Assembly: GCA_023261505.1 (NCBI GenBank)
Contig: JAHFOV010000018.1
Location: forward strand, 1 to 36,294
Direction of reading: 5' to 3'
Length of the DNA: 36,294 bases
Source: Planctomycetota bacterium
GTDB lineage: Bacteria > Planctomycetota > Brocadiia > Brocadiales > Bathyanammoxibiaceae
The notes beneath the pieces were generated by a model. The model was given only the letters and a program-made list of their open reading frames with translations. It made no database searches and was not told the DNA's origin. Below, in pieces: positions 1 through 36,294 of the stretch. Position 1 is the first letter of the stretch. Every line of letters begins with the position of its first letter. Position numbers and translations under genes: made by a program.

Positions 1-24
1 ACTAAAAAACGAGGAGGATACGTT

Positions 25-1050
25 ATGATACCCCTAAAAAAGTTTCAAGGTTTGACAGTGCTTTTTGTACTGCCGCTGCTATTTTACCTCCTGCAAGGGG
101 CCACATACTCTTTTGCGAATGGGGCAGAGCCCAATGAGATGACTTGCCCTCAGCAGGCTTGCAAATGCAATCAAAATATGACAAAAGCGGAGGCCTCTAG
201 TGCGACGGAGGGAAACCAGTGTGCATCGATTACTTCGGAAGTGTGCCTTAAGAATGAGGATTGGGAAAAGTTGCAGCGCGCGGTCCATGAAACGGTAGAG
301 AAGCATCTTGTTGGCAGAAAGTTTTTAGACGTTTATGGCCCTCTTGGGGCAGGTACGCAGTGTGTGCCTCTAGACACCTACGATGTACCCTCCAGGGGCG
401 GTATTGATATGCTTGGCGAAGGCAACCAGGCTGTACATCCTTTGAAGAGGGATATTGCCCACATACCACTCATTTATAAAGACTTCTGGCTCTTCTACAG
501 GGATATTGAGGCAACCAAAAAGTCTGAGACGCCTCTGGATTTGAGTGCTGCAACAGGGGCGGCTGTGGCTGCGGCTAGGAGTGAGGATGACCTGATTTTC
601 AATGGTTCGGCTGAAATGGGTATGGCTGGACTTTTGAATGTTAACGGCAGGAACGTTCTGAAACTTAGCGATTGGTCTATAATAGGGAATGGTTTTCAGG
701 ATGTAGTAACGGCGGTAGAAAAACTGATCAGCCTGGGTTTTAACGGCCCCTTTGCCCTAGTAGTAAGTCCGAGGCTATACGCCTACCTAAACAGGGTTTA
801 TGAGCGCACTGGCCAACTCGAGATAAGAGGCGTGCAGGAGCTTGTAAAAGGGGGAGTGTTCCAGAGCTATTTGTTCAAAAAGGACGTTGCCCTTGCAGTA
901 GCCTTAGGCAGGCAGAACCTAGACCTGGCCGTGGGCACCGATTTTAAAGTAGAGTACTGGGGGCCTGCGAATCTTAACCACCGTTTCAGGGTAGTAGGAA
1001 CTTCAGTGCTCAGGATTAAATCCCCTCAGGCCATTTGCACCCTAGAATAG
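25..1050 (+). CDS. Encapsulin (linocin/HK97-fold shell protein) with N-terminal signal peptide and Cys-rich extension
   Basis: 341 aa ORF, RBS gaggagg ~8 nt before ATG. Core 'LKNEDWEKLQRAVHETVEKHLVGRKFLDVYGPLGAGTQCVPLD...' and '...DLIFNGSAEMGMAGLLN...ALVVSPRLYAYL...VALAVALGRQNLDLAVGTDFKVEYWGPANLNHRFRVVGTSVLRIKSPQAICTLE' match encapsulin family 1. Hydrophobic N-terminus (LTVLFVLPLLFYLLQGATYSFA). Confidence 0.88.
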   Translation: MIPLKKFQGLTVLFVLPLLFYLLQGATYSFANGAEPNEMTCPQQACKCNQNMTKAEASSATEGNQCASITSEVCLKNEDWEKLQRAVHETVEKHLVGRKFLDVYGPLGAGTQCVPLDTYDVPSRGGIDMLGEGNQAVHPLKRDIAHIPLIYKDFWLFYRDIEATKKSETPLDLSAATGAAVAAARSEDDLIFNGSAEMGMAGLLNVNGRNVLKLSDWSIIGNGFQDVVTAVEKLISLGFNGPFALVVSPRLYAYLNRVYERTGQLEIRGVQELVKGGVFQSYLFKKDVALAVALGRQNLDLAVGTDFKVEYWGPANLNHRFRVVGTSVLRIKSPQAICTLE

Positions 1051-1053
1051 CCC

Positions 1054-3687
1054 ATGTTCAAGCGGTTAGGGATTTACTTTCTTGTGATGTGGGTGTGCCT
1101 CTTCCTCGGCTTTCAAAGGGTGTATGCCGCGATTCCCTACCTTACAGGAAAGAATGGAGTAGTGGAGCTGGAGATGGAGGCACGGCCTGTAGGTATAGAA
1201 CTTAGGCCCGGGATATACTTTGACGCCTGGGGATACTGCCTGAAAGGGCAAATGCCTGCCGTACCTGGCCCCACGATAAAAGTAAGAGAAGGGACGAAGC
1301 TTAGAATACATTTAACCAACAAATTAACAGTCCCTGCCTCTGTCCATCCGCATGGAGTAAAGTACACTATTGCCAATGATGGTGCACACATTGCGGGAAA
1401 TCCTACAAGTATTGTGGAGCCTGGGAATTCCAGAATCTTTGAGTGGGACACTACAGGCACACCAGGCACATGGTTTTACCACACCCATGCCTTTGAAAGG
1501 GGCGGGGAAGAGGGATTGTATCGAGGGTTGTGGGGGGCCCTTATTGTTGAACCCAAAGAGGGTGACCCTAACCCTCCGGACAAAGAGTTTGTGGTCTTCA
1601 TGCACACCTTCAAGGTAAATGGAGCGGAGTATAACACCTTTAACGATAAATCCGCAGACATGGAGTTTATGAAAGGAGATAGTTCCGCCTTTCCTGGAGT
1701 GGTATGGCGGGCAAAGATGGGGGAGAAGGTTAGGTTTCACCTCATAAACTCTTCAGAAGAGGTGCACACCTTTCACACTCACGGACACCGCTGGGTGGAT
1801 CAAGCGAGTGGTCACCTCATAGACAATATTGGGTTAGTACCTTTTACTTCTTATGTCCTGGAGTTTGTTGCGGGAGAAGGCGTTGGGCCAGGTAACTGGT
1901 CATTTCACTGTCACTTCTTTGAACATATGATGGCTGGTATGTCTGGAGTCTTTGTGGTAGAAGAGGCAGATGCAAAAAAGCCTACAATAAAAAGCTCCCC
2001 ACCCCTAGAAGGGGCAAATGAAAACACTCAATCCTCCTTAAAATCCTCTGTCCCAACGTCTGAAAAAGGGGCTGAAGCTACCTCGCTAGCATCTTCCCCC
2101 GAGATACCCCCTCCTACCCTCGGAGTTCCTCAGCGCTCCTTCACCTATCCGGAAGCGTCGCTAAAAAAAATGTACGAGGAATTCGTTGGTCTAAAACAGG
2201 GCGATGGCCCCTGGGGGGATGTATATAAACCTATAGCTTTCTACAAGTATTTTAATCCCGCAAGGCATTACTCTCCACCCGACAGCCCGTACTATAAAGA
2301 ACTAGTGAAAAAATATAAAGCTAGCCAGTGCGTTGAATGTCACGAAGAGGTCACCCCAGGGGTAGTGACCCAGTGGAAGAGATCCAACCATGCTAACACG
2401 AAGAAAGATACAGAAACCGCTCGAGAAACTAAAGAAATAGAAGAGCTTATAGGCAAAAAGATAGACCCCTGGACACCTGGCACAAAGAACGGGGTCTATT
2501 GCTCTTATTGTCATGGACAAGACCATGAACATCTCTATATGCCTACGGCAGATAATAGCTGTGGCGTCTGCCATCCGAAGCAGGCGAGGGAATTTGCCAA
2601 GGGTCGGGATTATGGGAAACCCAATCACCCTCAGAGCTGGGAAGGAAGCGTATCTACCCCATGGTACGCTGAGAATTATAGACGCGGCGAAGGCACAGCT
2701 ATGGTGGGGTGCGACCAGTGCCACCAGAATATGTCCTCATGTGATGACTGCCACTTCAACCACCGCTTTTCCTCTGCTGAGGCTCGCCGCCCAGAGGTTT
2801 GTGCCGGTTGCCACATGGGCCCAGACCACCCGGACTGGGAGAGCTATGAAATGTCCAAATGGGGCATCCTCTATCACACGACAGGGGATAAATGGGATTG
2901 GGAGAAAAAACTCTCCCAAGTTGTTCCTGGACAGGATTACCAGGCTCCCACCTGCCAATACTGCCACATGTATGTAGGAGACAACCGATGGGAGATGAAC
3001 GTGGAAACGAAGGGTATCTGGCGGATGGGGCTTATTCCACCTGAAGGGGTTGAATTCAAATCCCGTCTCAAAGATTTCCCTTACGGGGTAAAGATTCCAC
3101 CCATGGATAAGAAATTAGAGATTTACTCCTCAGAAAGTAAAAGGAGGCGGCAACTCTGGGTGGAGTTATGTGCCAGGTGTCACAGTAACAGTTTTTCCAG
3201 TATGTGGCTGGACGCCCTTGACCAATACATGTTTACTGCATGGAAGAGGCTAGACAGGGCACAACAGGTACTTGAAGAAGTTTTTGCCAATAACCTTGTT
3301 CAGCCGACACCAAAGGCAAGGCCCCCATTCCCACTATGGGAGCTAATGGTACAAAGGTTGGGTTCAGAAAAACTTGGCCCAAAACTTTACGAACTCTTCA
3401 AGGAAACTAGCGGGCACCTTCCCGTTATAGGACCTGTCCTTGGTGCCTACGGCATCTTTACCCAGGCTAATGGAAACCCTAGCTTAATAGAAAGAGAGTA
3501 TGTAGAGATGTGGTTCTGGCAGCATTTACAAGGTTACAAGGGCACCGCCCACGCCCAGCAGGATATAAGCTGGTGGTGGGGTACCGCCCAGACCATGGGG
3601 AAGCTGACACGGATACAAGCTGAGGCAAGAAAGCTACGAGACTTCAAGGCCCTGCAGGAGGCATTACAAAAGACAAATAGTTATTGA
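1054..3687 (+). CDS. Two-domain multicopper oxidase fused to octaheme HAO-like cytochrome c (putative encapsulin cargo)
   Basis: Signal peptide; MCO ligand motifs HPHG, WFYHTH, HTFHTHGH, HCHFFEHMMAGM; Pro/Ser-rich linker; then 8 CXXCH motifs (CVECH, CSYCH, CGVCH, CDQCH, CDDCH, CAGCH, CQYCH, CARCH) in HAO-like spacing. Confidence 0.9.
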   Translation: MFKRLGIYFLVMWVCLFLGFQRVYAAIPYLTGKNGVVELEMEARPVGIELRPGIYFDAWGYCLKGQMPAVPGPTIKVREGTKLRIHLTNKLTVPASVHPHGVKYTIANDGAHIAGNPTSIVEPGNSRIFEWDTTGTPGTWFYHTHAFERGGEEGLYRGLWGALIVEPKEGDPNPPDKEFVVFMHTFKVNGAEYNTFNDKSADMEFMKGDSSAFPGVVWRAKMGEKVRFHLINSSEEVHTFHTHGHRWVDQASGHLIDNIGLVPFTSYVLEFVAGEGVGPGNWSFHCHFFEHMMAGMSGVFVVEEADAKKPTIKSSPPLEGANENTQSSLKSSVPTSEKGAEATSLASSPEIPPPTLGVPQRSFTYPEASLKKMYEEFVGLKQGDGPWGDVYKPIAFYKYFNPARHYSPPDSPYYKELVKKYKASQCVECHEEVTPGVVTQWKRSNHANTKKDTETARETKEIEELIGKKIDPWTPGTKNGVYCSYCHGQDHEHLYMPTADNSCGVCHPKQAREFAKGRDYGKPNHPQSWEGSVSTPWYAENYRRGEGTAMVGCDQCHQNMSSCDDCHFNHRFSSAEARRPEVCAGCHMGPDHPDWESYEMSKWGILYHTTGDKWDWEKKLSQVVPGQDYQAPTCQYCHMYVGDNRWEMNVETKGIWRMGLIPPEGVEFKSRLKDFPYGVKIPPMDKKLEIYSSESKRRRQLWVELCARCHSNSFSSMWLDALDQYMFTAWKRLDRAQQVLEEVFANNLVQPTPKARPPFPLWELMVQRLGSEKLGPKLYELFKETSGHLPVIGPVLGAYGIFTQANGNPSLIEREYVEMWFWQHLQGYKGTAHAQQDISWWWGTAQTMGKLTRIQAEARKLRDFKALQEALQKTNSY

Positions 3688-3866
3688 TAAGATTTTTCAA
3701 GGGAGCAAGGAGCTTAATCTCTTTTAGACTCCTGGACAAATTCTACAAGATTCTTAACAGCCTTCTCGCCCAAAGCAGACTTCCAAAGTAAACTTCCGTT
3801 CCACACAGTTGTGGAGAGATAAAGCAAATAATTCCTACCAATAAACAAAATGAAAATCCTAAAGGA

Positions 3867-4346
3867 TTATTCCTTTTTTACTATTCCCTTTTTGGGAATA
3901 GCAGTCCACTCTGACCAGGGTTCCCAATCTACAAATCGGGTCTTGTTAGAAAACCAATATTCTGTACCCTGCCTGGTGCGCGTGCAGACAAGGGCCTCCG
4001 AGGTGCGGGTTTGCCTCTGGGTTACCTGTCGGTAGTAAAAACAATCCACCTGGTGGAAGTTTATATTCTCTTTGTCCCCCACCTCGATTAATTCCAGGTC
4101 GGCTGGCAGGACCTCCCCTTTCTGGAGCTTTTCCTCGGGAACTGCCACCTCGTACGTGACCCTCTCTTCCACCTTCAATGTAGACATTTTTGGGCTATAT
4201 TTGAGATCTGGAACTGGGATAGGTGGCGCCTGTCCACTCATGAAAAGATCACGGCTATAAGTACCCATGGACAGCTTGCTTACCCCAAAAATAAGGATAC
4301 CCATGGCAGCTAGGGCAAGGAAAAATTCTTTTTTCTGAAACCTCAT
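3867..4346 (-). CDS. Hypothetical secreted/membrane-anchored protein
   Basis: 159 aa ORF with N-terminal hydrophobic segment (FFLALAAMGILIFGVSKL), RBS-like aggaggag upstream; no recognised family. Confidence 0.65.
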   Translation of the reverse strand: MRFQKKEFFLALAAMGILIFGVSKLSMGTYSRDLFMSGQAPPIPVPDLKYSPKMSTLKVEERVTYEVAVPEEKLQKGEVLPADLELIEVGDKENINFHQVDCFYYRQVTQRQTRTSEALVCTRTRQGTEYWFSNKTRFVDWEPWSEWTAIPKKGIVKKE

Positions 4347-4521
4347 TTTAAACCTCCTCCTCTACAAGACTGTGTAAGCAACTAAAATATTATACTCTCT
4401 CTCTACCTTACGTCAACATTTTGATTTAAGAGAGCTTAAACATAAACTAGGATACGAGATTGTAAACGATGTCAATCCTTTTGTTTTGAACTTGTTGTAT
4501 TCAAATCTTATTTTAAGCAGA

Positions 4522-4550
4522 TTGACTGGCATAAATATAGATGTTATATT
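4522..4550 (+). promoter_or_regulatory. Candidate sigma70 promoter for argB operon
   Basis: TTGACT (4522-4527) - 17 nt - TATATT (4545-4550), ~54 nt before argB ATG. Confidence 0.5.
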
Positions 4551-4603
4551 TTGATTGAGGTTTTTCCATACAAAAGATTCTTCTTACTTAAGCATAGGAG
4601 AGC

Positions 4604-5482
4604 ATGGAAGAAGCAATCCGAAAAGCAGAGGTTCTTATAGAGGCCTTACCCTATATAAAGGCCTTTAAGGACCGTATGGTGGTGATAAAATTGGGTGGTA
4701 GCGCCCTTGCCGAACTTAATATCCTCCAGGAGCTATTGGAGGACGTAATCTTTATGAAGACAACAGGCATGCGACCTGTCCTGGTTCATGGCGGTGGGCC
4801 ACACATCACTCAGGAGATGGCACGAAAGGGAAAGCAACCGCAATTTATTCAAGGCCATAGGGTTACAGACGCCGAGACCCTTGAGATAGTAGTGGATGTG
4901 TTGGTTAACCAGGTGAATGCCACTATTCTTAGGGAGCTAGAAAGGTTGGGGAACGGGGGTGTGAACTTATGGAGAAAAGGCAGACCTCCTCTAGAGGCAG
5001 AGAAGTATACGCCAGTGGATAGCAGTGGTAACCCTCTGGACCTTGGCTACGTAGGTGAACTCTCTTCTATAGATATTAAGGCATTCTCAAGGGCATGTAG
5101 TGGGGGAAAAGTGCCCGTTATTCCACCTCTGGCACATTCCCGAAGGGGTGACGGTATCCTTAATGTTAATGCAGACAGCGTGGCATCCTTCCTGGCCGTC
5201 ACCTTGAAGGCAGAGAAGCTAGTTTTTCTATCCAATACCCACGGTATTATGCTTAACCCTGCGAGAGAAGATTCCATAGCCTCCACCCTTTCTCGTGAAG
5301 AAGTAGACTCTCTCATCCAAAAGGAAGTGATTACCGGGGGAATGCTTCCCAAAGCTAGGGCCTGCCTGAAGGCACTCGAGGGTGGGGTAGGGAAGGCCCA
5401 CATTATTGATGGGCGCATACCGCACTCGCTCCTCTTGGAAATCTTTACCCATAAAGGGATAGGCACACAGATAGTCCTTTGA
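4604..5482 (+). CDS. argB: Acetylglutamate kinase
   Basis: KLGGSAL, VHGGGPHI, GHRVTDAETLEIV, NVNADSVA, GGMLPKARACLKAL motifs. Confidence 0.95.
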   Translation: MEEAIRKAEVLIEALPYIKAFKDRMVVIKLGGSALAELNILQELLEDVIFMKTTGMRPVLVHGGGPHITQEMARKGKQPQFIQGHRVTDAETLEIVVDVLVNQVNATILRELERLGNGGVNLWRKGRPPLEAEKYTPVDSSGNPLDLGYVGELSSIDIKAFSRACSGGKVPVIPPLAHSRRGDGILNVNADSVASFLAVTLKAEKLVFLSNTHGIMLNPAREDSIASTLSREEVDSLIQKEVITGGMLPKARACLKALEGGVGKAHIIDGRIPHSLLLEIFTHKGIGTQIVL

Positions 5483-6273
5483 AGAAAAAGGCCAGAAATA
5501 TAGATAAATTCTTTATATTTTTGGGAGAAAGGCTCCTCGAATTCTTCCAATCTGTAGGAGAGATGCTCCTGCTTTTGGCTGAGACTATTTTATGGTGCAG
5601 GGTAGTTTTCAAAAACCTGGACAAAGTCCTTCCACAGATGGGTAAGATGGGCGCTGACACCTTACCCATTGCCTCCCTTACAGCAGTCTTTGTTGGTTTT
5701 GTTCTTGCCCTTCAGACTGGGGTAGCCTTGCAGCAATTCGGTCAAGAAGAGAACATCGGTGCAATAGTCTCTATATCTATGGCCAGGGAGCTGGGCCCCG
5801 TCCTTACAGCAATACTTGTTATAGGGAGGATAGGTGCTGCCATAACGGCGGAGATTGCCACGATGAGCGTATCTGAGGAGATAGATGCCCTTAGAACTTT
5901 AAGCATCAATCCCGTAAGGTACCTGGTAATGCCCAGATTTCTTGCCTGCATTACCATGATGCCTGTGTTGGTGATATACGTAGATGGCATTGGTACCTTT
6001 GGGGGAGCCGCCGTGGCTAAGGCCTACTTCAAGGTACCCTTTCTCACCTATGTTGATAATGTGGCTGAGTATCTGGAGTTTGAAGACATAGCTAAAGGTC
6101 TTGTTAAGGCGGCAATCTTTGGAGTTATCACCTCAATAGTAAGCTGTTACAAGGGGTTGGTTACAACGGGAGGCCCAGGGGAAGTCGGGCTTGCAACGAC
6201 TAATTCAGTGGTATTATCCTTTGTAAGCGTTTATGTCTCTAATTATTTTATTACGAGGTTGTGGCTAGAGTAG
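5479..6273 (+). CDS. mlaE: MlaE-family ABC transporter permease (TTG start, overlaps argB stop)
   Basis: 'VGFVLALQTGVALQQFG...SISMARELGPVLTAILVIGRIGAAITAEIATMSVSEEIDALRTLSINPVRYLVMPR' is diagnostic of MlaE; TTGA overlap with argB. Confidence 0.93.
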   Translation: MKKKARNIDKFFIFLGERLLEFFQSVGEMLLLLAETILWCRVVFKNLDKVLPQMGKMGADTLPIASLTAVFVGFVLALQTGVALQQFGQEENIGAIVSISMARELGPVLTAILVIGRIGAAITAEIATMSVSEEIDALRTLSINPVRYLVMPRFLACITMMPVLVIYVDGIGTFGGAAVAKAYFKVPFLTYVDNVAEYLEFEDIAKGLVKAAIFGVITSIVSCYKGLVTTGGPGEVGLATTNSVVLSFVSVYVSNYFITRLWLE

Positions 6274-7083
6274 ATGGAAAAAAACGGGATAGCTATTGAC
6301 ATCCGTCAACTTCACAGGTGGTTCGGGGACAACCATGTACTAAGCGGTATAGACCTTAAGATACCTGCCGGAACTGCGACAGCCATAGTAGGAGGCAGTG
6401 GAGCTGGCAAGAGTGTCCTTCTGAAACACATGGTTGGTCTTCTAATGCCAGATTCAGGTAGTATCTATATCTTTAATCATGAGATGCCACGTAAGGCTGG
6501 TCGGGAGCTTGAGGAGATACGCCGCAGGTTTGCTATGGTATTCCAGGGTTCGGCATTGCTAAATTCTTTAACTGTCGGGCAGAATGTGGCACTAGGTCTT
6601 GTCGAACAGAGAAAGCTCAGTCCTGCGGAGATAGACCGAATTATCAGGGAAAAACTTGCCCTTGTGGGTTTGAAGGGTAAGGAATCACGGCGTCCCGGGG
6701 AATTAAGTGGTGGTATGAGAAAGAGGGTGGCTATCGCCAGGGCATTGGCGATGGACCCAGAGATAATCCTATTTGATGAGCCCACCTCTGGCCTTGACCC
6801 CGTCATGGCAGAGAATATTGATTCTCTTATCGCAGACCTCAGAGATAGATTGAAAAAGACGGTGGTAATTGTTACGCACGATATGGACTCAGCCTTTAAG
6901 ATTGCTGACGGCATCTGCATGCTATATGAGGGTAAAATTATTGAGCAAGGTTCGCCAGAAACTTTCCGGAGTAGCACAAACCCTATAGTTGAACAGTTTA
7001 TTAGCAGGTTTAAAAGGCATAATGATAGGAGAATTGAAATAAATCGGGAGATTGGTCCTCAAAAGGAACTTTTAGATTTATAG
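6274..7083 (+). CDS. mlaF: MlaF-family ABC transporter ATP-binding protein
   Basis: Walker A GGSGAGKS, signature LSGGMRKRVAIARA, Walker B EIILFDEPTSGLDP; directly abuts mlaE stop. Confidence 0.94.
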   Translation: MEKNGIAIDIRQLHRWFGDNHVLSGIDLKIPAGTATAIVGGSGAGKSVLLKHMVGLLMPDSGSIYIFNHEMPRKAGRELEEIRRRFAMVFQGSALLNSLTVGQNVALGLVEQRKLSPAEIDRIIREKLALVGLKGKESRRPGELSGGMRKRVAIARALAMDPEIILFDEPTSGLDPVMAENIDSLIADLRDRLKKTVVIVTHDMDSAFKIADGICMLYEGKIIEQGSPETFRSSTNPIVEQFISRFKRHNDRRIEINREIGPQKELLDL

Positions 7084-7140
7084 ATTTAAAATCTGAAATC
7101 TATAATTCCACAATCTTCGTAATTTAGAAGGAGGGTAGTT

Positions 7141-8124
7141 ATGGATACATCTAGCCAGGCCAAAAAAGTGGGGATATTTTTTATTGTGGGTATGGTGCTT
7201 TTAGGTGTAATTACCTTCAGGGCAGAGAACCTAGGCAGCCTCTTTAAGAAGCATAATATATACAAAGCCTACTTCCATAGCTCCAAAGGGCTCAAGAAGG
7301 GAGCAAGGGTCAGCCTTTCAGGGATGGAGATAGGGGAGGTAAAAAAGGTGGAGGTAGAGGAGGGTAGGCTTTTGGTAACTATGGCCATTACTAGGAAGGT
7401 ATCTATCAGAGAGGGTTCAGCAGCCACCATCGTCCCAGACTTTCTATTTGGCAAAAGTTACGTTGATATAACCCTGGTACCAGCTACCCAACCAATCTTG
7501 CCTCCAGGAAGCTTCATCAAAGGGGTAGACATTCCTGGCTTCAGCGACATGGTGGTACGTTTTGATGCAGTTATGTCAAGCCTGGAAAGGCTTACCAGCG
7601 AGGACCTTACTCAGAATCTGTCAGGTACCCTGAGGAGGGCCAACAACCTGTTGGGCAGAATGGAGGAAGGCAAAGGGACAGTCGGTCGCCTTTTCACTGA
7701 CGAAACCCTGTTCGACGAACTTAAAGAAACAATAGGTAACGCCAATAATGTACTTGGCAAATTGTCGCGGGGTGAAGGGACCCTTGGAAAACTCATTACA
7801 GAGGAAGACACCTTTAACCAGCTCAAGTCCACTATCACCGAAGCAAACGTTATATTGTCCAAACTCTCAAAAGGAGAGGGCACTATGGGCAAACTGATAA
7901 TGGATGAGACCCTTTTTAGTCAACTTAAAGAGGTCGTCACCAATGCTAATGTCCTTTTAGGAAAGGTGGCTAAGGGGGAAGGAACCCTTGGGAAGCTGGC
8001 GACCAGCGAAGAACTTTACCAAGATATAAAGAGGATGACCACCAACCTTACCGAGACAGTGAACGGCTTCAGGACCTTTATGCCCCATGGGGCCTTCAGT
8101 AGCGTCCTTTACAGTTCCTTTTAA
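7141..8124 (+). CDS. mlaD: MCE-domain (MlaD-like) protein with C-terminal tandem ~36-aa repeats
   Basis: Single TM, MCE domain (GLKKGARVSLSGMEIGEVKKVEVEEGRLLVTMAI...DFLFGKSYVDITLVP), repeats GEGTLGKL. Confidence 0.9.
   Translation: MDTSSQAKKVGIFFIVGMVLLGVITFRAENLGSLFKKHNIYKAYFHSSKGLKKGARVSLSGMEIGEVKKVEVEEGRLLVTMAITRKVSIREGSAATIVPDFLFGKSYVDITLVPATQPILPPGSFIKGVDIPGFSDMVVRFDAVMSSLERLTSEDLTQNLSGTLRRANNLLGRMEEGKGTVGRLFTDETLFDELKETIGNANNVLGKLSRGEGTLGKLITEEDTFNQLKSTITEANVILSKLSKGEGTMGKLIMDETLFSQLKEVVTNANVLLGKVAKGEGTLGKLATSEELYQDIKRMTTNLTETVNGFRTFMPHGAFSSVLYSSF
7660..8030 (+). repeat. Four ~36-aa repeats 'GEGTxGKLxxxExLFxxLKxxxxNANxLLxKLxK' within mlaD
   Basis: Repeat units GKGTVGRLFTDETLF..., GEGTLGKLITEEDTF..., GEGTMGKLIMDETLF..., GEGTLGKLATSEELY... 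read directly from the translation; boundaries approximate. Confidence 0.85.
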
Positions 8125-8192
8125 TAAAAGAATGTGGCGCTTTGGTAAACTTAAGACTGCTTTGAGTAATACGTATATGCCTTAGAATGAAG

Positions 8193-8651
8193 CTACTTGG
8201 GGTTGGCCAAGAGTTTGTATTTATGCTCTGCCTTCTCAGATAAGTGGTCTGTTACCTGTTCTGAGACCTTTTCCGCTATTTCTTTACTCTGAGATGCGTC
8301 CAAGAAGCTTTCAAGCGGTACGGCATAGATGTCCTGCCTTTCTTCCTGCCCCCAATAGGTATAAAGTTCAAAACTGGCAGTCTTGGTAAAGCCGTCTGAA
8401 TGAAACCTTAAAAGCACCATCCAACCCTTTTGGTTGTCTAGTCCCTTTTCTTCCAGTTTTTTCTTCATTTCCTGTTCAAAGAGGGTCCCAAACTGGTCTT
8501 TAACCTTGAGCACTTTTTCTTTTTCTTCAGGTGTAAAGTCGTATTGGGGGACGGCCCGCAGACCCTTAACAAACCCATAAGTCATCTGCTCAGACATCCC
8601 TGAACAACCACCTACAAGAAACATACAAAATATTACCTTAAGCAGTAACAT
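8193..8651 (-). CDS. Putative lipoprotein, unknown function
   Basis: MLLLKVIFCMFLVGGCSG: lipobox-like VGGC at end of hydrophobic segment. Confidence 0.65.
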   Translation of the reverse strand: MLLLKVIFCMFLVGGCSGMSEQMTYGFVKGLRAVPQYDFTPEEKEKVLKVKDQFGTLFEQEMKKKLEEKGLDNQKGWMVLLRFHSDGFTKTASFELYTYWGQEERQDIYAVPLESFLDASQSKEIAEKVSEQVTDHLSEKAEHKYKLLANPK

Positions 8652-8848
8652 TTCGGTTTGTATCGCCTATAAAATGAGAGAGACCTCAGGATTATTGTAC
8701 ACAATCCGTTCTATCTCATCAAAGAAAGAGAGGGCTGAAATACGCCTTACTTCAATAAGTCCCCAACTTTTTCATGTTATCGCAAAACCAATTGGCATCT
8801 TTGAAAGGAGAGCTTGCAGATATACATAATAACAAAGGCAAACAGGTG

Positions 8849-10954
8849 TTATTCTGGATAGCCCTCCGAGGGAGGTAACTGTCCCTTCTCTCCAATGGTT
8901 TTGCGGCTGATACCCGTGGCATCCTTAGCGGAGGCCTTGACTTTGTTATACTGTACCAAATAGCTTTCTGCCTCCGCCTTCATTCCCTTTTCCTCGTAAA
9001 TCTTCGCCACATTGTAATAGGCATCTGCATAGGTTTTATTTTGCTCTAGTACCTTTTGATACTCCTTAAGGGCCTCATCCAATTTTCCTCTCATAAAGTA
9101 TATAGTAGCCACGTTAAAACGGGAGTGCACATGATTGGGGTCAAGCTCCAGGGCCTTCTCACTCTCCTTAAAGGCCTCTTCTACCATCCCTTTTTTTCCG
9201 TAGATTACTCCCATAAGATAATGGGGCTCTGCTAGATTTGGGTCCGTTCTTAAAGCCAGTTCAAATTGAGAGAGAGCCTCGTCCAACATACCCTGGGCAT
9301 AATAAAGTAGCCCAAGGTTAACCCGACCCTGGGGATAATCTGGATTCACATCCAAAGCCTTTTCATAAATTTTAATAGCCTCCTCGTAGCGCTCTTGCTC
9401 CTGCAGGGCCACAGCCAGATTGAAATAGGCCTTATCATAAGAGGGCTTAAGTTCTATACAACGTTCATAGTAAGGTATGGCCCTTTCCGGGAGATTCAGG
9501 TCGTGATTGGCCACTCCAAGGTTATAATGGATGTTAAAATTATAGGGGTCCAGATTCAGGGCCTGTTTGTATTCCTCTATTGCAGCTTCGATATAATTTC
9601 TCTTGTGGAAGTAAAGCCCTAATTTAAGGTGAGCAGCAGGATTATCTGGTTCCCTTTCTACCGCCTGTTTACAAATCGTATATTCATCCTGAGGTTCGCC
9701 TATCCTTTTATAGGTTTGAGTAAGTTTCTCGTGGGCCTCAGAGTGCTTCGGGTTTATAGCTATCACCTTCTTAAAAGCATCAGTGGCTTCTTCCAGCATA
9801 CCCTTCTCCATATAAGCTACCCCAAGCTGATAAGAGGCATCTGCATAATAACTACTTAAAGAAACGGCCTTTTTATAAAGCTCTATCGCCTCGTCAACCA
9901 TGCCTTTTTTGCATAAGGCAATACCCAGGTAAACATAGCCTTCTGAATTTTCAGGGTCCGTCGCCATAGCCCTTTGCATGGCCTCAATGAAATCATCGGG
10001 CTGGCTAGGATTACACTTTACAGCCTTCTTAAACGCTGCTATTACCTGATCGTAACTTCCCATCTGGCTGTAAATTAAACCCATGCTAGTATAGGCCTCT
10101 GCGTAATTTGGGTTCAACTCCGCAGCCTTTTTATATTCCTGGAGGGCCTCATCCAAAAGGCCCTGACCATTATAAGCAAGACCAAGATAATAATGACCCT
10201 TCGGCATCCCAGGGGCTAATTTTATAGTCTGTTTGTATTGATTTATTGCCTCAGTTTCTAGCCCCTTTTTTGCATACGCAAGGCCAAGGGCGAAACAGGC
10301 CTCCGGATCTGAAGCCTCTTCTTCTACAGCCCTCTTTAGTTCTGAGATGGCTTCACCTAACATGCTTAGTTGCGAGTATGCCAGGCCTAGGTTTTTATGG
10401 CATCCTTTTAATTCTGGATTTAACCCAAGGGCCTTCTTGCAGGTGCTTATTGCTTCTTGTGGATTTTCTAGCTTAAGATAGGCCAGGCCCATGGTATTGA
10501 AGGCCTCCGGATAGTTGGGCTTGAGTTTCAGAGCCTGCTTGCATTGAGTTATAGTCTCATCATATTTTCCCTGCAGGTTAAGGATTACAGCTAGTTTTTG
10601 ATAAGCTTCTGCCATGCCAGCATCTACCCTTATGGCCTGATGATATTCGTATGCTGATTTCTCCAGGTCCTCTAATTGTAAGTAAACATCCCCACAACGA
10701 AGATGAACCTCTGCAAATTCTGGATAAAGTTCCAGGGCCTTTTTGTATTCTTCTATCGCCTCCCGATGCATGCCCTTTTTTGCATAAGCATTGCCCAGGT
10801 TTAGATAGACCTCTGGGTCAAAGGGGTTTCTCTCTGCCAATGCCTTGTATTTTGTTATTGCCTCATCTGGGCTTGCAATCTGTTCACTTGCCAGGCTATG
10901 CCTGCTTCCAAAAGAGATACACAGAACAAAAATAATAATTAACCAGCAGCGCAT
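8849..10954 (-). CDS. Secreted TPR-repeat protein (~18 TPRs)
   Basis: Signal peptide; repeated 34-aa units (A.AY..LG..Y...G..EEAI..YKKAL.L.P); RBS ggaggagtaggag upstream. Confidence 0.92.
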   Translation of the reverse strand: MRCWLIIIFVLCISFGSRHSLASEQIASPDEAITKYKALAERNPFDPEVYLNLGNAYAKKGMHREAIEEYKKALELYPEFAEVHLRCGDVYLQLEDLEKSAYEYHQAIRVDAGMAEAYQKLAVILNLQGKYDETITQCKQALKLKPNYPEAFNTMGLAYLKLENPQEAISTCKKALGLNPELKGCHKNLGLAYSQLSMLGEAISELKRAVEEEASDPEACFALGLAYAKKGLETEAINQYKQTIKLAPGMPKGHYYLGLAYNGQGLLDEALQEYKKAAELNPNYAEAYTSMGLIYSQMGSYDQVIAAFKKAVKCNPSQPDDFIEAMQRAMATDPENSEGYVYLGIALCKKGMVDEAIELYKKAVSLSSYYADASYQLGVAYMEKGMLEEATDAFKKVIAINPKHSEAHEKLTQTYKRIGEPQDEYTICKQAVEREPDNPAAHLKLGLYFHKRNYIEAAIEEYKQALNLDPYNFNIHYNLGVANHDLNLPERAIPYYERCIELKPSYDKAYFNLAVALQEQERYEEAIKIYEKALDVNPDYPQGRVNLGLLYYAQGMLDEALSQFELALRTDPNLAEPHYLMGVIYGKKGMVEEAFKESEKALELDPNHVHSRFNVATIYFMRGKLDEALKEYQKVLEQNKTYADAYYNVAKIYEEKGMKAEAESYLVQYNKVKASAKDATGISRKTIGEKGQLPPSEGYPE

Positions 10955-10974
10955 TTGCTCCTACTCCTCCTAAA

Positions 10975-11017
10975 AAATAAAAAAAGGAGCTGCACAGAAA
11001 ATCCCATGTGCAGCTCC
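10975..11017 (-). terminator. Rho-independent terminator downstream of HAO gene
   Basis: Perfect 11-bp stem ggagctgcaca (10986-10996)/tgtgcagctcc (11007-11017); read on minus strand it is followed by a U-rich tract (TTTTTTTATTTTTT). Confidence 0.9.
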
Positions 11018-11063
11018 ATTGAAAACCAAACAATCATCGAGAGAAAGTAACTAGAGAACTTCT

Positions 11064-12848
11064 TTAGTGACCATGGCCCGTGTGCTTGTCGTCTTTTGTA
11101 GGCTCATGTTCGTGTTCTAGCTTGCCCTCTACGCCATGGGCAGGGTGCTCATGCTCGTGAATCATGTGCTTACCAGCCTTCATACCAAGTTCGGCCAGTT
11201 TCTTCTCGATGTATTCCACTTCCTCAGCAGGGGCATGGTGTGTATCCAGCCAGCCTGGTTCGGGACAAAGATCGAAGATGGTCTTTCCGGGGTACTCCCT
11301 GACAATCTTCCAACCTGTGAGCTGGTCAAGCCACTCGCCATGCTTCCAGTAGTCCTCAGGAACCCAGGTGATTCCAACCTTCTTCTCCAGGGCTGCCAAT
11401 CTCCTGGCCCTTGAGGCCTGAGTCTTGACGTCTACAAGCCACCTGTCCATACCGAACGAACCATCACTGTAAGTGGCGTCGTTCCAAGAGCCGTGGAAAA
11501 TACCCTTGAAGATATAGGTCTGGAAGTAACCAACGCTCTCAAAACAAAGTCTTTCTACATTGGAGCAGTTGGACATCCTGAACTCACCGGATTCGCCAGT
11601 CCCACCACCAAACTCATTACCATGGTAGGCACCGACCTTAAGACTCCAGATGTGCTGACCAGACCAGTCAGGGGCCAGGTCTTTAGGCATGGGGTCAAGT
11701 ACACCATCCCTGTAGAGATCCTCAGCGACCTTGAAGGTCTCACGATACTTCAGGGAGGCATCCTTTACTGACTCGTCGCATGCCTGGAGGATTTCCCTCG
11801 CAAACCTGGGGGAGTGACAGTCGTCACAAACAGACACCCAGCTATCCCTCTTTTCCTTCCAGAGCGGTGCACCTCTGTCACACATGGACATACCCATACT
11901 GGTGTATACAGTGCACAGCTTCTGAACGTTGTGATGCCCACCACGCATGTGGCAATAGGCGCAGGTAGGACCAGTGTAGTCAGCATCGGCGAGCTTCTTC
12001 TCCCAGTCAAACAGCTTGGGGTCCCACTTGCCTGTCTGATACACTACACCATGGATGGAGATATCATAAGCCTCCCAGTCCCTGTGGTCCTTACCCCAGT
12101 GACAGGTCTTGCACTGCTCGCTTTTGCGGGCGGTCCTGGGGTCAAAGCGATGCCTGGCGTGACAGGTTGAGCAACGCTCCTCTGAACTGGTATGGCAGAA
12201 TACGCAACCAGCGGTGTCTCCAGGGGGCCTCTCAATGCTCCATGCACACTCTACCTGAGCAAAACTGGAACAAGAAGCATGAGAACCAATACCGCCCTGT
12301 TGAGATTCAGTGTACTGCTGGGCATGACAATCTTCTGTGCCGCAGGTCTTGGAACTGGGCATGTGAAGCTTCTGATGGTCAGAACCGTGGCAGGTGGGAC
12401 AACCCACAGCCGCAGGCTCTACCTTAGCATGTCTACTCTTCTTCCAGTCCCTAACTATCCCAGGGGTCATCACTTCGTGGCAACCAAGACACTGCTCGTT
12501 GCGGAACACACCCTTTATGGGGTTTGGTGGACGAAGTTCATCCCTGTTGTACATACCATCTGGGATATAATAACGATAGGCAGGTAAGGTTCTGTAGAAC
12601 TTCCCGTACTTACCTGGCCAGGGTGGCCCGTCTTTGGGTGCTCCCATGTACTTTGCGCCTAGACCAGAAAAGAATATCTTTCCAGAATTATCTGGATCTC
12701 CAGGCATACCGTAGACTTCATGGGGTACCCAGTGGGTGATAATCTCTACTGCATAGACATCACTGTTGGGGCCACCGTTGAAGGAATAAATAAAGAACAA
12801 GCTTAACACTAAACCCAAAAAGAATAATACCTTCAACGATCTAGGCAT
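11064..12848 (-). CDS. Octaheme HAO-like cytochrome c (7 CXXCH + 1 CX4CH) with His-rich C-terminus
   Basis: CLGCH, CPTCH, CGTEDCH, CVFCH, CSTCH, CKTCH, CAYCH, CDDCH. Start chosen at MPRSLKVLFFLGLVLSLFFIY (RBS ggaggaa 8-10 nt upstream); ORF is open to 12932 so an upstream start is possible. Confidence 0.92.
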   Translation of the reverse strand: MPRSLKVLFFLGLVLSLFFIYSFNGGPNSDVYAVEIITHWVPHEVYGMPGDPDNSGKIFFSGLGAKYMGAPKDGPPWPGKYGKFYRTLPAYRYYIPDGMYNRDELRPPNPIKGVFRNEQCLGCHEVMTPGIVRDWKKSRHAKVEPAAVGCPTCHGSDHQKLHMPSSKTCGTEDCHAQQYTESQQGGIGSHASCSSFAQVECAWSIERPPGDTAGCVFCHTSSEERCSTCHARHRFDPRTARKSEQCKTCHWGKDHRDWEAYDISIHGVVYQTGKWDPKLFDWEKKLADADYTGPTCAYCHMRGGHHNVQKLCTVYTSMGMSMCDRGAPLWKEKRDSWVSVCDDCHSPRFAREILQACDESVKDASLKYRETFKVAEDLYRDGVLDPMPKDLAPDWSGQHIWSLKVGAYHGNEFGGGTGESGEFRMSNCSNVERLCFESVGYFQTYIFKGIFHGSWNDATYSDGSFGMDRWLVDVKTQASRARRLAALEKKVGITWVPEDYWKHGEWLDQLTGWKIVREYPGKTIFDLCPEPGWLDTHHAPAEEVEYIEKKLAELGMKAGKHMIHEHEHPAHGVEGKLEHEHEPTKDDKHTGHGH

Positions 12849-12974
12849 GTAAAAAAATTTCCTCCTTTCCAAAAAAGATCTTCCCTCCATAGATCCTTTT
12901 AACTCTCCTCCTTTCCCCAATTGCACTACCACCTCCTTTCAGTTGACAGTGTTCTCCAAAAAATTGAATGATTT

Positions 12975-13002
12975 ATTATATTATTAGTTCTTCAATTGTC
13001 AA
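12975..13002 (-). promoter_or_regulatory. Near-consensus sigma70-type promoter for the HAO-like gene
   Basis: On minus strand TTGACA (13002-12997), 16-nt spacer, TATAAT (12980-12975). The -35 lies inside the inverted repeat CTTCAATT(N10)AATTGAAG (12990-13015). Confidence 0.75.
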
Positions 13003-13213
13003 CAAAAAATTGAAGCCAAAGAAAACAGTTCAAATAGGTTCTGCTTTTAACCTTCTAAGATGGGAAATTCTGTCTGAAAACTATATATACTTTTTCACTA
13101 CTGGGCAGACGGATGTCACAAACAGTTATTAATTTAAACCGTGGAGAGTCTTGTTTGCACTTTCACTATAAAACAAAATATCTTATAATAAAGCTGTTTT
13201 GGAGGATATAGAT

Positions 13214-13444
13214 ATGAAGTTAGAGACTTATGAATGCGAATTTTGTGGCACAAAGTTTCCTCTTGTGCCTATTGCTTTTATATGCCCCGAGTGTGGGTTG
13301 AGGCATTTCTTCTGGTTGGATAAGCTCTCTTGCACTAACGAACTCTTCATCTCAAATGTCAATTGTCCTCACGAAAAGACTTTAAAAGCAAAAAAGAAAA
13401 AGAAATTCTGGTCCCGTAAGAAAGGGCCGCAAAAGCGTAAATAA
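13214..13444 (+). CDS. Small zinc-ribbon-like protein with basic C-terminus
   Basis: Two CXXC pairs (CEFCGTKF, CPECGLRH) and Lys-rich tail; ATG at 13214 preceded by ggagg (ORF track start at 13199 is a TTG). Confidence 0.65.
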   Translation: MKLETYECEFCGTKFPLVPIAFICPECGLRHFFWLDKLSCTNELFISNVNCPHEKTLKAKKKKKFWSRKKGPQKRK

Positions 13445-13482
13445 TAACATAGTTCAAGTTTAACTGTCTAAGGCGAATCTCC

Positions 13483-14115
13483 CTATGCCGTGGACTTTAT
13501 TTTTTGTAAGTTATAAAGTCTTCTCACATAATCTAGGGTATCTATCTCACATACGTTTTTATCATTCCTTAGGGATTGTATTCTGGGAAACCTCAAGACA
13601 TAGCCGCTTTCGTGTCTCTGGCTCTTCTGGATGCCCTGGAAGGCCACTTCTAGCACTACCAAAGGTTCTACAAACCTGAGGCCGCCCATGTCTCTTATTG
13701 TGTGTTTGAGGAAGAAGTTTGTTAGGTGCTCTATCTCCTGGTCAGTTAGTCCTGAATAGGCCTTGCCAATATTTACAAGCCTTTCGCCATCCCTTACGGC
13801 AAAGGTGTAATCTGATAGTAGCCCTTTTCTCTTTCCATGCCCGTACTCGGCGGCTGTAACCACTACATCAGGGGTGGCAAAGGCCAGGGTCTTGCCCTGA
13901 GACAATACCAAATCCCTTGCCCTCTTAAGGACGTAGTCAGGGGCAGAAAACACACACCTGGCATGCCTAAATTCCTCAAGAGAAAGGAGCCTCTCTGTGG
14001 CCTTCTCAGAGCCAATAAAATTAGGAATTCTGCCAAAACACGGCGTGGGGAAGTCAGCAATGCCCCTATCTTCCAGGTAACTCCATACAAACCGCCTTAC
14101 CTCTTCTTTGTTCAT
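13483..14115 (-). CDS. Chimeric protein: 5-formyl-THF cyclo-ligase (MTHFS/MTHFSD)-like N-terminus + C-terminal OB domain of ATP-dependent DNA ligase
   Basis: N-term 'VWSYLEDRGIADFPTPCFGRIPNFIGSEKATERLLSLEEFRHAR' (MTHFS/MTHFSD-like); from aa ~84 'VVVTAAEYGHGKRKGLLSDYTFAVRDGERLVNIGKAYSGLTDQEIEHLTNFF...EPLVVLEVAFQGIQKSQRHESGYVLRFPRI' (DNA ligase C-terminal domain). No KxDG nucleotidyltransferase motif. Confidence 0.78.
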   Translation of the reverse strand: MNKEEVRRFVWSYLEDRGIADFPTPCFGRIPNFIGSEKATERLLSLEEFRHARCVFSAPDYVLKRARDLVLSQGKTLAFATPDVVVTAAEYGHGKRKGLLSDYTFAVRDGERLVNIGKAYSGLTDQEIEHLTNFFLKHTIRDMGGLRFVEPLVVLEVAFQGIQKSQRHESGYVLRFPRIQSLRNDKNVCEIDTLDYVRRLYNLQKIKSTA

Positions 14116-14229
14116 TTAACACCAGTTGCTACGAACTTTATGTTAACGCCCATAAGTCATTTTATTGCGGTTAACAGAGGCAAGCAACCCATAGCAGACT
14201 TTTTTCCAGCATAAATTTGTATTGTTCTA

Positions 14230-14259
14230 TTGACAACCTGTCCTTAATGTAGATATAAA
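14230..14259 (+). promoter_or_regulatory. Candidate sigma70 promoter for glyS
   Basis: TTGACA (14230-14235) - 18 nt - TATAAA (14254-14259). Confidence 0.5.
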
Positions 14260-14327
14260 GTAAAAATCTTAGGGTGGTTATTGAAGTTTGCATCTCATCA
14301 TTAAATCATTAAACGACAGCTTCTTCG

Positions 14328-16466
14328 GTGAGTAATCTTCTTTTTGAAATAGGCGCAGAGGAGATTCCCTCAGGCTACATTACCCCTGCCCTGAGGCAAA
14401 TGGAAGTGCTTTTTAAGGAGGGACTCAAGGAAAACCGACTTGAATGCACAAAGGTGATTACTCTTGCGACACCTAGGCGTCTCACTCTTTATGTAGAAGG
14501 GGTGCCGGAGAGGCAGCCTCCGTTAATAGAGGAGGTACAGGGCCCGGCTGCCAGGGTAGCCTTTGATAAAGAAGGTCAGCCCACGAAAGCCGCACTGGGT
14601 TTTGCCAAAGCTCAAGGGGTGGAACCCAAGGAATTAAAGATAAAAGAAACCCCAAAGGGTGACTACGTTTTTGCGATAAAAACACATAAAGGGGAGGAGA
14701 CCCTGAGGCTCCTTCCCCCTCTTTTAACTAGAATGATTCGTTCCTTGAGTTTCCCCAAAAATATGAAGTGGAAAGGACCCGGGCTATTCTTTGCGCGCCC
14801 CATACGCTGTATTATGGCCCTGCTGGATAAGGAAGTAGTTCCACTGGAGCTTAACGGTATAACTAGTGGAAGAATAACCTTTGGTCACCCCTTCCTTTCC
14901 GGTAAGAGTCTGTCAATAGAAAGGGCGGACTTGAATCTGTATAAGGAAATCCTCAGACAGGAAAAGGTCCTGGTGGACATAGAAGAACGCAGGGCCTTTT
15001 TGCAGGAAAGAATTAACAAGATACTTCAGCGCTACGGCTCCCAGCTAAAGGAGGAGGAACTTTTGGAAGAGGTAACTTTCCTGGTTGAGTACCCTTGTCC
15101 CATAGAGTGTACCTTCCCAGAGGAGTTCCTGGATGTACCCCAGGAGGTGGTTGAAACCGTAATGAAGGAACACCAGAGGTATTTCCCAGTGGAAGATGCT
15201 CAGGGCAAACTGCTACCCAGATTTGTGGTGGTAACCAACAGGAGCCCTAAAGAAGCAGCCTTTTGCAAAGAGGGAAATGAGAGGGTACTAAAAGCCAGGC
15301 TGGCGGATGCCAAGTTCTTTTGGGAAGAGGACCGTAAGGTCTCTCTTTGGAATAGGCTAGAAGGGCTCAAAGAGGTGGTTTTCCACGAAAAGCTGGGAAG
15401 CTATTACGAGAGGGTAGAGAGGATAGACAGGCTTGCCGAGCACGTTGCCCTGAAACTGGAATTGGGATTTGAAGAATTAGAGTCTCTCCATCGGGCAGCC
15501 AAACTATGCAAGGCTGACCTATTGACTCAGATGGTAGGGGAGTTTCCAGAACTCCAGGGTGTGATGGGCTACCACTATGCCAGGGAAGAAGGGGAGAAAG
15601 AGGAGGTGGCTGTGGCCATTCTTGAGCACTATCTCCCGCGATTCGCAGGAGACAGACTCCCCGAAACCCAATTAGGAACTATATTGAGTCTGGCTGACAA
15701 GCTTGATGCCATATGCGGCTGTTTTTCCATCGGCCTTGTACCCACAGGCTCGCAAGACCCTTATGCCCTTAGACGCCAGGCACAGGGCATCATACGTATC
15801 CTGGAAGCAAAAAATCTTAACCTTTCTCTCAAGAGTACCCTGACAGCCGCTTTGGAGAACTTAAGATTACAGGATCCGAAGATTTTCCTGGAAAAGCCCC
15901 ATCCTTTAGGGATTGGAGAATTACTCAAGAAGGTTGAGACAGAACTCCTGGAGTTCTTCAGGGACAGACTATACCAGACCTTCCTGGATAGGGGACATCG
16001 TTACGATATTATTAATGCCGTCCTAGCGGCTGGCTTTGACAATGTAGCCGATTTTTCTAGAAGGCTCGAAGTCATTTCTCGCCTCTCCCAAACCCATGAG
16101 TGGCAAGGTCTAGTCACAGTAGTAGAAAGAACCTTCAACATAGGCAAGAAGGCTGAGGCCACTGGGGGGGTAGAGGAGGAGCTTTTGCAGGAAAAAGAGG
16201 AACAACAACTCTGGGATCTTTATAAAAGGCATAAGGATAGGATATTGTTCCTCATTGATAAGGAGCGGTACGAGGAGGCCTCTATGGAGTATTACACCTC
16301 CTTTGCGCAAGCAGTGCATATCTTTTTTGAGAAGGTCTTTGTGAATGTGGAAGACCAGAGGATTAGAAACAACCGCCTCCTTCTCCTGAAGAACATAAAC
16401 GAACTTTATTCCGCAAGGATAGCTGATTTGGCCCAGATAGTACCTCCAGGGGATGGAGGAAAGTGA
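14328..16466 (+). CDS. glyS: Glycyl-tRNA synthetase beta subunit (GTG start)
   Basis: LLFEIGAEEIPSGYITPALRQ, ATPRRL, FPKNMKW, FARPIRCIMALL, LADKLDAICGCFSIGLVPTGSQDPYALRRQAQGIIRI motifs. Confidence 0.96.
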   Translation: MSNLLFEIGAEEIPSGYITPALRQMEVLFKEGLKENRLECTKVITLATPRRLTLYVEGVPERQPPLIEEVQGPAARVAFDKEGQPTKAALGFAKAQGVEPKELKIKETPKGDYVFAIKTHKGEETLRLLPPLLTRMIRSLSFPKNMKWKGPGLFFARPIRCIMALLDKEVVPLELNGITSGRITFGHPFLSGKSLSIERADLNLYKEILRQEKVLVDIEERRAFLQERINKILQRYGSQLKEEELLEEVTFLVEYPCPIECTFPEEFLDVPQEVVETVMKEHQRYFPVEDAQGKLLPRFVVVTNRSPKEAAFCKEGNERVLKARLADAKFFWEEDRKVSLWNRLEGLKEVVFHEKLGSYYERVERIDRLAEHVALKLELGFEELESLHRAAKLCKADLLTQMVGEFPELQGVMGYHYAREEGEKEEVAVAILEHYLPRFAGDRLPETQLGTILSLADKLDAICGCFSIGLVPTGSQDPYALRRQAQGIIRILEAKNLNLSLKSTLTAALENLRLQDPKIFLEKPHPLGIGELLKKVETELLEFFRDRLYQTFLDRGHRYDIINAVLAAGFDNVADFSRRLEVISRLSQTHEWQGLVTVVERTFNIGKKAEATGGVEEELLQEKEEQQLWDLYKRHKDRILFLIDKERYEEASMEYYTSFAQAVHIFFEKVFVNVEDQRIRNNRLLLLKNINELYSARIADLAQIVPPGDGGK

Positions 16467-16965
16467 AGAGAAACTTATGAATGCATCAGAAAAACCACCG
16501 CTAGAAAGAGCCACAGAAAAAATTCTATTCGTATCAGGACAAATAATACCTGTTATAGTCCTTATAGGGGTTTTAGCTATCTTTTGCGCTGGAGTTGTTA
16601 AGTTGTGCATAATTGCCACGCTTGTGGAAGTGTATGATAAACAAAAATCAATGACCCCTATCTTATGGTCAAGCGGCAAAAGCATGCTTATTTTCACCGC
16701 TGTTGGGCTTATCTTAATGACTACTCTTCATATGGTAAAATTCGCCCTTTACGTGCAAGTTGAAGACGTTCTTGATGCCATTATTTTATCCGCTTATGCT
16801 ATAACCCTTATGGGAGTACATAGAGGAATAGATATATTGCTTATGGAACAACCCTTACGCTGGGCCACGTTTACTTTATTTGGCTTTCTTGTTGTGGGAG
16901 GAGCCTTTGTAACAGCTATACTTTTTGTGAAAACTAAATTAGAAACACGGCCAACAAAAAAATAA
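16453..16965 (+). CDS. Small multi-pass membrane protein, unknown function
   Basis: 170 aa with ~4 hydrophobic helices; overlaps end of glyS; alternative start at internal Met (MNASEK). Confidence 0.65.
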   Translation: MEESEEKLMNASEKPPLERATEKILFVSGQIIPVIVLIGVLAIFCAGVVKLCIIATLVEVYDKQKSMTPILWSSGKSMLIFTAVGLILMTTLHMVKFALYVQVEDVLDAIILSAYAITLMGVHRGIDILLMEQPLRWATFTLFGFLVVGGAFVTAILFVKTKLETRPTKK

Positions 16966-17035
16966 CCTTGTTAGACCAGGATACCAATTTCTTAGTGGCA
17001 AAGCTTGCCCTGTTATACTTAGACAACGTATTGTA

Positions 17036-17986
17036 ATGCCAAACAAACTCACTACCATACCTTCACAAAAAATAAACATGGAGGAACTAATCCAGCGCTT
17101 TTTGGACTATCTCACCCTTGAATGCGGTCTTTCCAAAAATACTATCCTGGCTTATAAAAATGATTTGCGGAAATTTTACGCCTTCATGAAGATATGGGGG
17201 CTACGGGGTACTCAAGATATACGGCCAGAACACCTGAACACCTTTATGTCCTCTGAGAAGGAGCGTGGTATAAGCGTAAACAGCGTCTGCAGAAACCTTG
17301 TTGCTATTAAACAATTCTACAAGTTCCTGGTTCTGGAAGGAGAACACCAAAAGGACTCCTTAGCAGCAGTGGATTCACCAAGGTTATGGAAACGACTGCC
17401 CGGGTTTCTTCATTGGAAAGAGGTGGAGAAGCTCCTTGGAGTAACCCCCTCCCCTGGCCCTATTGGGTTAAGAAACAAGGCACTGCTGGAGGTACTTTAC
17501 GCTACGGGGGCCAGGGCATCAGAGGTAACAACCCTGAAGTTAAAAGATGTGGATTTAGATTGTAGCTACCTCCGCTGTAGGGGCAAAGGGAATAAGGAAC
17601 GGATAGTCCCTATAGGTTCGAAGGCTAGAGAGTGCCTGAACAGGTATATCGCGGAGGCAAGGCCTTGTCTGGTTGGGAACCAAACGAAGCCCAACCAAAA
17701 AGAGGACTGGAACGAGCCGGTGTTCTTGAGCAGGCTAGGCCATCCCCTCAGGCGTGAAGACGTCTGGCGCATAGTCAAGACCTACGCCAGGAAGGCGGGG
17801 ATAAAGGCCATCTCTCCCCATACCCTGAGGCACTCCTTTGCCACCCATTTACTTGAAAGAGGGGCCAATCTGAGGAGCGTTCAGGAAATGCTTGGCCATG
17901 CCTCTATCGCCACTACTCAGGTCTACACGCATATAGACCGCCAACATCTAAAGACAATACACAAACAATTTCACCCGAGAGGCTAG
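17036..17986 (+). CDS. XerC/XerD-type tyrosine recombinase
   Basis: SAM-like N-terminal domain; catalytic R (ATGARASEVTTLKL), HTLRHSFATHLLERGANLRSVQEMLGHASIATTQVYTH (H-R-H-Y). Confidence 0.94.
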   Translation: MPNKLTTIPSQKINMEELIQRFLDYLTLECGLSKNTILAYKNDLRKFYAFMKIWGLRGTQDIRPEHLNTFMSSEKERGISVNSVCRNLVAIKQFYKFLVLEGEHQKDSLAAVDSPRLWKRLPGFLHWKEVEKLLGVTPSPGPIGLRNKALLEVLYATGARASEVTTLKLKDVDLDCSYLRCRGKGNKERIVPIGSKARECLNRYIAEARPCLVGNQTKPNQKEDWNEPVFLSRLGHPLRREDVWRIVKTYARKAGIKAISPHTLRHSFATHLLERGANLRSVQEMLGHASIATTQVYTHIDRQHLKTIHKQFHPRG

Positions 17987-18002
17987 ATTAGGAGGTTGGG
18001 CT

Positions 18003-19121
18003 ATGAAAGAACAAGTCTTCAAAAGGAACTTGCTCGGCTTCTTTGTTATTATTTTTTTTGTCTTATATTCTACTGCCCTTTTTGGAGCCTCAGCCAAAAA
18101 TGTAATCCTTTTTATCGGCGACGGCATGGGGCAGGCTCAAGTCCTTGCTGCAAGGGTGTGTGCTTATGGGCCTGAAGGACGGTTGAATATGGAGCGTTTG
18201 GAACATTTCGGCTACGTTACAACCTACTCCAACAGTTCCTTTGTCACAGACTCCGCTGCGGCAGCCACTGCCATAGCTACGGGGCACAAGACTAGAAACA
18301 ATACCGTGGGACAAGGGGAATACGGGCAAGAATATGAGAGCATCCTGGAGCTAGCCAAGAAGATGGGGAAGGCCACAGGATTGGTAACTACCGCAGAGGT
18401 AACTCATGCTACACCTGCTGGCTTTGCCGCTCACGAGGCCAACAGGCATGAGGCTAAGGCTATAGCCCGGGATTACCTCAACGGCGCTCAGCCAGATGTA
18501 CTCTTTGGGGGTGGCGCTGGGGTCTGGACATCTAACCTTCTGGAAGAGGCCAAGAAACTGGATTACTCTGTTGTATTCACAAAAAAGGAGCTAGATACTT
18601 TAGACCCTTCCGGAGTGAAGAAAATCCTGGGGCTGTTTGCCAAGAGTCACATAGCATTTGCACTAGAAAGGGGTAACCAGGAACCTTCCCTGAAGGAAAT
18701 GACCTTGAAGGCCCTCGAAATTCTTCAGAGAGACCGCGATGGGTTTTTCCTGATGGTGGAGGGGGGCAGGATAGACCACGCTGGACACAGTAATGACTTC
18801 AGCCGGTTAATCCCTGAGGTACTGGATTTTGATGAGGCTATTAGAACGGTTATGTCAAAATTAGAGGCCAGCAAGGATACCCTCATGATAGTCACTGCTG
18901 ACCACGAGACAGGAGGACTAACAATTGTGGGCCCTCGCGGACACTTAGCCAGAAAGGGGGAGATGGTGGAGGTAAACTGGGCTACCAGGAATCATACAGG
19001 GGCGGATGTCCCTATATGGGCCCAGGGGCCGGGGGCTGAGTTCGTAAGAGGGAGGATGGACAATACGGAGGTCTTTAGTTTGATAGAGCGGGCCTTCGGA
19101 ATTTATGGAAAAGAAAATTGA
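18003..19121 (+). CDS. phoA: Alkaline phosphatase
   Basis: NVILFIGDGMGQAQVLAAR, VTDSAAAATAIATGHKT (nucleophile Ser), MVEGGRIDHAGHSND, VTADHETGG, H-rich C-terminal metal motif. Confidence 0.93.
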   Translation: MKEQVFKRNLLGFFVIIFFVLYSTALFGASAKNVILFIGDGMGQAQVLAARVCAYGPEGRLNMERLEHFGYVTTYSNSSFVTDSAAAATAIATGHKTRNNTVGQGEYGQEYESILELAKKMGKATGLVTTAEVTHATPAGFAAHEANRHEAKAIARDYLNGAQPDVLFGGGAGVWTSNLLEEAKKLDYSVVFTKKELDTLDPSGVKKILGLFAKSHIAFALERGNQEPSLKEMTLKALEILQRDRDGFFLMVEGGRIDHAGHSNDFSRLIPEVLDFDEAIRTVMSKLEASKDTLMIVTADHETGGLTIVGPRGHLARKGEMVEVNWATRNHTGADVPIWAQGPGAEFVRGRMDNTEVFSLIERAFGIYGKEN

Positions 19122-19353
19122 TTCGCCCTCTCCTTAAAGCTGGCACTAAGTTGTATTATTAAGATTAAAAATAATACTGTCTTTGTTCATATTCATGAAC
19201 GTTCCCTAGTCCAAATCACCTAACCCCTTACTCATGTTAGAGGCTATTGACAAGAGAAGGACTTAATGTTAAGTTGTTTCCACCTTCCTTTTAGTCCTGC
19301 AAAACTAAAACCTATAGGTAGGTCAATCGCGGCGGAATTGTTATTTTTTAATA

Positions 19354-20667
19354 ATGGACTCTTTAACCGTACTAAAGAAGAAAGTAAAGGATAGTCTAAG
19401 GTTTGCCTTTTTCGAGGGGGCGCCTGCTGGTATAGCCCTGGGGATGATGGATAGCTTTATTAACCCCTTAGCTGTTGCCCTTGGGTCCAGCAACATACAG
19501 ATAGGTGTACTGAATTCCTTGCCCAGGCTCTTTGTGTCTCTATCCCAGTTGAAGACGGCGGATTTAGTGGAAAGGCTTGGTTCAAGGAAGAAGTTGATTG
19601 TGCCCGCTGTGTTTTTGCATGCCCTTTCTTTTTTACCCATAGCCCTTACGGCCTTTTTCACAGGTAGTACTGCCCTTGCATTGCTATTTTTTGGGTACAT
19701 GTTGTGCATGGTTTCCACCAATTTTGCTGGCCCAGCCTGGGGGTCTATGATGTCTGACCTTGTACCGGTTAGAAGGAGGGGAAGCTATTTTGGCAGGCGT
19801 GATAGGCTACTGGGTTTTGTTTCCGTCACAAGCGTCTTTTTGGCAGGCTACTACTTAAACCTGAAAAAAGAGGAAGCTCTCTCTGGATTTTTTGTGCTAT
19901 TTTTAATAGCCGGGGTAGCGAGAGTAACTTCTGGTTATCTTTTGACCAAGATTTATGAACCTCCATTAAGGATTAAAGAAGAACACTATTTTTCCTTTCG
20001 GGACTTTTTAAGGCGTGCCCCGGAAGGCAACTTTGGACGCTATGTGGCCTTTGTGGCAGCTATACACTTTGCCGTCCTGATGTCTGCTCCTTTTTTTGCC
20101 GTATTCATGCTCAGGGAACTCGAGTTTTCTTATCTTACCTATTCAGTGCTAGTTACTGTGGCCCAAACGTTCGCCATCCTCTCCGGACCATTCTGGGGTA
20201 GATACGCTGACAGGGTGGGAAATTTAAAGGTCTTAAGGATTTGTTCGTCTATATTGCCCCTACTGCCTGCATTGTGGGTATTGTCTCAGGATGTTCGCTA
20301 TCTCTTTTTTGTGCAGATTTTAAGCGGAATAGCCTGGAGCGGATTCAACCTCTGCGCAGTAAATTTTGTTTACGAGTCTGCCATCCCAGAAAAACGGACC
20401 AGGTGTGTATCATATTACGGCGCAGTAACAGGTATAGCGGCCTTTGCAGGTCTCCTTTTAGGAGGTTTTCTAGCCAGCCATCTACCCCCTATAACGGGCT
20501 ATAGATTGTTATCACTGTTTTTACTTTCCGGAATCCTTAGGGCACTTGCAAGGGTTTTTCTCCTTACCAATGTGAAAGAAGTCAGGAGTCTAGAAGCACC
20601 TCCAAAACCAGAACCCAGGCAACTCTTGAGACTCGAGCCTAGCCTGGAGGAAGGGGCTTCGGGGTGA
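19354..20667 (+). CDS. Major facilitator superfamily transporter
   Basis: ~12 hydrophobic segments; GRYADRVGNLKVLRI loop motif. Confidence 0.85.
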   Translation: MDSLTVLKKKVKDSLRFAFFEGAPAGIALGMMDSFINPLAVALGSSNIQIGVLNSLPRLFVSLSQLKTADLVERLGSRKKLIVPAVFLHALSFLPIALTAFFTGSTALALLFFGYMLCMVSTNFAGPAWGSMMSDLVPVRRRGSYFGRRDRLLGFVSVTSVFLAGYYLNLKKEEALSGFFVLFLIAGVARVTSGYLLTKIYEPPLRIKEEHYFSFRDFLRRAPEGNFGRYVAFVAAIHFAVLMSAPFFAVFMLRELEFSYLTYSVLVTVAQTFAILSGPFWGRYADRVGNLKVLRICSSILPLLPALWVLSQDVRYLFFVQILSGIAWSGFNLCAVNFVYESAIPEKRTRCVSYYGAVTGIAAFAGLLLGGFLASHLPPITGYRLLSLFLLSGILRALARVFLLTNVKEVRSLEAPPKPEPRQLLRLEPSLEEGASG

Positions 20668-21899
20668 TAAAGGCCCTCCTTATCTTTCTAATTACCTACT
20701 TTATTATATCTGCACAGCGGATTAGCTGGTCTGCCTTTGGCGGATTGGATAGGCCAACAGGTGCCTTAATGGGGGCGGTACTAATGGTGAGTCTTGGGGT
20801 GATGACCATGGAAGAGGCCTACAGGGCCATTGACCTTAATACCATCGTTCTGCTGTTGGGAATGATGATAATCGTGGCCTATCTAAAGGTGGCTAATTTT
20901 TTTGAGTACCTTGCTTATATACTACTGAGTTGGTCCAAAAGCGCCACAGGGCTTCTATGTCTTGTGAGCCTCTCTAGTGCTGTATTTTCTGCCCTTTTTA
21001 TAAATGATACCATCTGCCTCCTTTTTACTCCGTTGCTCCTTTGTGCATTGAGTAAGACTAGTCTAAATCCTGTACCTTTTCTTATTGCACTTGCTACTTC
21101 TTCTAACATTGGTAGTGTCGTTACATTGACAGGTAACCCTCAGAATATGATTGTAGGGGTGCTTTCTGGTTGGCCCTATTGGAAGTACTTCTTGTACATG
21201 TTGCCTGTGGGTTGTTTAGCCCTGATATTAAATGTGGCTGTGATATATCTTTTTTTTCATAAGGACCTCTCCCAAAAAGAGCTTAATCATTTAGTCCTTT
21301 CCAAGCCCTTCATAGATGGGGACCTGATGACGAAACTTGTTCTAATCCTGATAGGCATCTTTTTGGGGTTCACTTTTTCAAAGAACCTGCCCCTTGTCTC
21401 CATTATGGGCGGTACGGCTGCCCTAATGTTATCAGGGGTAAAACCCTCTTATGCCCTGGAGAGGGTTAACTGGACACTTTTACTATTTTTTGCCTGCCTT
21501 TTTATAGTTGTCGCTGGCGTGAGGAAGGTAGGTTTGGTGGATATGCTTTACAGGCAAATGGAGCCCTTTATGGGTCAAACTCTCCACGGCCAGATAGTCG
21601 GTTTTAGCCTGTTTTCCGTTTTAGCCTCCAATCTTGTGTCAAATGTCCCTTACGTTATCCTGGCAAGCCAGTGGATGGACAGATTTTCTGAGCCTTCCGT
21701 TATGTGGCTAGTGCTAGCCATGTCCAGCACTTTTGCGGGGAACCTGACGGTTATAGGTTCCGTGGCAAATATGATTGTCCTTGAGCTCTCTAGGGAGACA
21801 GTTCACATAGGTTTCTTACAGTTCCTCAAGGTAGGGCTGACGGTGACCCTTCTTTCCGAAGCTGTGGGGGTGGCTATTACGATTCTTCTTCTTGGTTAG
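20664..21899 (+). CDS. ArsB/NhaD/CitT-type ion transporter (GTG start overlapping MFS stop)
   Basis: ~11 TM segments; 'NDTICLLFTPLLL', 'ATSSNIGSVVTLTGNPQNMIVG', 'LASNLVSNVPYVIL' are IT-superfamily motifs. Confidence 0.88.
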   Translation: MIKALLIFLITYFIISAQRISWSAFGGLDRPTGALMGAVLMVSLGVMTMEEAYRAIDLNTIVLLLGMMIIVAYLKVANFFEYLAYILLSWSKSATGLLCLVSLSSAVFSALFINDTICLLFTPLLLCALSKTSLNPVPFLIALATSSNIGSVVTLTGNPQNMIVGVLSGWPYWKYFLYMLPVGCLALILNVAVIYLFFHKDLSQKELNHLVLSKPFIDGDLMTKLVLILIGIFLGFTFSKNLPLVSIMGGTAALMLSGVKPSYALERVNWTLLLFFACLFIVVAGVRKVGLVDMLYRQMEPFMGQTLHGQIVGFSLFSVLASNLVSNVPYVILASQWMDRFSEPSVMWLVLAMSSTFAGNLTVIGSVANMIVLELSRETVHIGFLQFLKVGLTVTLLSEAVGVAITILLLG

Positions 21900-21950
21900 C
21901 TTTTAACAGAAAAAATTTAAGAACTTTTTGAATTGAACGTTTTATTTTTA

Positions 21951-21979
21951 TTGCTAATTTTTTTTAAAAACTATACAAT
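21951..21979 (+). promoter_or_regulatory. Candidate promoter for RRM protein gene, implying ~100-nt leader
   Basis: TTGCTA (21951-21956) - 17 nt - TACAAT (21974-21979). Confidence 0.35.
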
Positions 21980-22088
21980 GCTATCAAACACCAGTCGGAT
22001 ACTGATGTTTATCGCTTCAGGCGGGCCCGAAAGCTTATATGACTTTAGGGTATTTTAATGTAGATTTTTAAACGTTAAGGAAAGATAA

Positions 22089-22409
22089 ATGGGAAAAAAA
22101 CTGTATGTAGGGAATCTGGGAAGTTCGATTACCCGTGAGATGTTAGAAACCTTATTTAGTACAGTGGGGAAGGTAGAGTCCGTAAATGTAATTATGGATA
22201 AATACACCGGACAACCCAGGGGATTTGGATTTGTGGAGATGTCCAATAACCAGGAGGCACAGGAGGCCATAAACAAGCTAAATGGCCAGTCCCTGGGAGA
22301 CCGTACGATCACTGTAAATGAGGCCCGTGCTGAAGAGCGCAGAGGAGGCGGTGCTGGCGGGGCCAGGAGGGGTGGTTTTGGTGGAGGAGAGCGGAGAAGG
22401 CGGTATTAG
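22089..22409 (+). CDS. RRM-domain RNA-binding protein with C-terminal RGG-like tail
   Basis: KLYVGNLGSSITREMLETLFSTVGKVESV (RNP2), GQPRGFGFVEM (RNP1), RRGGGAGGARRGGFGGGERRRRY tail. Confidence 0.95.
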   Translation: MGKKLYVGNLGSSITREMLETLFSTVGKVESVNVIMDKYTGQPRGFGFVEMSNNQEAQEAINKLNGQSLGDRTITVNEARAEERRGGGAGGARRGGFGGGERRRRY

Positions 22410-22591
22410 AAACTACGCCTTTAGATTCTTAGCATAGATGAACCCGTAGATTAGGCTTTCGAATAGTCCTCTAAGTAAGCGCTTTTCAATAGGGTAGCGC
22501 AAGGGGCTTTGTGGGGGGGGAATTTTATCCTCTCGCTGACTTTTAACTCTTTGATAGCGTATTTTTAGGGGTGAAGGGTCTTACGTGGGAT

Positions 22592-22613
22592 TGTTGCGGC
22601 CATGGACGCAACA
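22592..22613. repeat. Short perfect hairpin TGTTGCG-GCCATGGA-CGCAACA
   Basis: 7-bp stem, 8-nt loop; in convergent intergenic region. Confidence 0.6.
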
Positions 22614-22622
22614 TACACGTAT

Positions 22623-23240
22623 TTACATTTCTGGGGGCTTCTTTTTTCCCATAGTAAGCTCTATTGCCTCAAGCCTGCTCTTGGTATCGTTTAGCTCTTT
22701 AGCATAATTCTTGTATTCTTGTTTTAAAGCCGCGACCTCATCAATAATGTAATTTTTGAGGCGTTCTTGGGCTTTGAAGGCCTCAGCTAAATTCATGTCA
22801 ACAAACCTCTTTGTGTCATCTATCTTGTTGGTTAAAGAGGTCAATTCTGTATCCTTGGTAGTGTACATTGATTCTTTTAAATAGGTTAACTTATTTTCCA
22901 TATCCTCTACCTGTTTTACCTTTTTTTCTAGCTCCGACCTTAGGTTAATTAGTTCTTCCTGTCCTATTTTTATGGATGGCTCTTTCTTCTCCCCTTCGAC
23001 AGAGTCCTGAAATACCGCGAGTTTTCTATTCATCGTTTCCAGAGACACACGTACATCTTTTATCTGTCCTTCCAGGGCAGCTTGTTTATTTTTTAGCTCC
23101 TCTTGACTTTTCACCGTACTGTTCAAGTCTTCCTGCAACCCCGTAGTTTCTCTTTTCACATACTCCTTTACCGACTCTTCGGAGGTACAGCCTATACAAA
23201 AACCGAAAAGAATGAACAATAACACCATTTTTCCTTGCAC
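22623..23240 (-). CDS. Coiled-coil putative lipoprotein
   Basis: LLFILFGFCIGCTSEES lipobox-like; long Glu/Lys-rich helical heptads. Confidence 0.75.
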   Translation of the reverse strand: MQGKMVLLFILFGFCIGCTSEESVKEYVKRETTGLQEDLNSTVKSQEELKNKQAALEGQIKDVRVSLETMNRKLAVFQDSVEGEKKEPSIKIGQEELINLRSELEKKVKQVEDMENKLTYLKESMYTTKDTELTSLTNKIDDTKRFVDMNLAEAFKAQERLKNYIIDEVAALKQEYKNYAKELNDTKSRLEAIELTMGKKKPPEM

Positions 23241-23329
23241 TTTTCCTCCTCAAAGAGAACTGGTTTAAAGATAAGCTTATCCTGACAGTAGGATTTAGTC
23301 AAGCAACGAGGTATAAAGGTCATCGGTAC

Positions 23330-24172
23330 TTACTCTTTTAGCATTTCTTTTAACTCAATGGCATTTCTCACAGCCCAACCATCGGCGTCATTATTAAAAT
23401 AAATATAAACGCTTCTTCCTTTATCTAGCCAATCTTTTATCCGCCTTGCATCCTGTTTGAGGAAAGCTTTGCTGTAACATCCAGAGTAAAGACCTCCCGG
23501 CCCGTGCCGCCTGAGGTAAGCAAAGCTAGCAGTTAAAGGTAAATCCTGGGGCATACAAGGCCAGTCTGCCTCACAAATGGCCATGTCTGCTTCCTTGAGT
23601 AATTCATAAATCTGCTCTTCCAGCCAACTTGGATCCCTGAACTCAAAGGCATGGCGATAGCCAGTATAAGGTTTAAGGGCTTTAATGAAGTCCCTCAACC
23701 TTTGAGCATCTTTTTTATATCTTGGAGGAAGTTGCCACAGGACTACAGAAAGTTTCTCTTTCAACAGGCGTGCCCTTTCAAAATATAACTTAAGAGGCGA
23801 CTGACAATCCTTTAACCTTTTTATATGCGTAATGAATCTGCTACCCTTCAGGGCAAAGGCAAAGCCTCTAGGGCTCCTTTTATACCATGATTTAAAGGCC
23901 TCCGCAGTAGGCAGGCGGTAAAAGGTCACGTTGAGTTCTACCGTATCAAAATATTCTGCATAATGCTCCAGCCATTTTCTTTGCGGCAGGTGTTCCGGAT
24001 AAAAAACTCCCCGTCCCCAATGGGGATACATAAACCCACTTGTGCCAGTAAAGGCTGTAAGTGTTTTTTGTGTTTTTTTTGGCAAATTTTTCAGTGATGC
24101 AGGGACAGGTCTTTTGTCCGCCTCAGGTGGACTGTATTTAATGCGAATTAACCAAACCTTAATCCTTAACAA
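23330..24172 (-). CDS. DUF72 family protein
   Basis: 'TGTSGFMYPHWGRGVFYPEHLPQRKWLEHYAEYFDTVELNVTFYRLPTAEAFKSWYKRSPRGFAFALKGSRFITH' and 'VYIYFNNDADGWAVRNAIELKEML' are typical of DUF72 (YecE-like). Confidence 0.93.
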   Translation of the reverse strand: MLRIKVWLIRIKYSPPEADKRPVPASLKNLPKKTQKTLTAFTGTSGFMYPHWGRGVFYPEHLPQRKWLEHYAEYFDTVELNVTFYRLPTAEAFKSWYKRSPRGFAFALKGSRFITHIKRLKDCQSPLKLYFERARLLKEKLSVVLWQLPPRYKKDAQRLRDFIKALKPYTGYRHAFEFRDPSWLEEQIYELLKEADMAICEADWPCMPQDLPLTASFAYLRRHGPGGLYSGCYSKAFLKQDARRIKDWLDKGRSVYIYFNNDADGWAVRNAIELKEMLKE

Positions 24173-24178
24173 CCCTTT

Positions 24179-26383
24179 TTACTTTAGCTTTTTCCTTAAC
24201 TCCTCAAGGTAGGCAGTATGCCTATTCAGATCCGGGTTCTTTGTCTGTTTATCTGTCTCTACCACCTTTTCCAATAACTCTACGGCCTCTTTAATCTCGC
24301 CATCTTTTTCAAGGATGGTGGCAATATTAATTAACGCTATGCCCTCTCCTGGCCTATCCCCCACCTCGCGTAGTATCCTCCTAGCCTCCTGGTAGTGCCT
24401 GAGTGCCTCAGTGTAATTACCCAAGTTGTCGTAGACCAGGCCGATATTATTGAGTGTGTTGCCCTCCGCTGCCCTATCCGCCACCTCATACAGTATCTTT
24501 AATGCCTCCTGGCAGTGCTTCAATGCCTCCGCGTAGTTACCCAGGCGCAGGTAAATTCCACAAATATTATTGAGTGTGTTACCCTCTCCAGTCCTATCCC
24601 CTATCTCATGTAGTATCCTCTTTGCCTCCTGGCAGTGCCTCAGTGCCTCCGTATAGTTACCGAGGCGTTGGTAGACTCCACCGATATTATTGAGTACGTT
24701 GCCCTCCCCTGTTCTATCCCCTCCCTCACGTAGTATCTTTCTTGCCTCCTGATAATACCTCATCGCCTCTGTGTAATTACCCGTGTGCCTATAGACCGCA
24801 CCAATGTTATTGAGTGCGTTGCCTTCTCCTTGTCTATCACCTGCCTTGTGTAATATTCTCCGTGCCTCCTGGAAGTGCTTAATTGCCTCTGGGTATTTGC
24901 CCAAGCGTCGGTAGACCAGGCCGATATTATTGAGTGTGGCGCCTTTGTCCTTTAGGTCTTTATAAGATTTAAGGCAATTAGAAAGGCACTCTAAGGCAGG
25001 TAGATATTCGCCTGCAGAATTGTACCTTTGTCCCAGGTCCGTGTTAACCCTGTAGCATTCCTCCCGGTCTTCAGAATAGATGAGTAGTGCGGCGTATATA
25101 TGGAGGGGTCTCGAGATAGTTTTAACCAGCTTTATCTCATCCGGATACTTCTGCTTTAACAGCGAAAGGATGTCCCTGGCTAACTCCTTTTTGACAGGAA
25201 GGGTGGTATCACTAAAAATAAAATCTTTTATGAGTTCATGTTTGAACCAATAGTCGCCTCCTCTCCTATCAAATATTCCTTTCCTTACGAGATTATCAAG
25301 GAGGTTATGGCAAGCTGTGATAGTCTTGTCTTTTGTGAGCTGAAAATAGTCTTCTATGCCACCAGGGAGAGGGGCGGACAAAAGGGAGAGGGTACGTGCA
25401 AGATTCTGGGACTCTTCTGGACAGCTTCTGAGTAGTTCAGCATAATATCCTTGCAGTTTAGATACCTCATTAGTTACCGCCTTTTCGTCAAAGTTTGACC
25501 TAACCCACTCGTAAATGATGAGGGTGTTACCACCTGTTTTATTTATTATTGTTTCAAGTTGGTTTCTGATAACTTCTGGGCCATAGAAAAGCCTTATTAA
25601 TTCCTGTATTTCTTGAATATTGAACCCAGGTATTTCTACCGATTTGGTGCCCAGTCTTTGAAGCTCTTGGCCATGCCTATGAAGGAAATCTATCCCTCTA
25701 GGGATTTCATCGTTAAGTCCAAAAATGAGGAAAAATTTTCTGGGTAGGTTTCGGGAAAGGTCTATCAGGAATTTTTGATAACTATCAGTCCCACTTTCTG
25801 CCTGGTCTACTATTATAAGGAATCGCTCCTCTTGCTGTGAGCAATCGGATACAGCCTGAAGGATTTTAAGGTAGATAGTGAACAGGGCTTTCCTATGTCC
25901 TATCACTTCTTCCAAACTGGATTTGGTTGACCATTCTTTGGAAACCTCTTTAAAGACCTCACTTAGCTCCTTTGAAGTGTTTCTGGTCTTTATATTTAAG
26001 TGTTCAGAGACAGAGGCTATGATGTCTCTAAATATGCCTGTGGCCAGCTCCCTCCAATTGAATAGGAGCCTCTCTTTAAAGAGGCTGGCTTTTGTATTTA
26101 AATCTTCCCTGGAGGATGGCATCCATTGGCCTAGTATCTGAGATAAGATTTCCAAAAAAAGGCGATTTGATTCTGACCCTCTTAGCACATAATAGCCTGT
26201 GCATAAGGCTGGGTAGCGTAGGTGCAGCTGTTCCTTAAGTTGTTCTATAAAAACACTTTTTCCTATCCCTTGAGGGCCTGAAATCTGAATAACGGCCCTT
26301 TGGCTTGAATCTAATATCTTCTGTATTTCTTCTAAGGGTTTCTTTCTGAGTACCAGTTTTGCTTCTCCTTCCACGTCAGTCAC
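24179..26383 (-). CDS. STAND/AAA-like ATPase with C-terminal KLC-type TPR array
   Basis: Walker A GPQGIGKS, Walker B-like FLIIVDQAES, then ~6-7 TPRs of 40 aa (YTEALRHYQEARRILREVGDRTGEGNTLNNIGGVYQRLGN). Confidence 0.85.
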   Translation of the reverse strand: MTDVEGEAKLVLRKKPLEEIQKILDSSQRAVIQISGPQGIGKSVFIEQLKEQLHLRYPALCTGYYVLRGSESNRLFLEILSQILGQWMPSSREDLNTKASLFKERLLFNWRELATGIFRDIIASVSEHLNIKTRNTSKELSEVFKEVSKEWSTKSSLEEVIGHRKALFTIYLKILQAVSDCSQQEERFLIIVDQAESGTDSYQKFLIDLSRNLPRKFFLIFGLNDEIPRGIDFLHRHGQELQRLGTKSVEIPGFNIQEIQELIRLFYGPEVIRNQLETIINKTGGNTLIIYEWVRSNFDEKAVTNEVSKLQGYYAELLRSCPEESQNLARTLSLLSAPLPGGIEDYFQLTKDKTITACHNLLDNLVRKGIFDRRGGDYWFKHELIKDFIFSDTTLPVKKELARDILSLLKQKYPDEIKLVKTISRPLHIYAALLIYSEDREECYRVNTDLGQRYNSAGEYLPALECLSNCLKSYKDLKDKGATLNNIGLVYRRLGKYPEAIKHFQEARRILHKAGDRQGEGNALNNIGAVYRHTGNYTEAMRYYQEARKILREGGDRTGEGNVLNNIGGVYQRLGNYTEALRHCQEAKRILHEIGDRTGEGNTLNNICGIYLRLGNYAEALKHCQEALKILYEVADRAAEGNTLNNIGLVYDNLGNYTEALRHYQEARRILREVGDRPGEGIALINIATILEKDGEIKEAVELLEKVVETDKQTKNPDLNRHTAYLEELRKKLK
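24340..24960 (-). repeat. ~120-bp tandem repeats encoding 40-aa TPR units
   Basis: Recurrent 'gccctc/ctcc..cctatcc.c...cctc..gtagtatc.t...gcctcctgg.agtgcct.a.tgcctc.g.gta.tt.cc.a...' with 120-bp period. Confidence 0.85.
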
Positions 26384-26638
26384 TCAATAACCACAATTGC
26401 CGGCCGGTAAAACAGCCGGTGGATATCATACACATTTAGCAACATTTCTGAAATGCAACACGATACCGTAGCTACATCCTTAGAAAATCCTTAATAAAGG
26501 AGGGCAGGTCGTTCATCAACCCTCGGTGGATCCAAACAATTTTTAGATGTTATTCACCCTCTCCCGGACCCTCCCCCATTCCTTCGGCTTCGCTCAGGAC
26601 AGGCAAGGGGGAGGGAACTTTTGGATTTGTCGTTCTGA

Positions 26639-26720
26639 GATGTAGCGTGCCAGCTTATCTGGCACGTTAGCTACGTCCATAACGTGCGACATCCGCCTGA
26701 GGCGGATCGCACGCTACATC
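26639..26720. repeat. Inverted-repeat intergenic element, 12-bp ends with internal hairpins
   Basis: GATGTAGCGTGC (26639-26650) / GCACGCTACATC (26709-26720); internal GCCAGcttatCTGGC and ATCCGCC-TGA-GGCGGAT. Confidence 0.75.
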
Positions 26721-26751
26721 CTGCGCCCTAGACCAGTCTCAAGTAAATTCT

Positions 26752-26866
26752 GCTGTCATTGCAAGGCTCTCCGTCCCGAAGCTGTCATTGCGAGGGCGGA
26801 GCCCGAAGCAATCTCTCGTCCTCTTAGGGGGAAATATGAGATTACTTCGCTTCGCTCGCAATGACA
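26752..26866. repeat. REP/MITE-like long imperfect palindrome with duplicated left arm
   Basis: TGTCATTGCGAGGGCGGAGCCCGAAGCAATCTC (26783-26815) vs GAGATTACTTCGCTTCGCTCGCAATGACA (26838-26866), reverse complementary; partial extra left arm TGTCATTGCAAGGCTCTCCGTCCCGAAGC just upstream. Confidence 0.8.
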
Positions 26867-27113
26867 TGCTCCCTCTAAAATTTCAGCTTTTTTTCTCTTA
26901 ATTTACTCTTTCTCCCTTGATTAACACATTCAGTTTCCCCTCCCTTGATGTTGCAAATCCGCCATTCTTCGGGCGGAGGAGGGGGAAGGTTGAAAATCCT
27001 GAAAGTCCGCCATTTGTTGGGAGGACGCCATCTTTTGGGCGGGGGGAGGATGACAAATAGTTCCCTGTTCCCTGTCTACAATCTACTTTCTACTGGCTAC
27101 TATTTCTAACCCC

Positions 27114-28340
27114 TCACTCCTTGAGCCTCTTTTTTAGGCCCTCAAGGTAGGCGGTATCGCTGGCCAGGTTAGGGTTCTGGGTCTCCCTATCAATCTCTAG
27201 CACCTTTTCCAATAACTCCACAGCCTCTTTAATTTTTCCATCCTTTTCAAGGATAGTGGCAATATTAAACAAAGTTACACCTTCCATTGGTCGGTTACCT
27301 ACCTCTTGATGTATCTTCAGGGCCTCCTCGTATTTGCTCAGTGCCTCAGGGTATTTGCCCTGCTTATGGTACAGAGTACCAATGTTATAAAGTATTTCGC
27401 CCACCGTTGGGCGGAACCCTACCTCCTGAAGAATTTTTAGTGCCTTTTGATGGTAGTCTAGTGCCTCAGTGTACTTGCCTAAACTGTAATAAGTGACACC
27501 AATAAAACTAAGTGTGAAGCCCTCCCCTGGACGGTCACCCACCTCCTGTAGAATCTTTAGAGCCTTTTGATAGCAGTCCATCGCCTCAGTGTACTCGCGC
27601 GAGTGGTAATGAACGAAACCTGCCATATTAAGTGCGAGTATCTCAAATTTTCTGCCTCCCACCTTCTTGAAAAGCTTCTTTGCCTTTTGGTTGTAGTCTA
27701 GTGCCTCAGCGTACTTGCCCAATCCATCATAGACGGCGCCAATACCAAAAAGTGTGAGGCCCTCAAAATTCCTGTCCCTCACCTTCTGGAAAATCTTCAG
27801 TGCCTTCTGGAAGTGGTCTAGTGCCTCAATATACTTACCCTGACTACTGTAGACATAGCCAATAAAATAAAATGCAGTGCCTTCCCCTGGGCGGTCACCC
27901 AATTCCTGCAGAATATTAACAACCTTCGTCCAGTCTTTTAAGGCATTTTGAGGTTCACCGGTAAGATAGAAGATCATGGCTCGATTGTGGTAAGCGTAGC
28001 CAAGGGTGTTAGTCCATTTCTTATTCCCTAATATTTCAATACTCTTCTCATAGGCTGACTCCGCCTCCGCCCACATGTATTTTTTATAGTAAGTGTTGCC
28101 TATATTGTAGTAAAGCACGGCTTTAACCTCAGAATCGTTTGGCAAATATTCAAGAGCTTCCTTAAACTTCTTGATAGCCTCGTCATATTCTTCTAAGGAT
28201 AAATGCTGTTCAGCTACCTGGAAAGCATTATACGCTACAGCAAGGTGGGCTTTTTCGGTTTCTGCCTTTTCGTGAGACTCCTTTTCAAGGACTTCTTGCT
28301 TAAATTCATTTCCTGTTATGTTAGGACGAAAAGTTATCAT
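27114..28340 (-). CDS. KLC-type TPR protein (probable N-terminal part displaced by frameshift, see findings)
   Basis: 40-aa repeats (GKYTEALDYHQKALKILQEVGDRPGEGFTLSFIGVTYYSL); open reading continues upstream without a start codon into a signal-peptide region in another frame. Confidence 0.88.
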   Translation of the reverse strand: MITFRPNITGNEFKQEVLEKESHEKAETEKAHLAVAYNAFQVAEQHLSLEEYDEAIKKFKEALEYLPNDSEVKAVLYYNIGNTYYKKYMWAEAESAYEKSIEILGNKKWTNTLGYAYHNRAMIFYLTGEPQNALKDWTKVVNILQELGDRPGEGTAFYFIGYVYSSQGKYIEALDHFQKALKIFQKVRDRNFEGLTLFGIGAVYDGLGKYAEALDYNQKAKKLFKKVGGRKFEILALNMAGFVHYHSREYTEAMDCYQKALKILQEVGDRPGEGFTLSFIGVTYYSLGKYTEALDYHQKALKILQEVGFRPTVGEILYNIGTLYHKQGKYPEALSKYEEALKIHQEVGNRPMEGVTLFNIATILEKDGKIKEAVELLEKVLEIDRETQNPNLASDTAYLEGLKKRLKE

Positions 28341-28406
28341 AGTGATCGTGCTATTTTCTATGCTTCCTATGTTAATGTCTTCAGTCCTAACCTTTTCGCT
28401 GAGCTT

Positions 28407-28552
28407 TACCCCAATTTCTTCCCTTTGCGCAGGCCTCTCCTGGGCGTAGATCGAAAAAACATTGGCAAAAGCACTGTAACTATGGCGGCCACAATTCCAC
28501 AGAAACCAGTTATAGCAGGGGACAGGATTATAATTAAGAGTTTTTTGCGCAT
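28407..28552 (-). other. Signal peptide-encoding ORF fragment, likely the true 5' end of the 27114-28340 TPR gene
   Basis: ATG at 28552: MRKKLLIIILSPAITGFCGIVAAIVTVLLPMFFRSTPRRGLRKGKKLG*; one extra T in the T6 tract (28454-28459) would give ...VLLPMFFSIYAQERPAQREEIGVKLSEKVRTEDINIGSIENSTITMITFRPN joined in frame to the TPR ORF. Left boundary approximate. Confidence 0.6.
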
Positions 28553-28553
28553 T

Positions 28554-29069
28554 TCATTCTATCACCACGACCGCCTTTTCCTTAGCCACCCTCCTTGGGG
28601 CAGTTGGGTGTTCGGCGGGATAGCCTACGGGGATTATGGCCACGGGACGTAAGTTGTTCGGAAGTTTAAGGATTTCAGTGACCTTTTCCTCCTCAAAGGC
28701 CCCCACCCAGACAGTGGCAAGACCAAGTTCATGGGCCACAAGAAGGAGGTTCTCTATGCTCGCAGAGACGTCCTGGATACTGTAAAGGTCCTTGCCACGG
28801 CTGCCGTAATAGGTGCCTATTCTTAGGTCGGTACAGCAGACTACAGCTAATGGGGCCTCAGCTATAAAACTCTGCCCCCAGGCGGCCTGTACAAGTTTTT
28901 CCTTCATCTCCTTGTTGTAAACAAAATAAAATTTTCGGCTCTGGAGGTTACCAGCGCTGGGGGCCCAGATGAGGGCATCTATGAGCTGTTCTATCATCTC
29001 CTTAGGGATGGACGTACCTTGAAACCGCCTGACACTGCGTCTTTCTTTTATGACTTGCAAGATATTCAT
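28554..29069 (-). CDS. Nitroreductase family protein
   Basis: MNILQVIKERRSVRRFQGTSIPKEMIEQLIDALIWAPSAGNLQSRKFYFV... GLATVWVGAFEEEKVTEILKLPNNLRPVAIIPVGYPAE: nitroreductase FMN-binding motifs. Confidence 0.94.
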   Translation of the reverse strand: MNILQVIKERRSVRRFQGTSIPKEMIEQLIDALIWAPSAGNLQSRKFYFVYNKEMKEKLVQAAWGQSFIAEAPLAVVCCTDLRIGTYYGSRGKDLYSIQDVSASIENLLLVAHELGLATVWVGAFEEEKVTEILKLPNNLRPVAIIPVGYPAEHPTAPRRVAKEKAVVVIE

Positions 29070-29107
29070 GGGTTTTTCTCTCTTGTCTTCCGTGAAATAT
29101 ATGTTGT

Positions 29108-29260
29108 TTATGGACAGACATAAAAGTCTGTCCCTACATTTACTTCCCCTCCATTGATGGGAGGGGGAAGGGGGAGGGTGGCATTCACCCCCACCCTACT
29201 CATGCCTGAGGCAGATTCACCTTTGGCGAACCTCCCCCATCAAGGGGGAGGAAAATTTAG
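29108..29260. repeat. Intergenic hairpin-rich dispersed repeat region
   Basis: GACAGACataaaaGTCTGTCCCTACATTTA hairpin; CCTCC..GGGAGG purine/pyrimidine blocks; similar GGCAGAC...GTCTGCCCCTACATTTA at 31896-31926. Confidence 0.6.
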
Positions 29261-29309
29261 GTCGTTGCATTCTCAGAGTCCTCAATATACATGGGTTTTA
29301 CTCCATTTA

Positions 29310-30401
29310 CTAGTAATGTGGAGATAAAGAGGCTGTTATACGGAATAGCGGCAAGGTGCTTGTAGTATATATGTCCCAGTTGCCTATTCCCGGTGTAGTT
29401 GGCTCGCCGTTTCTTAGGTCCATCCAGACGATTTTATCCCTATACAGGCTGGGCTGTCTCTGCGGGGCAGGTGGGGAGAGACACAATGGTTTTTCCTGGT
29501 TTGTTTTGAGGTTGTAGAGGTAAATAGTGCTCTGGCCTGTCCGTTCATCCACCCAGCGTACGGTATTGCCCCATATCTGAGGCCACCACTGTTTAGAAGG
29601 CTCCTGGCACAAGCATCGGGTTGTGGAGGTTGTGAGGTCATAAAGGTAGATGTCCCAATTACCATTTCTAGTATCCACCCAGGTCACCCAATTTTCATGT
29701 ATGACAGGGCTGAACTGGTCGGAGTGGTCATCGGTAAGGGGGCGTTCTTCTCCTTTAGAGAGGTCGTAGAGGTAAATATCCCAATTCCCATTTCGCTTAT
29801 CGTGCCAAACTATTTTGTCTTCAAAAATATCGGGATGTCCCTGGGCGCCGGGATGACGGGATAAAGGCTGGGTTTGTTCTGTTTTAAGGTTGTGAAGGAA
29901 GATTTGCCCTTCCCCATAGGAGCTTCTCCAGTCCTCCCAGACCACCAAATCACCCCAGATTTTGGGAAGCATCTCATGCCAGTCTTTGCCTTCTGAAATG
30001 GGCTGTGCCTTTCCAGTGGAAAGGTCAATGAGCCATATATCATAAGTGCCTTTATGCCAGAGTTGGTAGACTACTTTATTTTCATATATGTCGGGGAAAC
30101 CCTCCGGATAAGGGGTCTGGGTTAGGGGTTTTTCTATCCCCTGAGAGAGGTCATAAAGAAAAAGGTCTTGATTGCCAAGGCGGGAGTCCAACCAGATTAT
30201 CTTATCACTCCATATTTGGGGGTAACACTGAAAGGAGGGGTCGGTGGTAACTGCAGTGCAACAAATAGTTTTGGCAATACTACTTGTCAATCCCAAAATC
30301 TTATCATCTGCCAGACAATGTGGCAGCCTACCGCCAATTATGGCAAGTGGGAAGGTATAAAAGGAGATTAGCAAGAATAGGATAGAAAAAACCAATTTCA
30401 T
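29310..30401 (-). CDS. Secreted TolB/PD40-like beta-propeller repeat protein
   Basis: Signal peptide; ~6-7 repeats of 'D..P.I..D.IVW.D.RNGNWDIYLYDLSKGEERPLT'. Confidence 0.85.
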   Translation of the reverse strand: MKLVFSILFLLISFYTFPLAIIGGRLPHCLADDKILGLTSSIAKTICCTAVTTDPSFQCYPQIWSDKIIWLDSRLGNQDLFLYDLSQGIEKPLTQTPYPEGFPDIYENKVVYQLWHKGTYDIWLIDLSTGKAQPISEGKDWHEMLPKIWGDLVVWEDWRSSYGEGQIFLHNLKTEQTQPLSRHPGAQGHPDIFEDKIVWHDKRNGNWDIYLYDLSKGEERPLTDDHSDQFSPVIHENWVTWVDTRNGNWDIYLYDLTTSTTRCLCQEPSKQWWPQIWGNTVRWVDERTGQSTIYLYNLKTNQEKPLCLSPPAPQRQPSLYRDKIVWMDLRNGEPTTPGIGNWDIYTTSTLPLFRITASLSPHY

Positions 30402-30457
30402 AGTTAGTTAGTATACAAGCTTCAGAAGGGGGGAAAATTTTTTAGAAAAGTTTAACA

Positions 30458-30481
30458 GCCCTTTATTGCTTTGTAAAGGGC
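30458..30481 (-). terminator. Possible terminator hairpin downstream of TPR remnant
   Basis: GCCCTTTA (30458-30465)/TAAAGGGC (30474-30481); minus-strand downstream is U-rich but interrupted. Confidence 0.4.
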
Positions 30482-30528
30482 AAAGGAAGGATTGAAGAAG
30501 ACGGAAAGACTCATGAGGGCGAATATCT

Positions 30529-30717
30529 CTAATCATCAAGATGTTCCTTGGCAATCCTTGACCACTCACTTGAGGGGTCTTTTTCCAGATAGGCCTTCCA
30601 GTACTTTAATGCCTCCTTCTTTCTCTGGAGGGCCTCAAGGCAAAGGGCCGTGTCAGACCTATTTTTTTGAATCCCTAAATTTTGCCGATATTTAGCGCTT
30701 AAGATTAGATTGACGCC
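30529..30717 (-). pseudogene. Remnant of a TPR protein C-terminus
   Basis: Minus-strand frame reads RGVNLILSAKYRQNLGIQKNRSDTALCLEALQRKKEALKYWKAYLEKDPSSEWSRIAKEHLDD*, with stop upstream and no ATG/GTG/TTG start. Confidence 0.6.
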
Positions 30718-30749
30718 TCTTTAGAGAGTATGATAATATTCTTTCTAAT

Positions 30750-31850
30750 ATGTGGAGGGAATATTTGAAGGAAGGTAGTTCTACCGGTAAGGGAAAGGTA
30801 GGGTATCTGTCTATACATGTCCCAGAGGAGATAATTATTGCGGCCGGTAGAATACCTTACAGAATCCTGGGTAGGGGGAAGCCGGTTAAGCGGGCTAACG
30901 CCTATCTGCCTAAGACCTTCGACCCTTATGTATTGGACAGCCTGGAGGGGGCTATAGAAGGGGAATATAGGTTCCTTGAAGGTGTGATAGTGGCTAATGT
31001 TAGCGATGCCCACCGCAGGTTGTATGATGTTTGGCGGCTTTATGGTGAGCCCAAGAAGGTCTTTTTCCTGGATGTACCTAAGGGGTCGGATGCATTAAGG
31101 GTGAAGACCTTCTCCCTCGCCCTTTCTGCCTTGATTAAGGAGATGGAAGCGGCCCTGGACACAGAAATAGGGCACAAGGCCCTAAAAGAGGCCATAGAAA
31201 TTTGTAATGAGACCAGGTTGCTGTTACAAGACCTGGCAATACTGAGAAAGCAAAAAAAGCCGCCCCTTTCAGGGCAGGACTTCTTTGAGGTTGTATGCTT
31301 GGCCCTGAGGAACGATAAATCTCATGTGAATCAGGCGCTGAGGAAAGTGCTTCAGGAACTGAAGGGGTCGCAGGGTAATGGTGTCATGCGGCCAAGACTT
31401 ATGCTCATGGGGGGCCTGCTGGGTTCTCCGGAGCTAATATCCCTGATAGAGAGATTGGGTGCCCAGGTTGTTTGCGAGGATTTATGCACTGGGATACAGT
31501 ACTTCTCTAACCCGGTAGAAAATGGCAGTTCCCAGACGCCATGTCCGCATGAGGCAGATAACGCCTTGACTGCCCTTGCAAGGAGATACCTTAACATCCC
31601 AACTGCTAGGATGGTAGATACTGAGGCTCGCTGGAGGTATCTCCTTAAGATGGCCGAGGAGTACAATGTAAACGGAGTCATTTACTTCGCCTTGAAGTTT
31701 GATGACATCTACCTCTTTGAGTATCCATTTCTAAGGAATAAATTCCAGAAGACTGGTTACCCTATTTTGCTAATAGAAGCAGAAAATTTTCTGACCAATG
31801 TTGGTCAGATAGAGACAAGGGTGCAGGCCTTTACGGAGATGCTTGCTTAG
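30750..31850 (+). CDS. 2-hydroxyacyl-CoA dehydratase D-component-like protein (HgdB/FldB/BcrC superfamily), cluster Cys ligands apparently lost
   Basis: GYLSIHVPEEIIIAAGRIPYRI, EGEYRFLEGVIVANVSDAHRRLYDVWR, GVIYFALKFDDIYLFEYPFLRNKFQKTGYPILLIEAE. Confidence 0.87.
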   Translation: MWREYLKEGSSTGKGKVGYLSIHVPEEIIIAAGRIPYRILGRGKPVKRANAYLPKTFDPYVLDSLEGAIEGEYRFLEGVIVANVSDAHRRLYDVWRLYGEPKKVFFLDVPKGSDALRVKTFSLALSALIKEMEAALDTEIGHKALKEAIEICNETRLLLQDLAILRKQKKPPLSGQDFFEVVCLALRNDKSHVNQALRKVLQELKGSQGNGVMRPRLMLMGGLLGSPELISLIERLGAQVVCEDLCTGIQYFSNPVENGSSQTPCPHEADNALTALARRYLNIPTARMVDTEARWRYLLKMAEEYNVNGVIYFALKFDDIYLFEYPFLRNKFQKTGYPILLIEAENFLTNVGQIETRVQAFTEMLA

Positions 31851-31854
31851 TAGG

Positions 31855-31917
31855 GGCGAACCTGCATGTTCGCCTCACGTAATTTGATTTTATTTGGGCA
31901 GACACACAGGTCTGCCC
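31855..31917. repeat. Two adjacent hairpins between dehydratase subunit genes
   Basis: GGCGAAC..GTTCGCC (31855-31874) and GGGCAGAC..GTCTGCCC (31896-31917). Confidence 0.7.
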
Positions 31918-31939
31918 CTACATTTAGGGCAGGTTAATT

Positions 31940-33211
31940 ATGACTGTTGTAGAGGAACAGAGGAAAAGGCAGAGGGAATTTTTCGCTCTCCAATTCCAGA
32001 AACGTCTAAAAAGATCCCCTGGTTATTCTCCATTAAAGAGTTCCCAGGCCAGGGAAAGGGCTATGTTCCGCCTCTTTCTGGAAAGTTTCAGGGAGGGTTC
32101 AATAGTGGTATGGAAGAGCACCTTCGTCCCCTCTGAGATTATATACTCCCTTGGTGCCATTCCCCTTTACATTGAAAGTTTCAGTGCTGTGGCCGCTGCC
32201 ATAGACATATGCCCACCTATGCTGGACGCCTCAGAGAAATGCGGTTACTCCAGGGACTCCTGCAGCTTCCTGAGGGCCGTCTTGGGGGCCTCACACAAGG
32301 ATATACTACCCAGGCCGGATGCCTTGGTATCTACGTCTTATTACTGTGATGGTGACCCCAAGATATTTGACATCCTTGCTGAAGAATACAAGAAACCACA
32401 TTTTTACCTCCACGTGCCTTACGCAGCGGAGGCCGAGTGGGCGGTAGAAGCCCTAGCAGAACAGCTTGAGGAGATTACACTGGAGCTAGCCAGGCTAACT
32501 GGTAAACCTTTTGACAGAGAAAGACTCTCTGAGATTATCCAGAATTCCAATGAGGCCAGAAAGCACCTCCTAAAGGCTAACGAATTGAGAAAGCACATCC
32601 CCGCCCCTATGCTGGGCTGTGAGGCCATAGACTACATTGCCTCTATTACCCAGCTCTGGGGCTCCCCCGAGCTGGTTAGGGCCTCAAAACTCCTTTGTGA
32701 AGAGCTGGAAGAAAGGATAGAAAAAGGCGTTGCGGCTGTGAATCCGGAGAGGTTTCGCCTCTTATGGTGCCACCTCAGGCCTTACTACAATGACGAGGTT
32801 TTTAATTATCTGGAGGGTCAACATAAGGCAGTAGTGGCCTTTGAGAGCATAAACCTGATTACCTGGAAGGAGATGAACCCTGCGAAACCTTTTAGGAGCC
32901 TGGCAGAAAAGCTCCTTGCCAATCCGGCAATAGGTCCATATGAGCGGATGAGCAGGGAGGTAGTAAGGATGGTGAGGGATTATCAGATAGACGGCGTTAT
33001 ATGGATGTCCCCCTGGGGCTGCCGCCACTTCAACAGTATGGCTCAGCTCATTAAAGATGATCTCCGCACGGTGTTGGATGTGCCTTTTTATATACTGGAT
33101 TTGGAGTGTATAGATAAACGGAATTATTCAAAGGAGCAGGTTAGAACACGCCTGGACGCCTTTATAGAAGTTTTGGGAGGAAGAAAAGAGGGATGTACAC
33201 AGCGGGGATAG
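31940..33211 (+). CDS. 2-hydroxyacyl-CoA dehydratase / benzoyl-CoA reductase-type subunit (cluster Cys retained)
   Basis: VPSEIIYSLGAIPLYIES, SEKCGYSRDSCSFLRA, STSYYCDGDPK, DGVIWMSPWGCRHFNSMAQLIKDDL. Confidence 0.9.
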   Translation: MTVVEEQRKRQREFFALQFQKRLKRSPGYSPLKSSQARERAMFRLFLESFREGSIVVWKSTFVPSEIIYSLGAIPLYIESFSAVAAAIDICPPMLDASEKCGYSRDSCSFLRAVLGASHKDILPRPDALVSTSYYCDGDPKIFDILAEEYKKPHFYLHVPYAAEAEWAVEALAEQLEEITLELARLTGKPFDRERLSEIIQNSNEARKHLLKANELRKHIPAPMLGCEAIDYIASITQLWGSPELVRASKLLCEELEERIEKGVAAVNPERFRLLWCHLRPYYNDEVFNYLEGQHKAVVAFESINLITWKEMNPAKPFRSLAEKLLANPAIGPYERMSREVVRMVRDYQIDGVIWMSPWGCRHFNSMAQLIKDDLRTVLDVPFYILDLECIDKRNYSKEQVRTRLDAFIEVLGGRKEGCTQRG

Positions 33212-33984
33212 ATATTGGCTCTGTTTCTACCGAAGTAGTTATTTTAGGGGACGAAGGGGTTAAGGGTTATTCTGTCCTGGATTCTCAGGTAGATATAGAG
33301 AAAACGGCTGAGGAGGTGCTTGATATAGCACTGGATATGGCCAGACTTAAAAGGACAGATATAGCCTACGCGGTGGCTACGGGCTATGGGAGGAATAACA
33401 TCCATTACGCCAACAGGCAGGTCACTGAAATAACCTGCCACGCCATTGGTGCACATTTCCTCTTTTCCAATACCAGAACCATCATAGATATCGGTGGTCA
33501 GGATAGTAAGGCCATTGCCTTGACAAATGATGGCCAAAGTGGACCCAGAGTCGTGGATTTTTGCATGAATGACAAGTGTGCGGCGGGTACGGGTCGTTTT
33601 CTTGAGGTCATGGCCAGGGTGCTGGACGTGGGCATAAAAGAGTTGGGACCCCTCTCTCAAAAGTCTACTACGGAAGTAAACATCTCCAGTATGTGCACAG
33701 TTTTTGCTGAATCAGAGGTTATTTCCCTCATCCACCAAAAGTACGCCAAGGAGGACATTATTAGCGGCCTTCACACGGCCATCGCCCGCAAGGTGTTAAG
33801 CTTAGTCCAGAGGCTGAATATCAAAGAAGAAGTGACCCTAACAGGCGGGGTAATGAAGAATATCGGTGTGGTTGAGAAGCTTTAGGAAGAGTTAGCCCCC
33901 AGGGAGGTTAACCTACCCGAAGAGCCTCAAATAGTCGGAGCCATTGGGGCGGCAATTTTGGCCAGGAAATATATTTCCTCGTAA
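33193..33984 (+). pseudogene. BadF/BcrA/HgdC-type activator ATPase interrupted by in-frame TAG at 33883-33885
   Basis: YTAGIDIGSVSTEVVIL, IDIGGQDSKAI, NDKCAAGTGRFLEVMARVL, TGGVMKNIGVVEKL*; same frame continues EELAPREVNLPEEPQIVGAIGAAILARKYISS* (the conserved family C-terminus). Could alternatively be a functional truncated CDS ending 33885. Confidence 0.8.
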
Positions 33985-34019
33985 AAGCTAATTAGAAACT
34001 ACCTCTGGCTTCGTGTTCC

Positions 34020-34047
34020 TTGACGATACAAGATTCTCATATATAAT
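34020..34047 (+). promoter_or_regulatory. Candidate sigma70 promoter for nifU operon
   Basis: TTGACG (34020-34025) - 16 nt - TATAAT (34042-34047), ~34 nt before ATG. Confidence 0.6.
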
Positions 34048-34081
34048 AAGTGAAGAAACATACTTAATATAAAACTCCGCA

Positions 34082-34930
34082 ATGTGGGATTATTCTGATA
34101 AGGTAAAAGACTATTTCCTTCACCCAAGGAACGTGGGTGAGATAAAGGACGCCGATGCGATAGGCGAAGTAGGTGCTATCGCCTGTGGTGATGCCCTCCG
34201 ACTTTACCTTAAAGTAGATAAGAAAAACGGGAATCGTATAGTAGACGCCAAATTCAAGACTTTTGGATGCGGTAGTGCTATAGCTTCTGCCAGTGCCCTT
34301 ACAGAAATGGTCATCGGTAAGACCTTAGATGAGGTCGAAAAGATAACCAACCAGGACATTGCAGATTTTCTCGGAGGTCTGCCACCTGAAAAGATGCATT
34401 GTTCTGTCATGGGCAGGGAGGCCCTTGAGGCCGCAATTGCTAACTTCCGCGGTACAAAGGTAGAGCCCACGGAAGAGGGGGCTATCGTGTGCAGATGCTT
34501 CGGAGTGACAGACCAAAAAATAGAAAGGGTTGTAAAGGAAAACAGGCTTACTACCATTGAACAAGTTACCAATTATTGCAAGGCAGGGGGAGGTTGTAAG
34601 TCCTGCCATCCGGACATTCAGAAGATTATTGATAAGGTCTGGGAAAAAGAGGCGAAGCCTGTCGCTGCCCCCGCCAAGCCAAAGAAGATGAGCAACCTTC
34701 GTAAAATGCACTTGATACAGGAGACCATAGAGCGAGAGATACGCCCTGTTCTCATGATGGACGGTGGAGACGTAGAGCTAGTGGATGTGGAGGGTGACAC
34801 AGTCTATATCTCCTTCAGGGGAAGCTGTGCCGAATGTGTGGGCTCCAAAGTTACTCTGAAATCTACAGTAGAGGCAAAGCTCAGGGAGTTTGTTACAGAA
34901 GAGCTTGCTGTAGAAGAGGTTAATCAATAA
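34082..34930 (+). CDS. nifU: NifU, three-domain Fe-S scaffold protein
   Basis: IscU-like N-domain (ACGDALRLYLKV, TFGCGSAIASASALTEM, HCSVMGREAL), central BFD-like CRCFGVTD...GGGCKSCHPDI, C-terminal Nfu domain (GSCAECVGSKVTLKSTVEAKLRE). Confidence 0.95.
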   Translation: MWDYSDKVKDYFLHPRNVGEIKDADAIGEVGAIACGDALRLYLKVDKKNGNRIVDAKFKTFGCGSAIASASALTEMVIGKTLDEVEKITNQDIADFLGGLPPEKMHCSVMGREALEAAIANFRGTKVEPTEEGAIVCRCFGVTDQKIERVVKENRLTTIEQVTNYCKAGGGCKSCHPDIQKIIDKVWEKEAKPVAAPAKPKKMSNLRKMHLIQETIEREIRPVLMMDGGDVELVDVEGDTVYISFRGSCAECVGSKVTLKSTVEAKLREFVTEELAVEEVNQ

Positions 34931-36129
34931 TGAAGAGGATATTATACGTTGATAATAACGCTACAACAAGGGTTGCTCCAGAAGTTGTGGAGGCAATGCT
35001 TCCATACTTCACCGAACTTTACGGCAACCCCTCTAGCATGCACACCTTTGGAGGTCAACTTTATAAAAAGATAAATCAGGCCAGGGAACAGGTGGCTGAT
35101 GTTATTGGTGCATCTCCTCAGGAGATAATCTTCACAAGTGGTGGAACAGAAAGTGATAATGCAGCCATCCGGGGTACGTTGGAGGCCAATCCTGACAAAA
35201 GGCATATTATTACTAGCCGTGTGGAGCATCCTGCAGTACTGAACGTCTGTCAATACCTGGCAAAGAATGGTTATGAAGTTACTGAATTGAGCGTGGATAG
35301 CCAGGGGCTATTAGAACTGGATGAACTGCGCGAAGCCATTAGAGATGATACCGTCTTAATCACTATCATGTATGCCAATAATGAGACAGGTGTCATATTT
35401 CCAGTCGAAGAGATTGGCCAGATAGCAAAAGACAAGGGCATCACCTTCCACTGCGATGCAGTTCAGGCAGTTGGTAAGATTCCTCTGGATATGAGTAAGA
35501 ATACTATTGATATGATTTCCTTATCGGGACATAAACTTCATGCTACAAAAGGCGTTGGGGCTTTATATATAAGAAAAGGGGTTAGGTTCAAACCCTTCAT
35601 CCTCGGGGGCCATCACGAGAATAACCGCAGAGCCGGCACAGAGAACGTACCTTCCATAATAGGGCTTGGTGTGGCTTGCGAGCTGGCCAAAAAATACCTC
35701 CCTGAAGAACAAACCGAGGTAAGAAGACTCAGGGATAAGCTGGAGAACCAAATCTTAGACACTATGCCTAATGCCAGGCTGAATGGACACAAGATTCTTC
35801 GCTTACCCAACACCACAAATATCAGTTTTGAGTATGTAGAAGGAGAGGCTATACTGCTATTATTGAATGAGCTGGGTATCTGCGCCTCTTCTGGTTCTGC
35901 CTGCACCTCAGGCTCTCTGGAACCCTCCCATGTTCTAAGGGCAATGGGTGTTCCTTTCACGGCGGCCCATGGTTCTATCCGCTTCAGCATAAGCCGCTAC
36001 AATACTGAAGAAGAGATTGACTATATTATCGAGCATATACCAGGCGTTATCCGTAAACTCAAGGACATCTCCCCTTACAGTGCAGAGATTGAAGAACTAG
36101 AGCTTAAGGCTTCTGCGAGGAATAGTTAA
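34930..36129 (+). CDS. nifS: NifS/IscS-type cysteine desulfurase
   Basis: YVDNNATTRVAPEVVEAMLPYFTELYGNPSSMH, FTSGGTESDNAAIRG, SLSGHKLHATKGVGALYI, CASSGSACTSGSLEPSHVL; TAATG overlap with nifU. Confidence 0.96.
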   Translation: MKRILYVDNNATTRVAPEVVEAMLPYFTELYGNPSSMHTFGGQLYKKINQAREQVADVIGASPQEIIFTSGGTESDNAAIRGTLEANPDKRHIITSRVEHPAVLNVCQYLAKNGYEVTELSVDSQGLLELDELREAIRDDTVLITIMYANNETGVIFPVEEIGQIAKDKGITFHCDAVQAVGKIPLDMSKNTIDMISLSGHKLHATKGVGALYIRKGVRFKPFILGGHHENNRRAGTENVPSIIGLGVACELAKKYLPEEQTEVRRLRDKLENQILDTMPNARLNGHKILRLPNTTNISFEYVEGEAILLLLNELGICASSGSACTSGSLEPSHVLRAMGVPFTAAHGSIRFSISRYNTEEEIDYIIEHIPGVIRKLKDISPYSAEIEELELKASARNS

Positions 36130-36294
36130 TGAACAACGAACTCATCGTCTTTACGCAGGAATGCTGTCCTAAATGCGTAGAGGCAAAGAAAAAATTGGGA
36201 AAGGCAGGTCTTTCTTACAAAGAGATTAACGTAGATACAGTGGAAGGGCGGGCAGAGTTCGCATTGCATATCTCCAGGAGCGCCACAACACCAG
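36129..36294 (+). CDS. Glutaredoxin/thioredoxin-like protein, truncated by window end
   Basis: ATG overlapping nifS stop; MNNELIVFTQECCPKCVEAKKKLGKAGLSYKEINVDTVEGRAEFALHISRSATTP: CPKC active site and cis-Pro-like TTP. Confidence 0.75.
   Translation, partial: MNNELIVFTQECCPKCVEAKKKLGKAGLSYKEINVDTVEGRAEFALHISRSATTP

Follow-up and report, generated by a model that had tools for sequence, protein, structure and literature searches.

The two adjoining genes at positions 25 to 3687 of the window (the whole stretch of DNA analysed here, 36,294 nt in length) are best explained, taken as a whole, as an anammox-type family-1 encapsulin operon of the cytochrome-less form, in which the shell confines a redox enzyme composed of a multicopper oxidase fused to an octaheme HAO (MCO-HAO). 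We assign this reading a probability of about 0.62. It is very probable that the first gene encodes an encapsulin and that the MCO-HAO protein is the cargo that it would physically enclose, and assembly of the particle would probably take place in the anammoxosome.

The shell gene (25..1050, + strand) encodes a protein of 341 aa, and the predicted cargo gene, coding for the exported fusion (1054..3687, +), one of 877 aa. Only 3 nt separate the TAG of the shell from the ATG of the cargo, and both ORFs share one frame. A strong ribosome-binding site (GAGGAGG) was found at the shell start, and no obvious one of its own was seen at the cargo start. Since 13 of the 19 loci in which the cargo follows the shell have the same stop-NNN-ATG spacing, the arrangement, together with the missing ribosome-binding site, fits translational coupling, and the two genes are presumably co-transcribed as one transcript. 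Stop-codon read-through joining shell and cargo was also considered, as the two are in the same frame in many loci, and found no support: the stops are mixed but mostly TAA, and the joined protein would carry the cargo's signal peptide internally, which makes read-through unlikely. The window begins at base 1 of its contig and includes only 24 bases ahead of the shell start, so that further genes of the operon may lie beyond the contig end. Upstream of the shell, 13 related loci have a gene for a secreted TlpA-like thioredoxin, in most of them close by; the window's contig ends too early for such a gene to be seen. A search of the rest of the genome for these upstream neighbours gave no inositol-phosphate synthase, and the only thioredoxin matches were weak and on another contig. 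On the other side, a small secreted-looking protein of 159 aa with no family match (3867-4346, - strand) is convergent with the cargo gene.

The protein encoded at 25-1050 is a family-1 encapsulin shell behind an export signal. Its residues 73-341, the HK97-type core (241..1047, +), resemble encapsulin models and solved encapsulins much too closely for chance. PF04454 aligned with residues 75-324 (1.3e-59; 202 bits, cut-off 24.3), the family-1 encapsulin equivalog NF041155 scored 243 bits (3.2e-72; cut-off 100), and the Myxococcus EncA structures in the PDB matched at 3e-77, the match beginning at residue 73. A fold prediction for the shell, made from a two-row alignment, was of poor quality (pLDDT 33). 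The HK97 fold is common to encapsulins and to phage capsids, and the ORF gave a weak match to Major_capside, below the cut-off, so that a phage HK97 capsid protein might be suspected here. The equivalog score far above its cut-off and the export signal both argue against this, however; no phage or viral record was matched when such records were searched with the shell, and no phage structural genes were found in the window. The capsid reading was rejected for lack of any such match and has, in our estimation, a practically negligible probability.

Both the shell and the cargo have N-termini that look like Sec signals, which suggests that both are exported. The predicted signal peptides, called by hydropathy and charge only, cover residues about 1-31 of the shell (25..117, +; ending in ...YSFA|NGAE) and about 1-26 of the cargo (1054..1131, +). 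Each has a positive start, a hydrophobic 15-residue core and a plausible signal-peptidase site, with Kyte-Doolittle values of 2.44 in the shell (at most 1.61 elsewhere in the protein) and 2.34 in the cargo (at most 1.59 elsewhere). The signal region of the shell is absent from cytosolic encapsulins. These results bear out the sequence-only reading, which had described a shell ORF with an encapsulin core lying 3 nt upstream of a copper/octaheme fusion ORF, with export signals on both; the C-terminal sequence that it gave for the cargo was likewise correct.

A spacer of about 41 residues, rich in Cys, separates signal and core of the shell (118..240, +; residues 32-72, delimited in an alignment of 19 shells), at the position where most Brocadiaceae relatives have the diheme domain. 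At least one CxxCH is present in the N-terminal domain of 12 of the 19 long shells in this alignment; the window's shell has none, in the spacer or elsewhere, and thus lacks the diheme cytochrome that defines the cEnc subtype. In the shell tree, midpoint-rooted with a root that serves for drawing only, the cytochrome-less shells of Scalindua, Loosdrechtia and the window branch outside the diheme shells, a pattern that would fit a diheme domain acquired later and lost again in some cases. Two loci have more than one shell gene: in L043 (G040) a cytochrome-less and then a diheme shell stand in tandem, and in L038 (G021) a 167-aa shell fragment lies upstream of a diheme shell. Mixed shells may exist, or may have existed.

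The copper part of the cargo (1156..1968, +; residues about 40-310) is a two-domain multicopper oxidase. Its best matches in the PDB are two-domain laccases (1.6e-37), with ceruloplasmin a weaker match, and in the alignment with the laccases all four T1 ligands (H238, C286, H291, and M296) and all eight trinuclear-cluster histidines (98, 100, 143, 145, 241, 243, 285, and 287) are present. A laccase reading had been raised earlier for Kuenenia (PMC6934571). The T1 cysteine, Cys286, lies in domain 2, within HCHxxxHxxxxM, and the NirK model TIGR02376 scored 54 bits against a cut-off of 296. On these two grounds, a NirK copper nitrite reductase was rejected and the label "NIR" is unsupported for the copper part, for which the usual name of nitrite reductase is misleading. 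The copper site is not intact in all of the relatives. Ligands are eroded and eight hemes kept in loci L048, L049, L050, L051, and L054 (from g13, g16, Loosdrechtia and one Scalindua): in four of these fused proteins the cluster ligands are down to between 4/8 and 6/8, and the Loosdrechtia cargo has 7/8 cluster and 3/4 T1 ligands. Because these five have lost copper ligands and yet keep the hemes, O2 reduction is not the conserved role everywhere. No clear pattern linked the loss of the cytochrome to the loss of copper ligands among the relatives compared.

A low-complexity linker (1969..2100, +), variable in length and sequence among relatives, joins the copper part to the octaheme HAO part (2101..3669, +; residues about 350-872). 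The latter has exactly eight CxxCH motifs, at residues 426, 483, 503, 553, 563, 583, 634, and 706, and its nearest structure is the Kuenenia HAO-like protein 6h5l (9.1e-153), which we take to be kustc0458. In the region of the cross-link tyrosine, the cargo reads SWWWG where the window's own hydrazine dehydrogenase (HDH) reads TYSDG, Trp replacing Tyr. With eight heme motifs and this substitution, the HAO part belongs to the reductive, tyrosine-less type. Eight CxxCH are found in every one of the 17 cargos whose HAO part is complete enough, those with an eroded copper cluster included. Moreover, the HAO parts of the 17 fused cargos long enough for a tree form one clade against the stand-alone HAOs (support 100/100), and for this reason the MCO-HAO fusion probably arose once.

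The host is an anammox bacterium, as indicated by a hydrazine dehydrogenase in the window about 7 kb downstream (11064-12932, - strand; 1206 bits, cut-off 900) and by the hydrazine synthase alpha subunit present in the genome. Its family (f1) is separate from f3 and f4, which would correspond to Brocadiaceae and Scalindua, respectively. Other genes of the window include a large TPR protein adjoining the hydrazine dehydrogenase (8849-10954, -), the C-terminal part only of an ATP-dependent DNA ligase, which looks truncated (13483-14115, -; 210 aa), and two proteins like the 2-hydroxyglutaryl-CoA dehydratase D component with a BadF-type ATPase (30750-33885, +).

The association of the two genes was followed in 62 genomes of the order, a shell being counted above the PF04454 cut-off and a close MCO homologue at E <= 1e-100. 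Each was present in 20 of the 62, the same 20, and neither in the other 42 (Fisher p 1e-16, a value that ignores shared ancestry). In all of the 20 shell genomes the copper-domain gene adjoins a shell gene, and wherever the contig of a shell locus also carries the cargo, the two stand side by side; the second shell locus of G040, L043, is on a separate contig without cargo. A second copper oxidase, distant from the first (about 35% identical, E about 1e-32), is distributed independently of the shell. Variations in the arrangement were seen in Scalindua, where one genome has the cargo before the shell (L051) and another has the copper part alone beside the shell, with no HAO (L055). One scan, directed at named genomes, yielded only Candidatus Loosdrechtia aerotolerans as a relative. 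No hydrazine synthase match was found in four of the 20 shell genomes, all of genus g9, and we read this as assembly loss, because other members of g9 have it. The exact co-occurrence and adjacency of shell and copper domain across the 62 genomes are new here. The pairing of an encapsulin with a putative MCO-HAO cargo in an anammox bacterium, proposed from the sequence alone, is thus supported by its co-occurrence (20/20), by the host and by the identity of both genes.

How the cargo would be loaded is less evident from its tail. As had been remarked before, no classical targeting peptide is apparent at the C-terminus, and none was detected when the tail was compared with those of stand-alone HAOs and of relatives: the end of the cargo coincides with that of stand-alone HAOs, and nothing extends beyond the fold in the copper-only form of Scalindua. 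Such a peptide is usual, although not universal, in family-1 encapsulins, and anammox cargos often have none (Tracey 2019). A TIGS motif was once proposed as the targeting peptide of the RIFCSPHIGHO2 relative (Tracey 2019); we rejected TIGS-like motifs as specific signals, given that IGSL or IGQL occupies that place in stand-alone HAOs. Because the tail matches those of stand-alone HAOs and the motif is shared with them, loading would have to use something other than a C-terminal targeting peptide. A tentative proposal, to which we give rather long odds, is that a luminal N-terminal arm of the shell (the diheme domain or the Cys-rich spacer) binds to the copper domain once both proteins have been exported. 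If true, this would differ from loading by the known C-terminal peptides.

The following scheme is proposed for the operon. Shell and cargo would be made from one transcript and cross a membrane by Sec, on whose far side the HAO part would receive its c-hemes and the MCO part its copper. Inside the anammoxosome, the shell would then enclose the MCO-HAO enzyme, with loading independent of a C-terminal peptide and probably dependent on the copper domain touching the inner face of the shell or its N-terminal arm. Within the enzyme, the eight hemes would wire the HAO active site to the laccase-type copper site. Electrons could be supplied by nitrogen intermediates or small cytochromes. Their acceptor could be either O2, which the trinuclear copper would reduce to water, or an N-oxide, with the tyrosine-less heme as the site of reduction. 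The most likely function is a confined reduction of O2 or N-oxides in the anammoxosome, that is, a redox detoxification, for which we infer both the substrate and the route of the electrons. O2 reduction at the copper site as a main activity is conceivable, but we would not count on it.

Roles proposed previously for these particles comprise detoxification, nitrite reduction, aromatic oxidation, and iron storage (PMC6934571, PMC8346489). The cargo could be a nitrite reductase, its HAO part reducing nitrite to NO or hydroxylamine and its copper part only passing electrons, in which case the shell would confine a core step of anammox. This would agree with the tyrosine-less HAO closest to 6h5l, with the retention of eight hemes in all of the 17 sufficiently complete cargos despite the eroded copper cluster, and with the formation of NO from nitrite reported for kustc0458, as cited in PMC11897245. 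That activity is, however, weak and disputed (PMC11897245), one Scalindua genome keeps the copper domain alone beside the shell, and the system is missing from most of the order, for which reasons we regard a nitrite reductase as unlikely, if the strongest of the rivals. Less probable still is a particle that stores iron, the copper part oxidising Fe(II) and the shell retaining the mineral within the anammoxosome. Iron-rich anammoxosome particles of ~25 nm were linked earlier to encapsulins (PMC6934571, PMC8346489), and multicopper oxidases related to ceruloplasmin, here the weaker match, can be ferroxidases; but the operon has no ferritin-like cargo, an eight-heme domain has no reason in simple iron storage, and several relatives have lost copper ligands.

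The two proteins might also be merely co-expressed, with the shell empty or holding other content and MCO-HAO a free soluble enzyme. The missing targeting peptide and the tail indistinguishable from that of stand-alone HAOs would be expected in that case, and Scalindua shells assembled alone (Tracey et al.). Against it stand the perfect co-occurrence and adjacency over 20 genomes, the 3-nt spacing conserved in most, and the fact that shell and cargo stay together even where the gene order differs (L051), and we consider simple co-expression quite improbable, a little more so than iron storage. We thus favor the encapsulin with confined MCO-HAO. A large share of fixed nitrogen is removed by anammox, and the locus bears on the role of the exported protein shells of this process. 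It combines a complete copper site with a cytochrome-free shell and comes from a family of the order to which the well-studied freshwater genera do not belong; this architecture lets the hypotheses on the copper site, the hemes and the loading be tested separately. What gives the locus value, besides this experimentally tractable architecture, are the clear-cut co-occurrence and the tests made on the ligands and the tail.

The pairing itself is not new, as the sequence-only reading had acknowledged: encapsulin/MCO-HAO pairs are already known (Tracey 2019; Giessen 2021, including the Sec signal), and shells without the cytochrome domain have been published too. Encapsulins with NIR-HAO cargo and T = 3 shells have been described; proteomics of the anammoxosome reportedly detected the encapsulin protein, and relatives were noted to carry a Sec-like signal (PMC6934571, PMC8346489). 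In the window, as in the cEnc and NIR-HAO system of freshwater anammox bacteria (Kuenenia, Brocadia, and Jettenia, with kuste2479-type cargo), an anammox genome has its shell gene immediately before that of an MCO/NIR-HAO fusion. Signal peptide, eight-heme HAO part and host group are likewise shared, whereas the diheme cytochrome domain of the freshwater shells is absent here. Closer in this respect are Planctomycetes bacterium RIFCSPHIGHO2_02_Full_50_42 and Brocadia caroliniensis (Tracey 2019), with a cytochrome-less shell and an NIR-HAO fusion. The RIFCSPHIGHO2 system nevertheless differs in sequence, in the length of its cargo (867 aa, against 877 in the window), in the TIGS motif, not present in the window's cargo, and in a nearby myo-inositol-phosphate synthase, not found in the window's genome. 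The encapsulin of Scalindua rubra is also cytochrome-less and stands beside the same type of copper domain, but its neighbour gene is the copper part without HAO. Among solved proteins, two-domain laccases (e.g., 8aip and 3t9w) have all of the T1 and trinuclear ligands of the cargo, and the tyrosine-less 6h5l of Kuenenia is the nearest relative of its heme part. The latter is a stand-alone HAO, without copper domain or shell gene, whereas in the window laccase-type and HAO parts are fused to each other and paired with a shell.
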